Shown piece by piece: positions 1-64,000 of a stretch of DNA of 64,000 nucleotides. The first letter of the stretch is position 1. Each line of letters opens with the position of its first letter. The notes beneath the pieces are model-generated. The model saw only the letters and a program-made list of their open reading frames with translations. It was not told where the DNA came from and did no database searches. This DNA is from Austwickia sp. TVS 96-490-7B (GTDB lineage: Bacteria > Actinomycetota > Actinomycetes > Actinomycetales > Dermatophilaceae): positions 186,001 to 250,000 of the forward strand of contig NZ_JAHPZL010000008.1 in the NCBI RefSeq assembly GCF_019331795.1. Direction: 5' to 3'. Position numbers and translations under genes: made by a program.

Positions 1-180
1 ATCGGCAACACTGTGGTGCTGCGTGGCAGCGATGCCCGCCCACCACGGGAGATGCTCCCGTTGCGGTTGCCGAAGGAGCTGACGGAGCCCTCCGAGCCGG
101 ATTCTGCTGGATCTGGCCCGTTGCGGGTAGATGATCTGAAACCTTTCGAGCGCGGTCCAGAAATCTCTGAGATTCGGTGA
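1..180 (+). CDS. DUF3710 family protein, C-terminal fragment
   Basis: The window opens inside a reading frame that runs from base 1 to a TGA at 178-180 and gives 59 residues. The segment PPREMLPLRLPKEL is the kind of C-terminal motif seen in actinobacterial DUF3710 proteins, whose function is unknown. The tail after it is acidic and proline-rich, so probably flexible. The gene lies 10 bp upstream of an OB-fold gene on the same strand, and this order (DUF3710, OB-fold, DUF3159, ceoC, ceoB) is familiar in actinobacteria. The start lies outside the window. Family assignment rests on a short stretch plus context. Confidence 0.6.
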   Translation: MGNTVVLRGSDARPPREMLPLRLPKELTEPSEPDSAGSGPLRVDDLKPFERGPEISEIR

Positions 181-190
181 GAGACCGCTG

Positions 191-565
191 ATGGCGTCGT
201 TTCTCTCGCGCATGGCCGGTCGGTTGGCTCGCAGCCCGGAGCAGGTTGATGCCGAGGAGCTGTCCTTGCATTGCGCAGCTCTGGGCACGACTCATATCAG
301 TGCGGTGCCTAACCGTGAGGTGGTCGAGGTCAGCGGAGAATTACGTTCGTTGACCTTGCCCCCGCGGTCCACCGTGCCGACCTTGACGGCAGAGTTGTAC
401 GACGGGACCGGCACGATGACCTTGGTGTGGCTAGGACGACGGGAGATTCCTGGGATCTCTCCGGGCGTCCGGTTGCGGGTGCGTGGGCGGGCCACTTACC
501 GGAAGGGATCTCCCACCATTTTCAATCCTCAGTATCAGATCCTGCCGCGGCATCATGGCGACTGA
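191..565 (+). CDS. OB-fold nucleic-acid-binding domain protein
   Basis: A 124-residue protein. Residues about 45-118 have the alternating beta pattern of an OB-fold (VVEVSGELRSL, then LTAELYDGTGTMTLVWLGRR, then a short strand run ending FNPQYQILP), similar to the wedge OB domain of RecG-type helicases but free-standing. It probably binds single-stranded nucleic acid; no catalytic residues are visible. The ATG at 191 lies 10 bp after the upstream stop. Its end overlaps the next start by 11 bp, which suggests translational coupling with the DUF3159 gene. Its role is unknown; I am confident of the fold only. Confidence 0.75.
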   Translation: MASFLSRMAGRLARSPEQVDAEELSLHCAALGTTHISAVPNREVVEVSGELRSLTLPPRSTVPTLTAELYDGTGTMTLVWLGRREIPGISPGVRLRVRGRATYRKGSPTIFNPQYQILPRHHGD

Positions 566-1355
566 ACGCGACGGCGGATCCTCGGCGCGTGCCCTGGACC
601 AGTCCCTCATCCGCACAGAATCGTTGCCGAGCATTGTCGCAGCACGGCTCGCTGATGGGTCATCAAGTTCTGAGACTCCTGGCACGGTCGAGGAGATGCT
701 TCGGGAACGTCTGGGGCAGATGCTGGGCGGATGGCGTGGCGCGCTGGAAGCAGCGGTCCCGACAGTCGCTTTCGTGGTGTTTTGGTCGTGGCGATCCGAT
801 CTGTGGTTAGCCGTTGTTGCGTCGGCGGTGGCAGTCGCGGTCGCGGTCGCAGCCCGGCTTATGCAACGTCAGACGACCCGCTACGCCTTGACATCGGTGT
901 TCGCGACGGGCTTAGCGGCGTTTTTCGCGCTCCGTTCTGGCCGGGCCGAGGACGCTTTCTTGCCGTCGATCCTGTGGAACCTAGGTCAGGGGCTCATCTA
1001 TCTGCTGTCGGTGGTGGTGCGCTGGCCAGTGATGGGTTTCTTGGTGGCCTTGGCTGATCCGCGGTTGGTTGATGACCCAGAGTCGGTGACCGCTGCGACA
1101 TTCACCCGGTGGCGACGCCACGCCGGGACGGTGCGAGTTTGTGCCCGAATGACATTGGTGCTCTCCGGATTGATGTTGGGTCGAGCTGCGATCATGCTGC
1201 CGCTCTATTTTGCGGAGAAGGTCGCCTGGCTGGGTATCGCGAAGGTCGTGTTGGGCTGGCCAGCGTACCTGGTGGTTGTCGGGGTGATCGCGGCACTGAT
1301 CCTGCGCGGGCATACCCCGTTGGACGACGAACCGGTCGAGAAGAGCTCCACCTGA
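555..1355 (+). CDS. DUF3159 family integral membrane protein
   Basis: A 266-residue protein with a hydrophilic N-terminal 60 residues followed by at least five hydrophobic segments (AAVPTVAFVVFWSW, LAVVASAVAVAVAVAARL, YALTSVFATGLAAFFALR, GQGLIYLLSVVVRWPVMGF, and two near the C-terminus). This layout and the RWPVMGF motif fit DUF3159, a four- to six-helix membrane family of unknown function. I take the ATG at 555, inside the end of the OB-fold gene, because an upstream in-frame start at 483 would overlap that gene heavily. There is no strong ribosome binding site, in line with coupled translation. A strong terminator follows. Confidence 0.75.
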   Translation: MATERDGGSSARALDQSLIRTESLPSIVAARLADGSSSSETPGTVEEMLRERLGQMLGGWRGALEAAVPTVAFVVFWSWRSDLWLAVVASAVAVAVAVAARLMQRQTTRYALTSVFATGLAAFFALRSGRAEDAFLPSILWNLGQGLIYLLSVVVRWPVMGFLVALADPRLVDDPESVTAATFTRWRRHAGTVRVCARMTLVLSGLMLGRAAIMLPLYFAEKVAWLGIAKVVLGWPAYLVVVGVIAALILRGHTPLDDEPVEKSST

Positions 1356-1374
1356 CCGGTGCGTGCCTTATCAC

Positions 1375-1415
1375 CCTAGGGGCGTTCCGGTCGGTGTGAC
1401 CGGGACGCCCCTAGG
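1375..1415. terminator. bidirectional terminator hairpin between DUF3159 and ceoC
   Basis: Inverted repeat CCTAGGGGCGT / ACGCCCCTAGG with an inner CCGGTC / GACCGG extension, between two convergent genes. It can stop transcription from either side. There is no long T run, as is usual in high-GC genomes. Confidence 0.7.
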
Positions 1416-1457
1416 CGTTGCTGGGAACTCGCCGAGAGCTAAACCCTCTTCTAGAGG

Positions 1458-2138
1458 TCAGTCCTCTTCGGGCCGTTGAGCGTTGGGGTTGAGCAGATGC
1501 TCCAGCCCGCTTTCAGCTTCTGGGGTGGTGACCAGGAGGAGTTCATCACCAATTTCGAGCAGGTCGTCCGCGGAAGGGGCGATGGCGCGTTGTTCGCGCA
1601 CGATGCAGGTCAAGACGGTGTCCTGGGGCCAGGGCACATCGCTGATGAGGCGGCCAGCCCAAGGGGAGTCGTCGGGCAGGGTCATCTCGACCAGCACTGA
1701 TCTGCTCTGCTGGAACTCGAAGATCCGCACCAGGTTGCCGATGCTGACTGCTTCCTCGACCAATGCCGTCATCAGCCGCGGGGTGGATACGGCGACGTCG
1801 ACGCCCCATCCTTCGTCGAAGAGCCATTCGTTTTTGGGGTTGTTGACCCGGGCGACGGTGCGTGGCACCCCAAATTCGGTTTTGGCGAGTAACGAGACGA
1901 CCAGGTTGGCTTTGTCGTCGCCGGTGGCGGCGACCACCACGTCGCAGCTTTCCAGGCCAGCTTCGTGCAGAGCGGAGATTTCGCAGGCGTCAGCGAGCAA
2001 CCACGAGGCGTCGGTGACGCGGCTGGGTTGCACCTCAGCGGCATTGTGGTCGATGAGGAGGACCTCATGACCGTTGTTGATGAGTTCTCGGGCGATGGAC
2101 CGGCCGACGCTGCCGGCCCCGGCGATGACCACGCGCAT
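1458..2138 (-). CDS. ceoC: TrkA-family potassium uptake regulatory protein CeoC
   Basis: A 226-residue RCK protein: an N-terminal TrkA-N Rossmann domain (VIAGAGSVGRSIA with GxGxxG at residues 6-11, and an acidic DH after strand 2 for the ribose), then a TrkA-C domain near residues 140-220. RCK proteins bind NAD(H) or nucleotides and gate potassium channels or transporters from the cytosolic side. The ATG at 2138 has AAGGAA upstream. It lies about 50 bp downstream of ceoB on the same strand, so the two are probably co-transcribed. No TrkH/KtrB membrane subunit is in the window; the divergent KimA-like permease is the obvious candidate partner. Confidence 0.88.
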   Translation of the reverse strand: MRVVIAGAGSVGRSIARELINNGHEVLLIDHNAAEVQPSRVTDASWLLADACEISALHEAGLESCDVVVAATGDDKANLVVSLLAKTEFGVPRTVARVNNPKNEWLFDEGWGVDVAVSTPRLMTALVEEAVSIGNLVRIFEFQQSRSVLVEMTLPDDSPWAGRLISDVPWPQDTVLTCIVREQRAIAPSADDLLEIGDELLLVTTPEAESGLEHLLNPNAQRPEED

Positions 2139-2187
2139 GCTTGCGTTCCTTCTGCTGGCGGCTGTCTGGTCGGACTGGACGGGAGGG

Positions 2188-2850
2188 TCAGTCAGTCGGT
2201 GGGGTGCGGTCGAGGATCTGCTCGACCTGGGGGAGTTGCTCTCCGGTGCACAGGACGTTGAGGATGTCGCCGTCCTGGAGGACGGTGTCGGTGACGGGAA
2301 TCATCCCTTCGCCCAGTCGGAGTAGGTAGGCGACCCTGGTGCCGGTGACTTTCTCAATCCGGGTGATGGTCTGTCCGATCCAGGAGGGGTCGGCATGGAC
2401 CTCGGCGACAACGACCTTGCCACTGGGGTCAGTGAACTGAGGGACGGCGCCCTGGGGGAGCAGACGACGCAGCATCCGGTCCGCGGTCCAGCGCACGGTG
2501 CCCACGGTGGGGATACCCAATCGCTGATAGATCTCAGCGCGGCCGGGGTCATAGATACGAGCGACGACGTTTTGGACGCCGTAGGTCTCGCGGGCGACCC
2601 GGGCCGCGAGGATGTTGGAGTTATCTCCGCTGCTGACGGCGGCGAAAGCATAGGCATGGGTGATCCCGGCCTGTTGCAGGGTGTCCCTGTCAAAGCCCAG
2701 GCCGGTGATACGTCGGCCCTCAAAGTCGGGTCCAAGTCGGCGGAAAGAGGTGGCATCGCGGTCGACGACAGCCACGTCATGCCCCTGCTGTTCGAGGGCC
2801 AGCGCGAGTGCTGCGCCGACACGTCCACAGCCCATGATCACGAAGTGCAC
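2188..2850 (-). CDS. ceoB: TrkA-family potassium uptake regulatory protein CeoB
   Basis: A 220-residue RCK protein, paralogous to the CeoC gene downstream. VIMGCGRVGAALA (GxGxxG) begins the TrkA-N domain and VVDRD ends its second strand; a TrkA-C domain follows from about residue 130. I place the start at the GTG at 2850 (protein beginning VHFVIMGCGRVG), the usual family start; another GTG lies five codons upstream. It is divergent from the APC/KimA-like permease, with about 160 bp between them that should hold both promoters. CeoB and CeoC presumably form a hetero-complex that senses nucleotide or redox state. Confidence 0.88.
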   Translation of the reverse strand: MHFVIMGCGRVGAALALALEQQGHDVAVVDRDATSFRRLGPDFEGRRITGLGFDRDTLQQAGITHAYAFAAVSSGDNSNILAARVARETYGVQNVVARIYDPGRAEIYQRLGIPTVGTVRWTADRMLRRLLPQGAVPQFTDPSGKVVVAEVHADPSWIGQTITRIEKVTGTRVAYLLRLGEGMIPVTDTVLQDGDILNVLCTGEQLPQVEQILDRTPPTD

Positions 2851-3012
2851 GGCCTGACGGTACACCTCTCAATGGGCATCGGCCACGCTCAGGCACGTCG
2901 CAGGAGCCCATTGGCGGGTGGGGAGTGACGAGAGTGGGGTGGCGCTACTAGGAGGGTGCGGATACTGATCTCGACTGTGGGGTCAGGGGTGCATCCACCT
3001 ACAGTGATCTCC

Positions 3013-5028
3013 GTGTCGAATGCCAGCCGTGCTCTCAAACGTGTCCTGATCGGTCGGGCGATGCGCAGCGATCGGCTGGGAGAAACGTTGCTGCCCAAGC
3101 GTATCGCCTTGCCTGTTTTCGCCAGCGATGCACTCTCGTCAGTGGCCTATGCCCCGGACGAGATCTTCCTGACCCTCGCTGCAGCCGGCGGTGCGATGGT
3201 CATGACGCATTCATGGCAGATCGGGCTCGCGGTGGCTTTTGTCATGGCGATCGTGGTGATGTCATACCGGCAAAACGTCCATGCCTATCCTTCCGGTGGT
3301 GGTGACTACGAGGTCGCCACTGTCAACCTGGGAGCCAAAGCGGGAGTGACGGTCGCCAGCGCCTTACTGGTCGACTATGTACTGACGGTGGCAGTGTCGG
3401 TCTCCTCTGGAGTTCAAAACGCTGCTGCGGCGCTACCTCAGGTGCGAGGGCATGAAACAGAGATCGCAGTGGTGTTGGTGATCTTGCTGACGGCGATGAA
3501 CCTGCGTGGGGTCCGCGAATCTGGCACCTTGTTCGCCATCCCGACGTACGCCTTCATGATCGGGGTGGTCGTGATGGCGGTGGTGGGCTTCGTGCGGGCC
3601 GCGACCGGGACGTTGCCGATGGCAGAGTCGGCGCAGTTCGAGTTGGCCCCCGAGCCGGGAATGGAATCGTTGGCCGGGTTCGCGATGGTTTTCCTGATGC
3701 TGCGGGCGTTCTCCTCCGGGTGTGCAGCATTGACCGGGGTGGAGGCGATCAGCAATGGTGTGCCTGCGTTCCGGAAGCCGAAGAGCTCCAATGCGGCGAT
3801 GACCTTGCTGCTGATGGGTTCGATCGCGGTGACGATGTTGCTGTCGATCATCGTCCTGGCTCGTCAAGTGGGACTGAAGTTTGCGGAGTTCCCCGCAGAG
3901 CAGCTGCTGCTCAATGGGCGACCGGTGGGTGATTCCTATGTGCAGGAGACAGTCCTGGGCCAGCTGGCTGGGACGGTCTTCCATGACTTCCCACCGGGTC
4001 TCTACTACATCGCGACGGTGACGGGGATCATCTTGATCCTCGCAGCCAACACCGCCTTCAATGGCTTCCCCGTGCTGGCGTCGGTATTGGCGAAGGACGG
4101 CTATCTTCCTCGACAGCTGCATACCCGTGGCGACCGGTTGGCTTTTAGCAACGGCATCCTGATCCTGGCGGGTGCGGCGTGCGTGCTGATCGTGGCGTAC
4201 GAGGCAAAAGTGACCGAGCTCATCCAGCTCTACATCGTGGGTGTGTTCGTCTCATTCACGTTGAGCCAGGCTGGGATGATCCGGCATTGGAATCGGTTGC
4301 TACCGGAAGCTACTCCTGCGGAGCGTCGCCAGATGCGGCGCAGTCGGGCGATCAACTGGATCGGCGCGACGATGTCGGCTCTGGTGCTGGCCATCGTGAT
4401 GATGACGAAGTTTGAGCGGGGTGCCAAGTGGGCGATCGCCGCGATGATCGTGGTCTTCTTTGTGATGCAAGCGATCAACCGTCACTACCGTGCGGTCAGC
4501 AGAGAATTGGCCTTGGGCGACGACCCCCGGGAAGAACGGGCGTTGCCCAGTCGAGTCCGGGCGATTGTGTTGGTCAGCCAGATTCACAAGCCGACCATGC
4601 GAGCGGTGGCGTATGCGCGGGCGTCGCGGCCTTCCCATCTGGAGGCGATCACTGTCGATGTTGAGGCCGAGCAGACCGCGGCCTTGGCCAAGGAGTGGGA
4701 CCGGCGCGAAATCCCGGTGCCGCTCACGATCTTGGACAGCCCCTACCGTGAGATCACTCGGCCAATTTTGGAGTGGGTCAAGGAATTACGCACTCGCTAT
4801 CCCGAGGATGTCGTCACGGTCTATGTCCCCGAGTACGTCGTGGGACATTGGTGGGAGCATATTCTGCATAATCAGAGCGCGCTGCGGTTGAAAGCAGCGT
4901 TGCTGTTCACCCCCGGCGTGATGATGGTCAGCGTCCCGTGGCAACTCAGTTCCTCCGCTGGTGCGGAGTCCTGGTTTGAAGCCGTGGAGGCAGCGCCGAC
5001 CGCCGGAGCCGCGAGGAGAGGCGAATGA
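3013..5028 (+). CDS. APC-superfamily permease, KimA-like (probable potassium importer)
   Basis: About 671 residues: some 12 transmembrane segments to about residue 510, then a cytosolic C-terminal domain of about 160 residues resembling the KimA/USP-like module. The early motif FASDALSSVAY and the later LLVDYVLTVAVS align with B. subtilis KimA. Residues D39, Y46, D121 and T125 here match the KimA potassium/proton-site residues D36, Y43, D117 and T121 (numbering from memory). Divergent ceoB/ceoC support potassium as substrate; an amino-acid substrate cannot be excluded. The start is uncertain: I chose the GTG at 3013, but GTGs at 2956 and 2989 and the ATG at 3061 are alternatives. It overlaps the next gene by 4 bp. 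Confidence 0.8.
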   Translation: MSNASRALKRVLIGRAMRSDRLGETLLPKRIALPVFASDALSSVAYAPDEIFLTLAAAGGAMVMTHSWQIGLAVAFVMAIVVMSYRQNVHAYPSGGGDYEVATVNLGAKAGVTVASALLVDYVLTVAVSVSSGVQNAAAALPQVRGHETEIAVVLVILLTAMNLRGVRESGTLFAIPTYAFMIGVVVMAVVGFVRAATGTLPMAESAQFELAPEPGMESLAGFAMVFLMLRAFSSGCAALTGVEAISNGVPAFRKPKSSNAAMTLLLMGSIAVTMLLSIIVLARQVGLKFAEFPAEQLLLNGRPVGDSYVQETVLGQLAGTVFHDFPPGLYYIATVTGIILILAANTAFNGFPVLASVLAKDGYLPRQLHTRGDRLAFSNGILILAGAACVLIVAYEAKVTELIQLYIVGVFVSFTLSQAGMIRHWNRLLPEATPAERRQMRRSRAINWIGATMSALVLAIVMMTKFERGAKWAIAAMIVVFFVMQAINRHYRAVSRELALGDDPREERALPSRVRAIVLVSQIHKPTMRAVAYARASRPSHLEAITVDVEAEQTAALAKEWDRREIPVPLTILDSPYREITRPILEWVKELRTRYPEDVVTVYVPEYVVGHWWEHILHNQSALRLKAALLFTPGVMMVSVPWQLSSSAGAESWFEAVEAAPTAGAARRGE

Positions 5029-6251
5029 GTCAGTCCAGACCGTCCCTGGTAGGGACCGAGTACGTCGTCGATATTGGCCCGGTCGCACATGGGGGGCATT
5101 GCGTGGCCCGACATGAGGGCCTGGTGTTGTTCGTGCGTCACAGCCTTCCAGGGGAGAAGGTGCGAGCCCGGGTGAGCGCTGGTCGCGGAGGCGATCGGTT
5201 CTTGCTCGCTGAGGCCATCGAGATCCTGGAGCCGTCACCGCGTCGGGTGTCTCCGGCATGTCGCTACGCCGGACCGGCTGGATGCGGCGGATGCGATCTG
5301 CAGCACGCGGATCCGGCGTACCAACGTGAGCTGAAAGGTGAGGTCGTCGCTGAGCAGTTACGGCGATTGGCGGGCATCGAGCGGGACGTGGTGGTGGAGG
5401 CGCTGCCCGGGGTGAGCGACGACGGGTTGGGGTGGCGGACCCGGGTAGACCTGGCGGTAGATCGTCAGGGGCGGACCGGTTTTCATCCGCACCGCAGCCG
5501 GGAAGTCCTCGATATCGACGAGTGTTTGTTGGCGAGCCCGCAGATCGCCCCGACAGGGGTGTTTGAGCGGCGGTATCCGCGGGCGAAGGCGGTGCATGCC
5601 GTGGTTTCTTCAGCGGGGGAGCGCGCAGTGGTGGCGGCGCCACAGGGGCTGAAACGCACTCCCACAATCCATGAGGTCGTGCAGGTTAATGGGCGCCCGG
5701 TGGAGTTTCGGCTCAATGCTCTGGGTTTCTGGCAGGTGCATCCGGCGGCAGCGCAGACCTTGGCGGATGTGGTGGGTGCGATGGCGCGTCCACGTCCAGG
5801 TGCGCGTTGTCTGGATCTGTACGCCGGTGCGGGATTGTTTGCGCGGGTCATGGCCGATGCCGTGGGTGCATCGGGTCAGGTCATAGCGGTGGAATCTGAT
5901 GTGCGGGCGGCTCAAGCTGCCGCGGATCATTTTGATTCAGACGGCCAGGTGGAAGTGTGGCAGGGGCGGGTCGATCATGCGATGCCAGAGTTAGTGGCTC
6001 AGGGGGAGCCGTGTGACGTTGTGGTTCTTGATCCGCCGCGGACTGGGGCGGGCAAAGCAGTGATCGATCAGATCGCAGCGCTGCATCCTCAGCGGGTGGT
6101 CTATGTGGCCTGTGATCCGGCAGCGTTGGCGCGAGACCTGGCGTATCTGGCGCAGTGCGATCTGGTGTTGACGGATCTGCGGGTGTTTGACGCCTTCCCG
6201 ATGACCCATCACATGGAGTGTGTGGCGTTGGTGGAGCCGCGTCGGGATTGA
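5025..6251 (+). CDS. TRAM-domain class I SAM-dependent RNA uracil methyltransferase (TrmA/RlmC/RlmD family)
   Basis: A 408-residue protein that should form 5-methyluridine in rRNA or tRNA. Order: TRAM domain (residues about 5-65), iron-sulfur region with CRYAGPAGCGGC, central RNA-binding part, and SAM-binding methyltransferase domain (CLDLYAGAGLFA). The motif VVLDPPRTGAG and the region VYVACDPAALARDLAYL, which holds the catalytic cysteine, are intact. The start ATG overlaps the permease stop (ATGA), implying translational coupling. The same permease-methyltransferase order occurs near ceoBC in other actinobacteria. Whether the target is 23S rRNA or tRNA cannot be told from the sequence. Confidence 0.88.
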   Translation: MSQSRPSLVGTEYVVDIGPVAHGGHCVARHEGLVLFVRHSLPGEKVRARVSAGRGGDRFLLAEAIEILEPSPRRVSPACRYAGPAGCGGCDLQHADPAYQRELKGEVVAEQLRRLAGIERDVVVEALPGVSDDGLGWRTRVDLAVDRQGRTGFHPHRSREVLDIDECLLASPQIAPTGVFERRYPRAKAVHAVVSSAGERAVVAAPQGLKRTPTIHEVVQVNGRPVEFRLNALGFWQVHPAAAQTLADVVGAMARPRPGARCLDLYAGAGLFARVMADAVGASGQVIAVESDVRAAQAAADHFDSDGQVEVWQGRVDHAMPELVAQGEPCDVVVLDPPRTGAGKAVIDQIAALHPQRVVYVACDPAALARDLAYLAQCDLVLTDLRVFDAFPMTHHMECVALVEPRRD

Positions 6252-6260
6252 TGTCGGGAT

Positions 6261-6299
6261 AGAGGTCTCCTTCGGCTGAATGAGCTGGAGGAGACCTCT
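6261..6299 (+). terminator. terminator after the RNA methyltransferase gene
   Basis: Perfect 10-bp inverted repeat AGAGGTCTCC / GGAGACCTCT with a 19-base loop, starting 10 bp after the methyltransferase stop. Confidence 0.7.
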
Positions 6300-6464
6300 G
6301 TTGCTCTGGAGTCAGTGGTGGGCGGCCTGATGAGGGTCTTTCTGGGCGGTTTTTCTCGTGGTGTGGGATGAAGGGGCACTCCTGGGCGATTCGCCTGTGC
6401 TGGCGTGCGTGCTGCGGGAGGATCGGGGTGGGGATAGTGCGCATCGGGGTGGGGTGTGCTTAGA

Positions 6465-6482
6465 TATCTTGATGTCGAGATA
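6465..6482. promoter_or_regulatory. 18-bp palindrome upstream of acnA, candidate repressor operator
   Basis: TATCTTGATGTCGAGATA is a near-perfect palindrome (TATCTnGAnnTCnAGATA), 19 bp before the acnA start codon. Size and spacing suit a MarR-type dimer. A MarR protein (TamR) is known to control aconitase and other TCA-cycle promoters in Streptomyces, so a TamR-like regulator is my inference; no such gene is in the window. Confidence 0.55.
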
Positions 6483-6501
6483 ATTCACGAAGGAGCCAGA
6501 C

Positions 6502-9159
6502 GTGAGCCACGACAGCTTCCAGGCCAAGGGCACCCTCACGGTGGGCCAGGCCTCCTACGAGATCTTCCGGCTGAGCAAGGTCGACGGCAGTCAGTCCCTG
6601 CCGTACAGCTTGAAGATCCTCTTGGAGAACCTGCTGCGCACCGAAGACGGTGCCAACATCACTGCCGACCACATCCGTGCGCTGGGAAATTGGGACGCCG
6701 ACGCCCAACCCGACACGGAAATCCAGTTCACCCCGGCCCGAGTCGTCATGCAGGACTTCACTGGAGTCCCGTGCGTCGTCGACCTGGCCACGATGCGTGA
6801 AGCCGTCGTCGCGCTCGGTGGCGACGCCGCGCGGATCAACCCGCTCGCGCCCGCCGAGATGGTCATCGACCACTCGGTCCAGATCGATGTGGCAGGCAGC
6901 AAAGACGCCTTTGCCATCAACCAAGACTTCGAATACCGGCGCAACCAGGAGCGTTACCAGTTCCTGCGCTGGGGACAGACAGCGTTCGACGAGTTCAAGG
7001 TCGTCCCCCCGGGCACCGGCATTGTCCACCAGGTCAACATTGAGAAACTCGCGCGAGTGGTGATGGCCCGTGGCGGCCAGGCCTATCCCGACACCTGTGT
7101 GGGCACTGACTCCCACACCACGATGGTCAACGGCCTGGGTGTGCTCGGGTGGGGTGTCGGCGGTATCGAAGCGGAAGCGGCGATGCTGGGTCAGCCTGTC
7201 TCCATGCTCATCCCGCGGGTCGTCGGCTTTAAACTGTCCGGCCAGATGCCCACCGGTGTCACCGCCACCGACGTTGTTCTCACGATCACCGAAATGCTGC
7301 GCAAGCATGGCGTGGTCGGCAAGTTCGTCGAATTCTACGGCGCTGGTGTGGCCGCACTGCCGCTGGCCAACCGCGCCACGATCGGCAACATGAGCCCGGA
7401 GTTTGGCTCCACCTGTGCGATCTTCCCGATTGACCAGGTCACTCTCGACTACTTGCGCCTGACCGGTCGGGACGAGGACCAGCTCGCCCTGGTGGAGGCC
7501 TACGCCAAGGAACAGGGTTTGTGGCTCGACCCGACGGTCGAGGCGCGCTACTCAGAGAAGCTCGAACTTGACCTGTCCACCGTGGTGCCCAGCATCGCCG
7601 GGCCTAAGCGTCCGCAGGACCGCATCGAACTGTCCGCAGCCAAGGCGACTTTTGCCAAGACCCTGCCGACGTACACCTCTGACCCGACCAAGACTGTCGA
7701 GGTGACCACCGACAAGGGCACCTTCACTGTGGGCAATGGGCACGTGGCGATCGCGTCGATCACCTCCTGCACCAACACCTCCAACCCGTCAGTGATGATG
7801 GCTGCAGGCTTGCTCGCCCACAAAGCTCAGGCCAAAGGCTTGACGGCCAAGCCGTGGGTGAAGACATCAATGGCCCCCGGCAGCCAGGTCGTCACCGGCT
7901 ACTACGAGCGCGCCGGCCTGTGGCCCGCCTTGGAATCCCTCGGTTTCCATCTCGTGGGGTATGGCTGCGCCACCTGCATCGGCAACTCGGGGCCATTGCA
8001 TGAAGACATCAGCAAGGCCATCAATGACAACGACCTGGCTGTCACCGCAGTCCTGTCGGGCAACCGCAACTTCGAAGGCCGGATCAGCCCGGACGTCAAG
8101 ATGAACTATCTGGCTTCCCCGCCACTGGTCATTGCGTATGCCCTAGCCGGGACCATGGACTTCGATTTCGAGACTCAGCCCCTCGGCCAGGACTCCGATG
8201 GTCAAGATGTCTTCCTGCGGGACATCTGGCCCAGCCCAGCAGAGGTCGAGGAGACCATCGCCCGGTCCATCACCCGGGACATCTTCGTCGAGGACTACAA
8301 GGATGTCTTCGCTGGTGACAGCAGATGGCAGAGCCTGGACACCCCTGAAGGCAACACCTTCTCCTGGGATGCCGCATCGACGTACGTGCGCAAGCCGACG
8401 TACTTCGAGGGCATGACCATGGAGCTGACTCCGGTGGCGGATATCCGTGGCGCCCGGGTGCTTGCCAAGCTGGGTGACTCGGTGACCACCGACCACATCA
8501 GCCCGGCTGGGGCGATTAAGCCGGACAGCCCGGCGGGGGCCTACCTGGCTGAGCACGGTGTGGAGCGCAAGGACTTCAACAGCTACGGCAGCCGCCGCGG
8601 CAACCACGAGGTGATGGTGCGCGGCACTTTCGCCAACATTCGGTTGAAGAACTTGCTGCTTGACGGCGTCGAAGGCGGATTCACCCGCAACTTCCTCAAT
8701 GGTGGAGAACAGACAACGATCTTCGAGGCCAGCCAGGCTTATCAGCAGGCCGGGGTGCCGCTGGTCGTCCTGGGTGGCAAGGAGTACGGTTCGGGGTCCA
8801 GCCGTGACTGGGCGGCTAAGGGCACCCGGTTGCTGGGGGTCAAGGCGGTCATCGCGGAGAGTTACGAGCGGATCCACCGGTCGAACCTCATCGGGATGGG
8901 CGTGCTGCCGTTGCAGTTCCCTGCCGGTCAGAGTGCGGATGCTCTGGGCTTGGATGGCACGGAGTCCTTTGACATCTCCGGAGTCACTGAGCTCAATGAG
9001 GGACGCACCCCGAAGACCTTGCATGTCACTGCGACCAAGGTTGATGGCACCGTCGTGGAGTTTGACGCTGTCCTGCGCATTGACACCCCTGGAGAGCGTG
9101 ACTACTACCGCAACGACGGCATCTTGCAGTATGTCCTGCGTGGTCTGGTCAACGCCTGA
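6502..9159 (+). CDS. acnA: aconitate hydratase (AcnA type)
   Basis: An 885-residue TCA-cycle enzyme that interconverts citrate and isocitrate with a [4Fe-4S] cluster. Cluster ligands are seen as the Cys in [12 protein letters not shown] (near residue 425) and the pair in [13 protein letters not shown] (near residue 490). The C-terminal swivel domain carries the substrate-binding loop [15 protein letters not shown] (about residues 760-775). Length is normal for AcnA/IRP1-type monomeric aconitases. The GTG start at 6502 has AAGGAG 7 bp upstream. It is monocistronic, with a palindrome in the promoter region and a GC-rich terminator behind it. Confidence 0.96.
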
Positions 9160-9242
9160 TCTCGAGTGGTGTTCGGGTGGGCACGGCGAGCTGGCTCGGC
9201 GATGGTGACATCGCTGACTCCGGCACGTGGTGCGCAGTCGGT

Positions 9243-9284
9243 GAGGGGGCGCCCCGTGAGGCTACGGCCTGACGGGGCGCCCTC
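9243..9284 (+). terminator. terminator after acnA
   Basis: Long GC-rich inverted repeat, GAGGGGGCGCCCCGT against ACGGGGCGCCCTC, with a loop of about 13 bases, 84 bp after the acnA stop. The rest of the 409-bp gap (9285-9568) shows no convincing gene. Confidence 0.65.
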
Positions 9285-9568
9285 GCCTGTGTGGTCGTCG
9301 GTGGGAGCGGTGGCTTGTCCAGCTGGCAGGATCCGTGCTGCCAGGATTCAGGGGGTGTGCATCTGCAGGGGTTAATGTCTGTTCATCCCGAGTGACAGAC
9401 GGGACGCGCGCGAGGTGTGCGGCCACTGATGACGGGCTCGGCAGAGTTCATCATCCTTCGCCACCGTTCGTTGCGTGGCGGTGGCATTGTGGTGGCACCG
9501 AAGGCGTCACGTCGACGCTTGGATGGCAGGTGCCGGGTCGGTGCCACTTCTCGGAGAGGGTACGTGTA

Positions 9569-10180
9569 GTGGCTGAAGTGGTGGTTTTCCACTCGGCGTT
9601 GGGTCTGCGGCCGGGCATCGTCGATGCGGCGAGTCGACTGGCGGATCACGGGCATCGGGTGCATACCCCGGATCTGTATGACGGCCAGGCTTTTGAGGGT
9701 GGTCGTGAGGGCTATGCCGCCGGGATGATGCGGATGGAAGACCTCGGGTGGACCGCTGTGGTCGACCGAGCGTGGGCGGCTGTCGATGATCTTCCCCAGT
9801 CAGTGGTCTATCTGGGGTTTTCGATGGGGGCAGGGATCGCTCAGGAGATGGCCATTCATCGACCAGGGGCTCGTGGCGCCGTACTCATCGGTGGTGGTGG
9901 TGCGTACGACGACGAACCGTGGCCATTGGGGGTTCCGGTGGACTGCCACCACATGGTCGACGACCCCTGGGTTGATGAGTATGCCCCGGTGCGGCTGGCC
10001 CGGTTGGCGGCTCGGGCCGGATCGTGCAGCAGCGTCTATCTCTATCCCGGTGATCAGCATCTCTTTTCCGATCCTGGGTTGGACGAGGAATTCGACTCGG
10101 ATCTGACGGAGCTGATGTGGCGGCGCATCATGCGGTTCTTAATCCGGTTGGAAGCAGGCCACTATCCGGCTCGAGGGTGA
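9569..10180 (+). CDS. dienelactone hydrolase family protein
   Basis: A 203-residue alpha/beta hydrolase. The N-terminal VVVFHSALGLRPGIVDAA corresponds to the first strand and oxyanion region. The nucleophile elbow reads LGFSMGAGIAQ (Ser in GFSMG near residue 83) and the C-terminal His lies in PGDQHLFSD (near residue 160). Many dienelactone hydrolases have Cys at the nucleophile; here it is Ser, so it is more likely a general esterase of this family. The GTG start at 9569 follows GGAGAGG at 9553-9559; longer in-frame versions add an unconserved tail. Its substrate is unknown. Confidence 0.72.
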   Translation: MAEVVVFHSALGLRPGIVDAASRLADHGHRVHTPDLYDGQAFEGGREGYAAGMMRMEDLGWTAVVDRAWAAVDDLPQSVVYLGFSMGAGIAQEMAIHRPGARGAVLIGGGGAYDDEPWPLGVPVDCHHMVDDPWVDEYAPVRLARLAARAGSCSSVYLYPGDQHLFSDPGLDEEFDSDLTELMWRRIMRFLIRLEAGHYPARG

Positions 10181-10228
10181 AGCACGTGCCAGGGCCGCAG
10201 GACAGCAGGCAGGTCGTACGCTGACGTC

Positions 10229-10603
10229 ATGGTGGAGGTCGGGAGCGTACGGGTCGATGCCTGGTTGTGGGCGGTGCGTGTGTTCAAGAGCAGGTCGATG
10301 GCTACAACGGCCTGTCGAGCCGGTCACGTGCAGGTGGACGGGGTCCGAGCAAAACCTGCGACATCGGTGCGTCCAGGCCAGCGGGTGGTGGTCACCGGGG
10401 GGCCCGTGACTCGCACCGTGGTGGTGGTGCAGTTGTTGACCAAACGAGTGAGCGCCCCGGTGGCGGCGACCGCGATGATTGACGAAACTCCGCCGCCCCC
10501 GCCGCGAGCGGAGCGACCTGCCGCGGTGGGGATGCGTGAGCGCGGTGCGGGTCGACCCACCAAACGTGAACGGCGGCAGCTGGATCATCTGCGCGGGCGG
10601 TGA
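10229..10603 (+). CDS. S4-domain RNA-binding protein (Hsp15-like)
   Basis: A 124-residue basic protein. Residues 5-60 form an S4 RNA-binding domain (VRVDAWLWAVRVFKSRSMA, then CRAGHVQVDGVRAKP and RPGQRVVV), as in Hsp15/HslR and RluB-type proteins. The C-terminal third is proline- and arginine-rich and probably binds RNA non-specifically. Hsp15 relatives bind stalled 50S-peptidyl-tRNA complexes, so a ribosome-recycling role is plausible but not shown. It sits about 50 bp after the hydrolase gene on the same strand. Confidence 0.8.
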   Translation: MVEVGSVRVDAWLWAVRVFKSRSMATTACRAGHVQVDGVRAKPATSVRPGQRVVVTGGPVTRTVVVVQLLTKRVSAPVAATAMIDETPPPPPRAERPAAVGMRERGAGRPTKRERRQLDHLRGR

Positions 10604-10717
10604 CTCACCCCGCGGAGACGTTGGTGTCGTCGTCATCTCAGGTTGTTGCACCTCAGGGCCTTTCCGCATCGTGGGATGGCCGTTCCGGATCGCGGATGAG
10701 GCTGGGTATCCTCGCCA

Positions 10718-10840
10718 CAGGTCATGAGTACCAGCGTCACAGCCCCGGCTTGCTGGTCGGCAACCCTCCCACCGCGGCGGGGTGCCCCGGGTGAAGACCT
10801 GGTGGGTCGTCACGAGGACGGCTCACAAGCGCGGGCACCT
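10718..10840 (+). promoter_or_regulatory. SAM-responsive riboswitch (SAM-IV type) upstream of metY
   Basis: The stretch has the conserved pieces of the SAM-I/SAM-IV aptamer family: a P1 stem from CAGGTC (10718-10723) and GACCTG (10796-10801), the ATGAG entry, AGCCCCGGCTTGCTGG, CGGCAACCCTCC, GGCGGGGTGCCCCGGGTGA, and a downstream hairpin (GTCGTCACGAGGACGGC) typical of SAM-IV. It ends about 65 bp before the start of an O-acetylhomoserine sulfhydrylase gene. High SAM would be expected to lower expression. Confidence 0.85.
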
Positions 10841-10906
10841 TCGTGGTCCCCGACACCATCCACCTCCGGGGTGTGCGGCAGCCACCCCGCCGGCACAAGG
10901 AGCACC

Positions 10907-12220
10907 ATGAGCGACTGGGCCTTCGAAACTCGCCAAATCCATGCAGGTCAAACCCCCGATCCGAGCACGGGTGCGCGGGCGCTACCGATCTACCAGACCA
11001 CGTCGTACGTCTTTGACGACGCCCAGACCGCCGCTGCCCGGTTCGCCCTGACCGACCTGGGGCCGATTTATACCCGGCTTGGCAATCCCACCACTGAGGT
11101 CGTCGAAAATCGCCTGGCCTCTCTGGAAGGCGGCGTCGGTGCGCTCCTGCTCGCCAGCGGGATGGCCGCCACGACGTACGCCATCCTCAACGTCGCTCAG
11201 GCGGGTGACCATGTCGTTGCCTCGGCGGCGCTCTACGGCGGCACCTACAACTTGCTGAAATACACGCTGCCACGCCTCGGGATCGAGACGACCTTCGTGG
11301 CGGACCCGGCCGACCAGGCGCAGTGGCGCGCCGCGGTGCAGCCGAACACCAAACTCCTCCTCGGGGAGAGCATCTCCAACCCCGATCAGCAGATCCTCGA
11401 CATCGCGGCCGTCGCGGCCATCGCGCACGAGGCTGGAGTGCCGCTGTTCGTCGACAACACGGTCGCCACGCCCTACCTGATCCGTCCCCTAGAGCATGGC
11501 GCGGACGTCGTGATCCACTCAGCGACGAAATACCTCGGTGGACACGGTACGGCGATCGTGGGCGCACTCGTTGATGGCGGCACCTTCGACTATGGCCGTG
11601 AACCAGGCAAATTCCCGCAGTTCACCACCCCACAGGAGAGTTATCACGGGCTTGTCTACGCTCGTGATCTCGGCGCCGATTCGGCCTTCGGTGTCAATCT
11701 CAGCTTCATCCTCAAAGCGCGGGTGGACTTGCTGCGAGACACCGGTGCCGCAGTCTCGCCGTTCAATGCGTTCCTGCTGGCGCAAGGCGTGGAAACGCTG
11801 TCATTGCGGATGGAACGGCATGTCGCCAATGCGCGGGCGGTGGCCGAGTTCCTCGCGGCCCACCCGCAGGTGGAGTCGGTCAACTACGCTTCACTGCCCG
11901 GCAACCGCGACCATGAGCGGGCGCAGCAGTACTGCCCGAAGGGGTCAGGCGCGGTATTCAGCTTTGAGATTGCTGGTGGATTGGAAGCGGGCAAGGCCTT
12001 CGTTGATGCCTTGGAGCTGCACAGCCACGTGGCCAATATCGGTGACGTCCGCTCGCTGGTCATCCACCCTGCCTCCACGACGCACAGCCAAGGCAGCGAC
12101 GCTGACCGCGCAGGCGCGGGCGTGACCCCCGGATTGATCCGTCTCGCTGTGGGGATCGAGCACATCGAAGACATCCTCGCTGACCTGCGCAAGGGCTTCG
12201 CCGCCGCAGCTTCTCTGTGA
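10907..12220 (+). CDS. metY: O-acetylhomoserine aminocarboxypropyltransferase (sulfhydrylase)
   Basis: A 437-residue PLP enzyme of the Cys/Met metabolism family that makes homocysteine from O-acetylhomoserine and sulfide. Seen: the N-terminal FETRQIHAGQ, the substrate loop LPIYQTTSYVF, and the PLP lysine in HSATKYLGGHG (near residue 210). Length (about 430) separates it from the shorter cystathionine gamma-synthases. The ATG at 10907 has AAGGAG 4 bp upstream; a longer frame reaching back to 10724 would run through the riboswitch and is rejected. No metX follows, so homoserine acetylation must be encoded elsewhere. Confidence 0.93.
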   Translation: MSDWAFETRQIHAGQTPDPSTGARALPIYQTTSYVFDDAQTAAARFALTDLGPIYTRLGNPTTEVVENRLASLEGGVGALLLASGMAATTYAILNVAQAGDHVVASAALYGGTYNLLKYTLPRLGIETTFVADPADQAQWRAAVQPNTKLLLGESISNPDQQILDIAAVAAIAHEAGVPLFVDNTVATPYLIRPLEHGADVVIHSATKYLGGHGTAIVGALVDGGTFDYGREPGKFPQFTTPQESYHGLVYARDLGADSAFGVNLSFILKARVDLLRDTGAAVSPFNAFLLAQGVETLSLRMERHVANARAVAEFLAAHPQVESVNYASLPGNRDHERAQQYCPKGSGAVFSFEIAGGLEAGKAFVDALELHSHVANIGDVRSLVIHPASTTHSQGSDADRAGAGVTPGLIRLAVGIEHIEDILADLRKGFAAAASL

Positions 12221-12225
12221 CGGTT

Positions 12226-12255
12226 CGGGTGGCCGGGGACCGCCCCGGCCGCCCG
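12226..12255. terminator. terminator between metY and the acyl-CoA ligase
   Basis: Stem CGGGTGGCCGGGG / CCCCGGCCGCCCG with a 4-base ACCG loop (one G-T mismatch or wobble), 6 bp after the metY stop and between two convergent genes. Confidence 0.75.
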
Positions 12256-12322
12256 ATCCAACCTCTCTGCGCTCAATCACCGATGATGCCCTGTGGCGCG
12301 GTGCACACGGACTGGGATGACG

Positions 12323-14200
12323 CTACCCTTCGGTCAAGGTCCCCGCCGCACCGTCCTCATACAAACGGTTCACCGTCTCCGAGAAATTCCTGATCACGAC
12401 CTTGCGGCGTAATTTCATACTCGGAGTGAGTTCCGCATTTTCCACACTCAGGTCTCGCTCGAGAATGGAGAAGCGTTTGATGGTCTCCCATCGGTTGAGG
12501 CGGGAATTCAACTCGTCAATATAGCCTTGAATTAAGTCGCGAACCTGCGCAGAACTGACGATCTCTTCGTACGACGACCCGGCCATCCCATTCTTAGCTG
12601 CCCATGTCCTGATGGCGTCGGCATCCACAGTCACCAGAGCGCTCGCATAATGCTTACCCTCGCCGATCACGAGAAACTGGCTCACATATGGACATAATCC
12701 CTTAAATTGCGCTTCAATATGCGCCGGGGCGACATATTTTCCGCCGGATGTCTTGAACATATCTTTCTTCCGGTCGGTGATAGTCACAAAACCCTGCTCA
12801 TCCTGCACCCCGATATCCCCAGTGCAAAAAAAGCCATCCGGCGTGAACACTTCTGCGGTCAGGTCAGGTCGACCGTGATATCCCCGCATCACCCCAGGTC
12901 CACGCACCAAGATCTCCCCATCGTCCGCGATCCGCACCTGCGCACCCGGCGCCGGCCACCCAATCGACCCAAACCGGAAACACCCCGCATGGGGACGATT
13001 GACCGTCGTGAATGCCGCCGTCTCAGTCAACCCATATCCCTCACAAATCAACAGGCCAAACCGAGCAAACCACCGTGCGACCTGCGGATCCAGTGGCGCC
13101 GAACCAGAAATGAAAAATCGGATCCGTCCCCCGAAGCGGTCCCGGACCTGACGCAATACCAGTGCATCAGCAACGACATATCGCATCCGAAGCCACAGGC
13201 CCGGTGATCGCCCCTGCTGCCGCGCCTCCGACATCACATCACCGACAGCCAACGCCCACCGAATCAACCCGGCCCGCATCCCGCTGGCCTCCGCTAACGT
13301 CAACTCGACCTTTGACTTCACCTTCTCAAAAATGCGAGGCGCAGCGCCCATCCACGTCGGCTGTATCACCGCCACGTTGTCGACGATCATGTCGAGTCGG
13401 CCATCGACCGCCGTCGGAAAACCAATCGTCAACGGCAGTGTCAATAACACCTTGCCAAACACATGCGACAACGGCAACCACAAATACTGCAGGTCCTGCG
13501 GGGTCAACAAACCCACCGACGCCACCGATGCCCCCGCCCACACAAACGCATCATGGGTCAACTCCGCCCCCTTCGGCGGACCCGTCGTACCAGAAGTATA
13601 AATAATCGTAGCGAGATGATCTTTGGTCAACAGATCAATCCGATCATCCACCATATGAGGATCCCCAGCTAAAGCCATCCCCCCACGAGAAGCCAATTCC
13701 GTGAACCCGATCACCAGGTCACCGTCTGCTACATTGTCGTCAAAACACACAATCTGCCGTAGCGCTGGAAGCTCTGACAGATGCTCGCGCACCTTTGCGA
13801 CCTGCGCGGCATCCTCAGCGAACACCACCGTGCTGCCAGAATCGCGCAATAAATACGCCACATCTGAGCCCATCGTGCTGGGATACACCGTTGTCGTCGC
13901 AGCGCCTGCACACATTACCGCCAGGTCTGCTAACACCCACTCGAGACGAGTCGTGGAGATCAATGCCACCCGATCCTCTATATCCACCCCCACCCCGATC
14001 AGACCCGCAGCCAACGACCACACCGATTCTTTGGTCTCCGCCCACGACAAAGAAGACCACTGATCGCCATCAAAAAACTGGTATGCAATATCTGTCGCGC
14101 TAGCAGCAACCCGCTGTCGAAACAGATGCGCCACGCTCGGTGGTCGCTGCTCCAAGATGGAGTGGTCCACAACCTCGTGAGCAGCAGAGGCGACGCGCAT
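12323..14200 (-). CDS. long-chain fatty acid--CoA ligase (AMP-forming)
   Basis: A 625-residue ANL-superfamily enzyme resembling mycobacterial FadD15 and eukaryotic ACSL. Motif A5/P-loop ATIIYTSGTTGPPKGAEL is near residue 190, GYGLTETA near 390, and the A7/A8 region GDIGVQDEQGFVTITDRKKD near 480; the A10 lysine region lies near the C-terminus. It activates fatty acids with ATP and CoA for lipid synthesis or degradation. I prefer the ATG at 14200 because GAGGGGAA lies just upstream; an ATG six codons earlier has no such site. Parts of the gene are less GC-rich than its neighbours. Confidence 0.9.
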   Translation of the reverse strand: MRVASAAHEVVDHSILEQRPPSVAHLFRQRVAASATDIAYQFFDGDQWSSLSWAETKESVWSLAAGLIGVGVDIEDRVALISTTRLEWVLADLAVMCAGAATTTVYPSTMGSDVAYLLRDSGSTVVFAEDAAQVAKVREHLSELPALRQIVCFDDNVADGDLVIGFTELASRGGMALAGDPHMVDDRIDLLTKDHLATIIYTSGTTGPPKGAELTHDAFVWAGASVASVGLLTPQDLQYLWLPLSHVFGKVLLTLPLTIGFPTAVDGRLDMIVDNVAVIQPTWMGAAPRIFEKVKSKVELTLAEASGMRAGLIRWALAVGDVMSEARQQGRSPGLWLRMRYVVADALVLRQVRDRFGGRIRFFISGSAPLDPQVARWFARFGLLICEGYGLTETAAFTTVNRPHAGCFRFGSIGWPAPGAQVRIADDGEILVRGPGVMRGYHGRPDLTAEVFTPDGFFCTGDIGVQDEQGFVTITDRKKDMFKTSGGKYVAPAHIEAQFKGLCPYVSQFLVIGEGKHYASALVTVDADAIRTWAAKNGMAGSSYEEIVSSAQVRDLIQGYIDELNSRLNRWETIKRFSILERDLSVENAELTPSMKLRRKVVIRNFSETVNRLYEDGAAGTLTEG

Positions 14201-14359
14201 GACGTGACTTCCCCTCATCCGAGGGCGGAATGACCGGAATCACCATGACGCTCAGAGGGGAAGCCCCGCGCAAACCCGGGGGAGCGACCACGTCGCGTCC
14301 GCCCAGTGGTCGGTGTCGATGATGCCCAAAGTAAGCCATTAATACGCCGAAAAGTCCCA

Positions 14360-14413
14360 GCCCGGACCGCCCGGTCGCCCACAGGGCAAAACCATAGGCA
14401 GGACGGTCCGGGC
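14360..14413 (-). terminator. possible terminator after the ABM-domain gene
   Basis: Inverted repeat GCCCGGACCG / CGGTCCGGGC with a loop of about 34 bases that contains a smaller internal stem, about 40 bp beyond the 3' end of the minus-strand ABM gene. Confidence 0.45.
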
Positions 14414-14455
14414 AGCAGTCCATCGGCACCGCGCTACGAGTGACTGCTGACCACG

Positions 14456-14779
14456 TCAGTCGACAGCGATTTCTCCCATGGGTCCCCAATCGTCGACTGG
14501 AACCGGGCAAGAAACGATGAGCGGGGTCGACGACAGATACTGGGGGAACTCCCGGCGCATCGCCTGAAAATGGGGGCTGTTGATGTGCTTCTCCGGGGCG
14601 TCGCCCTCTTCGAAGGCCTCCAACAACACAAAAGTGTGGGGGTCATCCAGGCTGCGTGACCACTCGAACCATTTGTTGCCCGGCTCCGCGCGAGTCGCCT
14701 CGGTGAACTCACGAGTGATGTCGGCCCAGCGATCGGCATGTTCCGGTTTCACGGCAAACTTGACGTTGATGAGAATCAT
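14456..14779 (-). CDS. antibiotic biosynthesis monooxygenase (ABM) domain protein, YgiN-like
   Basis: A 107-residue single-domain protein with the ferredoxin-like ABM fold: ILINVKFAVKPEHADRW (first strand and helix), EPGNKWFEWSRSLDDPHTFVLLEAF (strands 2-3), then HINSPHFQAMRREFPQYL and a last strand. Relatives include the quinol monooxygenase YgiN and heme-degrading IsdG; the few conserved polar residues do not tell which. The ATG at 14777-14779 opens the conserved first strand; an upstream start would add a cationic tail without homology. It is divergent from hrpA, with about 225 bp between them. Confidence 0.75.
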   Translation of the reverse strand: MILINVKFAVKPEHADRWADITREFTEATRAEPGNKWFEWSRSLDDPHTFVLLEAFEEGDAPEKHINSPHFQAMRREFPQYLSSTPLIVSCPVPVDDWGPMGEIAVD

Positions 14780-15004
14780 GCATGTCAGCCTACGGACCAC
14801 GACCTCCATGCTGGCCGCCGACCAGCCGGTCACTCCTTCACATCACCCTGCTGCGATGCACCACACTGCAACGCATGAGAGATCATCAACCTCCCTCGTC
14901 TTTGCCGATCGCCACTGAGACCGCAGATATCGTGGTCATCCCAGAACGCACCGGCTACTGATCCTGGCCTCCGTCATCAGCAGCCCCTGTCTATCCTGGT
15001 CGGC

Positions 15005-18000
15005 GTGCCCTACCAGCCTCCGCAGCCTCCCCGTGATGAACCCGTCGACCCGACGAATCGCAAAACCGGCGGCGGAAAAGGCCGTCGTCCCCCCAAGAAT
15101 CCTCACCGACGTCCTCGTCCCGCAGCGACACCCGAGCCCAACGACGTACGCCGTACCGACGCTGTCAGCAGAGACGGGGCACGTCCGTCTCGAGAAGACC
15201 GACCCGTCGAACGCCGACACTCCGCACCACGAGAGAACGCCGGACGACGGGGCAGCACTGAACGAGGCGAACGCCGTCGGGGACCGGAAACACCTGAACA
15301 GCGCGCGGAACGCCTCACTCGGCGTGAGGCGTTCCGGGAACGGCGCCGAGCGTCCGTTCCAACAATCACGTATCCGGACCTTCCGGTCACTGCACGGCGG
15401 GAGGACATCGCGGCAGCGATCCGTGACCATCAGGTGGTGATCGTGGCCGGTGAGACTGGGTCGGGGAAGACGACGCAGCTGCCGAAGATTTGTTTGGAGT
15501 TGGGCCGGGGCATCAACGGTGCGATCGGACACACTCAGCCCCGTCGGATCGCTGCGCGGAGCGTCGCAGAACGCATCGCGGAGGAATTGGACGTCGAAAT
15601 CGGCGGTGCCATCGGCTACCAGGTGCGTTTCACCGACCACACCACCCGTGACACGCTCGTGAAGGTCATGACAGATGGTGTGCTCCTCGCCGAGCTGCAA
15701 CGTGACCGGGACCTGCGTCGTTATGACACGATCATCATTGATGAAGCGCATGAACGCAGCCTCAACATTGATTTCATCCTCGGCTATCTCAAACAGCTCC
15801 TCCCGCGTCGTCCTGATCTGAAAGTTATTGTGACGTCGGCGACGATCGACCCGGAGAAATTTGCGACACATTTTGCTGCCGCCGATGGCACCCCGGCCCC
15901 CATCATCGAGGTGTCGGGACGCACGTTCCCAGTGGAGGTGCGGTACCGCCCGTTGGTGCGCACAGAACCGTCATCGACCCCAGGTGGCACGCCCGTGCAG
16001 GTCGAGATCGACCAGGTCAGCGGCATCTGTGAGGCAGTCGAGGAGTTATGGACCGAAGGTGGCGGCGCTGAGGGTAGCGGTGGGGTGGGCGGCGATGGTG
16101 GACACGACATCCTGGTGTTTTTATCGGGTGAGCGGGAAATCCGGGATGCTGCGGATGCTTTGGAAGGAATGAGTTTCCCTGACACTGAGGTGTTGCCGTT
16201 ATATGCACGTCTGTCTGCAGCAGAGCAGCACCGAGTGTTCTCCCGTCATGCAGGGCGTCGAATTGTGTTGGCGACCAACGTTGCTGAGACCTCATTGACA
16301 GTTCCTGGGATCAGGTACGTCGTCGATACGGGGGTGGCGCGGATCTCTCGATATTCCCAGCGGACGAAGGTTCAGCGACTGCCAATTGAACCCATCAGTC
16401 AGGCCAGCGCGAATCAGCGGTCTGGCCGATGCGGTCGAGTTTCTGACGGCATCGCGATTCGTCTCTACGCGCAAGACGATTACGATGCGCGGCCGGAGTT
16501 CACTGATCCGGAAATCTTGCGAACGAATCTAGCGTCGGTGATCTTGTCGATGACGAGTCTTGGCTTGGGAGAGATCGCTCGATTCCCCTTTGTCGATCGG
16601 CCGGACAGCCGCATGATCACGGACGGGTTGCGACTGCTGCACGAGCTGAATGCCATCGACCCGCAAGCTCATGATCAGCGTCAACGATTGACTCCGATCG
16701 GCCGACAGCTGGCGGCTGTTCCGGTGGATCCGCGGATGGCGCGCATGATCCTCGCGGCTGCCCATGAAGGGGCGCTGCGGGAGGTGCTCATCATTGTGTC
16801 GGCATTGTCCATCCAAGATGTGCGAGAGCGGCCCGCTGAGAAGCAGGCTCAAGCCGATCAGCAGCATGCCAGGTTTAAGGATGAGCATTCTGACTTCGTA
16901 ACGATTCTGAATCTATGGCGTCATGTGAAGCACGCTCAGAAAGAAAAGTCAGGTAGCGCGTTTCGGCGGATGTGCCAGACAGAGTTCCTGCATTATTTGC
17001 GCATTCGGGAATGGCAAGATCTGCATCGAGAGTTGCGAGGCGTAGCCCGTGACCTAGACCTGGTAGAGAACGCTGCGGCTGCGAGTCCGGATCAGGTCCA
17101 TCGGGCCTTGCTTGCCGGGTTGTTATCGCATGTCGGTCTGCGTGATCACGAAAAGCGAGACTATCTGGGCGCCCGGGGAGCCCGGTTCTCGATCCAGCCG
17201 GGGTCGACGTTGTTCCGTCGCCAACCCGATTGGGTGATGTCGGCGGATCTGGTGGAGACCACTCGGTTGTGGGCTCGCACTAACGCCCGCACTAATCCGG
17301 ATTGGGTGGAGGCAGCTGCCGCTCACCTGGTTAAACGCAGTTATTCGGAGCCGCGCTGGTCCAAATCGTCGGGGTCAGCGATCGCCACGGAACGAGTCAC
17401 CCTGTACGGCGTTCCTCTGGTGACGGACCGGACCGTGCAGTACGGCCGCATTGACCCACACGTCAGCCGAGATCTGTTCATCAGGCATGCCTTGGTGGAA
17501 GGTGATTGGGACACTTCTCACCGGTTCTTCCATGACAACCGCAAACTGGTGGCGAAGCTGACCGAATTGGAGTCGAGGGCTCGCCGTCGAGATCTCCTCG
17601 TCGATGATGAAGATCTGGTCGAGTTCTATGACCATCGCTTACCTGCTGATGTGGTGTCGGCGGCGCATTTTGATGCGTGGTGGAAAGGGGAGCGGCGGCG
17701 TCGTCCCGATCTGTTGACGTTCACTGAGGACGTGGTGGTTGCGCAGGAGTCGGGGGGTATTGATGAAGCGTTTTTGCGAGATTACCCACAGACGTGGACA
17801 CAAGGCAGCTTGTCCTTCCGGTTGACCTATCAGTTTGAGCCAGGAGCGGACGCTGACGGGGTGACCTGCCATCTTCCGCTGGACGTGCTGAACCAAGTCG
17901 AGGACGACGGTTTTGACTGGTTGGTTCCGGGGATGCGGGCTGAGTTGGCGTCGGCGATGGTGAAGTCGTTGCCGAAGCAGTTGCGGAAGAACTTTGTCCC

Positions 18001-19174
18001 GACTCCAGATCATGCCCAGCGAGCTTTAGCAGAAGCGGATCCTGCCCAGGGTCGGTTGGCTTCGGAGCTGGCCCGGGCGTTGTGGATCACCACGGGGGTG
18101 CGAGTGTCGGCCTCTGATTTTGAGTTGTCACGGGTGCCTGATCATCTGCGGATGACCTTCCGGGTGGAGGATTCTCGCCGTCGGACGCTGGGCGAGGGCA
18201 AAGACCTGGCGGCGTTGCAGGAGACGTTGGCGCCCTCGATGCGCACTGCGATGGCTCAGGCCGCTGGCGATGTCGAAAAACGGGGGTTGACGTCGTGGTC
18301 GTTTGGCGAGCTGCCGGCCACCTTCGCTAAGGACCGAGGTCGGGCCCGCGGCACGTTGCAGGGATATCCGGCGCTGGTTGATCAGGGTGATTCGGTCGCG
18401 GTGCAGGTGTTGAGCAGTGTCCGGGAGCAACAGGCGGCGACTCGGTTAGGGATTCGCCGGTTGTTGTTGTTAAACACAACGGCGCCTTGGCAGCGGATCC
18501 TCGGATTGTTGAGCAACGAGCAGAAGTTGGCATTGGGTCATAATCCACATGGCTCAGTCCCGGCGCTGCTCGACGATGTTTTGGCGTGTGCGGTGGATGC
18601 GATCGTGGCTCGGTTGGTCGCGGCGTCCCCAGAGGGGCGGATGCGGGACGCGGCACAGTTTGATCAGGCGTTGGCTGCGGTACGTCGGGAGATCGTGCCG
18701 CAGGTCATTGAGATCGTGGAGCTGGTACACCCGGTGCTGGATCGGGCGTTGTCGTTGCGGTTGTCGTTGGATGCGATGCGGGCGGCCTCGGTGGCGGGGT
18801 TGAAGGCTGATGTGTCGGCGCAATTGGAGGCGTTGGTGTGTGATGGTTTTGTGGCAGCGACAGGGCTGGCCCAGTTGCGGCATCTGCCGAGGTATCTCGC
18901 CGCGATGACGGAACGTCTGGAGAAGGCCCCGACTGATCTACGTCGGGATGGTTCTCGGGCTGAGACGGTGGCGAGGGTGGAGAGCGAGCGGGCGACACTG
19001 GTGGCTGGCTTGCCGCCGGGCGAGCGCGATGCTGCCGATGTGGTGGCGTTGCGGTGGATGACCGAGGAGTTGCGGGTGAGTCTGTTCGCACAGCGGCTGG
19101 GCACGGCGTACCCGGTCTCGGAAAAACGGATCTACACGGCGATGGATGCGGTGGAGGACGCACGAGGTCGATGA
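15005..19174 (+). CDS. hrpA: ATP-dependent RNA helicase HrpA
   Basis: A 1389-residue DEAH-box helicase, full length for actinobacterial HrpA. An Arg-rich disordered N-terminus (about 125 residues) precedes two RecA domains: motif I GETGSGKTTQ near residue 150, motif II IIIDEAHERS near 245, motif III SAT near 280, motif V NVAETSLTVPG, and motif VI QRSGRCGRV near 475. Then come the winged-helix/HA2/OB-fold modules and the DUF3418 C-terminal region. E. coli HrpA resolves collided ribosomes. The GTG at 15005 lacks a clear Shine-Dalgarno site. The N-terminal start is uncertain, but later frames keep the helicase core. Confidence 0.93.
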   Translation: MPYQPPQPPRDEPVDPTNRKTGGGKGRRPPKNPHRRPRPAATPEPNDVRRTDAVSRDGARPSREDRPVERRHSAPRENAGRRGSTERGERRRGPETPEQRAERLTRREAFRERRRASVPTITYPDLPVTARREDIAAAIRDHQVVIVAGETGSGKTTQLPKICLELGRGINGAIGHTQPRRIAARSVAERIAEELDVEIGGAIGYQVRFTDHTTRDTLVKVMTDGVLLAELQRDRDLRRYDTIIIDEAHERSLNIDFILGYLKQLLPRRPDLKVIVTSATIDPEKFATHFAAADGTPAPIIEVSGRTFPVEVRYRPLVRTEPSSTPGGTPVQVEIDQVSGICEAVEELWTEGGGAEGSGGVGGDGGHDILVFLSGEREIRDAADALEGMSFPDTEVLPLYARLSAAEQHRVFSRHAGRRIVLATNVAETSLTVPGIRYVVDTGVARISRYSQRTKVQRLPIEPISQASANQRSGRCGRVSDGIAIRLYAQDDYDARPEFTDPEILRTNLASVILSMTSLGLGEIARFPFVDRPDSRMITDGLRLLHELNAIDPQAHDQRQRLTPIGRQLAAVPVDPRMARMILAAAHEGALREVLIIVSALSIQDVRERPAEKQAQADQQHARFKDEHSDFVTILNLWRHVKHAQKEKSGSAFRRMCQTEFLHYLRIREWQDLHRELRGVARDLDLVENAAAASPDQVHRALLAGLLSHVGLRDHEKRDYLGARGARFSIQPGSTLFRRQPDWVMSADLVETTRLWARTNARTNPDWVEAAAAHLVKRSYSEPRWSKSSGSAIATERVTLYGVPLVTDRTVQYGRIDPHVSRDLFIRHALVEGDWDTSHRFFHDNRKLVAKLTELESRARRRDLLVDDEDLVEFYDHRLPADVVSAAHFDAWWKGERRRRPDLLTFTEDVVVAQESGGIDEAFLRDYPQTWTQGSLSFRLTYQFEPGADADGVTCHLPLDVLNQVEDDGFDWLVPGMRAELASAMVKSLPKQLRKNFVPTPDHAQRALAEADPAQGRLASELARALWITTGVRVSASDFELSRVPDHLRMTFRVEDSRRRTLGEGKDLAALQETLAPSMRTAMAQAAGDVEKRGLTSWSFGELPATFAKDRGRARGTLQGYPALVDQGDSVAVQVLSSVREQQAATRLGIRRLLLLNTTAPWQRILGLLSNEQKLALGHNPHGSVPALLDDVLACAVDAIVARLVAASPEGRMRDAAQFDQALAAVRREIVPQVIEIVELVHPVLDRALSLRLSLDAMRAASVAGLKADVSAQLEALVCDGFVAATGLAQLRHLPRYLAAMTERLEKAPTDLRRDGSRAETVARVESERATLVAGLPPGERDAADVVALRWMTEELRVSLFAQRLGTAYPVSEKRIYTAMDAVEDARGR

Positions 19175-19252
19175 GCGTGTCGGGAATCAGCCGGGGCGTG
19201 TGGGCGTTGGTCCCGGTGAGCAAGGACACGTGTCTACCGGGAGGAGACCGGG

Positions 19253-20188
19253 GTGCGTAACCCGCATGATCTGTATTTCTTCGAGACCGATGCCGACATC
19301 GAGTCGCTGCGTGCGTCAGTGATGGTGGTGGCGTTCCAGGGGTATCTCGATGCGGGGCACACCCAGCAGATCCTCGTCTCGCATCTGTTGGCGACGTTGG
19401 ATCATCGGGTGGTGGCCACCTTCGAGGTTGACGAGTTGTTTGACTATCGGGGGCGGCGTCCGCTGATGACCTTCGACCGGGATCGCTGGACGGCGTATGA
19501 CGACCCGTCGTTGATCCTCTATCAGGTGTTCGACGACGACGGTACGTCGTTCCTGCTGTTGACCGGTAAGGAGCCGGACTATCAGTGGGAACGGATTGTC
19601 GAAGCGGTGTTCTCTCTGGTGGATCGGTTTGGCGTGGATCTGGTGACGACGGTGTATGGCATCCCGATGGCGGTGCCGCATACGCGGCCGCTGTGGGTGA
19701 CGGCGCATGCCACCGATGAGCGGTTGATCCACGGTCGTGAACCGGTGTTCGGCGAAGTGAAGGTCCCGGCCGGGTTGTCGAGCCTTTTGGAGTTGCGCCT
19801 GGGTGAAGCGGGTCGGCAGGCGGTGGGTTTTGCTGTGCATGTCCCGCATTACGTGTCGCAGGCGGAGTTCCCGGCGGCGGCGTTGGCGGGATTAGAAAAC
19901 TTGGTCGCTGCGACTGGGCTGGCGTTGCCTGACGCGGCATTGCATGTGGCGGCGGCGGATAATCAGCGGGCGATTGCCTCGGAGGTGTCGACCACTGAGG
20001 ATGCGCCGGCGGTCATTGACGCGTTGGAGGAGCAGTACGACTCGTTTGTCGCTGGGCAGCAGCGCAAGGCTTTGCTGGCCGGTGACGATTCGAAGATCCC
20101 CACCGCTGATGAGTTGGGCGAGGAGTTCGAGGCGTTTTTGCGGCGTCAGGACGGTGAACCGGAAGTTGGTCCGGGCTTTTCCCGGTGA
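19253..20188 (+). CDS. PAC2 family protein (proteasome-assembly-chaperone-like)
   Basis: A 311-residue protein. SVMVVAFQGYLDAGHTQQIL, VVATFEVDELFDYRGRRP and a later YGIPMAVPHTRP are hallmark stretches of the PAC2 family (residues about 20-270). Eukaryotic PAC2 members help assemble the 20S proteasome; the actinobacterial proteins have no settled role. The GTG at 19253 is preceded by GGGAGGAGACC, a strong binding site. It follows hrpA by about 80 bp on the same strand, so the two may be co-transcribed. Confidence 0.85.
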   Translation: MRNPHDLYFFETDADIESLRASVMVVAFQGYLDAGHTQQILVSHLLATLDHRVVATFEVDELFDYRGRRPLMTFDRDRWTAYDDPSLILYQVFDDDGTSFLLLTGKEPDYQWERIVEAVFSLVDRFGVDLVTTVYGIPMAVPHTRPLWVTAHATDERLIHGREPVFGEVKVPAGLSSLLELRLGEAGRQAVGFAVHVPHYVSQAEFPAAALAGLENLVAATGLALPDAALHVAAADNQRAIASEVSTTEDAPAVIDALEEQYDSFVAGQQRKALLAGDDSKIPTADELGEEFEAFLRRQDGEPEVGPGFSR

Positions 20189-20256
20189 GTGGTGACGGTG
20201 CAGGGTGGGTAGGGTCGGTCAGCTGACCGGTCCGTGACGAGCAGGAGGACCAACTG

Positions 20257-20937
20257 GTGGGTGTCTTCGACAGATCGGATAAACCGTCCCAGCAGCTACA
20301 ACCCCATGAGGATGATGGCCAGGGTGTGGCGGGAGCGGCTACGGCGTTCGTGGAGCGGCTGCTGTCGGTGGGCATCGATGGCAAGGGGGCTTTTTCCTCG
20401 GCCGAAGCTGTTGCTGACGAGGCGTTACGACGCCGGGGCACGGTGCCGCAGGCGATTGACGCCGTCGTGTGGGAGCACACGAGGTTGGCTGCTGCCGGGG
20501 GTTTTGTGACGGGCTTGGGTGGTTTCGTCACCTTGCCGGTGGCGTTGCCTGCGAATGTTGCTGGTTTCTACATCGTGGCGACCCGGATGGCGGCGGCGAT
20601 CGCGCATCTGCGGGGGTATGACCTGCAGGAGGGGTCGGTGCGTTCTGCGGTGTTGTTGTCCCTGGTGGGCGCGGATGCGCAGGATGTCTTGGCGAAGGTT
20701 GGTTACGTCGGTACGAGTCGGTTGGCATCGTTGGCGACGCAGCAGTTGCCGGGTCCATTGATGATGGCGGTCAACAAGGCGGTGGGCTTCCGGTTGCTGA
20801 CGCAGGTGGGCAAAAAGACGTTTGCTCGGTTGGGGCGCGGTGTCCCCGTCATGGGTGGCTTGCTGGGTGCCGGGATGGATGGGGTCTTGGTGCGTCAGAT
20901 TGCCGCTCAGGTGCGTACGGAGTTCCCGCAGCGTTGA
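20257..20937 (+). CDS. EcsC family protein
   Basis: A 226-residue protein with a hydrophobic middle: AAAGGFVTGLGGFVTLPVAL, then NVAGFYIVATRMAAAIAHLRGYD and SAVLLSLVGADAQDVL, the typical core of EcsC-like proteins. EcsC is encoded beside the EcsAB ABC transporter in Bacillus but is widespread alone, with unknown function. The GTG at 20257 has AGGAGGA about 8 bp upstream. It has no transporter neighbour here. Confidence 0.8.
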   Translation: MGVFDRSDKPSQQLQPHEDDGQGVAGAATAFVERLLSVGIDGKGAFSSAEAVADEALRRRGTVPQAIDAVVWEHTRLAAAGGFVTGLGGFVTLPVALPANVAGFYIVATRMAAAIAHLRGYDLQEGSVRSAVLLSLVGADAQDVLAKVGYVGTSRLASLATQQLPGPLMMAVNKAVGFRLLTQVGKKTFARLGRGVPVMGGLLGAGMDGVLVRQIAAQVRTEFPQR

Positions 20938-21096
20938 GCGTCGTTTGGCGTTGACTGTCGCTGAGCTTCAGCGTGATTCGGGTGGTGTTGTCACGCCGCT
21001 GAGGATTGCCCACAGGGCGGAATCGTCGGGTGCTTCGTCCACAGCGTGGCGGTGGTGTGGGTTGGTGGGCGGGCTGCTGCGGCGACGCTGACCGGT

Positions 21097-22152
21097 ATGA
21101 CGACATTGCGCCTTTCCCGACCCGCCGACGTATTGACTTCACTGCCGTATGTCTTGGGGTATCACCCGTTGCATTCAGTGGTGGTGATCGCGTTGCGGGG
21201 GACGACGGTCGGTCCGATCCAGCGGGTGGATCGATTGGTGGGCAAGGATCGGTATCCCATCCGCTTGCTCAAGCAGGTGGTGCGCACCGTTCGCGCTGAT
21301 GGGTCCGACCGGGTGATGTTGGTGGCGTACGACGACAACCCGGTGACCCAGGTGCGGGGTCTTGAGAAAGTCACGACGTCGATGACTGCGGCCGGAATCG
21401 ATGTCCTCGATCGGTTAGTGGTCGCTGATGGTCGGTGGTGGTCGTTGGATTGTCTTGACGGTCAATGTTGCCCACCTGGGGGTACGCCGATCCCCTCGCC
21501 CGCTCGGACTCCCCAGTTGGCGGAATTGGTGGCCTTGGGGGTAGCGCCGGTCGCTGATCGGGACGCTTTGGTCGACCGGATCGAACCGGTGGAAGGAGTG
21601 GCGCCGTATCAGTTGGCGGCTCTCGCTGCGGTGGATCTGTCCAGCGTGGAGGAGGTGTATCGGGCATGGACGCCGTTGCTGGATCTCTCCGTCGCCGCGG
21701 AGCACCTCACTGAGGAACAGGCTGCGATGGTGGTGGCGTCGGCGCAGGTCTATCTGTTCCGGGATGGCATCCTCGACTGGTTGTGTCCCGGGTTGCTGGG
21801 AAAGCAGGTTCCGGGAGCGTCTAAGACCGTTCGGCAGCGGATGTGGGGTGCGCCGCCGCATCGCGGACGCGAGGACGCTGGAGCGGGAAGCGAACGCTTG
21901 GCCAGGCTGATGGAGTTTGCTCGACGACTCCCGGCGGGACATCGCGCAGATCTGGTGGTGATGATCGGCGCCTATGCCTGGTGGTTGGGGGAGTGCACCA
22001 TCGCGTCGGTCTGTCTGGATCGGGTGTTGGGAGATCCGATGGCTTCAGGCGGATCCAGGGACCGGTCAGCGTTGGCTCCAGGGCACGTCTTGGCTGGGTT
22101 GTTACGGCGGGTCGTCGATGCTGGCTTGCGACCCCGAGACCTTGTTGCCTGA
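21097..22152 (+). CDS. DUF4192 domain-containing protein
   Basis: A 351-residue protein. The N-terminal LRLSRPADVLTSLPYVLGYH followed by SVVVIALRG is the signature of DUF4192, an actinobacterial family of unknown function; DRVMLVAYDD (near residue 75) and a C-terminal alpha-helical half complete it. The ATG at 21097 begins right before the conserved motif; an in-frame GTG 17 codons earlier adds only low-complexity residues. DUF4192 often lies near the principal sigma factor gene, as here, which supports the call. Confidence 0.82.
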   Translation: MTTLRLSRPADVLTSLPYVLGYHPLHSVVVIALRGTTVGPIQRVDRLVGKDRYPIRLLKQVVRTVRADGSDRVMLVAYDDNPVTQVRGLEKVTTSMTAAGIDVLDRLVVADGRWWSLDCLDGQCCPPGGTPIPSPARTPQLAELVALGVAPVADRDALVDRIEPVEGVAPYQLAALAAVDLSSVEEVYRAWTPLLDLSVAAEHLTEEQAAMVVASAQVYLFRDGILDWLCPGLLGKQVPGASKTVRQRMWGAPPHRGREDAGAGSERLARLMEFARRLPAGHRADLVVMIGAYAWWLGECTIASVCLDRVLGDPMASGGSRDRSALAPGHVLAGLLRRVVDAGLRPRDLVA

Positions 22153-22326
22153 GCATGTCTCAGGCCATTTCTGCACATGCATATGGTGACGATACGGTGA
22201 CCGAAAACCCCAAAACAGGCCTTTACCTGCATGAAGACGGTGCGGAGGAGGGGCTGCCAGGGGGTTTCACTGCGATCCGGAGCCGCGCCGTCGACCTCAC
22301 CGCGCGCGTCCTGTCAGGGGCCCGAT

Positions 22327-22332
22327 TATAAT
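22327..22332 (+). promoter_or_regulatory. candidate -10 element (TATAAT) upstream of the principal sigma factor gene
   Basis: A perfect TATAAT hexamer in a GC-rich setting, about 180 bp before the likely sigma factor start; no good -35 box lies 17 bp upstream. The surrounding 357-bp gap (22153-22509) holds no gene that I can support. Confidence 0.45.
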
Positions 22333-22509
22333 GTTCGTCAGAAGGCTGACCGGCGATGATCGCTGGCTGGAACAGGCGATGGCATCCAGTCCCGGCAGTC
22401 ACCCCGATCCTAGACACGATGACCCCACCACCTGACCAGACGGCAGGTGTGGGCCTGCGCTGTCGGGGCGCGCAGGTCCCGTGACGACGAAAGGTGTCGG
22501 TGTAAGCCT

Positions 22510-24024
22510 GTGCCGAACGCAACAAGGTCCCGCACGTCACGATCCAGCGCGACGGAAGCTACCGTCACGAAGGTCGTCAAGGCAGCTGCACGCAGCCGCT
22601 CTGTGACTGCGGAGGCGCTCTCCGAGGCGATGGACGCTGACGGGTTGAAGACCGCCCGCCGTAAGCAAATCTTGAAAGCCCTTCTGGAGCAGGGCTTCAC
22701 GGTCGACGGGGAGATGCGGCTCACCGCGCCGCGCGCCCCGAAGGCCGCCAAACCCGCAGCGGAGAAGGAAAAGAAGGCACCCGCAAAGAAGGCTGCGGCC
22801 AAGAAGACCACTACGAAGCGGACCACGGCGAAGAAAGCTGCCGCCAAAGCAGCTGGTGCGGACGAGCCCGGTCTCGATGGTGACCTGCCTGAAGAGATCG
22901 AAGCGGCCGACACCGTCGTGGCTGACCTGGATGTCCTAGAGACCGATGAGGTCGAAGAGGTCGAGACCGAGGACGACGAAGAGGAAGCAGCTGCTTCTGG
23001 TCGTGGATCCGGCAAGGCTGGTTCTGGGGAGGAATCCGCCGAGGAAGAAGCCAGTTACGTCCTTCGGGATGACGATGATGATGACGCCCCTGCTCAACAG
23101 GTTGTGACCGCCGGCGCTACCGCCGACCCGGTCAAGGACTACCTGAAGCAGATTGGTAAGGTCGCCCTCCTTAACGCGGAGCAGGAAGTCGAACTCGCCA
23201 AACGTATCGAGGCGGGTCTCTTCGCAGAGGAGAAGCTCAACTCGGGTGAAGAGCTCGAGAATAAGTTCAAGCGGGAACTGTGGTGGATCGCTCAGGACGG
23301 GCGTAACGCCAAGAACCATCTGCTGGAGGCCAACCTGCGCCTCGTGGTCTCGCTGGCCAAGCGGTATACCGGTCGCGGCATGCTCTTCCTCGACCTGATT
23401 CAGGAGGGCAACCTCGGTCTGATCCGTGCGGTCGAAAAGTTCGACTACACCAAGGGCTTCAAGTTCTCCACCTATGCGACCTGGTGGATCCGCCAGGCCA
23501 TTACCCGGGCCATGGCTGACCAGGCCCGCACCATTCGTATCCCGGTGCACATGGTTGAGGTGATCAACAAGCTGGCCCGGGTGCAGCGCCAGATGCTGCA
23601 GGACCTGGGCCGCGAGCCCACCCCGGAGGAGTTGGCCAAAGAGCTGGACATGACCCCTGAGAAGGTGGTCGAGGTCCAAAAGTACGGCCGTGAACCCATT
23701 TCGCTGCACACCCCGCTCGGCGAGGACGGCGACTCCGAGTTCGGTGACCTGATTGAGGACTCCGAGGCTGTTGTGCCTGCGGACGCGGTGAGCTTCACCC
23801 TGCTCCAGGAGCAGCTGCATTCCGTGTTGGACACATTGTCTGAGCGGGAAGCTGGCGTGGTCTCGATGCGCTTTGGGCTCACCGATGGCCAGCCAAAGAC
23901 CCTGGACGAGATCGGCAAGGTGTATGGCGTGACACGCGAGCGCATCCGGCAGATCGAGTCCAAGACGATGAGCAAGCTGCGCCACCCGTCGCGGTCTCAG
24001 GTGTTGCGCGACTACCTGGACTGA
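22510..24024 (+). CDS. sigA: principal RNA polymerase sigma factor (RpoD/SigA/HrdB)
   Basis: About 504 residues. After a Lys/Ala-rich and then acidic N-terminal 190 residues (as in HrdB and SigA), region 1.2 reads [16 protein letters not shown], region 2 includes [19 protein letters not shown] and [13 protein letters not shown], region 3 begins at [13 protein letters not shown], and region 4.2 is [20 protein letters not shown]. It directs transcription of housekeeping genes. The start is not certain: I chose the GTG at 22510 ([10 protein letters not shown]); an in-frame GTG lies at 22447. A strong terminator follows. Confidence 0.93.
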
Positions 24025-24053
24025 GATTGACAGCCGTGACCTGATACGCCATC

Positions 24054-24092
24054 AGTGATGGGGGCGCCGGTGAGTCCGGTGCCCCCATCACT
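24054..24092 (+). terminator. terminator after the sigma factor gene
   Basis: Long near-perfect hairpin AGTGATGGGGGCGCCGG / CCGGTGCCCCCATCACT with a 5-base loop, 29 bp after the stop codon. Confidence 0.85.
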
Positions 24093-24139
24093 GTGCTTCG
24101 ATGTCCTCGCGCGGCGTCGCCACGTGTCAGGCTGGTGGA

Positions 24140-24826
24140 GTGAATGATTCGAAGACGGTGCTGAGCCCGGCTGCGGTGGAGGCGTGCGAGCTGGCCGATT
24201 GGCGTCATCTCCGTGACGTCCTCAAAGCGCGGTTCACCCTCCCGGACTATCGCAGTGCGCTGGACCTGGTGACACGCATCGGCCACGCTGCCGAGGCCGC
24301 AGATCATCATCCAGTGATGACCGTGACTTCTTCGGAGGTCATGGTCACGTTGACCAGTCATGACGTGGGCGGTGTCACCATGCGTGATTGTGACATGGCG
24401 CGGATCGTCAGCTCGCTGGCTCATCAGGTGGGAGCGGTGTCGGACGTGACCGGGCTGACGATCTTGGAGATCGGACTGGACACGGCCGACGGTTCCCGTC
24501 ATGGACCGATGTACGCCGCCCTGTTGGGCAGCGACCTGGTGGGTGGTGAGCCGGTAGACCCCAGTGGTCAGGTGCCGACAATCTGGTGGCAGGAGCCACG
24601 CTCGCCGGATGCCACGTCGTCTGGACGTGCGCCGCTGCCCGCACAGGATGTCGAGCAACGGTGGCATTTTGACGTCTGGGTGCCAGCGGACGACGTCGGC
24701 CGACGGCTGCAGGCGGTGATCGCAGCTGGAGGCACCCTGGTCAGTGACGCGGCGGCGCCCTCGTTCTGGGTGGTGGAGGACGCCGACGGTAACCGGTCGT
24801 GTCTGTGTGCGGTCACCGGGCGGTGA
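24140..24826 (+). CDS. pterin-4a-carbinolamine dehydratase fused to a VOC (glyoxalase-like) domain
   Basis: A 228-residue two-domain protein. Residues about 15-100 form a PCD/DCoH domain with the active-site signature EAADHHPVMTV and TSHDVGGVTMRD, both intact. Residues about 110-228 form a VOC-like domain (YAALLGSDL, then WHFDVWVPADD and a closing VVEDADGNRSCLCAV). PCD recycles pterin cofactors of aromatic hydroxylases; no such hydroxylase is nearby, and the VOC ligand is unknown. The GTG at 24140 (VNDSKTV) fits the domain start. The fusion occurs in other actinobacteria, so it is unusual but not unique. Confidence 0.82.
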   Translation: MNDSKTVLSPAAVEACELADWRHLRDVLKARFTLPDYRSALDLVTRIGHAAEAADHHPVMTVTSSEVMVTLTSHDVGGVTMRDCDMARIVSSLAHQVGAVSDVTGLTILEIGLDTADGSRHGPMYAALLGSDLVGGEPVDPSGQVPTIWWQEPRSPDATSSGRAPLPAQDVEQRWHFDVWVPADDVGRRLQAVIAAGGTLVSDAAAPSFWVVEDADGNRSCLCAVTGR

Positions 24827-24897
24827 TGTGACCGATCGGTTTTCGGTGTCGAGCAGGGCGCAGGTCTGCATCACCCATGGCGGAGCCGACAAAGACG

Positions 24898-25401
24898 TTA
24901 AGCAGATCGGTGGTGGCGTGCCATCGCCGTACGGACGTCGTCGAATCGGCGCCGATCCAACCGGGCCCCGATGCGTCGTACTGATGACGGAGCCAACCGG
25001 ACCACTCGGTTGACCCGAGCCTGCGACGGTCGGCGACGCGCATCCCAACTGCCGCTGCCGATGTCCACCCAGTATCGTCCCGCCCGGGCTTCGCTGTCAG
25101 CGTCTACGTGATGGTCTTTGCTGGTCACAGGTAGCGCCAAGAGCCATGAGCCGTCCCGTCCAATGACGAGCGCGGGACGGTCCTTGCCTTGGGAGTGGTC
25201 CTCTTCATAGGGCACCCACGCCCAGACGATCTCCCCAGGGTCCGGCTGGTCGTCGTCATGGGGGTCATAACTCACGCGCACTGGGTCAACGACGTCACCG
25301 GGATATGCCGGGCCTGGTCGGGGGAGAGTACGTCGCAGGTGGGTGCCGGACAGGAATGTCCGGGCACGGGCCATCGCTGAGCCCCACCACCGGCGCATCA
25401 C
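24898..25401 (-). CDS. PemK/MazF-family protein (possible RNase toxin)
   Basis: A 167-residue protein. PGEIVWAWVPYEEDHSQGK followed by DRPALVIGRDGSWLLALPVTS matches the PemK/MazF beta-barrel, with the family GxVxW start and RPALVI core near residues 60-95. The N-terminal 50 residues are Arg-rich and not part of that fold. No antitoxin gene lies next to it; instead its ATG overlaps the stop of the DedA gene by 4 bp (ATGA), so the pair is translationally coupled. Such orphan MazF-like proteins are common in actinobacteria, and toxicity is not a given. Confidence 0.75.
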   Translation of the reverse strand: MMRRWWGSAMARARTFLSGTHLRRTLPRPGPAYPGDVVDPVRVSYDPHDDDQPDPGEIVWAWVPYEEDHSQGKDRPALVIGRDGSWLLALPVTSKDHHVDADSEARAGRYWVDIGSGSWDARRRPSQARVNRVVRLAPSSVRRIGARLDRRRFDDVRTAMARHHRSA

Positions 25402-26072
25402 CGGGTCGCCTCATCCATGGCTGCGACCATATCGGGATGGGAGGCTGCGAAGGAACGCACTTCACGTTGCATCCGTCGACGCATCAAGGTCGCTGTCACG
25501 ACGCCACTGCCCACTAGGATCAGCAGGCCCATCCAGGCAACCCCTTGGAAGGCTTTCTCCGCGACCTGACCGAGGTAGTAGACGCCGTACGTCATGCTCA
25601 TCGCCCAGGTGATCCCGCCCAGGGCATTCGCTGGCAGGAACACCCGGTACGGCAGCTTCAATGCGCCAGACAGCGGCCCAGCAATGATGCGCAGCAGGAC
25701 GATAAATCGTCCGAAGAACACCGTGGCTGGCCCGTTGCGGTGAAAGACCGACGTGGCGTAGGCGAGGGTTTCGGGATTGATGTGCCCGGGGAAGCGTCGG
25801 CGAAGCCAACGCAACAGGCGGTATCCGTAGAGTTTGCCGATCTCATACCCGATGGAGTCGCCCACGATGGCGCCGGTGGCGCCCGCGGCGGCGACCCACA
25901 AGGGAGAAATGGACAAGCGAGAGTCGGTGGATAGCAGCGCGGCGGCGACCAGGGTGATCTCGCCGGGCAGGGGGATCCCGAGGGATTCCAACCCGATCAC
26001 CAGCCCCACCACGCCATAGACCGCCTCGGCGGGAATGGTCTGAAGGATCTCGTCGACGTTCATCACGGACAA
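25398..26072 (-). CDS. DedA family membrane protein
   Basis: A 224-residue membrane protein with four to five hydrophobic segments. The DedA/SNARE-associated signatures GLESLGIPLPGEITLVAA (near residue 28), GDSIGYEIGKLYG (near 72) and FFGRFIVLLRIIAGPLSG (near 118) are all present, including the Glu/Arg residues needed in flippase-like members. DedA proteins move lipids such as undecaprenyl phosphate or PE across the membrane. It is coupled to the downstream PemK-like gene and divergent from lepA. Confidence 0.88.
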   Translation of the reverse strand: MSVMNVDEILQTIPAEAVYGVVGLVIGLESLGIPLPGEITLVAAALLSTDSRLSISPLWVAAAGATGAIVGDSIGYEIGKLYGYRLLRWLRRRFPGHINPETLAYATSVFHRNGPATVFFGRFIVLLRIIAGPLSGALKLPYRVFLPANALGGITWAMSMTYGVYYLGQVAEKAFQGVAWMGLLILVGSGVVTATLMRRRMQREVRSFAASHPDMVAAMDEATR

Positions 26073-26212
26073 GTGTGCCTGCCCGCCCTGCTATCCCGCT
26101 GATCGGACCGTACGGGTAACCGTGGGATGATGAACAGTGCTCCGCCGAGGCCACCCGCTCCGTACCGGTGCTGCCCGATGCCGTTCATGTCCTGTCGAAG
26201 GGAAACTTCCAC

Positions 26213-28060
26213 GTGTCACCGATGGCCCGCACCGCGTTGCCGCCGCACGCGACGCCGCCTGAGCTGATCCGCAATTTCTGCATCATCGCTCACATCGACC
26301 ATGGCAAATCGACGTTGGCCGACCGGATGCTGCAGATCACCGGCATCGTGGAGGAACGCGCCATGCGGGCGCAGTACCTCGACCGGATGGACATCGAACG
26401 CGAACGGGGCATCACCATCAAGTCCCAAGCGGTGCGGATGCCCTGGGAACGTGAGGGGTCGACGTACTGCCTCAATATGATCGACACCCCCGGTCACGTG
26501 GACTTCACCTATGAGGTGTCGCGGTCACTGGCCGCCTGCGAAGGGGCGATCCTGTTGGTTGATGCCGCGCAGGGTATCGAGGCCCAGACGTTGGCCAACT
26601 TGTATCTGGCCATGGAAAACGACCTGGAGATCATCCCGGTCCTCAACAAGATCGACTTGCCTGCAGCCCAACCGGAGAAGTACGCCGAGGAGCTCGCCGG
26701 ACTGATCGGGTGTGACCCTCAGGATGTGTTGCACGTTTCTGGGAAGACCGGTGCCGGGGTGGAGGAACTGCTCGATCGCATCGTCGGTACGATCCCCGCA
26801 CCCACCGGTAACCCAGATGCGCCGAGTCGAGCGATGATTTTTGACTCGGTGTATGACACCTATCGCGGCGTGGTCACCTATGTGCGGGTCGTCGATGGCA
26901 ACCTCAATCCGCGCGAGCGGATCCTGATGATGAGTACCGGCGCCACCCACGAGCTGTTGGAGATTGGCGTGTCCAGTCCAGAACCCGAGCCGTGCAAGGG
27001 GCTCGGAGTCGGCGAGGTGGGCTATCTGATCACCGGGGTGAAGGATGTGCGCCAGTCCCGGGTTGGAGACACCGTCACCAACCAAGGCAAACCGGCGACA
27101 GACGCTCTCGGGGGATATCGCGACCCCAAACCGATGGTCTTCTCTGGGCTGTACCCGATTGATGGCACCGACTACCCGCTATTGCGCGACGCCCTCGACA
27201 AACTTAAGCTCAATGACGCTGCATTGGTCTACGAGCCAGAAACTTCAGCAGCGCTGGGGTTCGGGTTCCGAGTGGGCTTCTTAGGTTTGTTGCACCTAGA
27301 GATTGTGCGCGAACGCCTGGAGCGAGAATTCGGGTTGGATCTGATCTCGACATTGCCTAACGTCGAATACGACGTCACATTGGAAGACAAGCGGATCGTT
27401 GAGGTCACCAACCCCAGCGAATTCCCTGATGGCAAGATCGCCGAGGTCCGCGAGCCGGTGGTGCGTGCCACCATCTTGGCCCCCAGCGAATATATCGGCG
27501 CCATCATGGAGCTCTGTCAGCAGCGCCGCGGGACGCTGCGGGGAATGGACTACCTCTCCCCGGAGCGGGTAGAGATGCGCTATACGCTGCCACTCGCTGA
27601 GATCGTCTTCGACTTCTTCGACCAGTTGAAGTCCCGAACCCGTGGCTATGCCTCCTTGGATTACGAACCTGACGGCGATCAGATTGCCGACCTGGTCAAA
27701 GTAGACATCCTGCTGCAAGGAGAGCAGGTTGACGCGTTCTCCTCGATCGTCCACAAGGACAAGGCGTACGCGTACGGGGTGTCCATGGCCACGAAGCTGC
27801 GCAAGCTGATCCCTCGCCAGCAGTTCGAAGTCCCCATTCAGGCGGCGATCGGGTCGAGGATCATCGCTCGAGAAAACATTCGCGCCATCCGTAAAGACGT
27901 CCTCGCGAAGTGTTACGGCGGTGACATCTCCCGTAAGCGCAAGCTGTTGGAAAAACAAAAAGAAGGCAAGAAGCGGATGAAGATGGTGGGCCGCGTCGAG
28001 GTCCCCCAGGAAGCTTTCATCGCAGCGTTGTCCTCTGATGAGGTGGAGACCAAGAAGTGA
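26213..28060 (+). CDS. lepA: elongation factor 4 (LepA), ribosome back-translocase GTPase
   Basis: A 615-residue translational GTPase. G1 [14 protein letters not shown] (near residue 25), G2 [14 protein letters not shown]3 DTPGHVDF and G4 NKIDLP are intact. Domains II-V follow, with the LepA-specific C-terminal domain ending in [19 protein letters not shown] chose the GTG at 26213 (VSPMARTAL) with AAGGGA upstream; an earlier ATG at 26178-26180 region or further upstream would add an unconserved tail. The stop overlaps the trmB start by 4 bp. The usual lepA-hemW linkage is interrupted here by trmB and two coiled-coil genes. Confidence 0.95.
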
Positions 28061-28788
28061 CGCCGCCCGACTCTCGGCGGCTCCCGCACGGGATCCGCCG
28101 AGAGGTGGTGTCCTTCGCCCGACGTGATGGCCGGGTTCGCCCTCACATCGCCAAGGCCTGGGGCGCTGAACACGAAGACTGGATGGTGCATCCGGTGCGT
28201 TGCGACCGCGATGCCTCACTGGACCCGGCCTGGAAAGTTGACCAACAGGAAATCTTCGGCCGCCGCGCCCCGCTCGTCGTGGAGATTGGCTCGGGCACGG
28301 GGGATGCGGTCCTTGCTGCAGCACAAGCCCACCCGGACATCGATCATCTCGCCGTGGAGGTCTATCGACCGGGCGCAGCGACCACGGTGATCCGTGCGCA
28401 CCGGGGTGGCCTGACTAACCTGCGGGTGTTGCCAGCGGACGCCGCCGAATTGCTCCGGACTGCTCTGGCTGACGGCCAAGTCCAGGAAGTGCGGATCTTC
28501 TTTCCCGACCCGTGGCCCAAAGCGCGCCATCACAAGCGGCGACTGGTCAATGACGACACGATCACCCAGGTTGTGCGGGTCCTCGCTCCCGGAGGCATCC
28601 TGCGGCTGGCGACGGACTGGGCTGACTATGCCGATCAGATGCTCACCGTCACTGAATCCTGCGCTCAGCTGACCAATCCGTACGGCGGTTTCGCGCCACG
28701 CTGGGAGGGCCGCCCTCAGACCAAGTTCGAACGAAAAGGTCTGGCTGCGGGTCGTACCTCATTCGATCTTGAACTGCGACGCCTGTGA
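28057..28788 (+). CDS. trmB: tRNA (guanosine(46)-N7)-methyltransferase
   Basis: A 243-residue SAM-dependent enzyme that makes m7G46 in the tRNA variable loop. SAM motif [12 protein letters not shown] is near residue 73, then LAVEVYRPG, and the family signature [18 protein letters not shown] is near 150. The last third holds [10 protein letters not shown] and the catalytic-site region TKFERKG. It starts at a GTG overlapping the lepA stop (GTGA), so the two are translationally coupled. Confidence 0.94.
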
Positions 28789-28977
28789 CGCCCGAGAATG
28801 ATGCGCCCTAATATGACAATCGAAAACAGTTGAAGTGTCATTGCAGCCAGGACGCTCGACCCTAGTTACCGGTGGGATAAAAAGCGAGAACTGAATCGAT
28901 CAAGATTGGTCGATCGTCCTGGTTAGAACAGGGACACAAGACGGCAACAACTCCCGAAGAAATGATCTTCGGATGCC
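28789..28977 (+). promoter_or_regulatory. intergenic region with an inverted repeat before the coiled-coil gene pair
   Basis: The 189 bp between trmB and the next gene are AT-richer than their surroundings. They hold an inverted repeat ATGACA (28813-28818) / TGTCAT (28836-28841) and an A-rich GGGATAAAAAG (28871-28881). This is the likely promoter region of the coiled-coil genes; I cannot assign the -35 and -10 boxes. Confidence 0.35.
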
Positions 28978-30504
28978 ATGATTGACACTATGACATCGGT
29001 CGGTGAAAGCCCCTCCCCCGACAGTGGAGGAGGTGCAGTGGACGGGAGTGTCCAAGCCACACTTACCCTCCTGGCGAGCGCCCAGGTCGTCGCTGACCGA
29101 GTACGATCCGAAGCTCAAGAACAAGCGAGCGCGATCCGCGCTGAAGCGGAACGCATCAAAGTCGACACCGCTGGGGCGGCTGAAGAACTCCGCCGCGCGC
29201 AGGAAAGCATCGAACGTGCCCGCAAGGACGAATCGGAGATGCGCGCCCGAGCGCGTGCCGAAGTAGACGCCCTGATTAACGACGCCATCGAACAAGCCTC
29301 TGTCGTCCAAACCCAGGCAGCAAAAGCCGCAGAAGAAGCCCTCACCGGCGCCCAGGACGCAGGCCGCCGGCGACGTGAAGCCGCCGAAGAGGAAGCGCTG
29401 GCGATCCTCGCTCGAGCCCGCCAAGACGCCGAGGAACAAGGTCGACGACTTGAGGAAGAAGCCACCACCCACGCAGTGGTCCTCGCTGACCTGCGTGCTG
29501 CGGCCGCCGCCGACGCCGACGGCATCCGCGCCCACGCCGCCGAAGAAGCCGCTGCGATCGCCGAAGAAGCTCGCGCTGAACGCGACGCCCTACGACAGGC
29601 CGCCGAAGCTGATATCGCTCGCCGCCACAGCGACATCCGTGACCGACAGGACCAGGCCACTCGCGATATCCAAGCAGCGTGGGAAGAAGCTCAAGCCAAA
29701 GCGGCACGCCGCCTCGAAGAAGCCGAAGCCGAAGCAGCTGCGGTGATGACCCAAGCTGAGGACCACCTCGCCTGGGCTCGCGTCACCACCGACGAACTCA
29801 TCGCCAAAACCGAAACCGAGATGGACTCCCGACGCCGGGTCCACCACCAAGAGCTAGCCACCCGCGCCCACCATGCCCGCGACCAAGTCGTCATCCTCAT
29901 CGCCAGCGCCGAAACCCGAGCGGGCGAAATGATCGCCCAAGGCAAATCCGAGGCTGAACGTCTCCGCGAAGAAGCCACCAGCGCACTCACCGCAGCCCGC
30001 GCCGAAGCTGACGCACTCATCCGCGGAGCTCGCGCCACCGCCGAACAGATCATCGCCGACGCCCACACTCGGGAAGAAGAGATTGAAGACCGGGCCCGCC
30101 GTCGTACTGAAGAAGCGGAACGCGCTGCCCGCGTCGTGCGGGAACGCACCGGCGCCGAAGCAGAACGGTTGCACCGCGAAGCGTACGAGTATCACCGGTC
30201 GTCCCGGGAAGAAATTATGGCGATGACCTCCCAAGCTCAAGAACGCGCCGAACGCATCCGCGCCGAAGCTGAAGCCGCCGCCGCCCGCGCCCGCGACGAA
30301 GTGGCCGCCCTCGCCGCGCAACGTGACGACATTTCCCGACAACTGGTCGACCTGCAAGCCGTCATCGAAGCGTTGAGCGTCCCCGAACGGGCCTCCCACC
30401 CGGAATACGGCATCGACCCTGAGCATCACCGCAGCCCGAAACGCAGCATCAACCCGGCCCCATTAGCACCGGCCGGAAACACACCCGCCAGCGAGGAGTC
30501 CTGA
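28978..30504 (+). CDS. long Ala/Glu/Arg-rich coiled-coil protein, possibly Scy/FilP-like
   Basis: A 508-residue protein that is almost all coiled coil from about residue 25 to 455, built of Ala, Glu and Arg heptads such as EEARAERDALRQAAEADI and RAEAEAAAARARDEVAAL. There is no signal peptide or membrane segment, and the last 50 residues are Pro/Ser-rich and disordered. Such composition resembles the Streptomyces cytoskeletal proteins Scy and FilP, but low complexity makes homology hard to claim. The ATG at 28978 is followed by another at 28990. It overlaps the next gene by 1 bp (TGATG), so the two are coupled. Confidence 0.65.
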   Translation: MIDTMTSVGESPSPDSGGGAVDGSVQATLTLLASAQVVADRVRSEAQEQASAIRAEAERIKVDTAGAAEELRRAQESIERARKDESEMRARARAEVDALINDAIEQASVVQTQAAKAAEEALTGAQDAGRRRREAAEEEALAILARARQDAEEQGRRLEEEATTHAVVLADLRAAAAADADGIRAHAAEEAAAIAEEARAERDALRQAAEADIARRHSDIRDRQDQATRDIQAAWEEAQAKAARRLEEAEAEAAAVMTQAEDHLAWARVTTDELIAKTETEMDSRRRVHHQELATRAHHARDQVVILIASAETRAGEMIAQGKSEAERLREEATSALTAARAEADALIRGARATAEQIIADAHTREEEIEDRARRRTEEAERAARVVRERTGAEAERLHREAYEYHRSSREEIMAMTSQAQERAERIRAEAEAAAARARDEVAALAAQRDDISRQLVDLQAVIEALSVPERASHPEYGIDPEHHRSPKRSINPAPLAPAGNTPASEES

Positions 30505-31703
30505 TGAGCACCGACAGCGCCACGCCGCAGTTCGCGACGGTCTTCCGGGGCTTCGACCCCGGACAGGTGGAATCAGCACTGGCTGGGTTACGGGAGAGCG
30601 TCGCCACCGCCCGTGAGGAGTCCGCGCGCGCCCAAGCCAGACTCGACGCGGTACGGCAAGAACGAGACGACGTACGCACCCGCCTCGCCACCGCCGAACG
30701 CAAAGCTGACACTCAAGACGACACCATCCGTGACCTGCGTGATCAACTAGCCCAAGTTCACGCACAACTGGCACAGCATGACGACCTACCCACCGAAGAC
30801 AGCCCCTCCAGTTTCGTGCACCTCGGCAAACGTGTCGGCCAGATCCTCAGCCTCGCCGAAGCCGAAGCAACCTCCCTGGTGATGAAAGCCACCACAGAAG
30901 CCGACCGGATCCGTCAAGACGCCACCGACGACGGGATCCGTACCCGCCGGGCCGCAGAACAGTACGCCACCGAAACCCGCGAACGCGCCGACACCGATGC
31001 CGAACAAACCCTGATGGAAGCCAAAGAAAGCTCCGCGACCCTCGTCGACGACGCCATCCGGGACGCCGCCGCCCGCCGCGAAGAAGCCGAAGCCTATTTT
31101 GAACGGCAACGCGCGCTCGCCTCCGAAGCTGCCGCCGAATTCGAACAGACCCTCGGACAGCGCCGTGAAAAAGCCACCCGCGAATTCCAATCAGAACTTG
31201 CCAGCCAAGAAGAAGAGCTGCGTCGACTCACTGACCGGATCACCGTCATGCGCACCGACGCCGAACAAGAACGGACTCAAGCTGCTGAAGAATCAGCGCT
31301 CCGACTCTCCGAAGCCAAAGCTCAAGCCCAGGAAATGGTTGATACTGCTCGCTCCCAAGCCGAACGGATCCGCCGCGAATCCGAGCGGGAGTTGGCGGCC
31401 GCTATGGCTCGGCGTGACTCCATCACCTCCCAGCTCAGCAACGTCCGTTCCATGCTGGCCACCTTCGGGTTGGGCACCGGCGTCGCTGACGACCCCCTGC
31501 GTGATGTCAACCTTGGCGACATCACGATGGAAGAACCTGCCACGGCAGCCACTCCTGGCTATGAGAGCCCCACCGGCCCCACCCTTCCCGCCGATGAGGT
31601 CACCTCAGCTGTCCACGATCAAGGCGAAGCTGCCCTTGACGCCGCCGATGCCGTCACTCCCACCCGTGCCAGCAGCGGCGGAAGCAGCAAACGTCGCCGC
31701 TGA
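30504..31703 (+). CDS. DivIVA-like coiled-coil protein
   Basis: A 399-residue protein. Residues 8-35 (FATVFRGFDPGQVESALAGL) match the N-terminal membrane-targeting motif of DivIVA/FilP-type proteins. Two coiled-coil stretches follow (about 20-80 and 110-320), then a disordered Thr/Pro-rich tail ending SSKRRR. DivIVA proteins mark curved membrane at poles and septa and recruit growth machinery. The start ATG shares one base with the preceding stop and has GAGGAG 6 bp upstream. A long run of Glu/Arg residues can mimic homology, so the DivIVA assignment rests on the N-terminal motif. Confidence 0.68.
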   Translation: MSTDSATPQFATVFRGFDPGQVESALAGLRESVATAREESARAQARLDAVRQERDDVRTRLATAERKADTQDDTIRDLRDQLAQVHAQLAQHDDLPTEDSPSSFVHLGKRVGQILSLAEAEATSLVMKATTEADRIRQDATDDGIRTRRAAEQYATETRERADTDAEQTLMEAKESSATLVDDAIRDAAARREEAEAYFERQRALASEAAAEFEQTLGQRREKATREFQSELASQEEELRRLTDRITVMRTDAEQERTQAAEESALRLSEAKAQAQEMVDTARSQAERIRRESERELAAAMARRDSITSQLSNVRSMLATFGLGTGVADDPLRDVNLGDITMEEPATAATPGYESPTGPTLPADEVTSAVHDQGEAALDAADAVTPTRASSGGSSKRRR

Positions 31704-31745
31704 CCCGGGCCCGCAAGAGAGACTCGCCTCTGCCACACTGACCGG

Positions 31746-33116
31746 ATGCCCTCCCAGCCTCCCCGCGGCGTCCCCGTCCCCTCCGACGGAACCTTTCCTT
31801 CATCGGCACTCCGCGCCGCCACCGCCGGACCATTCGGTCTGTACGTGCACGTGCCCTACTGCCGGGTGCGCTGCGGCTACTGTGATTTCAACACCTACGT
31901 TCCCGGCGACCTCCTCGCCGCATCGTCCGGAGCGTCGTCGACCATCACGACGTACGGCGATGACCCTGCCGGGCCCGGCGCCTATGCCGACCTGATCACC
32001 AGAGAACTCCACCTCGCCAGCACCGTCCTCGGCGAGCACGTTCGTCCTCTCAACACGATCTTCATCGGTGGTGGCACTCCCACCTTGCTTCCCACCGACG
32101 CTCTCACCGCGATCATTGATCAAGCCCGAGACGTCTTCACTGTCGCCCCTGACGTCGAAATCACCGTCGAGGCCAACCCGGACACGGTCACCACCAACAG
32201 CCTGGCCGCCCTCGCCGCCGCTGGCGTGACCCGCCTCAGCATCGGGATGCAATCGGCGGTCCCGCACGTCCTGGCCACCCTAGACCGGACGCATCACCCC
32301 GCGAACGTGGCACGTGCCGTGGCGGCAGCACGAGACGCTGGTCTCACTGTCAGCCTCGACCTGATCTACGGCACCCCCGGAGAAACACTCGACGACTGGC
32401 GGGCCAGCCTCGACAGTGCGATCTCCCTGGAACCCGACCACATCTCGGCGTACGCCCTGGTCGTTGAAGAAGGCACCCGAATGGGTGGTCAGGTCGCCCG
32501 CGGTGAACTCCCCACCCCCCACGACGACGACGAAGCCGACAAATACGAACTCGCAGACGCCCGACTCCACGCCGCCGGATACGGCTGGTACGAAGTGAGT
32601 AACTGGGCACGCACCGACGCTGGCGTATGCCGTCATAACGTGGGCTATTGGCGCGGCGGCCACTGGTGGGGCGCCGGACCGGGAGCCCACGGCCACCTCG
32701 GCGGGGTCCGCTGGTGGAACGTCCGACACCCCCGCGCCTACGCTGACCGGCTCCTTCACGGCACCGCCCCCGGTCACGAACGTGAAATCCTCACCGCCGA
32801 CCAGCAGTACGACGAGCACGTCCTGTTGCGTTCACGACTCGCCGAAGGGCTGCCTGTGACCTCGCTGCGGGCAGCTGGCCGCGCCGCTGTCGCAGGGTTG
32901 ATCGCTGACGGCCTCATTGAAGCAGCGCCTGCTCTGGGAGCGCCAGGTGCCATCACGGGAGCCTGGGACACGAGCGGTCTCGGCGTTAGCGCTCCCAGCG
33001 ACACCACCACTGAGCAGTCAGCTGAAACCGACCGTCGCAGGGTCGTGCTCACTGTGCGAGGTCGCCTTCTCGCTGACACTGTCGTCCATCGACTCCTCGC
33101 CGGCGACACCGCCTAA
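31746..33116 (+). CDS. hemW: radical SAM heme chaperone HemW (coproporphyrinogen oxidase-like)
   Basis: A 456-residue protein. The radical SAM cluster motif VPYCRVRCGYCDFNTY (CxxxCxxC) sits near residue 37, and FIGGGTPTLL near 105, typical of HemN/HemW. The protein has a single cysteine set and lacks the N-terminal extension of true oxygen-independent HemN, so heme insertion (HemW) is the better call. WYEVSNWARTD (near 283) and the C-terminal winged-helix-like region complete it. It ends the lepA-side conserved block; accessory genes follow. Confidence 0.9.
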   Translation: MPSQPPRGVPVPSDGTFPSSALRAATAGPFGLYVHVPYCRVRCGYCDFNTYVPGDLLAASSGASSTITTYGDDPAGPGAYADLITRELHLASTVLGEHVRPLNTIFIGGGTPTLLPTDALTAIIDQARDVFTVAPDVEITVEANPDTVTTNSLAALAAAGVTRLSIGMQSAVPHVLATLDRTHHPANVARAVAAARDAGLTVSLDLIYGTPGETLDDWRASLDSAISLEPDHISAYALVVEEGTRMGGQVARGELPTPHDDDEADKYELADARLHAAGYGWYEVSNWARTDAGVCRHNVGYWRGGHWWGAGPGAHGHLGGVRWWNVRHPRAYADRLLHGTAPGHEREILTADQQYDEHVLLRSRLAEGLPVTSLRAAGRAAVAGLIADGLIEAAPALGAPGAITGAWDTSGLGVSAPSDTTTEQSAETDRRRVVLTVRGRLLADTVVHRLLAGDTA

Positions 33117-33315
33117 TACCAGACCGATGGGTCATGTCGTTGTGTTTCTCCACCGGCCGGGTACCCCGTCAGCACGTGCGCATCGGAACCATGAAGAGGT
33201 CTCGAAAAAACCAACTATCTGCCGGAGTCGCTCGTGACCTGCGAGTTTCAGGTTTTCACCAAGAGGATAAAACCCCCGGGAATAACGCCATGAGCAACAT
33301 CATCAACCTCATTTT

Positions 33316-33540
33316 TCATGTTGACTCAAGGAGGTTGAGAGTGGATTTTCGCAAGATTTCCGAAGCGAACAGTATTTCTATGCCAAGCAACTTTCCCTCC
33401 GCGTCAAAGTCAAAAATGACTCGACCATCGACACTGTCGCTGCCATGTACCTGAACTTGACTAGTTGCTTCGCCGGGAGCAATCTCATCTACCACTAAAA
33501 GATATGCGGCATCAGCATCTTGATCGTATGTTAATCTCAA
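33316..33540 (-). CDS. DUF2283 domain-containing protein
   Basis: A 74-residue protein. LTYDQDADAAYLLV at the N-terminus and GRVIFDFDAEGKLLGIEIL in the second half are the two DUF2283 signatures. Members are often found beside DUF4258 proteins in suspected toxin-antitoxin pairs, but no partner is visible here. The start is a TTG at 33540 with AAGGGGTAGG upstream. The gene is clearly AT-richer than hemW and probably arrived by transfer. Function unknown. The 199 bp between it and hemW hold no gene that I can see. Confidence 0.7.
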   Translation of the reverse strand: MRLTYDQDADAAYLLVVDEIAPGEATSQVQVHGSDSVDGRVIFDFDAEGKLLGIEILFASEILRKSTLNLLEST

Positions 33541-33902
33541 ACCTACCCCTTGGTGACAGTTGTGACTTTACCAGCTTTATTATTTATAATAACAGAGATC
33601 GTATTCGCGCCGACTCGGTTGTCATCATCGCGTCCATTTCTTTCATCGCCCGTATCCCTGCGCGACTGAAGAAGTTGCTCGTCTGGGTGGACGTCATCCT
33701 CGCTTGCATCGTCATCGCGGCGCTGCTGACCGCTACTGAACTGACCTATGCCTTGCTGGCTGCTCTGGGCCCCATCACTGTGCCGGTCACCGGGATCCTG
33801 GCACTGACGATTCTCTCCAGGCTCTGGGCCATCGTCTCCACGATGCGGTCGCTGCTGATGTCAGCGATCACCGATCACACTGAACTGGCGGGAGTGGTCT
33901 GA
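33531..33902 (+). pseudogene. remnant of a DUF2975 membrane protein gene (5' end lost)
   Basis: From about 33651 the frame encodes RIPARLKKLLVWVDV, two hydrophobic helices, and RSLLMSAITDHTELAGVV, which match the C-terminal half of actinobacterial DUF2975 proteins. The upstream part of the frame (from the ATG at 33531) is AT-rich and lacks the first two transmembrane helices. Intact DUF2975 proteins are about 160-190 residues. It abuts a YozG-type HTH gene, its standard partner. I read this as an N-terminally truncated gene, perhaps cut by the insertion that brought in the DUF2283 gene; a short functional form is possible. Confidence 0.5.
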
Positions 33903-33903
33903 G

Positions 33904-34113
33904 GTGTCCATCATCGTCCGGTTGGATGTGGAGATGGCCAAGCAGAAGATGGGTGTCGCCCAGCTGTCGCAGGCCGTAGGGATGACGCCAGCAAACATCT
34001 CGATCCTGAAGAACGGACGGGCGAGAGCGGTCAGGTTGTCCACGCTCGACTCGCTGTGCCGGGTGTTGACGTGCACGCCTGGGGACTTGCTGGAGTGGGT
34101 TCCTGACGATTGA
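33904..34113 (+). CDS. Cro/C1-type helix-turn-helix regulator (YozG-like)
   Basis: A 69-residue DNA-binding protein. IIVRLDVEMAKQKMGVAQLS, then TPANISILKNGRARAVRLST and LCRVLTCTPGDLLEWVPDD form a complete XRE-type HTH domain, of the small kind usually encoded right after DUF2975 genes. The GTG at 33904 lies one base after the DUF2975 stop. The partner membrane protein appears truncated, so this regulator may be an orphan survivor. Confidence 0.85.
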   Translation: MSIIVRLDVEMAKQKMGVAQLSQAVGMTPANISILKNGRARAVRLSTLDSLCRVLTCTPGDLLEWVPDD

Positions 34114-34170
34114 CGGGCCCCTGAGGATCAGGGATGGGATCTCAGGAGGACATGACTCACCCTGAGGTGG

Positions 34171-34338
34171 GGTCAGGTCATAGTAGTGACCGACGGAGAA
34201 GCTATCCGTCAGGATTAAAGGCGATGACCTGCATCGATGAGGGGTCATGGTGGGTGCATGACCGCTCATCGTCCGCAGAGGATGTTCGTCAGGAACGATT
34301 CTGAGCGTCGGAGCTGTAGGTCAGACGAGAGTGTGACC
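34171..34338. repeat. cluster of eight GGTCA/TGACC half-sites
   Basis: Eight copies of the pentamer GGTCA or its complement lie in 168 bp, at 34171, 34176, 34187 (TGACC), 34225 (TGACC), 34243, 34259 (TGACC), 34319 and 34334 (TGACC). They form inverted repeats, among them GGTCATAGTAGTGACC. The stretch separates two convergent genes, so it may hold terminators, a protein-binding array or a small RNA. Confidence 0.4.
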
Positions 34339-34346
34339 CACTACTG

Positions 34347-34820
34347 TCAGCTGACGAACCGCAGGACCAGGGGGTAGCGGTAGGGCTTGGCTTGGGAGGC
34401 GTTGACCCCACCGATGATCGGCATCACCAGTCCCCAAAGGCCTAGGACCGGTACGAGCAGGAAGCCGATGAGGACGAGACACAGGATTGCGACGACGACT
34501 GCCGCGATGAGGAGGGTGATCGCCATGTTCAACGCCTCTGCGGATTGCGCTCTGAGGTAGGGCTTGTGGTCACTGATGAGATAGCCGATCAGCGGACCGA
34601 TGAATCCGAACGGGATGATCGACAGATGAATCAACATCGCTGTGTTGCGTTCACTGGAGTCAGCTGCCCCTGCCTGAGGGGCAGCTGACCAGCCGGGAGC
34701 ATTCAAAGGTGGGATCGGAGCCATGTAGGGCTGATGCCCGTGATTCCTCGGATCACCAGGTGATCCAGGCTGCTGATGGGGAGAGGAAGGTCCGTGACCA
34801 TGGTTCGGGGGGTAGCTCAT
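34347..34820 (-). CDS. DUF4870 domain-containing membrane protein
   Basis: A 157-residue protein with a Pro/Gly/His-rich N-terminal 60 residues and a DUF4870 domain from about residue 62: NTAMLIHLSIIPFGFIGPLI, the motif SDHKPYLRAQSAEALN, then two more hydrophobic segments. Four-helix DUF4870/Tic20-like proteins are widespread and their function is unknown. The ATG at 34820 has AAAGGA upstream. It lies about 40 bp downstream of nadC on the same strand and may be read through from that operon. Confidence 0.82.
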   Translation of the reverse strand: MSYPPNHGHGPSSPHQQPGSPGDPRNHGHQPYMAPIPPLNAPGWSAAPQAGAADSSERNTAMLIHLSIIPFGFIGPLIGYLISDHKPYLRAQSAEALNMAITLLIAAVVVAILCLVLIGFLLVPVLGLWGLVMPIIGGVNASQAKPYRYPLVLRFVS

Positions 34821-34858
34821 CGTGGCATCCTTTCGGGCGGGCGGGGACCCTGGATGCA

Positions 34859-35695
34859 TCATCTGTGGTGATCGAGGCCAATGTCGAGCACGGTCGCGCT
34901 GTGGGTGATCCATCCGGCGGAGATCAGATCGACACCTGTCTCAGCGAGAGCCCGTGCGGTGTCCGGGGTGACTCGCCCAGATGCTTCGGTGACCATGCGA
35001 CCGGCGATCATCTCGACGGCCTGTCGCACCACCTCGGGGGGCATGTTGTCCAGGAGCACCGCGTCAGCGCCGATGTCGAGCAGCTCACGCACTTGGTCGA
35101 GGGTGTCGACTTCTACGTCAATTTTCACCAGATGCCCGGCGTAAGCGCGCGCTCGACGTACAGCCTCAGTCAGCGACCCGGCGAACGCGACGTGATTATC
35201 TTTGATCAGAATCGCATCATCCAGCCCAAACCGGTGGTTTTTTCCACCGCCAGCGACGACAGCGGCTTTTTCCAATGCCCGGAGCCCTGGGGTGGTTTTG
35301 CGGGTGCAGCAAATATGGGTGTGGGTCCCGGCGACGGCATCGACGAGCCGTGCGGTGGCGGTTGCGACGCCGCTGAGGTGTCCGAGCAAGTTCAGTGCGA
35401 CGCGTTCGCCGGTGAGCAATGCCCGTACGCTGCCAGTCGCTTCACCAATCTGGTCGCCAGGTTGCACGCGACTGCCGTCGGGGGCGGTGAACGTGACGTG
35501 AACTGTCGGATCAATCAATGTCCAGGCCAGCCGGGCACAGTCGACGCCAGCGATGACACCGCGGTCTCGGGCGATGAGCGCGACAGTGCCGCATTGGTCC
35601 GGGGGGACGGTGGCGTCGGTGGTGAGGTCACCGGCTCGGCCGAGGTCTTCGAGCAGCGCAGCTCGCACGATGGGTTCGATCTGCAAGTCAAGCAT
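34859..35695 (-). CDS. nadC: nicotinate-nucleotide diphosphorylase (carboxylating)
   Basis: A 278-residue quinolinate phosphoribosyltransferase, the third step of de novo NAD synthesis. The N-terminal DLTTDATVPPDQ and the alpha/beta-barrel motifs CCTRKTTPGLRALEKAAV (near residue 130), GGGKNHRFGLDDAILIKDNH and the late ADAVLLDNMPPE are all present. Its start overlaps the nadB stop by one base, so the two genes are coupled in a nadA-nadB-nadC operon. Confidence 0.95.
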   Translation of the reverse strand: MLDLQIEPIVRAALLEDLGRAGDLTTDATVPPDQCGTVALIARDRGVIAGVDCARLAWTLIDPTVHVTFTAPDGSRVQPGDQIGEATGSVRALLTGERVALNLLGHLSGVATATARLVDAVAGTHTHICCTRKTTPGLRALEKAAVVAGGGKNHRFGLDDAILIKDNHVAFAGSLTEAVRRARAYAGHLVKIDVEVDTLDQVRELLDIGADAVLLDNMPPEVVRQAVEMIAGRMVTEASGRVTPDTARALAETGVDLISAGWITHSATVLDIGLDHHR

Positions 35696-37254
35696 CAGGC
35701 ACTCCTGGAGGGGCGGGTCCGAGTGGTGGCCGGGTTGTCGATATCAGCCAGGGCAGAGACCAAGGTCAGGTCGTGATGGCGGGGGAGACTGGTCTCCGGG
35801 TGGTCTAGTCTGGTGTGCCCGCCGCGGGATTCGGTGCGTTGCTTCGCGGACCAGGCGATGAGGAGCGCGACCAGCGCAGCGTCATCGGTGTCGGCGTCGT
35901 CCCGAAGGTGTTCCACGGCGGTGCGAAGGTGGGTGTCGTCGCGGAGCACTCCACAATGGTGGTCCATCAACGTCCGTATGGCCGGTGACGGCCCGTCAGA
36001 ATGCCGGAGAGGTACCTCGTGGGGGGCGAGGGGGATGCGGCTGGCCCTGCGTGAGGTACGTCGGTGAGCCCTCAGATCAGCGGCAGCAGCGCGACCGGTC
36101 ACGACAGCTTCGAGGAGAGAGTTGCTGGCCAGGCGGTTGGCGCCGTGTAATCCAGTGGAAGCCACTTCGCCTACCGCCCACAGGCCGGGGACGGTGGTGC
36201 GGCAGCGGGCATCGACGATCAATCCGCCCATGTGGTAATGCGCGGCGGGGCGGACTGGAAGAGGGTCGACGGTCGGGTCGAGTCCGGCGGCATGGCACGC
36301 CGCCGTGATCGACGGGAAATGTTGGGCAAAAGAGGACCCCAACGATCCTGGAGTGTCGAGGAAGACGCGATGTCCGTGAGTCAACCGAGCCCAGACGGCC
36401 CGAGAGACCACGTCACGAGGGGCCAAGTCATCGGGGAGCACCCGGGCGCCGGTGTCATCGAGCAGGTGAGCGCCTTCTCCTCTGACGGCTTCGCTGACCA
36501 GCGGCATCGGGTCGAGTCCGACGTCTAATGCGGTGGGGTGGAACTGGATCATTTCCAGGTCGCGGGCGACGGCACCGGCGCGCAGAGCCAACGCCAGGCC
36601 GCTGCCCCACGAACCCCGAGGGTTGGTGGTGTGTGCAAAGAGGGCACCGACCCCGCCGGTAGCGAGGACGACGTGAGTGGTGGCGACATGACGGTGGCGG
36701 TCAGTGTCGAGGTGGTGCAGATCGATTCCGCTGAGATGTCCGTTGCCATCGACATGTAGCCGGGTGGCACGGGTGTGGGGCATGACGTGGATCGTCGGCG
36801 TCGCTCGCACCGCCTGGGCGACGGCACGGGTCATCTCCCGTCCAGAACCATCGCCGTCGGCGTGGACGATGCGGTGTCGTCGGTGGGCGCCTTCTAATCC
36901 GAGCCGAAGAGCGCCGTTTGTGTCCTGGTCGAGGCGCGCACCGAGGGCGAGGAGGTGGTCGACGACGGCTGGTCCGGCAGAGACGATCCGGCGTACAGCC
37001 TGGGGATTGCAGAGCCCAACCCCAGCGCGAAGAGTGTCCTGACTGTGCAGCTCAGGATGGTCTTCTGGGCCGACGGCGGCTGCTAGTCCGCCTTGCGCCC
37101 AGTCACTGGCGCAGTCCGCACCAAGGTCGGTGGCGGTGACCAGGAGGCAGGGACGGTTCAGGTCGAGTGCGGTCGTCAAGCCGGCGAGACCGGCGCCGAC
37201 AATGACGGTCATGCCGTCGTACGACGTGTCGGAGACTGTAGGGGAGGAGGTCAT
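35695..37254 (-). CDS. nadB: L-aspartate oxidase
   Basis: A 519-residue flavoprotein that oxidises L-aspartate to iminoaspartate. The FAD-binding Rossmann motif VIVGAGLAGLTTALDL is near residue 17, then DWAQGGLAAAVG, the active-site stretch HYHMGGLIVDARCRTTVPGLW split as HYHMGGLIVD and TTVPGLWAVGEVAS (near 340-365), and GANRLASNSLLEAVV. The C-terminal succinate-dehydrogenase-like helical domain is present. It lies 15 bp downstream of nadA. Confidence 0.94.
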   Translation of the reverse strand: MTSSPTVSDTSYDGMTVIVGAGLAGLTTALDLNRPCLLVTATDLGADCASDWAQGGLAAAVGPEDHPELHSQDTLRAGVGLCNPQAVRRIVSAGPAVVDHLLALGARLDQDTNGALRLGLEGAHRRHRIVHADGDGSGREMTRAVAQAVRATPTIHVMPHTRATRLHVDGNGHLSGIDLHHLDTDRHRHVATTHVVLATGGVGALFAHTTNPRGSWGSGLALALRAGAVARDLEMIQFHPTALDVGLDPMPLVSEAVRGEGAHLLDDTGARVLPDDLAPRDVVSRAVWARLTHGHRVFLDTPGSLGSSFAQHFPSITAACHAAGLDPTVDPLPVRPAAHYHMGGLIVDARCRTTVPGLWAVGEVASTGLHGANRLASNSLLEAVVTGRAAAADLRAHRRTSRRASRIPLAPHEVPLRHSDGPSPAIRTLMDHHCGVLRDDTHLRTAVEHLRDDADTDDAALVALLIAWSAKQRTESRGGHTRLDHPETSLPRHHDLTLVSALADIDNPATTRTRPSRSA

Positions 37255-37269
37255 CGTCGTTCCCAGTGG

Positions 37270-38289
37270 TCAGCTGAACTCAAGCATGCGGGTGACGGCG
37301 CGGCGGGCACCATCGGCGACGGCCGGGTCGAGAGTGATCTCATTCGCCCCGGTTTCCAGGACGTGCCTGATGGCGGCGAGCGTGTTGCGTTTCATGTGGG
37401 GGCATAGGTTGCAGGGACGGATCATGTCGACGTCGGGATATGCGGCGGCGATGTTGTCACTCATCGAACATTCGGTGATGAGTGCTAGCTGGCGTGGCCG
37501 GTGTTTCTCGACGTAATCCTGCATGTGTGCGGTGGATCCGGCGAGGTCAGCTGCGGCAACGACCCCAGGGGGGCATTCTGGGTGGGCAAAGATGGTGACA
37601 CCGGGATGGTCTTGACGGATCTGGCGCACATCGGCGGGGGTGAAACGGTCGTGGACCTCGCATGACCCGGCATAGGTGAGGATGCCGATGCCGCGGGGAG
37701 CAACCTGTGCTGCGACGTTGCGGGCGAGATGCTGGTCCGGGATGAGGAGGACGTGATCGTTGCCGGTGCGGGTGGCGATACGTTCGACGATCTGTACGGC
37801 GTTGCCGCTGGTACAGCAGATATCAGAGGCGGCTTTGACGGCTGCGGAGGTGTTGACGTAGGTGACGATCGGGACGCCCGGGTGTTCCTGACGGAGTCGG
37901 GCGACGTCGTCGGCGGTGATCCCATCGGCAAGGGAACAGCCGGCGCGAAGGTCAGGAACCAGCACAGTTGTGCTCGGATTGAGCAGTTTTGCGGTCTCGG
38001 CCATGAAATGGACTCCTGCAAGCACGATGACGTCCGCATCGACGTCTTGAGCTTGGCGGGCCAAAGCGAGTGAGTCGCCGACGATATCGGCGACGCCGTG
38101 GAAGATCTGCGGAGTCATGTAGTTGTGGGCCAGGATGACAGCCCGTTTTTCAGCCTTGAGCTGCCATATTGCGGTGATGTCGTCGACCATCGTGGCCCAT
38201 TCAATCGGGGGGATCACCTGACGTACTCGGTCATAGAGCTCATCTGTCGAGGGGATGGCTCGACGGCGGTGGCTGGTGATGCTGGGCAT
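37270..38289 (-). CDS. nadA: quinolinate synthase
   Basis: A 339-residue [4Fe-4S] enzyme that condenses iminoaspartate with dihydroxyacetone phosphate. The three pseudo-repeats are visible: AVILAHNYMTPQIFHGVADI (near residue 55), VVLVPDLRAGCSL-like TTVLVPDLRAGCSLAD with the first cluster cysteine, and HPECPPGVVAAADLAGST with the second. The third cysteine is in MIRPCNLCPHMKRNTL near the C-terminus. It is the first gene of nadABC. GGAGAG precedes the ATG at 38289, and a 21-bp palindrome lies 38-58 bp upstream. Confidence 0.95.
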   Translation of the reverse strand: MPSITSHRRRAIPSTDELYDRVRQVIPPIEWATMVDDITAIWQLKAEKRAVILAHNYMTPQIFHGVADIVGDSLALARQAQDVDADVIVLAGVHFMAETAKLLNPSTTVLVPDLRAGCSLADGITADDVARLRQEHPGVPIVTYVNTSAAVKAASDICCTSGNAVQIVERIATRTGNDHVLLIPDQHLARNVAAQVAPRGIGILTYAGSCEVHDRFTPADVRQIRQDHPGVTIFAHPECPPGVVAAADLAGSTAHMQDYVEKHRPRQLALITECSMSDNIAAAYPDVDMIRPCNLCPHMKRNTLAAIRHVLETGANEITLDPAVADGARRAVTRMLEFS

Positions 38290-38326
38290 GGGTGCTCTCC
38301 AGGGGTGAGGCCTGACGCGGATTTAC

Positions 38327-38347
38327 TAATGCTGATACTGAGCATAA
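38327..38347 (-). promoter_or_regulatory. palindromic candidate NAD-regulator operator upstream of nadA
   Basis: A 21-bp imperfect palindrome, arms TAATGCT and AGCATAA with matching inner A/T positions, in the nadA promoter region. A Nudix-wHTH regulator of the NrtR/NadQ type is encoded about 8.5 kb away (46826-47767), which makes this a reasonable operator candidate. Confidence 0.5.
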
Positions 38348-38402
38348 CCCCAGTGGGGGTGACGTCAACTCAACCGCTCCGCCCGGCACGTAATCTGCCC
38401 TC

Positions 38403-39191
38403 GTGACCCCCTCCACTTCCGCCGCAGCCCACACCCTCCTATGTGCCACCGGCCCTGACGACCGCGCTCGCGGCCTCGACGTACTCCGCGCTCACCTGGA
38501 GGAATGGTCGACACATGATCGCCGAGACTTAGGTGCCGCCCTGATCGACGAACTCCATCAGGCGCCGCTCACTGCCGTCCGCAGCAGCGCAGCGCTCGCG
38601 CTCACCCACCTGGCCCGATATGGCACCTGGGATGACGGGTGGACTGAATCTGTGCTGCGTTGGTGGACTCGCGAAGACGATCTGCGTAGTTTCGACCCTC
38701 AGGACGGGTGGATCCACGCTGTCGTGCGCGGCGCTGATCTCATCGGCGCTCTCGCGCTGGCTCGTCAAGCCTCCGCGGCACGTCTCTTAGGCGCCTGCAC
38801 CAGGCGACTCATCGCTCCTACTGAATTCGTGTGGCTTGATGGCGAAGACGAACATATCGCTTACGCCATAGTCTGCGCTCTCAACAGCGAGAACGCTGAC
38901 CATGCAGACCCTACTGCCGGAGGGATCGACCCCACCCAGCTGGCCTGGCTCGGCCCACTCGTCACCTATCTCCATCGCAGCGCCGACGAGCCCTCAGATC
39001 CATGCCGCGCCAATACCCTGCACACCCTGCGATGCCTGACCATGCTGCTCGATGTGGATCGACCCGTGGCCGGAGCTACCCGCACACCTGCGCACTCAGC
39101 GCACATCCGCTCCACTGTCCTCGCAGTCCTGACCAGTGCTTCTCCATATCTGTGGAGCCTCGACTCATGGCAGCACCTGCCACGCATGTAG
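38403..39191 (+). CDS. DUF2785 domain-containing protein
   Basis: A 262-residue helical protein. SFDPQDGWIHAVVRGADLIG (near residue 98) is the DUF2785 signature (normally GWxHxxAHGAD); here the second His of the usual AHGAD is Arg (VRGAD). The remainder consists of amphipathic helices, in line with an ARM/HEAT-like fold. Function unknown. It is divergent from nadA with about 110 bp between them, so the palindrome at 38327-38347 could also affect this gene. A hairpin overlaps its 3' end. Confidence 0.72.
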   Translation: MTPSTSAAAHTLLCATGPDDRARGLDVLRAHLEEWSTHDRRDLGAALIDELHQAPLTAVRSSAALALTHLARYGTWDDGWTESVLRWWTREDDLRSFDPQDGWIHAVVRGADLIGALALARQASAARLLGACTRRLIAPTEFVWLDGEDEHIAYAIVCALNSENADHADPTAGGIDPTQLAWLGPLVTYLHRSADEPSDPCRANTLHTLRCLTMLLDVDRPVAGATRTPAHSAHIRSTVLAVLTSASPYLWSLDSWQHLPRM

Positions 39192-39209
39192 CCATCACGG
39201 CAGGTGCTG
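39171..39209 (+). terminator. terminator hairpin overlapping the end of the DUF2785 gene
   Basis: Perfect 11-bp inverted repeat CAGCACCTGCC / GGCAGGTGCTG with a 17-base loop that includes the stop codon. Confidence 0.6.
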
Positions 39210-39789
39210 TTCCACGGTCGTCTCTATCTCTGACGTTTGACTGCACCCGCCCGGTTGTGCTGTGAAAAAGCTGGATTCTTTCAGCTAACGACCGTTCAGT
39301 AAATGGACGCCATCTCCTATTCCTGGCGTAGGGTAAAATCCTCGTGGATTCGCTTATGGTTCAAGCCTTTTCGAGAAGCTGGTGACCTCCAGGTGGAGTG
39401 CTTAAACTGCCACTTTCCCAGGAAACTCCAAGGATAGGCGCCATCTGGATTCCGGCATTGCAATCGGAAAAGCACCCGCCAAGCCCAGATTTATGTCATG
39501 CTCTGCCTGTAGCCCCAATAACGGATATCGGCGTCACGTCGGTAACGGAGGTGAAGGGGAGGCTTGAGCAATGGCTGCCTCGACGGCTTAGATGAGGCCT
39601 CCATTAGAGGTCGGAGTACGCATATGGCAAAGTCCAGATATGTTCCAGTGAAGCCATCTCATATACGGGATGTGTGCATCATTGATGACCTCAAAATAAG
39701 CTAAGAAAATAATCGATGACCAGAGTTGCACTTTCACCAAGTGTCGCAAGGGGGTCATCTTCATTTAGTTTAATAGCAAGAAAGGCTGA
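39210..39789. other. AT-rich gap without a supportable gene
   Basis: About 580 bp that are clearly AT-richer than the flanking housekeeping DNA and mark the left edge of the foreign-looking exporter module. Only very short frames occur, such as a 26-codon one from 39624, with no recognisable product. I saw no terminal repeats or transposase fragment. Confidence 0.5.
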
Positions 39790-40617
39790 ATGTTGCACAT
39801 TTCCTTCGATGGTGTTGTTAAATCGTACAATCATTTTCAGCTCGGACCCATCGATTTATCCATTGCAGAAAACAGCATTACTGGTTTGGTGGGAGTCAAT
39901 GGCGCCGGAAAGACGACTCTCATCAAACTTGCGCTTGGCTTGACACGAGCATCTTCCGGAACAGTAACGAAATGTCATTCCGACGAGGTCGGAGTCGTAT
40001 ATGACACTCCTAAGTATAGTAAAGATTGGAGGGTCCGTGAGGTTTCTAAAGCACTTCGAAGATTTTATCCAACCTGGGATCAGCAACAATTCGATATCAC
40101 TGTCGATTGGGCGCGTATAGATCAGTCAAAGAAAATTAAGGAACTATCGCGGGGGATGGGTATGAAATTGCAGCTTGCAGTCGCATTCGCCCACGATGCA
40201 AGGTTTCTGATCCTCGATGAGCCGACTTCGGGGCTCGATCCGTTAGCGCGCCACGAAATTTTACACATGATAGCTGATTTCTCGAAGATTCAGGGACACT
40301 CCGTTCTTTTCTCCAGTCACATCAGCTCGGATTTAGAAAAATTCGCAGACGATATCATCATGCTTCATGAAGGAAAGTTGGTCTTCTCAGGTCAAACCTG
40401 CAATTTACTGAGTGACTATCGAATAATTTCAGGAGAATTTGATCAGCTGTCAGCAATCAAAGAATCTATTATAGGCCTACGAAAGGGACCCGCCTCATGT
40501 GAGGGCCTCATTAAACTTTCGCATACGAGTAATATTAATTTAAATTCAATTAAACTGAGGGAGCCATCGTTGGATGAGGTTGTGATTTATTTACCCCAAG
40601 GCTGCAGCGATGCTTAA
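39790..40617 (+). CDS. ABC transporter ATP-binding protein
   Basis: A 275-residue ATPase, AT-rich compared with the rest of the window. Walker A GLVGVNGAGKTTLIKL is near residue 35, the signature KELSRGMGMKLQLAVA near 118, Walker B ARFLILDEPTSGLDPLARHE near 140 and the switch His in SSHISSDLEKFADDI. The signature reads LSRGM instead of LSGGQ, as in several ABC-2 exporters of the PmtA/YhaQ type. The ATG at 39790 follows AAAGG. Its stop overlaps the permease start by 8 bp. The substrate is unknown; peptide or lipid export is likely. Confidence 0.88.
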   Translation: MLHISFDGVVKSYNHFQLGPIDLSIAENSITGLVGVNGAGKTTLIKLALGLTRASSGTVTKCHSDEVGVVYDTPKYSKDWRVREVSKALRRFYPTWDQQQFDITVDWARIDQSKKIKELSRGMGMKLQLAVAFAHDARFLILDEPTSGLDPLARHEILHMIADFSKIQGHSVLFSSHISSDLEKFADDIIMLHEGKLVFSGQTCNLLSDYRIISGEFDQLSAIKESIIGLRKGPASCEGLIKLSHTSNINLNSIKLREPSLDEVVIYLPQGCSDA

Positions 40618-41290
40618 TTCTGCGCATGACGTGAGGAGTCAGACTTTTATTTCAAACAGCACTCCGTTGAAGCGGATAGCCGCGATGGTCTTGTTGGATC
40701 TGATTACTATCCGCACTATGTCGATAGTAGCGGCAGCCATGATAGGTATATCAGCTGTAGCGACCATGGCCATCCCACTAGAAAGCACTATGCCGTTCAT
40801 GACGATGATATCAATCATCATGATCGTCAATTTATATAATATTATTGATTCAAGTGACTTGCATTTTCTTTATGGCTCCCTCCCCGTTCTCCCAAGGGAG
40901 GTTGTTGCGGCGCATTACCTCGTTGGTATTTTATCTATTGCTGCTAGCGCTTCGCCTCTTATTTTGGGGGCATGCATCGGTGGCGGGAGCAGATCAGATC
41001 TGATGAATGCTTTGTGCGCTGGGGTGGGCTCGATCTTCGTCCTATTAGCTTTGCTTCTCCCTGTTTATACTGCTTGGGGGGCTCAGCGCGGCGGAATAGT
41101 CTTTCTCTTTTCAGTTTTCCTGATCGGAATTTTTGGCTTCTACGGACCTTCCCTGCCTTTCGATGCGCCTAGCATTAACTTTAAAGAGTTATTTCAAGTC
41201 ATACCTCTCTATTTGCTGGCATTTAGCTTGCTCGTGTATTTCATCTCTTATCTGATTTCGGCGCGCATTTATGCCAGGGCAGATCACTGA
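40610..41290 (+). CDS. ABC-2 type transporter permease
   Basis: A 226-residue membrane protein with six hydrophobic segments and the stretch DLHFLYGSLPVLPREVVAAHYL (residues 83-104), typical of the ABC2_membrane_5 group that includes Staphylococcus PmtB/PmtD exporters. It overlaps the ATPase gene and shares its AT-rich composition, so the two form a unit. Whether a homodimer with the single ATPase is enough, or the small protein downstream is needed, is unknown. Confidence 0.8.
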   Translation: MLNSAHDVRSQTFISNSTPLKRIAAMVLLDLITIRTMSIVAAAMIGISAVATMAIPLESTMPFMTMISIIMIVNLYNIIDSSDLHFLYGSLPVLPREVVAAHYLVGILSIAASASPLILGACIGGGSRSDLMNALCAGVGSIFVLLALLLPVYTAWGAQRGGIVFLFSVFLIGIFGFYGPSLPFDAPSINFKELFQVIPLYLLAFSLLVYFISYLISARIYARADH

Positions 41291-41318
41291 TCCACAAGAA
41301 CTTCCACGAAAGGAATCC

Positions 41319-41483
41319 ATGAATACCACAAATAGGAAATATCTGCGGATCGTCATTGGTGTACTTTTTCTTATTGCTAGTCTCTCAACATTCTTGGGAG
41401 GGGACCGCCTATCTGGTGGCATCTTTCTCGTATCGGCTTTATTGTTATTAGGATCGTGCCTTGTGAAGCGAAAGAATGGATGA
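41319..41483 (+). CDS. small two-helix membrane protein of the exporter module
   Basis: A 54-residue protein starting NTTNRKYLRIVIG after Met, with two hydrophobic helices (IVIGVLFLIASLSTFLG and GGIFLVSALLLLGSCLV) joined by GGDRLS, and a basic end VKRKNG. GAAAGGAAT lies just upstream of the ATG at 41319. It follows the permease by 28 bp and is AT-rich too. It could be an accessory subunit or an immunity-like protein; I recognise no family. Confidence 0.6.
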   Translation: MNTTNRKYLRIVIGVLFLIASLSTFLGGDRLSGGIFLVSALLLLGSCLVKRKNG

Positions 41484-41725
41484 TAACTTCATGCCCTTAG
41501 CTTAGGAGGGTGGCATATTTACGTGCGGTATTTTTTGGCACTGGATATGCAGTGCAGCTCATCTCGTGGTGAGCAGGATGGCGACATCGCAGATAGGTAT
41601 GCGCGAAGGATTGAGGATCGACAGAGCGAATGATGCATCTCATCTGCCACTAGGTGGTCGCAGACGCCCGTCCCCTGCGCTGTACATAAGGCGGTTGGCC
41701 AGTCGGTGTCACCAGTGTCATCATA

Positions 41726-41741
41726 TCGTACATGTGTTCGA
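41726..41741 (+). promoter_or_regulatory. LexA-binding SOS box upstream of umuDC
   Basis: TCGTACATGTGTTCGA matches the actinobacterial LexA consensus (CGAAC-N4-GTTCG) except for one base (GTAC for GAAC) and sits 11 bp before the likely umuD-like start codon. It should make the pair DNA-damage inducible. Confidence 0.75.
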
Positions 41742-41752
41742 TCAACGCGGGA

Positions 41753-42088
41753 GTGACCAGCTCCTGGCCGTCCCCGGCGCAGGACTATTACCAGGGCCCC
41801 ATCAGCTTGGATGCCCGATACTTGGGGCGCCCGTCGCGTTATCTGCTGCGCTCTGAGGCACAGCTGGCCTGCGCGGGTATCGCCGCCGGTGACGTCCTCA
41901 TCGTGGATCGTGCCGTCGATCCCGGGCCGGGGATGATTCTGGTGGTGGTCGCCGACGGCGAACATCGCATTGCCCGGTTGACTCCGCATGGCACGTTGGC
42001 TGTGGACGCTGGGGTGTTGACCGCGACCGATGCGGTGCGATTTTGGGGAGTGGTGACGGCGCTGGTCCGTGACCTGCTCATCCCATGA
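41753..42088 (+). CDS. umuD: UmuD-like protein lacking the self-cleavage residues
   Basis: A 111-residue protein. It begins [20 protein letters not shown], which aligns with FPSPAADY just after the UmuD cleavage site, so there is no cleavable 24-residue arm. Aligned to E. coli UmuD, the catalytic Ser60 (GDSMIDGGI) falls on Gln37 in EAQLACAGI, and Lys97 (FTVKKL) on Ala74 in HRIARL. The fold motif [13 protein letters not shown] and the end [13 protein letters not shown] are kept. So it is likely a permanent UmuD'. I prefer the GTG at 41753; the ATG at 41732 lies inside the SOS box. It overlaps umuC by 4 bp (ATGA). Confidence 0.75.
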
Positions 42089-43350
42089 GTCAGGTCGTTG
42101 CTCTCATCGACGTGGAATCGATGTATGCCTCCTGTGAGCGGGTCGTCGATCCCGCCTTGATGGGTCGGCCTGTCGTGGTGCTTTCTAACAACGACGGCTG
42201 CGTGATCGCTCGGTCGAGGGAAGCCAAAGAGTGTGGGGTCGCGATGGGTGCGCCCTGGTTTCAGGTGCGCGACGATCCACGTTTTCAGCAAGTCGTGGCT
42301 AAGTCCAGCAATTACGAGCTGTACGGCGACTTGTCGGCGCGTTTCGTCACCACTGTCACTTCCCTCGCTGCTGACGTCGAGGTGTATTCCATCGATGAAG
42401 TTTTCCTATCGCTGCCGGCAGCCCGGGCAGAGCAAATCGTCAATGACATCGCGCATCGGGTCTACCAGTGGGTGGGCTTGCCGGTGACCTGTGGGATCGG
42501 TACGACGAAAACGCTGGCTAAAGTAGCTCAACGCCTGGCCAAACGTGACCCAAATCCGCCCCATGTCGGCAATCTTGCCGGGCATTCTCCTGCCCAGATC
42601 GGTGATGTTCTTGCCGCGACACCAGTAGCCGACGTCTGGGGCATCGGGTCACGCCTGGCAGCCCGGCTATGTGCGGACCGCATCGCCACCGCCGCTGATC
42701 TCGCCACCGCGGACCCGGGGTGGCTCCGGCAACGCTATTCCGTCACCGTGGAACGCACCGCTCGAGAATTAGCGGGCACCCCATGTCTGCTTGTGGGAAA
42801 TCAACCCGTCCGGCGTGCCCAAGTCATGCACACGAGAATGCTTGGCCGTCCTGTGGACACCCTCACCGACATGACAGACGTGGTCACGGTCCGGGCGAGC
42901 CAAGCAGCGACCCGATTGCGAAGCCACGGCCTGCACGCAGCGCTGCTCACGGTGATCCTGTCCGCTGGTTCCTCCCACGACAAGCACGACGTACGCCGAC
43001 GACATGACACCGCCTCTGTCCCCTTAGACCCACCCACCAACCAGACCCACGACCTGATCCGCGCTGCCCACCACGCTACAGCGACGGCCATGCCACATGG
43101 AGCTGCCTACACCCGGGTAGGTGTGCTGTTGACGGACCTCACCCCGGCCGGTGAGGCATCACCATTGTGGGGCTCACCAGGTGATATCCGGTTAGGCCGC
43201 GCAATGGACGCACTGACTGCGCGACTCGGACCCGGGGTAGTGGGGTATGGCGCGGCAGGCTTTCGACGTGTGCCCCCATGGGAGATGCGCCGTGACTTGT
43301 TGTCCGCTGCTGCGACAACCCGATGGGATCAGTTGCTCCCCACCCGTTGA
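42085..43350 (+). CDS. umuC: Y-family DNA polymerase V catalytic subunit (UmuC-like)
   Basis: A 421-residue translesion polymerase. Catalytic acids are intact: Asp in [14 protein letters not shown] (near residue 9) and DE in [12 protein letters not shown] (near 102). [19 protein letters not shown] and [14 protein letters not shown] are UmuC signatures, followed by a helix-hairpin-helix region ([15 protein letters not shown]), the little-finger domain, and a DUF4113 tail ([14 protein letters not shown], then TTRWDQLLP). It copies damaged DNA with UmuD'. Coupled to the UmuD-like gene and under the same SOS box. Confidence 0.92.
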
Positions 43351-43476
43351 GACCAACCCACGTGAGGTCATCACGATCGACATCACCCAGACCGCAGCCG
43401 CGACCTGGCGCTACGAATATCACAGGACCTGCGCTAGCCTCACATATCTGTTTGCGCCGTTCATCACGGCAGCGCA

Positions 43477-44151
43477 TCAAATCGTCAGGGCATTCGGTTT
43501 ACGGGCCAAAAGGGCATGGGTGAGGGACGACGTGTCAAGGTCGTAGATCGCGTGCGACTCGATGCGGAGACCCTTCTGATGCACAACCTGTTCCCAGGTA
43601 GCGGCGGAACGTTTATTAACGTGGACGTGCATGGGGTGACCTCCGTACCCCTGGGTTTTCACGCTGTGTGTAGCGCCGATGTGGCCGCCGAGCAACAACA
43701 CACCGCCAGGGGTCAGTATCCGCGCAAGCTCACTGACGGCACGCCCGAGTTCTGCATCGGGCAGGTGATGGAGGACGTACATGCAGCACACCCCATCTGC
43801 CGACTCCGACGGCACAGGAATATCCAGAACGGACCCCATTTCGAAACGCGCCTGCGGCACATTCTCACGCGCGATGTCGATCATGACTGGAGACAGGTCA
43901 ACACCCATCACCTGTACCCCGCGCGCAGCGAGGAATTGAGTCCACCACCCGGGCCCGCAGCCGATGTCGACGATCGTGGCGACACCATCGGAAATGGTGC
44001 GTGCCGCTAACTCAGTGAGCATGGCGTAATCACCAGCCATAGCGGCATTGTCCATCGGAGCAGAACGTGTCATCTGCGCGTAAGACTGTGCGACACGGTC
44101 GTAGGACTCCCGGGCCAACATCTGCCAATCAGCGTTCATCGGAGTCGTCAC
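43477..44151 (-). CDS. class I SAM-dependent methyltransferase
   Basis: A 224-residue UbiE/Ubie-like small-molecule methyltransferase. Motif I ATIVDIGCGPGWWTQFL is near residue 60, VMGVDLSPVMIDIAREN near 83, and MYVLHHLPDAELGRAV near 125. The target cannot be read from the sequence. It overlaps the end of the MFS gene by 23 bp, so the two are translated as a unit; an ATG four codons later would shorten the overlap. The pairing of a methyltransferase with an exporter suggests modification and export of one compound. Confidence 0.82.
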   Translation of the reverse strand: MTTPMNADWQMLARESYDRVAQSYAQMTRSAPMDNAAMAGDYAMLTELAARTISDGVATIVDIGCGPGWWTQFLAARGVQVMGVDLSPVMIDIARENVPQARFEMGSVLDIPVPSESADGVCCMYVLHHLPDAELGRAVSELARILTPGGVLLLGGHIGATHSVKTQGYGGHPMHVHVNKRSAATWEQVVHQKGLRIESHAIYDLDTSSLTHALLARKPNALTI

Positions 44152-45379
44152 GGTGAGGTTCTCCGGCTTGTGCGAGGTGACCGAGCTGACGCCAGATCAC
44201 CACAAGCAAGGGGAAGTTGCCAGCTACGGCACACCAATACACGGCTGTGATGCCGAACTGGCGAGCAATGACACCACCTAACATCCCGCCGACCACCAGC
44301 CCCAGATAGACCCCCATCATGGTCACACTGCCGACACGACCCAGCAGGTGGTGAGGGGTCAGAGCTTGTCGCACCGTCATCGATGTCGTCCCCCACAGGA
44401 ATGCTTCAACGCCAAACGCGAACATCGCCACATACGCCACCAGGGGCGTCGTGGTGAGCGCGCAGGTCATGTGGACGAGCGTCTCGGTGACGAGAGCTGC
44501 TCGCATGAGCGTGGCATAGGACACACGCCGAGTGACCGCCCCGAAAGTGAGGATCGCCACGACTCCGCCGACGGCGCCGGCTGAGGTGAGCAGACCGAAT
44601 CCCACCTCGTCGAGGCCTAGTCGTTGGCTCGCCCACACGACAGTGACGGATGCGGTGGCGCCGTACGTGATGTTGAACAGAGTGACGGTGAGCACCAGCG
44701 TGCGCACCGGGCCGTTGCCAGCGAGCCAACGTAATCCTTCGACAACGTCATGGCGCAGCGCGGCACTGGAACGCGTCTCTTCCGTGACATGCCGGACTGT
44801 CATCCGTGAAATGAGAGCGGCGCCCGCAGCGAAACAGACGGCGTTAGCAACGAATGGCCAGGCTGCTCCCACCGCGAAAAGGAACGCGCCGACGGGCGGC
44901 CCGAAGAGCTGGTTGCCTCCGACGTACGTCGCCATCATCCGCGGTTGAGCGACCCCGATGTGTTCGGCTGGAACAGTGCTGGGAAGTAAGGTCTGCCCAG
45001 CGACGTCAGCGAATGCCTCCGCGACACCAAGGAGGCTGATCAACGCCAGCACCAGCCCGATTGTCATTGTGCCGGTGGCAACAAGCGCTCCCATACACAT
45101 CAGCACCGCAGCACGCGTCAGGTCGACGATGATCACGAGGCGTTGACGGTTGACGCGGTCAATATAGGCCCCGACACCTAGTCCGAGTAGCAGAATAGGT
45201 AGCCGTTGCAGCACCGGGGCTAGCGCGATCAAGAATGGATCCCGGGTCAGCGACGCCAATAGCAATGGTCCAGCGGCGAGGAGCATGCCGTCACCGAACT
45301 GGTTGAGGGAGCTCGCGGCGATGAGGGCACGGAAGGAACCTCCGAGCCGGTGCGGCAGAGCGGCTTCGAGGAAGTTCAC
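44129..45379 (-). CDS. MFS transporter (efflux, EntS/Mef-like)
   Basis: About 416 residues with 12 hydrophobic segments. The N-terminal FRALIAASSLNQFGDGMLLAAG and the loop GVGAYIDRVNRQRLVIIVDL (the MFS motif A position) place it in the MFS_3 efflux group near enterobactin exporter EntS and macrolide MefA. I start it at the GTG at 45379, next to the first helix; frames reaching 45640 add about 87 residues without homology and overlap the divergent gene. Substrate unknown. Confidence 0.82.
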   Translation of the reverse strand: MNFLEAALPHRLGGSFRALIAASSLNQFGDGMLLAAGPLLLASLTRDPFLIALAPVLQRLPILLLGLGVGAYIDRVNRQRLVIIVDLTRAAVLMCMGALVATGTMTIGLVLALISLLGVAEAFADVAGQTLLPSTVPAEHIGVAQPRMMATYVGGNQLFGPPVGAFLFAVGAAWPFVANAVCFAAGAALISRMTVRHVTEETRSSAALRHDVVEGLRWLAGNGPVRTLVLTVTLFNITYGATASVTVVWASQRLGLDEVGFGLLTSAGAVGGVVAILTFGAVTRRVSYATLMRAALVTETLVHMTCALTTTPLVAYVAMFAFGVEAFLWGTTSMTVRQALTPHHLLGRVGSVTMMGVYLGLVVGGMLGGVIARQFGITAVYWCAVAGNFPLLVVIWRQLGHLAQAGEPHRDDSDER

Positions 45380-45425
45380 CCGCGCGAGTCTACGTGGAGC
45401 GAGTTCCCCCGCTGCGTGTTGATTT

Positions 45426-45863
45426 ATGACCAGAATGGGTCGGGTGATGACCTGGCGTGGGCCTGCGGTGGCGGTGATCGCCACGACTTTAGCGACATCA
45501 CTGGTGTTGCTCACGGCCCACCAAGGGAGCGCCGATCGGATCCTCTCCGAGGTAAAACGCGATCCGTCATCGGTGTCCCTTTCGGGGCCTGTCAACGGTT
45601 CGTCCGGCACCGTTGTCTGCCCGTACGCCGATACAGACAAATTGTCATCATTGCGTCAGTCGCGGCTTGTGGGGGCAGGTGTTGACACGGGCGTGATGGA
45701 CGAGGGCATCCAATGGATTGTGTACGACGATGAGAATGTGGATCCCATTCGGCTGGAACGTCATGAGGTTGATCTGTGCCAGGTCGGCGGCCTGGTCGAA
45801 TTTACCGCCCACACTAGATTCGCTACTGAAAAGCCTCAAGAGCAATCTGGTCAGCCCAGATAG
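45426..45863 (+). CDS. hypothetical protein with N-terminal signal anchor
   Basis: A 145-residue protein I do not recognise. A basic start and a hydrophobic stretch (GPAVAVIATTLATSLVLLTA, residues about 12-31) look like a signal anchor or signal peptide without a lipobox; the rest is soluble and outside, with two cysteines (VVCPYADTD and VDLCQVGG) that could pair. ATGs at 45426, 45435 and 45447 are all possible starts. It is divergent from the MFS gene by about 46 bp and convergent with a lipoprotein gene. Confidence 0.5.
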   Translation: MTRMGRVMTWRGPAVAVIATTLATSLVLLTAHQGSADRILSEVKRDPSSVSLSGPVNGSSGTVVCPYADTDKLSSLRQSRLVGAGVDTGVMDEGIQWIVYDDENVDPIRLERHEVDLCQVGGLVEFTAHTRFATEKPQEQSGQPR

Positions 45864-45964
45864 GTGCTCACCGAAAAAAGTGATTCGATGATGTCTTAGC
45901 GCGATATCCCGGCGTCGATGACGGGAGGCTGGGGTGGCTATTGCTAGAGGTGCACATCGCTCTT

Positions 45965-46819
45965 TCATGAGCTCGAAACGCCGCTATACATCCATATTCG
46001 AGAAGCAGTTAACGAGCATGCATCTCTATTCTGTGCTGTGCTAAACAAGATATTTTTGCTGTAGTGGCAGCCAGTCCTCTTCTCAACTAATGACCTATGA
46101 TGGGCGAGTTCAAGGTTATCGATCGATCCAGATAGATGCAAGGCAATTGTGGCGCGCGCCAGATCAATCGTAGGCATATCAGTAAGATCTAAGCTACTTT
46201 TAATAGACTCAAGAGAATCTTGATTTAAGTCGACAATTTCTTGAAAATTATGAAGAGGAACCGGATTTGAAAGTATTGCAATGAGAGCGCGCTTCTCTTC
46301 GTCAGTCTTAGCTAATTTTTTTGCCAGCGAGGCCGGGATCTTCATTCCAGATAGGTAATACGCAAGTGAACTCACCTCTGACCAATCCTGAGCGTCCTTA
46401 AAATTCATATTTTCCCACTTTTTCTTTCGTATCGCAGCGAGGATTTCGCCTTGATCCCTTTCGGTGAGAGAATGCGCCGCACGCAGAGAGACTGCTGCCA
46501 TCATTTTCTGTTGTAAAGTAATTTTCGGATCATCATAGATTCGCCTCAGTGAGCTGACTGTTTTGTTGTTGATGATTTTTATGAAATCTTGTTCGATGAG
46601 GAGTGAAACTTCATAGGTTGCCAAGAGGTTACCTGGCTCGCCATCCCCACTTTCGGGATCCGCGAAGAGGCCTGTCCCGGTATCGATGAGTTGCGATAAA
46701 TCCGATACCAGCGAGGGAGGGTAGGGTCTGTCTTTAATAAGGGGACCAGTGCTGCAGCTGGCGGTGAAGATGCTGAGGGCTAAGGCAGAGCAGATCGCGG
46801 ACTTATATGTCGCTACCAT
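45965..46819 (-). CDS. AT-rich putative lipoprotein of unknown function
   Basis: A 284-residue protein. The N-terminus is a lipoprotein signal: a short basic start, a hydrophobic core SAICSALALSIF and a lipobox TASC. After that come Lys/Asp/Ile-rich helices with no family I recognise. Base use is far more AT-rich than both neighbours, which suggests horizontal transfer. Its start lies only about 6 bp after the stop of the Nudix-wHTH regulator on the same strand, so it could be read as the last gene of that operon. An in-frame GTG at 46822 is an alternative start. Confidence 0.6.
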   Translation of the reverse strand: MVATYKSAICSALALSIFTASCSTGPLIKDRPYPPSLVSDLSQLIDTGTGLFADPESGDGEPGNLLATYEVSLLIEQDFIKIINNKTVSSLRRIYDDPKITLQQKMMAAVSLRAAHSLTERDQGEILAAIRKKKWENMNFKDAQDWSEVSSLAYYLSGMKIPASLAKKLAKTDEEKRALIAILSNPVPLHNFQEIVDLNQDSLESIKSSLDLTDMPTIDLARATIALHLSGSIDNLELAHHRSLVEKRTGCHYSKNILFSTAQNRDACSLTASRIWMYSGVSSS

Positions 46820-46825
46820 CACAGT

Positions 46826-47767
46826 TCAGCGAGGACGTGATTGGGGGAGTCGTAACCCGGTTGAAGGCCGTTCGGAGAGAACGTCGGCGCGGAACCGCAT
46901 GAGTTTCGCGGGGCGTCCGCCGGTGTCAGTAGTGCGTTCGCCAGTTTCTTCGACGAGGTCTTCCTGGGCGACAAGCCGACGGAAGTTTTGTTTGTGGAGG
47001 CGGGTGCCGGTCAGGGCTTCGACGACGTTTTGGAGTTGGCCGAGGGTGAAGGTGGGAGGCATGAGTTCAAAAATAACCGGGCGGTATTGGATTTTGGCGC
47101 GGAGTCGAGCCATGCCGGTGGCGACGATCCGGCGGTGGTCGTGGCGCATCCGAGTCCCGGTGGTGGGCACATGGCCAGGTGTCGCGGCGGGGCGCCCCGA
47201 GCCGTGTGCCCGAGATTCAGCGAGGAGACCTGCTTCCCACAGCAATTCATATCGGTGGAGGCAGTCTTCGGGGCGCCAGGGGCGGCTGGCTTGCCCGAAG
47301 GTGGCGGCGATGCGCTCGGACCGGCTGTGTCGGACAGCGTCACTGGCCCCACAGTCTGCCCACCCGTGGAGTTGCTGGACCAGGTGATGGCTGCGCTGGA
47401 TGCCGTTGTCGTCGCGGCGATCCTCCCAGGGGAAGAGGTCATACCAGTTCCGCCACGCGGAGCCGCCGTCGGGAGTGGCGGCGCGGGTGAGTCCGAGATA
47501 ACTGACGGAGATCATCCGGGTGTGGCTGCCAGCGCGTTCGCGGTCGGCGAAGGTGTAGAGCTGCTCGACGTACCCGGGGTGCAGTCCCGTTTGGGAGGTG
47601 ACCCAGTCGCGGAGTCCGGCTTGCAGAGAACGATGGTCGGCGAGCAGCGGGCCACTGGGCACAGCAGGGATCCCACCGGGAGCGCCGACGGTCAACACCT
47701 GTGGGGAGTCGTCGTTGACAGTCACGACGACGGCGACGACCTCGGTGCTCTGCAGTTCCACGGCCAC
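46826..47767 (-). CDS. Nudix-domain winged-helix transcription regulator (NrtR/NadQ-type, putative NAD regulator)
   Basis: A 313-residue protein. Residues about 5-150 form a Nudix-like domain (STEVVAVVVTVNDD, then VEQLYTFADRERAG and ISVSYLGLTR), but the Nudix box is degenerate (no REUxEExGU), so it probably senses ligand rather than hydrolyses it. Residues about 220-300 form a winged helix (KIQYRPVIFELMPPTFTLGQ, LHKQNFRRLVAQEDLVEE, TGGRPAKLMRF). This architecture is that of NAD regulators NrtR and NadQ. It lies 7 bp downstream of DUF3097 and may control nadABC about 8.5 kb away. Confidence 0.78.
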   Translation of the reverse strand: MAVELQSTEVVAVVVTVNDDSPQVLTVGAPGGIPAVPSGPLLADHRSLQAGLRDWVTSQTGLHPGYVEQLYTFADRERAGSHTRMISVSYLGLTRAATPDGGSAWRNWYDLFPWEDRRDDNGIQRSHHLVQQLHGWADCGASDAVRHSRSERIAATFGQASRPWRPEDCLHRYELLWEAGLLAESRAHGSGRPAATPGHVPTTGTRMRHDHRRIVATGMARLRAKIQYRPVIFELMPPTFTLGQLQNVVEALTGTRLHKQNFRRLVAQEDLVEETGERTTDTGGRPAKLMRFRADVLSERPSTGLRLPQSRPR

Positions 47768-47774
47768 GTCTGGT

Positions 47775-48674
47775 TCAGCTCCGCATCTGTGCGTCGTCGA
47801 CGGTCACGAAATCGATGAGTTCTTCGACCGGCGCGAGAAGCGCCGGTTCCAGATCGGTATACGTATGCACCGTACCCAAGATGCGTTTCCAGCCGTGGGC
47901 AATATCGATGTGGTCGTTGTGTGGCCAGCCGAGGTGGGCGAGAATGCCACGTTTCCATTCAATGTCGCGGGGGACGGTGGGCCAGGCGGTCAAACCCAGG
48001 CGGGCGGGGCGCACCGCTTGCCATACGTCGACGTAGGGGTGTCCGAGGACTTTGATGTGCTGCCCGTAACGGGTGCCGTCAATGACCTGGGCGACAATGC
48101 GGGATTCTTTGCTGCCGGGGATGAGGTGGTCGACGAGGACTCCGAGGCGTCGGGTCGGGTCGGGTCGGAACTCATCGACATAGGCAGGGAGGTGGTCGAC
48201 GCCGTCGAGGAGTTCCACGACGACCCCTTCGACCCGCAGGTCGTCGCCCCAGACTTTTTCGACAAGTTCGGCGTCGTGCCGACCTTCCACGAGGAGCCGG
48301 GAACCCCGGGCGACGCGGGCAGTGGCTCCGGCGACGGCGCGTGATCCGCTGGCGGTGCGGGAGGCAGCCTGACGTGCCTGTTGGAGTGCCGCCCGGGTGT
48401 GTGCGGTGGGCGGGGTGAGGGTGACAGGTCGTCCGTCGAGGTGGAATCCGGGACCCAAGGGGAAGGCGCGGACAACTCCACGACGGTCTTCAAGGTGGAC
48501 GACGTGCATGCCGCCAGCTTTTTCCACGGCAACGACAGCTCCGCACCAGCCGGTGGTGATCTCTTCGACGACCAGGCCGATGGTGGCTTCGTGGGGAGTG
48601 GAACGTCCGTTGCGCAGGGCACGCCAGTCACCGGCCAGCGGATCGGAGTCGTATCGAGAGATCACACAGGGCAT
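47775..48674 (-). CDS. DUF3097 domain-containing protein
   Basis: A 299-residue actinobacterial protein of unknown function. The start RYDSDPLAGDWRALRNGRST, RLLVEGRHDAELVEKVWGDD (a Toprim-like acidic motif near residue 130) and GVLVDHLIPGSKESRI are DUF3097 signatures. DUF3097 commonly sits next to hrcA, as here in divergent orientation. Its ATG is only 6 bp from the CIRCE element, so HrcA binding may also affect this operon (DUF3097, Nudix-wHTH regulator, lipoprotein). Confidence 0.85.
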   Translation of the reverse strand: MPCVISRYDSDPLAGDWRALRNGRSTPHEATIGLVVEEITTGWCGAVVAVEKAGGMHVVHLEDRRGVVRAFPLGPGFHLDGRPVTLTPPTAHTRAALQQARQAASRTASGSRAVAGATARVARGSRLLVEGRHDAELVEKVWGDDLRVEGVVVELLDGVDHLPAYVDEFRPDPTRRLGVLVDHLIPGSKESRIVAQVIDGTRYGQHIKVLGHPYVDVWQAVRPARLGLTAWPTVPRDIEWKRGILAHLGWPHNDHIDIAHGWKRILGTVHTYTDLEPALLAPVEELIDFVTVDDAQMRS

Positions 48675-48676
48675 CG

Positions 48677-48707
48677 TAAACTGGCACTCGCAAGCTCCGA
48701 GTGCCAG
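48677..48707 (+). promoter_or_regulatory. CIRCE element and adjoining -10-like box of hrcA
   Basis: CTGGCACTC-N9-GAGTGCCAG (48681-48707) is a perfect inverted repeat of the CIRCE type bound by HrcA. A TAAACT -10-like box (48677-48682) touches its left arm, so HrcA would block the hrcA promoter. It lies 67 bp before the hrcA start and 6 bp before the divergent DUF3097 start. Confidence 0.9.
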
Positions 48708-48773
48708 CGCGCCGACCGGCCGTCACCGGATGTCGATTGATCGTTGCGTTCACGGAGCGGGGAAGGAGCAGTC

Positions 48774-49829
48774 GTGAGTGAAGAGCGCCGGATGACGGTG
48801 CTACGCGCCATCGTCCAGGACTACGTCCGTACGTCGGAGCCAGTGGGCAGCAAGGCACTCCTGGAGCGTCACCACCTCGGCGTATCTGCCGCTACCGTCC
48901 GTAACGACATGGCCGCCCTCGAAGAAGAAGGACTCATCGCCGCACCGCACACCAGCGCAGGCCGGGTCCCCACCGACGCTGGATATCGACTCTTTGTCGA
49001 CCGGCTCTCCGAAATCAAACCGCTCTCCCCGGCGGAACGCACCGCCATCAGCGATTTCCTCGCCGGCGCCATCGACCTCGACGACGTCGTCGACCGGACC
49101 GTGCGTCTCCTCGCGTCGTTGACCCATCAGGTCGCCGTCATGCAATACCCGTCGTTAACTCGCAGCCGAGTCCGGCACATCGAGATTCTCCCGGTCGGTG
49201 ACGACAAAGCGATGGTCGTCTTGATCCTCACCACCGGTCGGGTGGAGCAGCGCATCATCGACGCGCATGGCGCCCCACACCCTTTGGATCTGCGCTCACC
49301 GAGCGGCGAAGCTTTGCTCGCCGACCTCCGAAGCCGGTTTAACACCGAGACCGCCGAACGCACCCTCCCCGAAGCCGCTGAACGGTTGGCGGCGCTGCCC
49401 GACGATCTGCCACCTGAGCACCGAGACCTGGCGCGCGCCATCGTCCAGTCATTGGAGGATGCGTTGGTCGAGGAACGAGAAGAACGAGTAGTGATGGCCG
49501 GCACGGCCAACCTCGCCCGATTCCCCCTGGACTTCCCGCTGACGATCGGTCCGGTCCTCGAAGCCCTCGAAGAACACGTGGTCCTGCTGAAACTGTTCGG
49601 GACTCTCGCCTCAGAAAAACCCCCTGCTTCCGGGGTCGCCGTCACCATCGGTCGAGAAAACAACCATCTCGGGCTCGCCGCGACCTCCGTGGTCAGCGCC
49701 GGATACGGCACCGGAGACGATATGGTCGCCGGTCTGGGTGTTCTCGGCCCCACCCGCATGGACTACCCCACGACCATGGCGTGCGTCCGCAGCGTGGCGA
49801 CGTACGTGAGCAGAATCCTCGCCTCATGA
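48774..49829 (+). CDS. hrcA: heat-inducible transcriptional repressor HrcA
   Basis: A 351-residue repressor. The winged-helix N-terminus ([60 protein letters not shown]) and the GAF-like C-terminal domain ending in [18 protein letters not shown] are typical. The GTG at 48774 has GGAAGGAGCA just upstream. It binds CIRCE and autoregulates hrcA-dnaJ, derepressed by heat. Confidence 0.95.
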
Positions 49830-49869
49830 CCTACTGCCACGCCGCCCACCTCATCCAGGAAGGCCTTCA

Positions 49870-50994
49870 GTGAACGACTACTACGCCGATCTCGGCGTCG
49901 CCCGGGACGCCAGTCCCGAGGACATCAAACGCGCCTACCGTCGACTGGCTCGCAAACTGCATCCTGATGTGAACCCCGGCGCCGAGGCCGAAGCCGAATT
50001 CAAAAAGGTCAGCCAGGCCTACGACGTCCTCGGCGACGCCGAAAAACGTCGCGCCTACGACATGGGCGCTGACCCCTACGGCGGTGCCTCCGGTGGCTAC
50101 GGTCAAGGCTTCAGCTTCAGCGACATCATGGATGCCTTCTTCGGAGGAGCCGCCGGCACTCAACGCGGCCCCCGCTCCCGACGCCAACGCGGCCAGGACG
50201 CACTCGTCCCCCTAGACGTCGAACTGCGCACCGCAGTATTCGGCGGCGAAGAAGAACTCCACGTCGATACGGCAGTGGTCTGCTCCACCTGCCACGGCGA
50301 CGGCACCCAATCAGGGACCAGCCCTCGCCAATGTGACGTCTGTCAGGGCCGCGGCGAAGTACAGCAGGTGCAACGCAGCTTCCTCGGCCAGGTCATGACC
50401 AGCCGCCCCTGCACCGCCTGCCAGGGATACGGCAGCGTCATCACCCACCCCTGCTTTGACTGCTCCGGCCAAGGACGAGTCCGCACCCGCCGTACCCTCA
50501 CCCTGCGAGTCCCCGCAGGCGTCGACACCGGCACTCGGATCCAACTCTCCGGGGAAGGTGAAGTCGGCCCAGGAGGCGGCCCCGCCGGTGACCTGTACGT
50601 CGAAGTACGAGTGTCCCCGCACGATGTATTCACCCGCCGAGGCGACGACCTACACTGCCGCACCGAGATCCCCATGACAGCGGCAGCTTTGGGCACCACC
50701 GTCACACTGGAAACCTTCGACGGCGAACAGCGCATCGACATTCGCCCCGGTTCACAACCGGCCGAAGTGATCACCCTCAAAGCCCAAGGAGTCACCCACC
50801 TACGCGGCAGCGGACGCGGTGACCTGCTCATCCACCTGGACGTGCGCACCCCCACCAAACTCAACGGCGAACAAGAAGAACTGCTCCGGCAACTCGCCCG
50901 ACTCCGCGGCGAAGAAGAACCCGAAGGCCGACTGTCCGCAGTCAAAGAAAGCAGCTTCCTCGGACGGGTCCGCGACGCCTTCCTCGGCAAGTGA
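49870..50994 (+). CDS. dnaJ: molecular chaperone DnaJ
   Basis: A 374-residue type I Hsp40. The J domain has the HPD motif in LARKLHPDVNPG (near residue 33). A short Gly/Phe region follows, then four zinc repeats CSTCHGDG, CDVCQGRG, CTACQGYG and CFDCSGQG (residues about 138-205), and the two beta-barrel C-terminal domains. It is the hrcA-linked DnaJ2 of actinobacteria, and grpE/dnaK are not here. The GTG start at 49870 has AGGAAGG upstream. Confidence 0.95.
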   Translation: MNDYYADLGVARDASPEDIKRAYRRLARKLHPDVNPGAEAEAEFKKVSQAYDVLGDAEKRRAYDMGADPYGGASGGYGQGFSFSDIMDAFFGGAAGTQRGPRSRRQRGQDALVPLDVELRTAVFGGEEELHVDTAVVCSTCHGDGTQSGTSPRQCDVCQGRGEVQQVQRSFLGQVMTSRPCTACQGYGSVITHPCFDCSGQGRVRTRRTLTLRVPAGVDTGTRIQLSGEGEVGPGGGPAGDLYVEVRVSPHDVFTRRGDDLHCRTEIPMTAAALGTTVTLETFDGEQRIDIRPGSQPAEVITLKAQGVTHLRGSGRGDLLIHLDVRTPTKLNGEQEELLRQLARLRGEEEPEGRLSAVKESSFLGRVRDAFLGK

Positions 50995-51001
50995 CCGGTC
51001 G

Positions 51002-51775
51002 ATGACAGCGGCACTGTTCTGGCTCGACCCGGACACCCTCGACGGTGCCAGGGCAGGATCAACCGTGCACCTGACCGGCACCGAAGGGCACCACGCCGTC
51101 GCCGTACGACGGATCCGTGTCGGCGAGACCATCCTGGTAGCAGACGGATCTGGCCTCGTCGCCCACGCCGATGTCACCGACGTCACCCGGGAGGGCCTGA
51201 GCGCCCGCCTGGAGGACATCCACGACGCCACCCCCGCCGCGCCGCGACTGATCCTCGCCCAAGCCCTGGCCAAGAACGACCGTGACGAAGCGGCCGTCGA
51301 AACCGCCACCGAGCTCGGCGTGGATGAAGTCTTGGCCTGGCAAGCCAGACGCAGCATCGTGGTGTGGCGCGGCGAACGCGGCCGTAAATCCCTGCGGAAA
51401 TGGAGCAATATCGCGCTCGCGGCAGCGAAGCAGGCTCGTCGAGCGACGGTTCCGTTGGTGCATGGCCCGGTGGGGACGCAGGAGTTGGTGCAGCGGGTGG
51501 CGCAGGTCGATGCGGCGTACGTGCTGCATGAAGACGCGCCCACCGGTTTAGTCGAGCAGATGTCCTCCTGGGGTGTCGATGGCGCCGCGATACCGGGGCA
51601 GGTGATGCTGGTGGTGGGACCGGAAGGGGGCGTCGCTCCGGAAGAGGTGCTGCTCCTGCAGGAAGCTGGTGCCATCCCGGTGCGATTGGGTGACACGGTG
51701 TTGCGTTCCTCCAGCGCTGGCCCAGCTGGCCTGTCGGTGGTGTTGGCGGCGACGCGATGGCGTGGGCACGCCTAG
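51002..51775 (+). CDS. rsmE: 16S rRNA (uracil(1498)-N(3))-methyltransferase
   Basis: A 257-residue SPOUT-class enzyme. The N-terminal PUA-like domain (GTEGHHAVAVRRIRVGETIL) precedes the trefoil-knot domain: LILAQALAKNDRDEAAVETATELGVDE, then VMLVVGPEGGVAPEEV and IPVRLGDTVLRSSSAG, the RsmE SAM-binding loops. It starts 7 bp after dnaJ, so it belongs to the hrcA operon. Confidence 0.94.
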   Translation: MTAALFWLDPDTLDGARAGSTVHLTGTEGHHAVAVRRIRVGETILVADGSGLVAHADVTDVTREGLSARLEDIHDATPAAPRLILAQALAKNDRDEAAVETATELGVDEVLAWQARRSIVVWRGERGRKSLRKWSNIALAAAKQARRATVPLVHGPVGTQELVQRVAQVDAAYVLHEDAPTGLVEQMSSWGVDGAAIPGQVMLVVGPEGGVAPEEVLLLQEAGAIPVRLGDTVLRSSSAGPAGLSVVLAATRWRGHA

Positions 51776-51788
51776 ACTGGGGCATCTC

Positions 51789-52883
51789 ATGACTGACCAT
51801 TTCTCGGCCCGCGACGACGGGTCTGTTCCCCAGGTCCAGGACGGAACGGATCCGTCCCTGTCCTCTCCTTCCCGAGTGGTCGTGATCCCTCCAGGGTTGC
51901 CGATGGTGTCCCTGCTCGGCACACACGACCAGTTGTTGACGACGATGGAACGCAACCTGCCGCGCCTGGATATTTTTGTGCGGGGCAATGAAATCCACCT
52001 TGACGGCCCTGAGGTGGAGGTGGATCTGGCGCAGACCTTGTTGGATGAACTGCTCGTCATCGCCGGATCCGGTCAACCGCTGAACCGAGACGCGGTAGAA
52101 CGTTCTATCCGAATGCTGCGTGACCGCGTCCAGGAGCGCCCCGCAGACGTGTTGACCACCAATATCGTGTCTAGTCGGGGCCGCACGATCCGCCCGAAGA
52201 CCCTCAACCAAAAAAGATACGTCGATGCCATCGACACCCACACTGTCGTTTTCGGTATCGGTCCGGCCGGGACTGGTAAGACATATCTGGCGATGGCTAA
52301 AGCGGTCGCAGCGTTGCAATCCAAGCAGGTCAATCGCATCATCTTGACTCGTCCAGCGGTGGAGGCGGGGGAGCGGCTGGGCTTCCTTCCGGGAACTCTT
52401 AACGACAAGATCGACCCGTACCTGCGACCGCTGTACGACGCCCTCCACGACATGATTGACCCGGAGTCGATCCCACGGTTGATGGCGGCCGGCACGATCG
52501 AGGTGGCGCCGTTGGCGTATATGCGCGGCCGCACCCTCAACGATTCGTTCATCATCCTTGACGAGGCGCAAAACACGTCGCCGGAGCAGATGAAGATGTT
52601 CCTGACCCGGCTAGGCTTCGGCTCGCAAATCGTGGTGACCGGGGATATCACCCAAGTGGATCTGCCTGGTGGCACGCAGTCGGGGCTGCGGGTAGTCCGG
52701 GACATTCTCGCGGACGTCGATGACATTCATTTTGCCGAGTTGACTCCTCTCGACGTGGTACGTCACCGCCTGGTCGGCGACATCGTGGAGGCCTACGGGC
52801 GATGGGATGATGCCCGTCGCCCTCGGCGAGAGACCAACCGCACCGGACCGCATAGCCGTACGACAAACAGGGGTACCCGCTGA
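51789..52883 (+). CDS. PhoH family protein (PhoH-like ATPase)
   Basis: A 364-residue P-loop protein. Residues about 20-110 are the KH-like N-terminal domain. Walker A GIGPAGTGKTYLAMAKAV is near residue 158, and Walker B SFIILDEAQNTSPEQMK near 258, followed by VVTGDITQVDLP. PhoH proteins are RNA/nucleotide-binding ATPases; with ybeY next to it a role in RNA processing is likely. The ATG at 51789 is 13 bp after rsmE; it overlaps ybeY by one base. Confidence 0.93.
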   Translation: MTDHFSARDDGSVPQVQDGTDPSLSSPSRVVVIPPGLPMVSLLGTHDQLLTTMERNLPRLDIFVRGNEIHLDGPEVEVDLAQTLLDELLVIAGSGQPLNRDAVERSIRMLRDRVQERPADVLTTNIVSSRGRTIRPKTLNQKRYVDAIDTHTVVFGIGPAGTGKTYLAMAKAVAALQSKQVNRIILTRPAVEAGERLGFLPGTLNDKIDPYLRPLYDALHDMIDPESIPRLMAAGTIEVAPLAYMRGRTLNDSFIILDEAQNTSPEQMKMFLTRLGFGSQIVVTGDITQVDLPGGTQSGLRVVRDILADVDDIHFAELTPLDVVRHRLVGDIVEAYGRWDDARRPRRETNRTGPHSRTTNRGTR

Positions 52884-53347
52884 TGAGCATCGACGTTCTC
52901 AACGAGACCGACCATCGAGTCGATGTCCGGGAACTAGTCGACTTAGCCCGCTATGTCCTGGAGCAGATGCACGTCAACGCCCGCTCGGAGTTGTGCATCA
53001 CCTGCGTTGACCCGGAAGCGATGACGCAGCTTCATGTGCAGTGGATGGACCTGCCTGGCCCCACCGACGTGATGAGTTTCCCGATGGACGAGCTACGGCC
53101 TGGTCGAGAGGGAGACATCACCCCAGCCGGGACTCTCGGTGACATCGTGGTGTGCCCGGAGGTGGCCTCCGCGCAAGCGCAGCAGGCAGGCCACACCACC
53201 GCTGAAGAGCTGCTTCTCCTGGTCACCCACGGCATCTTGCATTTGCTGGGGTATGACCATGCCGAACCTGAAGAGGAGAAGGAGATGTTCGAGTTGCAGC
53301 GCACGCTGCTGCTCACCTATCTCGCCGGCCGTGGTCGACAACACTGA
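52883..53347 (+). CDS. ybeY: endoribonuclease YbeY (rRNA maturation factor)
   Basis: A 154-residue zinc metallo-RNase. The metal site H-x3-H-x5-H appears as THGILHLLGYDHAEPEEEKEM (given here at residues about 120-140), preceded by LPGPTDVMSFPMDEL and LGDIVVCPEVA. It matures 16S rRNA 3' ends and takes part in ribosome quality control. Starts within the phoH stop (TGATG). Confidence 0.95.
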   Translation: MSIDVLNETDHRVDVRELVDLARYVLEQMHVNARSELCITCVDPEAMTQLHVQWMDLPGPTDVMSFPMDELRPGREGDITPAGTLGDIVVCPEVASAQAQQAGHTTAEELLLLVTHGILHLLGYDHAEPEEEKEMFELQRTLLLTYLAGRGRQH

Positions 53348-53389
53348 TCTGCGACCGGTGGCGGCGATGATCCTTCGGACGGTGACGGT

Positions 53390-54667
53390 ATGACCGGCCA
53401 GTTGATCGCCGGGTTCCTGGTGTGTCTGGCGTTGACTTTCCTCTTGGTCCTCGCGGAGTCGGCGGTGGCCCGAGTGAGTCTGCACACCGCTCAGGGCGTT
53501 GCCGAAGAGGGACGACATGGAGCAGACCGATTGGTGCAGGTGCTGACTGACAGCGCCGGTTACCTGTCGACGTTGACATTCGTCCGGATTCTCACTGAGA
53601 CGACTGCGGCAGTCCTAGCGACGTTGGCCATGGATCAGGTCCTCGACGGGGTGTGGACGATCATGCTGACGTCGATTCTGGTGATGAGCGTTGCCTCGTT
53701 CGTGATTGTGGGGGTCAGCCCCCGCACTATCGGTCGGCAACACAGTGTCCCGATTGCCTTGTTCGCTGCCCCGGCTGTGGTGTGGATGCGCAGGGTTCTC
53801 GGTCCGGTGGCGCGACTATTGGTGACCATTGGCAACGCAGTGACCCCAGGGCGTGGCTACCGGGACGGGCCGTTTGCTAACGAAGCGGAGCTACGAGACC
53901 TCGTGGACTTAGCTGGTGCGTCCCAGGTTATCGAAGACGAAGAACGGGAAATGATCCATTCGGTCTTCGAACTGGGCGACACCCTGGTCCGTGAGGTGAT
54001 GGTTCCTCGCACCGACATGATCGTCATCGAATCGGACAAGACTTTGCGTCAAGCAACGTCACTGTTCCTCCGTTCAGGTTTCAGCCGGATTCCGGTGATC
54101 GGCCAAGACGCGGACGACCCGGTGGGATTGTTGTATTTCAAAGATGTCGCGCAGCGCACGTACGACGTTCCGGAGTCGATGGCCGACAGCATCACCGAGG
54201 TGATGCGCCCTGCGACGTACGTTCCGGACAGCAAACCAGTGGATGCGTTGCTGCGGGAGATGCAGCATGACGCGATCCACATGGCGGTGGTCATCGATGA
54301 GTACGGCGGCACCGCAGGTCTGGTCACCATTGAGGACCTCATTGAAGAGATCGTCGGTGACATCGCCGACGAATATGACCGGCAAAGCGATGAATACGAA
54401 GAATTACCGGACGGCGGTTATCGGGTCGACGCCACGATGCACATCGATGATTTGGCGACCCTGTTTGACATCACCATTGACGAGGAAGACGTCGACACCG
54501 TCGGGGGCTTGTTGGCCAAGGTCATCGGTCGCGTCCCGATTTTGGGATCACGCGGTGAGGTCGCCGGGTTGGAGCTACTGGCCGAGCGGATGTCCGGTCG
54601 ACGGCATCGGATCGCCACAGTGTTGGTCCACCGGATCGCACATCCCGACCAAGAGGAGGAAGAGTGA
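53390..54667 (+). CDS. CNNM/HlyC-CorC family protein (DUF21 + CBS domains)
   Basis: A 425-residue membrane protein. Three to four helices of the DUF21 domain (residues about 1-140) are followed by a linker, a CBS pair (VREVMVPRTDMIVIESDKT near residue 200, then VIDEYGGTAGLVTIEDLIEE near 300) and a CorC_HlyC domain. Such proteins transport or sense Mg2+/Co2+. It is part of the block ybeY-CNNM-era, common in actinobacteria. The start ATG at 53390 is 42 bp after ybeY; the stop overlaps era by 4 bp. Confidence 0.9.
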   Translation: MTGQLIAGFLVCLALTFLLVLAESAVARVSLHTAQGVAEEGRHGADRLVQVLTDSAGYLSTLTFVRILTETTAAVLATLAMDQVLDGVWTIMLTSILVMSVASFVIVGVSPRTIGRQHSVPIALFAAPAVVWMRRVLGPVARLLVTIGNAVTPGRGYRDGPFANEAELRDLVDLAGASQVIEDEEREMIHSVFELGDTLVREVMVPRTDMIVIESDKTLRQATSLFLRSGFSRIPVIGQDADDPVGLLYFKDVAQRTYDVPESMADSITEVMRPATYVPDSKPVDALLREMQHDAIHMAVVIDEYGGTAGLVTIEDLIEEIVGDIADEYDRQSDEYEELPDGGYRVDATMHIDDLATLFDITIDEEDVDTVGGLLAKVIGRVPILGSRGEVAGLELLAERMSGRRHRIATVLVHRIAHPDQEEEE

Positions 54668-55593
54668 ACGACGCTCAGACCGAGGGGTCCTACCGGGCGG
54701 GTTTTGCGGCCCTCGTGGGGCGGCCCAATGCGGGGAAATCTACCCTGACCAATGCCCTAGTCGGCTCGAAGGTGGCCATCACCTCCAACAAGCCGCAGAC
54801 GACGCGACACACTATTCGCGGTGTGTCCACGACTGAGGAAAGCCAACTGATCCTCGTCGACACCCCCGGGTTGCATCGGCCGCGGACGTTGCTGGGTGAA
54901 CGGCTCAATGACCTCGTTCGCGAGACCTTGTTGGACGTCGACGTCGTGGGTTTTTGTCTGCCCGCCGACCAAAAACCTGGGCCTGGGGATGCCTTCATCG
55001 CCCGGGAACTCGCCGAGCTCCAACGCGCCAAACGGACCCCGGTCGTCGCGATCGCCACGAAGGTAGATGTGGTGGACCGAAAGCGGCTCGCCGAACATTT
55101 GATTGCCGTGGACCAGTTGGGTCAGTGGGACGCCATCGTGCCCTGCTCAGCCAGTGGCCTCATCCAGGTCGACGTCGTACGTCGGGAGTTGTCTTCTCGA
55201 CTGCCGGTGAGCCCGAAGCTTTATCCCGACGAGATGCTCACTGACGAGTCACCGGTGACGATGATCGCGGAGCTGGTGCGTGAGGCGGCATTGGAAGGGG
55301 TCCGCGAAGAGCTACCGCATAGCCTGGCGGTGGTCGTCGAGGAGATGGTGGATCGACCTGACCGGCCAGCTGATCGGCCGTTGACCGATGTCCGGGTTGA
55401 GGTTTATGTGGAACGAGACAGCCAGAAGGCGATTGTGATTGGTCGGGGAGGGTCTCGCTTGAAAGAGGTCGGGACCAAAGCGCGAGCTGGGATTGAGGAA
55501 ATCCTCGGTCACCGAGTGCACTTAGATCTTCACGTGCGGGTCGCTAAAGACTGGCAGCGGGACCCTAAGCAGCTGCGCAAACTGGGATTCTGA
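54664..55593 (+). CDS. era: ribosome-associated GTPase Era
   Basis: A 309-residue GTPase. G1 GRPNAGKSTLTNAL (near residue 19), G2 QTTRHTIRGV, G3 DTPGLHRPR, and G4 ATKVD are present. The C-terminal KH domain carries EVYVERDSQKAIVIGRGGSRLKEV (residues about 245-270). It binds the 3' end of 16S rRNA in 30S assembly. The GTG start overlaps the CNNM stop (GTGA). Confidence 0.95.
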   Translation: MNDAQTEGSYRAGFAALVGRPNAGKSTLTNALVGSKVAITSNKPQTTRHTIRGVSTTEESQLILVDTPGLHRPRTLLGERLNDLVRETLLDVDVVGFCLPADQKPGPGDAFIARELAELQRAKRTPVVAIATKVDVVDRKRLAEHLIAVDQLGQWDAIVPCSASGLIQVDVVRRELSSRLPVSPKLYPDEMLTDESPVTMIAELVREAALEGVREELPHSLAVVVEEMVDRPDRPADRPLTDVRVEVYVERDSQKAIVIGRGGSRLKEVGTKARAGIEEILGHRVHLDLHVRVAKDWQRDPKQLRKLGF

Positions 55594-55601
55594 GTCGACG
55601 T

Positions 55602-55645
55602 CGGGGCCCGGGCTGGAGGACACCCATCCTCTGGCCCGGGCCCCG
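55602..55645. terminator. strong bidirectional terminator between era and the lectin/LysM gene
   Basis: Perfect 12-bp stem CGGGGCCCGGGC / GCCCGGGCCCCG with a further inner GGAGGA / TCCTC stem, between convergent genes. Confidence 0.88.
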
Positions 55646-55661
55646 CCGCGTGTCCGGCAGA

Positions 55662-56216
55662 TCAGGCCGGGATGATCAGGACCTGACCCACGTCCAGGAT
55701 GTTGGGGTCGTCCATGTCGTTGGCCTCGGCGATCCGGGTGTACTGCGAGCCGTCACCGTAGAAACGCTCGGCCAGACCCCATAGGGTGTCGCCGCTCTCC
55801 ACGACGTACTCCTGCTCGTCGGAGTCGTCGTCCTCGCCCTCGTCCTCGTAGTCCGCAGAGCCGTTGTCCGCAGAGTCGACGTCGTCGGTGCCGGTGTTGG
55901 TCGCCCACAGCGGCTGGCCGTCACCGGAGTAGACGACGACATTGCGGTCGTCCTGCAGGGTCAACGACGCCCCGGAGTTGCCGTGGGTGCCGGTCGACCA
56001 CTTTGCGTCACCACCGGCGTACAACACGACGTTGCCGTCGTCCTGTACGTCGAGCCGGTCAACGCCCTGACCGTGGGTGCCGCTCGCCCAGACTTCCTGG
56101 CCGCGGTCGCTGAGGGTCAGGTTGCCGTCCTCCTGCAGTGCGAGGACGAACTTGCCGGTCGAGGAGTCCAGGCTTTCGCCTCGGCGAAGTCCTTGACCTG
56201 CGCGCAGAGCGCTCAT
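55662..56216 (-). CDS. B-lectin (mannose-binding-type) and LysM two-domain protein
   Basis: A 184-residue protein. Residues 1-105 are a bulb-type lectin domain with three sugar-site repeats: QEDGNLTLS, QDDGNVVLY and QDDRNVVVY (pattern QxDxNxVxY; the first has Ser for Tyr). An acidic linker (about 107-135) leads to a LysM domain, YVVESGDTLWGLAERFYGDG to VGQVLIIPA. No signal peptide is seen at the ATG at 56216, which has AAGGAG upstream. It may be intracellular, use another export route, or act like lectin-type bacteriocins; the LysM resembles cytosolic Kbp/YgaU-type ones. Confidence 0.82.
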   Translation of the reverse strand: MSALRAGQGLRRGESLDSSTGKFVLALQEDGNLTLSDRGQEVWASGTHGQGVDRLDVQDDGNVVLYAGGDAKWSTGTHGNSGASLTLQDDRNVVVYSGDGQPLWATNTGTDDVDSADNGSADYEDEGEDDDSDEQEYVVESGDTLWGLAERFYGDGSQYTRIAEANDMDDPNILDVGQVLIIPA

Positions 56217-56509
56217 AGATGTGTCTCCTTGGACGTGGATAAGGGCACGCCGCAGCTCCTGCGCATGCGCAGGTCAGCGGCGCCGTCGTGAGGCTGACGC
56301 GCGGCCCAGGACGGAACTTAACATTCGTCCAAGTCCCTTGCCTACCAGCGGGGTCACAACCGATCGGTCGGTCTGGCCAGCAGGCTCGCAAGCCGGGGGC
56401 TGAGCGGGGCAGGTGCATCGAGGTGACCGTACGGTATGCGGGCGACTATGGACTCTCCGGCGCGGGTCGAGCTAACCTGACCGACGTGTACCCCGTGACC
56501 TTGCTCGCC

Positions 56510-56576
56510 ATGACGTCCTGGTGGCGTCTTCGCTGCCGCGACGGGGCCTGACTCCTCTGGGCCGTCCCCGTCGCGG
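56510..56576 (+). promoter_or_regulatory. candidate leuA leader: short upstream ORF and strong hairpin
   Basis: An upstream frame at 56510-56551 would encode MTSWWRLRCRDGA (13 residues; a GTG at 56495 adds VTLLA). Its last codons form the left arm (56536-56546) of a perfect 11-bp stem CCGCGACGGGG / CCCCGTCGCGG (56566-56576). Structured leaders with short ORFs are known before actinobacterial leuA genes. There is no T run, so translational control is as likely as attenuation. The rest of the gap from 56217 holds the promoters of the lectin gene and leuA. Confidence 0.5.
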
Positions 56577-56593
56577 AGACCACCGCCGCCTGA

Positions 56594-58441
<1,848 letters not shown>

Positions 58442-58599
58442 CCACTCGCGCGGCGGTACGGCGGCTCTTGTCCTGCTGACCGGCGGCCTGGTTGTGGTCC
58501 TGTCCTGATAGGGGTGGGATCACAGCCAGGCTGCTGGGATTGGGGCCTAGAGCGTCGTCGCCGGTAGGGCCACAGCGGCAGGCCGTGCTGAGTGGCAGA

Positions 58600-59436
58600 T
58601 CAGCGCGGGTGTGGTTCCTGGGGGATTGCATGGATCCGTTCGGCGACTTTGCGCGCTGAGGTGAGGAGATCAGCGCGGCGGGTTGCCGAGACTTTGGTCC
58701 AGCTGGTGCCGACCTGTGGTGGCAGCGCCACGGTGATGGTGCGATCACCAGACGTGGGGGTGATTTTGATCTCCAAGTGGATGCCTTGGGGATCGGTGAC
58801 GGTGAGCAGGAGTGCGGTACCGAATCCGTCGAGGGGCCAGGATTGTTCGGTGGTGGGGACGGCGCGGGTGCGTGCCGCTGAGCGGGTGTCGATGTCCACG
58901 ACAGGTGCGATCACCACCGAAGTCCAGGGCGCTTTGGGGGAGGGGTTAGTCTGCCGGTTGATGCGGCAGGCAGCGCCGTCCAGGGAACGCTTGGTGGCGG
59001 GGCTTCCTTCCGTGCTGTGCAGCGCAACGTCCAGGGTCTGGCATTCGTTGGTGGTGATGGGTGCGCTGCGGTCTGCTGCCAGGTGCATTACTTGCGGGGG
59101 GTCGGGGACCGTCGAGGGCGGCTCTGGCTGGGCTAGGAAAATGGTGCCGAGATAACCGACAAGGACCACGGGGAGCAGGATGCGATGCCAATTCTGCATC
59201 AAGGTCCGGGCAGGGGGAGCGGCTTCTGCGGGAGTCTGCGGTGGCTCCGGCGTCGTGGCCGGGGACGGCGTTGACGCGGTGCTGGCGTCGTCAGCTGGAC
59301 CGGTCGCCATTAACGGGGCGAAGGAAGCTCGGCCAGGAATGGGGGCGCGTCCACCGGGGAGGGGACGTCCGCATCCTTCACAAAAAATGGTTGTGGCCGC
59401 TGCTGTGCGCAGGCACCAGGGGCAGGTGCGTGGCAT
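58600..59436 (-). CDS. zinc-ribbon membrane-anchored protein of unknown function
   Basis: A 278-residue protein. RTCPWCLRTAAATTIFCEGC (residues 3-22) is a CxxC...CxxC zinc ribbon. A Pro/Thr/Ala-rich linker follows, then one transmembrane helix ILLPVVLVGYLGTIFLA (near residue 95), so the ribbon would be cytosolic and the last 160 residues outside. The outer part holds two Cys (ECQTLDVAL and AACRIN) and a beta-rich end. AGGAGG lies 11 bp before the ATG at 59436. No family recognised; sensing of the envelope is a guess. Confidence 0.65.
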   Translation of the reverse strand: MPRTCPWCLRTAAATTIFCEGCGRPLPGGRAPIPGRASFAPLMATGPADDASTASTPSPATTPEPPQTPAEAAPPARTLMQNWHRILLPVVLVGYLGTIFLAQPEPPSTVPDPPQVMHLAADRSAPITTNECQTLDVALHSTEGSPATKRSLDGAACRINRQTNPSPKAPWTSVVIAPVVDIDTRSAARTRAVPTTEQSWPLDGFGTALLLTVTDPQGIHLEIKITPTSGDRTITVALPPQVGTSWTKVSATRRADLLTSARKVAERIHAIPQEPHPR

Positions 59437-59492
59437 GCTCGGGCGGCCTCCTAGGGTTCGGGCGGTGTTCACCGTTGATGGGTGGGGACGCC

Positions 59493-59528
59493 AGGTGGCC
59501 CCGACGTGAGCTTACGCCGGGGCCACCT
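59493..59528 (-). terminator. terminator after the M4 peptidase gene
   Basis: Stem AGGTGGCCCCG / CGGGGCCACCT with a 14-base loop, 37 bp beyond the peptidase stop on the minus strand and just before the zinc-ribbon gene. Confidence 0.7.
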
Positions 59529-59564
59529 CGTCATCCGGTTACGGGATCACGTGTCGCGCACTGT

Positions 59565-61082
59565 TCATTCGCAGGTTTGGCTCCCCTTCGGTACGGAGAT
59601 CGCGTCGAAGGCGGCCGTGGTGACTCGGCACTGCTTGCTGGATGCACCGTAGAGGTCCTTCGCAGCGTGGATCGCGCCGTCGCGAGCTTGCGCGTAGCCA
59701 GCTCCAGATGTCAGGTACACGGTCAGGGCTCGGAACCAGATCTTCTCGGCAGTGGCTCGTCCGACACCTTTGATCTTCTTGTTGTTGCAGGTGGGACTGT
59801 TATAGGAGAACCCGTTGAGGGTCTTGGCGCCAGACCCTTCTGCCATCAGGTAGAACCAGTGGTTCAACGGACCGGCTGCATAGTGCTCGTCCATCGACCC
59901 GACCTGATCGTTGTAGCAGTCTGGGCTTGCTTTGTCCTTGCTTGGCTGGTCCATGTAGCGGATAGCGCCACCGGGGATGAGTTTCTCGCCCATGAGGTAG
60001 TTCGGTGGGTTGTTGGGCAAGTTGGCATACCACTCCACTGCTGCCGCAAAGATATCTGAGGTGGCTTCGTTCAATCCGCCAGCTTCAGGGCCCAAACCCA
60101 GGTTTGCGGTGTTCTGGGTGACGCCGTGGGTCATTTCGTGGGCAGCAACATCCAAAGAGGTCAAGGGGAGAGCGTCGTTCTCGCCATCGCCATATGTCAT
60201 CTGTTCGCCATCCCAGAAGGCGTTGTCATATGACTGTCCATAGTGGACCCGACTGACGGCACCCTTGCCGTTGTCCCAGATACCGGCACGCTTGTGGATG
60301 TTCTGGTAGTAGTCGTAGGTTTTCTGCGCGCCAAAGAGCGCGTCAACTGCTGCGGACGCCCGGTTCTTCTGCGTCCCATCACCCCAGACGTCCTTCGTGC
60401 TGCTGAAAAGGACACCGTCGCCCCACTCCTGGCCTTTCATGTCCAGAGCAGCATTGCCCAGCTTGTCCTTCATCACGAATTTCTTGCCGGACTTCGTGGT
60501 AGCGATGTCGACCTTGCCGTCGTGGATGCCATTGCCAGTGCCATGCCGTACCACGTCCCAGTGCGCCAGGACCGCCCCGGTAGTGCCATCGACGATGGTG
60601 TGTGCCTTCACCGGGGTCTGATCCGCACGGATGCCGGTGACCAGCACGTCGTACGCCATGACCGGGCCGTTCTTCCCGTTGAAAACGACTTTCTCTGCTT
60701 GACGTTTCTCACTGCCTGGAGCGGCTTTCGATGTGGCGCGCGCCATCGCCTGAGCTTCGCTCAACGACGTACGTCGCGTCACCAACGGATCATCACTGCC
60801 CCGAGGAGCAATCTGTTCCCGGGTGTTGACAGTGCGGCTGAGTTCGCGACCTTGGGCACTACGGTGCACCACGAGGTCACCACCGATAATCCGCAAACCG
60901 TGGTATTGGCGGTCGTAGCGGATGTGCTGAGTGCCGTCAGAGTCGACGATCACCGAGCGTTGGTGCAAGGTGACACCGTCATCCTGAGGCGCGGCATTGG
61001 CGCCGGGCATCATGGTCATAGCGGGGACAGAGAGGGCCAGGCAGGTGAGGACTGCGACGCTGCCATGGAGACGCATGGACAC
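59565..61082 (-). CDS. secreted M4 (thermolysin-like) metallopeptidase precursor
   Basis: A 505-residue secreted protease. A signal peptide (GSVAVLTCLALSVPAM, cut likely after GANA) is followed by an FTP/PepSY inhibitory propeptide (residues about 30-180) and the M4 domain. Zinc site AAHEMTHGVTQN (HEMTH at 315-319) and GGLNEATSDIFAAAVEW (NEATSD near 336) are intact; a late DHYAAGPLNHWFYLM-like region holds the proton donor His (AAGPLNHWF). It has one Cys pair at the C-terminus. The GTG at 61082 with GAAGGAG upstream is the best start. Confidence 0.92.
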   Translation of the reverse strand: MSMRLHGSVAVLTCLALSVPAMTMMPGANAAPQDDGVTLHQRSVIVDSDGTQHIRYDRQYHGLRIIGGDLVVHRSAQGRELSRTVNTREQIAPRGSDDPLVTRRTSLSEAQAMARATSKAAPGSEKRQAEKVVFNGKNGPVMAYDVLVTGIRADQTPVKAHTIVDGTTGAVLAHWDVVRHGTGNGIHDGKVDIATTKSGKKFVMKDKLGNAALDMKGQEWGDGVLFSSTKDVWGDGTQKNRASAAVDALFGAQKTYDYYQNIHKRAGIWDNGKGAVSRVHYGQSYDNAFWDGEQMTYGDGENDALPLTSLDVAAHEMTHGVTQNTANLGLGPEAGGLNEATSDIFAAAVEWYANLPNNPPNYLMGEKLIPGGAIRYMDQPSKDKASPDCYNDQVGSMDEHYAAGPLNHWFYLMAEGSGAKTLNGFSYNSPTCNNKKIKGVGRATAEKIWFRALTVYLTSGAGYAQARDGAIHAAKDLYGASSKQCRVTTAAFDAISVPKGSQTCE

Positions 61083-61359
61083 GAGGGTGCTCCTTCGCTC
61101 CCGGGGGCGGCCGGGTGGCATGAACTGGCTGTGACGCGGCGTCGACTTCGCGGTGAAAAGACTGTGACAGCACCAAGGCAAGAGGGGGAAGAGGGTTGAA
61201 CGAATCCATAAACACCTTGCCTCCCCGTGGAATTGGCTTGCTCTGGCCGGAACCGTGCGAGAGCTGAATCAGCTTCCGTGTTGACGGAATTTGACGATGC
61301 ATGATCGGCCGCGGACCGGACCCGGAGCTGATGTCGGTCAACACCGTCACAATGGGCAC

Positions 61360-62184
61360 GTGCCTGTGTACCGAGATGCCGCCGTGGTGCTGCGCACCCA
61401 CGACCTGGCCGAGGCAGACCGGATCGTGACCGTGCTCACCCCCCACCGCGGACAGATCCGTGTGGTCGCCAAAGGAGTACGACGCACCAGCTCCCGCTTC
61501 GGCGCACGACTTGAACCAGCCATGGTCGTCGACCTGCAATGCCGCGAAGGCCGATCACTAGACACCGTGACCCAAGCCGAAATGATTGCGCCGTACGGCG
61601 ACGCCATCGCCCGTGACTACACCTCATGGACGGCCTGCCACGCCATGCTGGAGACCGCACAACGCCTTACCGGCGAACAAGACCCCAGCCCACACCACTT
61701 CAGACTGCTGACTGGGGCGCTCGCCAGTCTGGCTGCAGCACGTCACGATCCCGCCCTGGTGTTAGACGCCTACTTGCTGCGGGCGCTCGCAGTGGCCGGG
61801 TGGGCCCCTAGTTTTCGTGATTGTGTGCGCTGCGGCGCGACAGGTCCGCACCGGGCCTTCCACATCGCATCCGGAGGGTGCGTCTGCCCGTCCTGCCGGC
61901 TGCCTGGTGCCACGGCGCCCTCGTCGGCGTCGTTGGTGTTAGCCGGTGCTCTTCTGGAGGGCGATTGGGTGACTGCCGACGGGAGTTCCGCTGCGGCCCG
62001 CCGTGAAACCAGTGGCATGGTCGCTGCCTTTTTGCAGTGGCATCTGGAGCGGGGTGTGCGGTCGTTGCGGTGGGTTGAGCGGGGAACTCACCCCTCGGTT
62101 TCCGCGCCTCCAGATGCTCCTGCTGACCTTGACGTCGAGCACCATCGGGGGTCGTGGCGCCGTGCCGTCGGTGACGCGCACTAG
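61360..62184 (+). CDS. recO: DNA repair protein RecO
   Basis: About 274 residues. The N-terminal OB-fold (YRDAAVVLRTHDLAEADRIV, VAKGVRRTSSRFGARLEP) is followed by an alpha-helical domain and a four-Cys zinc site (CVRCGATG then CVCPSC, near residues 158-180). RecO loads RecA through RecFOR. I start it at the GTG at 61360, at the conserved VYRDAAVVLRT; starts at 61291 or 61300 would add an unconserved tail. It precedes uppS, the normal actinobacterial order. Confidence 0.9.
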   Translation: MPVYRDAAVVLRTHDLAEADRIVTVLTPHRGQIRVVAKGVRRTSSRFGARLEPAMVVDLQCREGRSLDTVTQAEMIAPYGDAIARDYTSWTACHAMLETAQRLTGEQDPSPHHFRLLTGALASLAAARHDPALVLDAYLLRALAVAGWAPSFRDCVRCGATGPHRAFHIASGGCVCPSCRLPGATAPSSASLVLAGALLEGDWVTADGSSAAARRETSGMVAAFLQWHLERGVRSLRWVERGTHPSVSAPPDAPADLDVEHHRGSWRRAVGDAH

Positions 62185-62223
62185 ATTCGGTCCGGGTTGT
62201 CCATCGCGCAAGGAGTCCTCATC

Positions 62224-63024
62224 ATGGCTGTTCGTCCTCCGTTCCCGCATCCCAGTGGTGCCCGGCCGCCAGCGATTCCGGCGGAGCTGGTGCCGCAGCA
62301 CGTGGCGATCGTGATGGACGGTAACGGTCGGTGGGCTAATCAGCGCGGGTTGCCACGCACTGAAGGGCACCGGGCGGGGGAGGCTGCCTTGATGGATGTG
62401 CTTGCCGGATGCATCGAGGTAGGGGTGAAGCACATCTCGGCGTATGCCTTCTCCACAGAGAATTGGAACCGATCCACTGATGAGGTGCGGTTCTTGATGG
62501 GCTTCAACCGGGAGGTGATTCGCCGCCGTCGTGATGAGATGGCGGCGATGGGGGTGCGGGTCAAGTGGGTGGGGCGTCGGCCGAGGTTGTGGAAGTCCGT
62601 GATCGACGAGCTCTTAGACGCTGAGCGGCTCAGTGAGCACAACACGACGCTCACATTGCATTTTTGCGTGAATTATGGAGGGCGCGCTGAGATTGTGGAT
62701 GCGGTGCGTCGGATCGCTGAGGACGCCCGTAAGGGGAAGATCAAAGGGAAAGGCATTGACGAGGCGTCGTTTGCGCGGCATTTGTACGACCCAGATATGC
62801 CAGATGTTGATCTGTTCGTGCGTAGTTCTGGCGAGCAGCGCACGAGTAATTTTCTGCTGTGGCAGAGCGCATACGCTGAGATGGTGTTTTTGGACACGTT
62901 GTGGCCGGATTTTGATCGGCGTCATCTGTGGCAGGCCATTGAGATATATGCGGGTCGTGACCGCCGGTACGGCGGGGCTGTGGATCAGGCTGTGGTGTCC
63001 AGCGACGATGGAGGCGGGGTATGA
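62224..63024 (+). CDS. uppS: isoprenyl transferase (undecaprenyl/decaprenyl diphosphate synthase)
   Basis: A 266-residue cis-prenyltransferase. [19 protein letters not shown] (near residue 27, catalytic Asp), [12 protein letters not shown] and the late [20 protein letters not shown] with [12 protein letters not shown] are the family motifs. It makes the lipid carrier for the cell wall. AGGAG lies just upstream of the ATG at 62224. The stop overlaps the next start (ATGA). Confidence 0.95.
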
Positions 63025-63587
63025 GCGGGCGGGTTCGTCGTGGGGTAGTCGGGGCATTGGCGGTGGTCGGGGCGTTGACAGTGGTCCTGGTGGTGACGTC
63101 GCTGGTGTGGTTAACGCTCAGTGGTCCAGTGCCGGTTGGGCCCTCAGCTCCTGCTGACTCGGCGCCGAGCGCTCCGCCGTCTACGGAGGGATTGGTCGCG
63201 CAGCAGCTCACCGCAGATGTGGTGATTCCTTATCAGACGGCGCAGCAGCGTGCGGGTGGTGAGGCGGTGCTTTCTTATGCCGGGCAGGGCCGCATTCGGG
63301 TGTCGGCACCGGTGCAGTTTGCGGGTCGAGAGTTGCAGGCGGTGGCAGTGGGGGATGTCGTTGTCGAAGGTGGGGATGTGGTGGTGCGTCCGTCGTCGAT
63401 TGACTTGCCGGGCACCGGTTTCCTCGGGGATGTGGTGGGACGGATTGCTGCATCGGCAGTGACGATCCGCACTCCAATTTCGGGGTTGCCGTCTCACGTG
63501 CATGCCACCAAGGTCACGCCAGTTGAAGACGGGCTCAAAGTGCGGGTAGAGGGCACTCAGGTGCCGTTGCCGGATCAACGCCGCTGA
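63021..63587 (+). CDS. DUF2993/LmeA-like phospholipid-binding protein
   Basis: A 188-residue protein. One N-terminal membrane segment ([20 protein letters not shown]), a Pro/Ser/Ala-rich linker, and then the DUF2993 beta-rich domain ([20 protein letters not shown], the strand block up to [11 protein letters not shown]). LmeA of mycobacteria is a periplasmic lipid-binding protein for lipomannan maturation. Here the domain is short. It is coupled to uppS by a 4-bp overlap, in line with a cell-envelope role. Confidence 0.78.
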
Positions 63588-63647
63588 GGGGGTCCGGTCC
63601 CGGGCGCGGTCACAGTTGAGGGACTCCCCAGAACGGTTGGTGAGGGG

Positions 63648-64000
63648 TTACCGGTGGATCATCCGTCGAAGGAAGCGGGTGCGGGTCTCGTTAGCGACAT
63701 GGGACAGAGTCGTGTCTGGGGCCATTTCCGAGAAGCCGTGCCAGCCTCCGGGCCAGAGGTGCAGCTCTGTCGCAACGCCGGCTTGGGTCAGACCAGTGGC
63801 GTAGGCGAGGACGTCGTCGCGGAACAGATCGGCGGTGCCGACATCCAGATACGTCGGGGGGAGTCCGCGGAGGAGGTCAGGGTGGTCGAGGGCGCGGGCG
63901 GGGGCGGCGTATGCCGGGGTGTCGGCATGCCCTGCTTTTCCGGCGAGGTAGGCATTCCATGCAGTCCAGGAACTGGTGCGATCCCAGGCTCCGGAACCGT
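63648..64000 (-). CDS. alpha/beta hydrolase (HSL-type), C-terminal part
   Basis: The frame enters from the right edge and ends with TAA at 63648-63650, giving about 117 residues. ALDHPDLLRGLPPTYLDVGT and DDVLAYATGL, ending LWPGGWHGFSEMAPD, are the C-terminal third of alpha/beta-hydrolase_3 enzymes: Asp in ADLFRDD and the catalytic His in GWHGF. The nucleophile part and start lie outside the window. Substrate unknown. Confidence 0.8.
   Translation of the reverse strand, partial: GSGAWDRTSSWTAWNAYLAGKAGHADTPAYAAPARALDHPDLLRGLPPTYLDVGTADLFRDDVLAYATGLTQAGVATELHLWPGGWHGFSEMAPDTTLSHVANETRTRFLRRMIHR

Follow-up and report, generated by a model that had tools for sequence, protein, structure and literature searches.

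A UmuD'-like protein without N-terminal arm or Ser-Lys dyad, encoded beside umuC on an Austwickia chromosome

Self-cleavage of UmuD is the textbook delay on mutagenic repair after damage. In E. coli, removal of the N-terminal arm converts UmuD to UmuD', the form found in Pol V (UmuD'2C). Pol V needs RecA and ATP also after cleavage (PMC6511836), and the C-terminus of UmuC is the UmuD' binding site (PMC11791011). In the model described there, one UmuD' subunit places its N-terminal arm in UmuC close to the active site, its partner pairs with the UmuC tail, and a UmuD' without this inner arm fails to support mutagenesis (PMC11791011). A naturally short relative is known from phage P1, where HumD is described as an already activated, shorter UmuD (PMC7092418). 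The sequence of P1 HumD starts with MGFPSPAADY, an annotated LexA site lies 19 bases upstream, and alignment shows that both Ser and Lys are retained; no umuC is annotated next to the gene. In gp26 of phage N15 the Ser position is taken by Thr. Viral contigs yielded 66 distinct relatives of UmuD, many of them HumD-like: 46 had Ser/Lys, 13 Thr/Lys, six Thr/Met and one Asn/Cys (L172, whose Ser column is a gap in our larger alignment of 167 open reading frames (ORFs)). The twelve HumD-like rows in our UmuD tree form a single clade (98/84). An S24-fold protein without canonical active site has likewise been reported in the CI repressor of phage 186 (PMC12984324).

The window, by which we mean the whole stretch of 64,000 nucleotides of Austwickia sp. 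TVS 96-490-7B that was analysed, contains a umuD'-like gene at positions 41753-42088 of the plus strand, with a GTG start and 111 codons. Like HumD of P1 and gp26 of N15 (NF051876), its product starts at the cleavage site (MGFPSPA.DY in the phage proteins) and has a one-residue deletion before the position of the catalytic Ser; its C-terminal loop is also short in a 16-row alignment that includes HumD. In P1 and in the window a LexA site, annotated in the former and a candidate in the latter, lies just upstream. Unlike P1 HumD, however, the window protein has Gln and Ala in place of Ser and Lys, is followed by its own umuC, and is chromosomal in an actinobacterium. It resembles 186 CI in having no canonical active site, but the latter is a repressor and not a polymerase subunit. 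The natively short UmuD is thus an already known kind, as P1 HumD testifies, to which the window adds a umuC-linked, chromosomal and dyad-less case.

The reading frame that ends at 42088 is open from 41690, where an upstream stop closes it, and holds only two start codons (ATG, GTG or TTG) before the core, namely ATG at 41732-41734, which would add seven residues, and GTG at 41753. Since the ATG sits inside the LexA-like box, the sequence favours the GTG, although the start itself is not proven. Whichever start is used, the protein lacks the 24-residue arm, as the first-pass annotation had claimed, and it has no Cys/Ala-Gly cleavage pair either, the old cleavage site reading Ser-Ser. The conserved N-terminal motif of UmuD', here PSPAQDYY (41768-41791, located by alignment with homologues), is present, PSPAQDY and the core are retained in the 16-row alignment, and the protein ends in RDLLIP. 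Gln37 (CAG, 41861-41863) occupies the column of Ser60 and Ala74 (GCC, 41972-41974) that of Lys97. These placements, proposed in the same annotation, recur in three alignments: phmmer against PDB chain 8gmt (UmuD bound to RecA), MAFFT of 61 ORFs including the window's own, and MAFFT of the 16 rows with HumD. A shift of register that would rescue the dyad can be ruled out, because the translation contains no lysine at all.

It could be argued that the arm was removed by a frameshift or an assembly error, the more so as the assembly is a draft of 58 contigs. We regard this as very improbable: no arm-like sequence was found upstream of the core in any frame, the upstream DNA instead carries the LexA-like box, and Gln and Ala codons within a smooth alignment are not expected from a single frameshift. 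The frame also has the properties of coding DNA, with GC contents of 0.705, 0.518 and 0.759 at the three codon positions, and its codon score of 0.258 lies inside the range of twelve resident reference genes (0.112-0.282), compared with 0.089 and -0.083 for the two other frames. By these measures the frame uses codons as a genuine gene does. The umuC gene downstream scores 0.077, under the range of the resident genes.

An AlphaFold model of the short protein, built on a 33-row alignment, reached a mean pLDDT of 84.3, with 58 over the first ten residues. Foldseek of this model against the PDB returned E. coli UmuD' as the top match (E 1.8e-6), and VIA-align against E. coli UmuD' gave a Z of 12.4 and an rmsd of 3.7 over 96 residues, so that the predicted model has the S24/LexA C-terminal fold. 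Family scores are low. The Pfam S24 score is 18.2 (cut-off 23.3), the best NCBIfam model is HumD (NF051876) at 58.5 bits (cut-off 120), and the second is self-cleaving UmuD (NF007621) at 51.0 bits (cut-off 110); by NCBIfam score the protein belongs to neither. In the searches made we met no homologue above about 50% identity.

The adjoining umuC gene (42085-43350, plus strand, 421 aa) overlaps its neighbour by ATGA at 42085-42088, which joins the TGA stop of umuD to the ATG of umuC. It encodes a Y-family polymerase with IMS (Pfam, 2.2e-31), IMS_C and DUF4113 domains, for which the best NCBIfam model is UmuC (PRK03609) at 309.6 bits, under the cut-off of 431, and the best DNA polymerase IV model yields 130.6 bits. 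The catalytic acids are in place (LIDVES, YSIDE), in agreement with what had been noted at first reading, as is the YASCE motif, and the C-terminal tail resembles the tails of relatives. The beta-clamp site is degenerate, ASPLW compared with QLNLF in E. coli, and is so too in the nearest UmuC relatives (IQPLW, NPGLH). Besides UmuC, the host genome encodes one further Y-family polymerase.

The LexA (SOS) box candidate, TCGTACATGTGTTCGA (41726-41741, plus strand), ends 11 bases 5' of the GTG and differs at one position from TCGAAC-N4-GTTCGA, the actinobacterial LexA box consensus. It is the only site in the window with at most one mismatch. At two mismatches or fewer the window has three sites where 3.3 are expected, and the weight of the candidate therefore rests on its position and its single mismatch. 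In the host genome 18 places match with at most one mismatch, compared with eight for the reversed pattern; one of the 18, TCGAACATCAGTACGA, stands about 160 bases 5' of the probable start of lexA and shares its variant half-site with the umuD box. Host LexA retains Ser, Lys and the Ala-Gly pair, and was the only gene found by a Pfam S24 search of the host genome. The locus resembles E. coli umuDC in predicted fold, operon order, UmuC motifs and a candidate SOS-type box, and differs from it in the absence of the arm, the Cys-Gly pair, Ser60 and Lys97.

We consider the best explanation, with a probability of roughly 0.7, to be that a natively short UmuD' and the adjoining UmuC make up a Pol V-like translesion polymerase under LexA control that would operate without self-cleavage. 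The anatomy of the operon is directly visible; binding, activity and regulation, including the dimer, the complex and the SOS response of the pair, are inferred. Besides the anatomy, the HumD precedent and the dyad losses beside umuC in other lineages speak for this reading, whereas the low family scores of the small subunit, its short C-terminal loop, the degenerate clamp site of UmuC and the low codon score of umuC speak against it. According to this explanation, cleavage of LexA would turn the operon on, and the small subunit would be made as UmuD', ready on translation. RecA-stimulated self-cleavage would not be needed by this subunit, given that the protein has lost the arm, the cleavage pair and the dyad. 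PSPAQDYY would insert into UmuC in the manner modelled for the arm of E. coli UmuD', with the tail of UmuC pairing with the UmuD' dimer; it is the retention of this inner arm and of the tail that leads us to read the protein as a ready UmuD'. RecA would probably still be required for the final activation. The first-pass annotation had proposed that only SOS induction of transcription may be needed and cleavage skipped. Skipping remains the best reading of a protein that has neither arm nor cleavage pair, no Ser at the site and no Lys, but keeps the N-terminal motif intact, with umuC overlapping its gene and a LexA-type box in front. A requirement for transcription only goes beyond the sequence, since Pol V depends on RecA and ATP even once cleavage has taken place (PMC6511836).

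The loss of cleavage could also have the opposite consequence, if the protein bound UmuC (or DinB) and restrained it as an uncleavable manager in the way of full-length E. coli UmuD. In E. coli the uncleavable variant UmuD S60A lowers UV-induced mutagenesis (PMC3901139), and Micrococcaceae-type genes with Ala/Arg or Gly/Arg at the two columns, discussed below, have room for an arm. The window protein is nevertheless armless, and removal of the arm is precisely what converts UmuD to UmuD'; moreover, armless HumD is described as already activated (PMC7092418). A restraining role is consequently quite unlikely here.

Among plasmid records the nearest UmuC proteins are those of Prauserella marina (46%) and Mycobacterium intracellulare (45%), and the UmuC tree, built from 68 rows and 414 columns, places the window next to Prauserella as its sister (99/91) within one group that also includes three mycobacterial plasmid genes (100/97). 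In all four of these plasmid umuDC pairs (L188, L181, L231, L232) the UmuD has both dyad residues, Ser and Lys, as well as an Ala-Gly pair, all of which the window UmuD lacks. The loss of the dyad is accordingly derived on the window's own branch, provided that umuD and umuC have travelled together. The two genes might have different histories, as the UmuD tree leaves the window unplaced, in none of the starred sets. It had been stated at the outset that homologues with normal residues at these columns would speak against the loss; the closest UmuC relatives are indeed normal, but this does not refute the loss and instead marks it as having arisen on the window's branch, with separate losses in other lineages.

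The operon lies in a genome island of 8.5 kb (38290-46825) between nadA and a conserved gene for a 313-aa protein near hrcA, which comprises umuDC, an ABC transporter and genes for a methyltransferase, an MFS protein and a lipoprotein. The island is absent from two congeners (G001 and G002), in which about 150 and 140 bases, respectively, separate the end of the nadA match from the 313-aa gene, and at this place a third genome (G003) carries a different stretch of 2.8 kb; eight island genes gave no matches in the 20-kb stretches of these three genomes (tblastn, E 1e-5). The ABC transporter genes (39790-41483) and the lipoprotein gene (45965-46822) have 44-46% GC, lower than the about 60-66% of the other genes measured, and the island for this reason looks layered. 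Of 396 genomes searched in the order, 36 had a match to the window UmuD (E 0.001), a count that includes its own genome and a few weak matches that are possibly LexA, and none of the other genomes matched belongs to the host's own family; among 58 relatives four were matched, its own included. UmuC was matched in three of 186 family genomes, its own and two weak ones at 34% identity, and the class-wide figure of three in 394 is a lower bound with only four candidates scored per genome. Genome contigs were scanned with exact peptides, and in viral contigs exact peptide patterns, a narrow test, disclosed no close kin of the pair.

Such a setting invites the suspicion that umuD is decaying, having lost arm and dyad under relaxed selection after the island arrived, and that UmuC acts alone or is inactive. 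The weak family-model scores, the variable island and the long terminal branch that leads to the window in each tree (0.60 for UmuC, 0.82 for UmuD) all point that way. We nevertheless judge decay to be unlikely, as the frame is intact with a coding-like pattern, PSPAQDY and the core are preserved, the ATGA overlap and the box are in place, and other umuC-linked lineages lose the dyad yet keep the remainder of the protein.

The extent of such losses was assessed in 167 homologous UmuD ORFs, a non-random sample in which near-copies were included and queries were partly chosen for dyad-less forms (one of two UmuD ORFs of L033 was dropped before the counts, and a chance minus-strand ORF, L107, stayed in the tally). 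A umuC lay within 400 bases downstream in 88 of the 167, of which 66 carry the Ser-Lys dyad. The 22 changed rows comprise the window (Gln/Ala), eight from Acetobacteraceae, one from Parvibaculaceae, ten of Micrococcaceae type, one from Bifidobacteriaceae and one from Pantoea. The eight Acetobacteraceae plasmid genes (L180, L192-L198) read Ala/Ala in three cases and once each Ala/Cys, Ala/Gly, Thr/Ala, Ser/Ala and Gly/Cys, and the Parvibaculaceae relative (L030) reads Ala/Ala. In these S24-UmuC pairs, as in the window, umuC follows a gene with a changed dyad. Residues annotated before Pro29 number 13-17 in six of the eight, and 25 and 48 in the other two, compared with 28 in E. coli; the old cleavage site of the Acetobacteraceae/Parvibaculaceae group is Thr-Gly or Ser-Gly. 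Within the Acetobacteraceae the former catalytic columns drift (Ala, Ser, Thr or Gly at Ser; Ala, Cys or Gly at Lys) and the remainder is kept, a pattern that would be expected if cleavage were no longer under selection. The ten Micrococcaceae-type genes, of which two belong to named Arthrobacter and the other eight, found in genomes of a single family, group with those two, have Ala/Arg, Gly/Arg or Ser/Arg and room for an arm, their starts not being proven; the Bifidobacteriaceae gene has Ala/Arg. Ser/Arg forms were counted as changed and not as dead, as slow cleavage may persist in them.

For the UmuC tree, segments of less than 300 aa and identical ones were dropped, which reduced 88 pairs to 84 rows, and removal of 19 near-copies and addition of three rows (L231-L233, whose labels were set by hand and agree with their sequences) gave the 68 chosen rows. 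On this tree the dyad state changes seven times, six of which are forced by well supported branches, in the Acetobacteraceae and kin, the Micrococcaceae-type genes, the Bifidobacteriaceae genome, Pantoea and the window; each column alone, Ser or Lys, also changes seven times. The UmuD tree, which is weak (E. coli and 64 ORFs selected from the 167, over 112 columns), gives fewer, with four changes, three of them forced, for changed rows outside HumD. Approximately unbiased (AU) tests rejected a union of the window with the alphaproteobacterial rows as a shared loss (p 9.8e-6), so that the Acetobacteraceae/Parvibaculaceae loss is separate from that of the window, as well as its union with every changed row of actinobacterial origin (p 2.1e-5); one clade holding all 22 changed rows was rejected narrowly (p 0.0435). 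The tree cannot separate gain from loss, and we infer Ser-Lys to be the ancestral state from LexA and the other family members.

The cleavage residue, Ala or Cys before Gly, is present in 42 of 46 Ser-Lys rows (one of the four exceptions is a gap) and in two of the 22 changed rows. However, the corresponding Fisher p of 2.5e-11 ignores kinship, and among independent tree pairs the same direction was found in 4.5 of six on average, never the opposite, with a median sign-test p of 0.0625; the link between cleavage residue and dyad loss is therefore only suggestive. A more general hypothesis, which we regard as evenly balanced between true and false, is that a cleavage-free Pol V is a recurrent state. 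Chromosomal and plasmid umuDC would then have lost the dyad repeatedly, mostly with the cleavage residue and in certain lineages with the arm, leaving SOS mutagenesis to LexA and activated RecA alone, and the window would be one of at least six changes beside umuC, with the HumD clade apart.

Natural operons without self-cleavage would provide a test of what the delay is for, and of whether LexA control and RecA activation suffice. Dyad-less UmuD proteins are easily missed because of sub-cut-off scores and generic labels: the three umuC-linked ones that were scored (window, Acidiphilium and Pantoea) all fell under the NCBIfam cut-offs for UmuD and HumD, and the plasmid genes carry the annotation S24 family peptidase or hypothetical protein. 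A literature search confined to open-licence papers found none on a dyad-less UmuD beside umuC. On a Pseudomonas nitroreducens plasmid (L201, 1535-1963) an Ala/Ala UmuD relative with room for an arm is followed by a site-specific integrase and has no umuC annotated beside it. The changed gene on a Pantoea alfalfae plasmid (L200) reads Cys/Arg, with the Cys adjoining an alignment gap, and its annotated start coincides with the cleavage site. On this plasmid (1-3252) an annotated normal umuDC stands back to back with the armless Cys/Arg umuD'C, and the two offer a natural pair for comparing the normal and armless forms.
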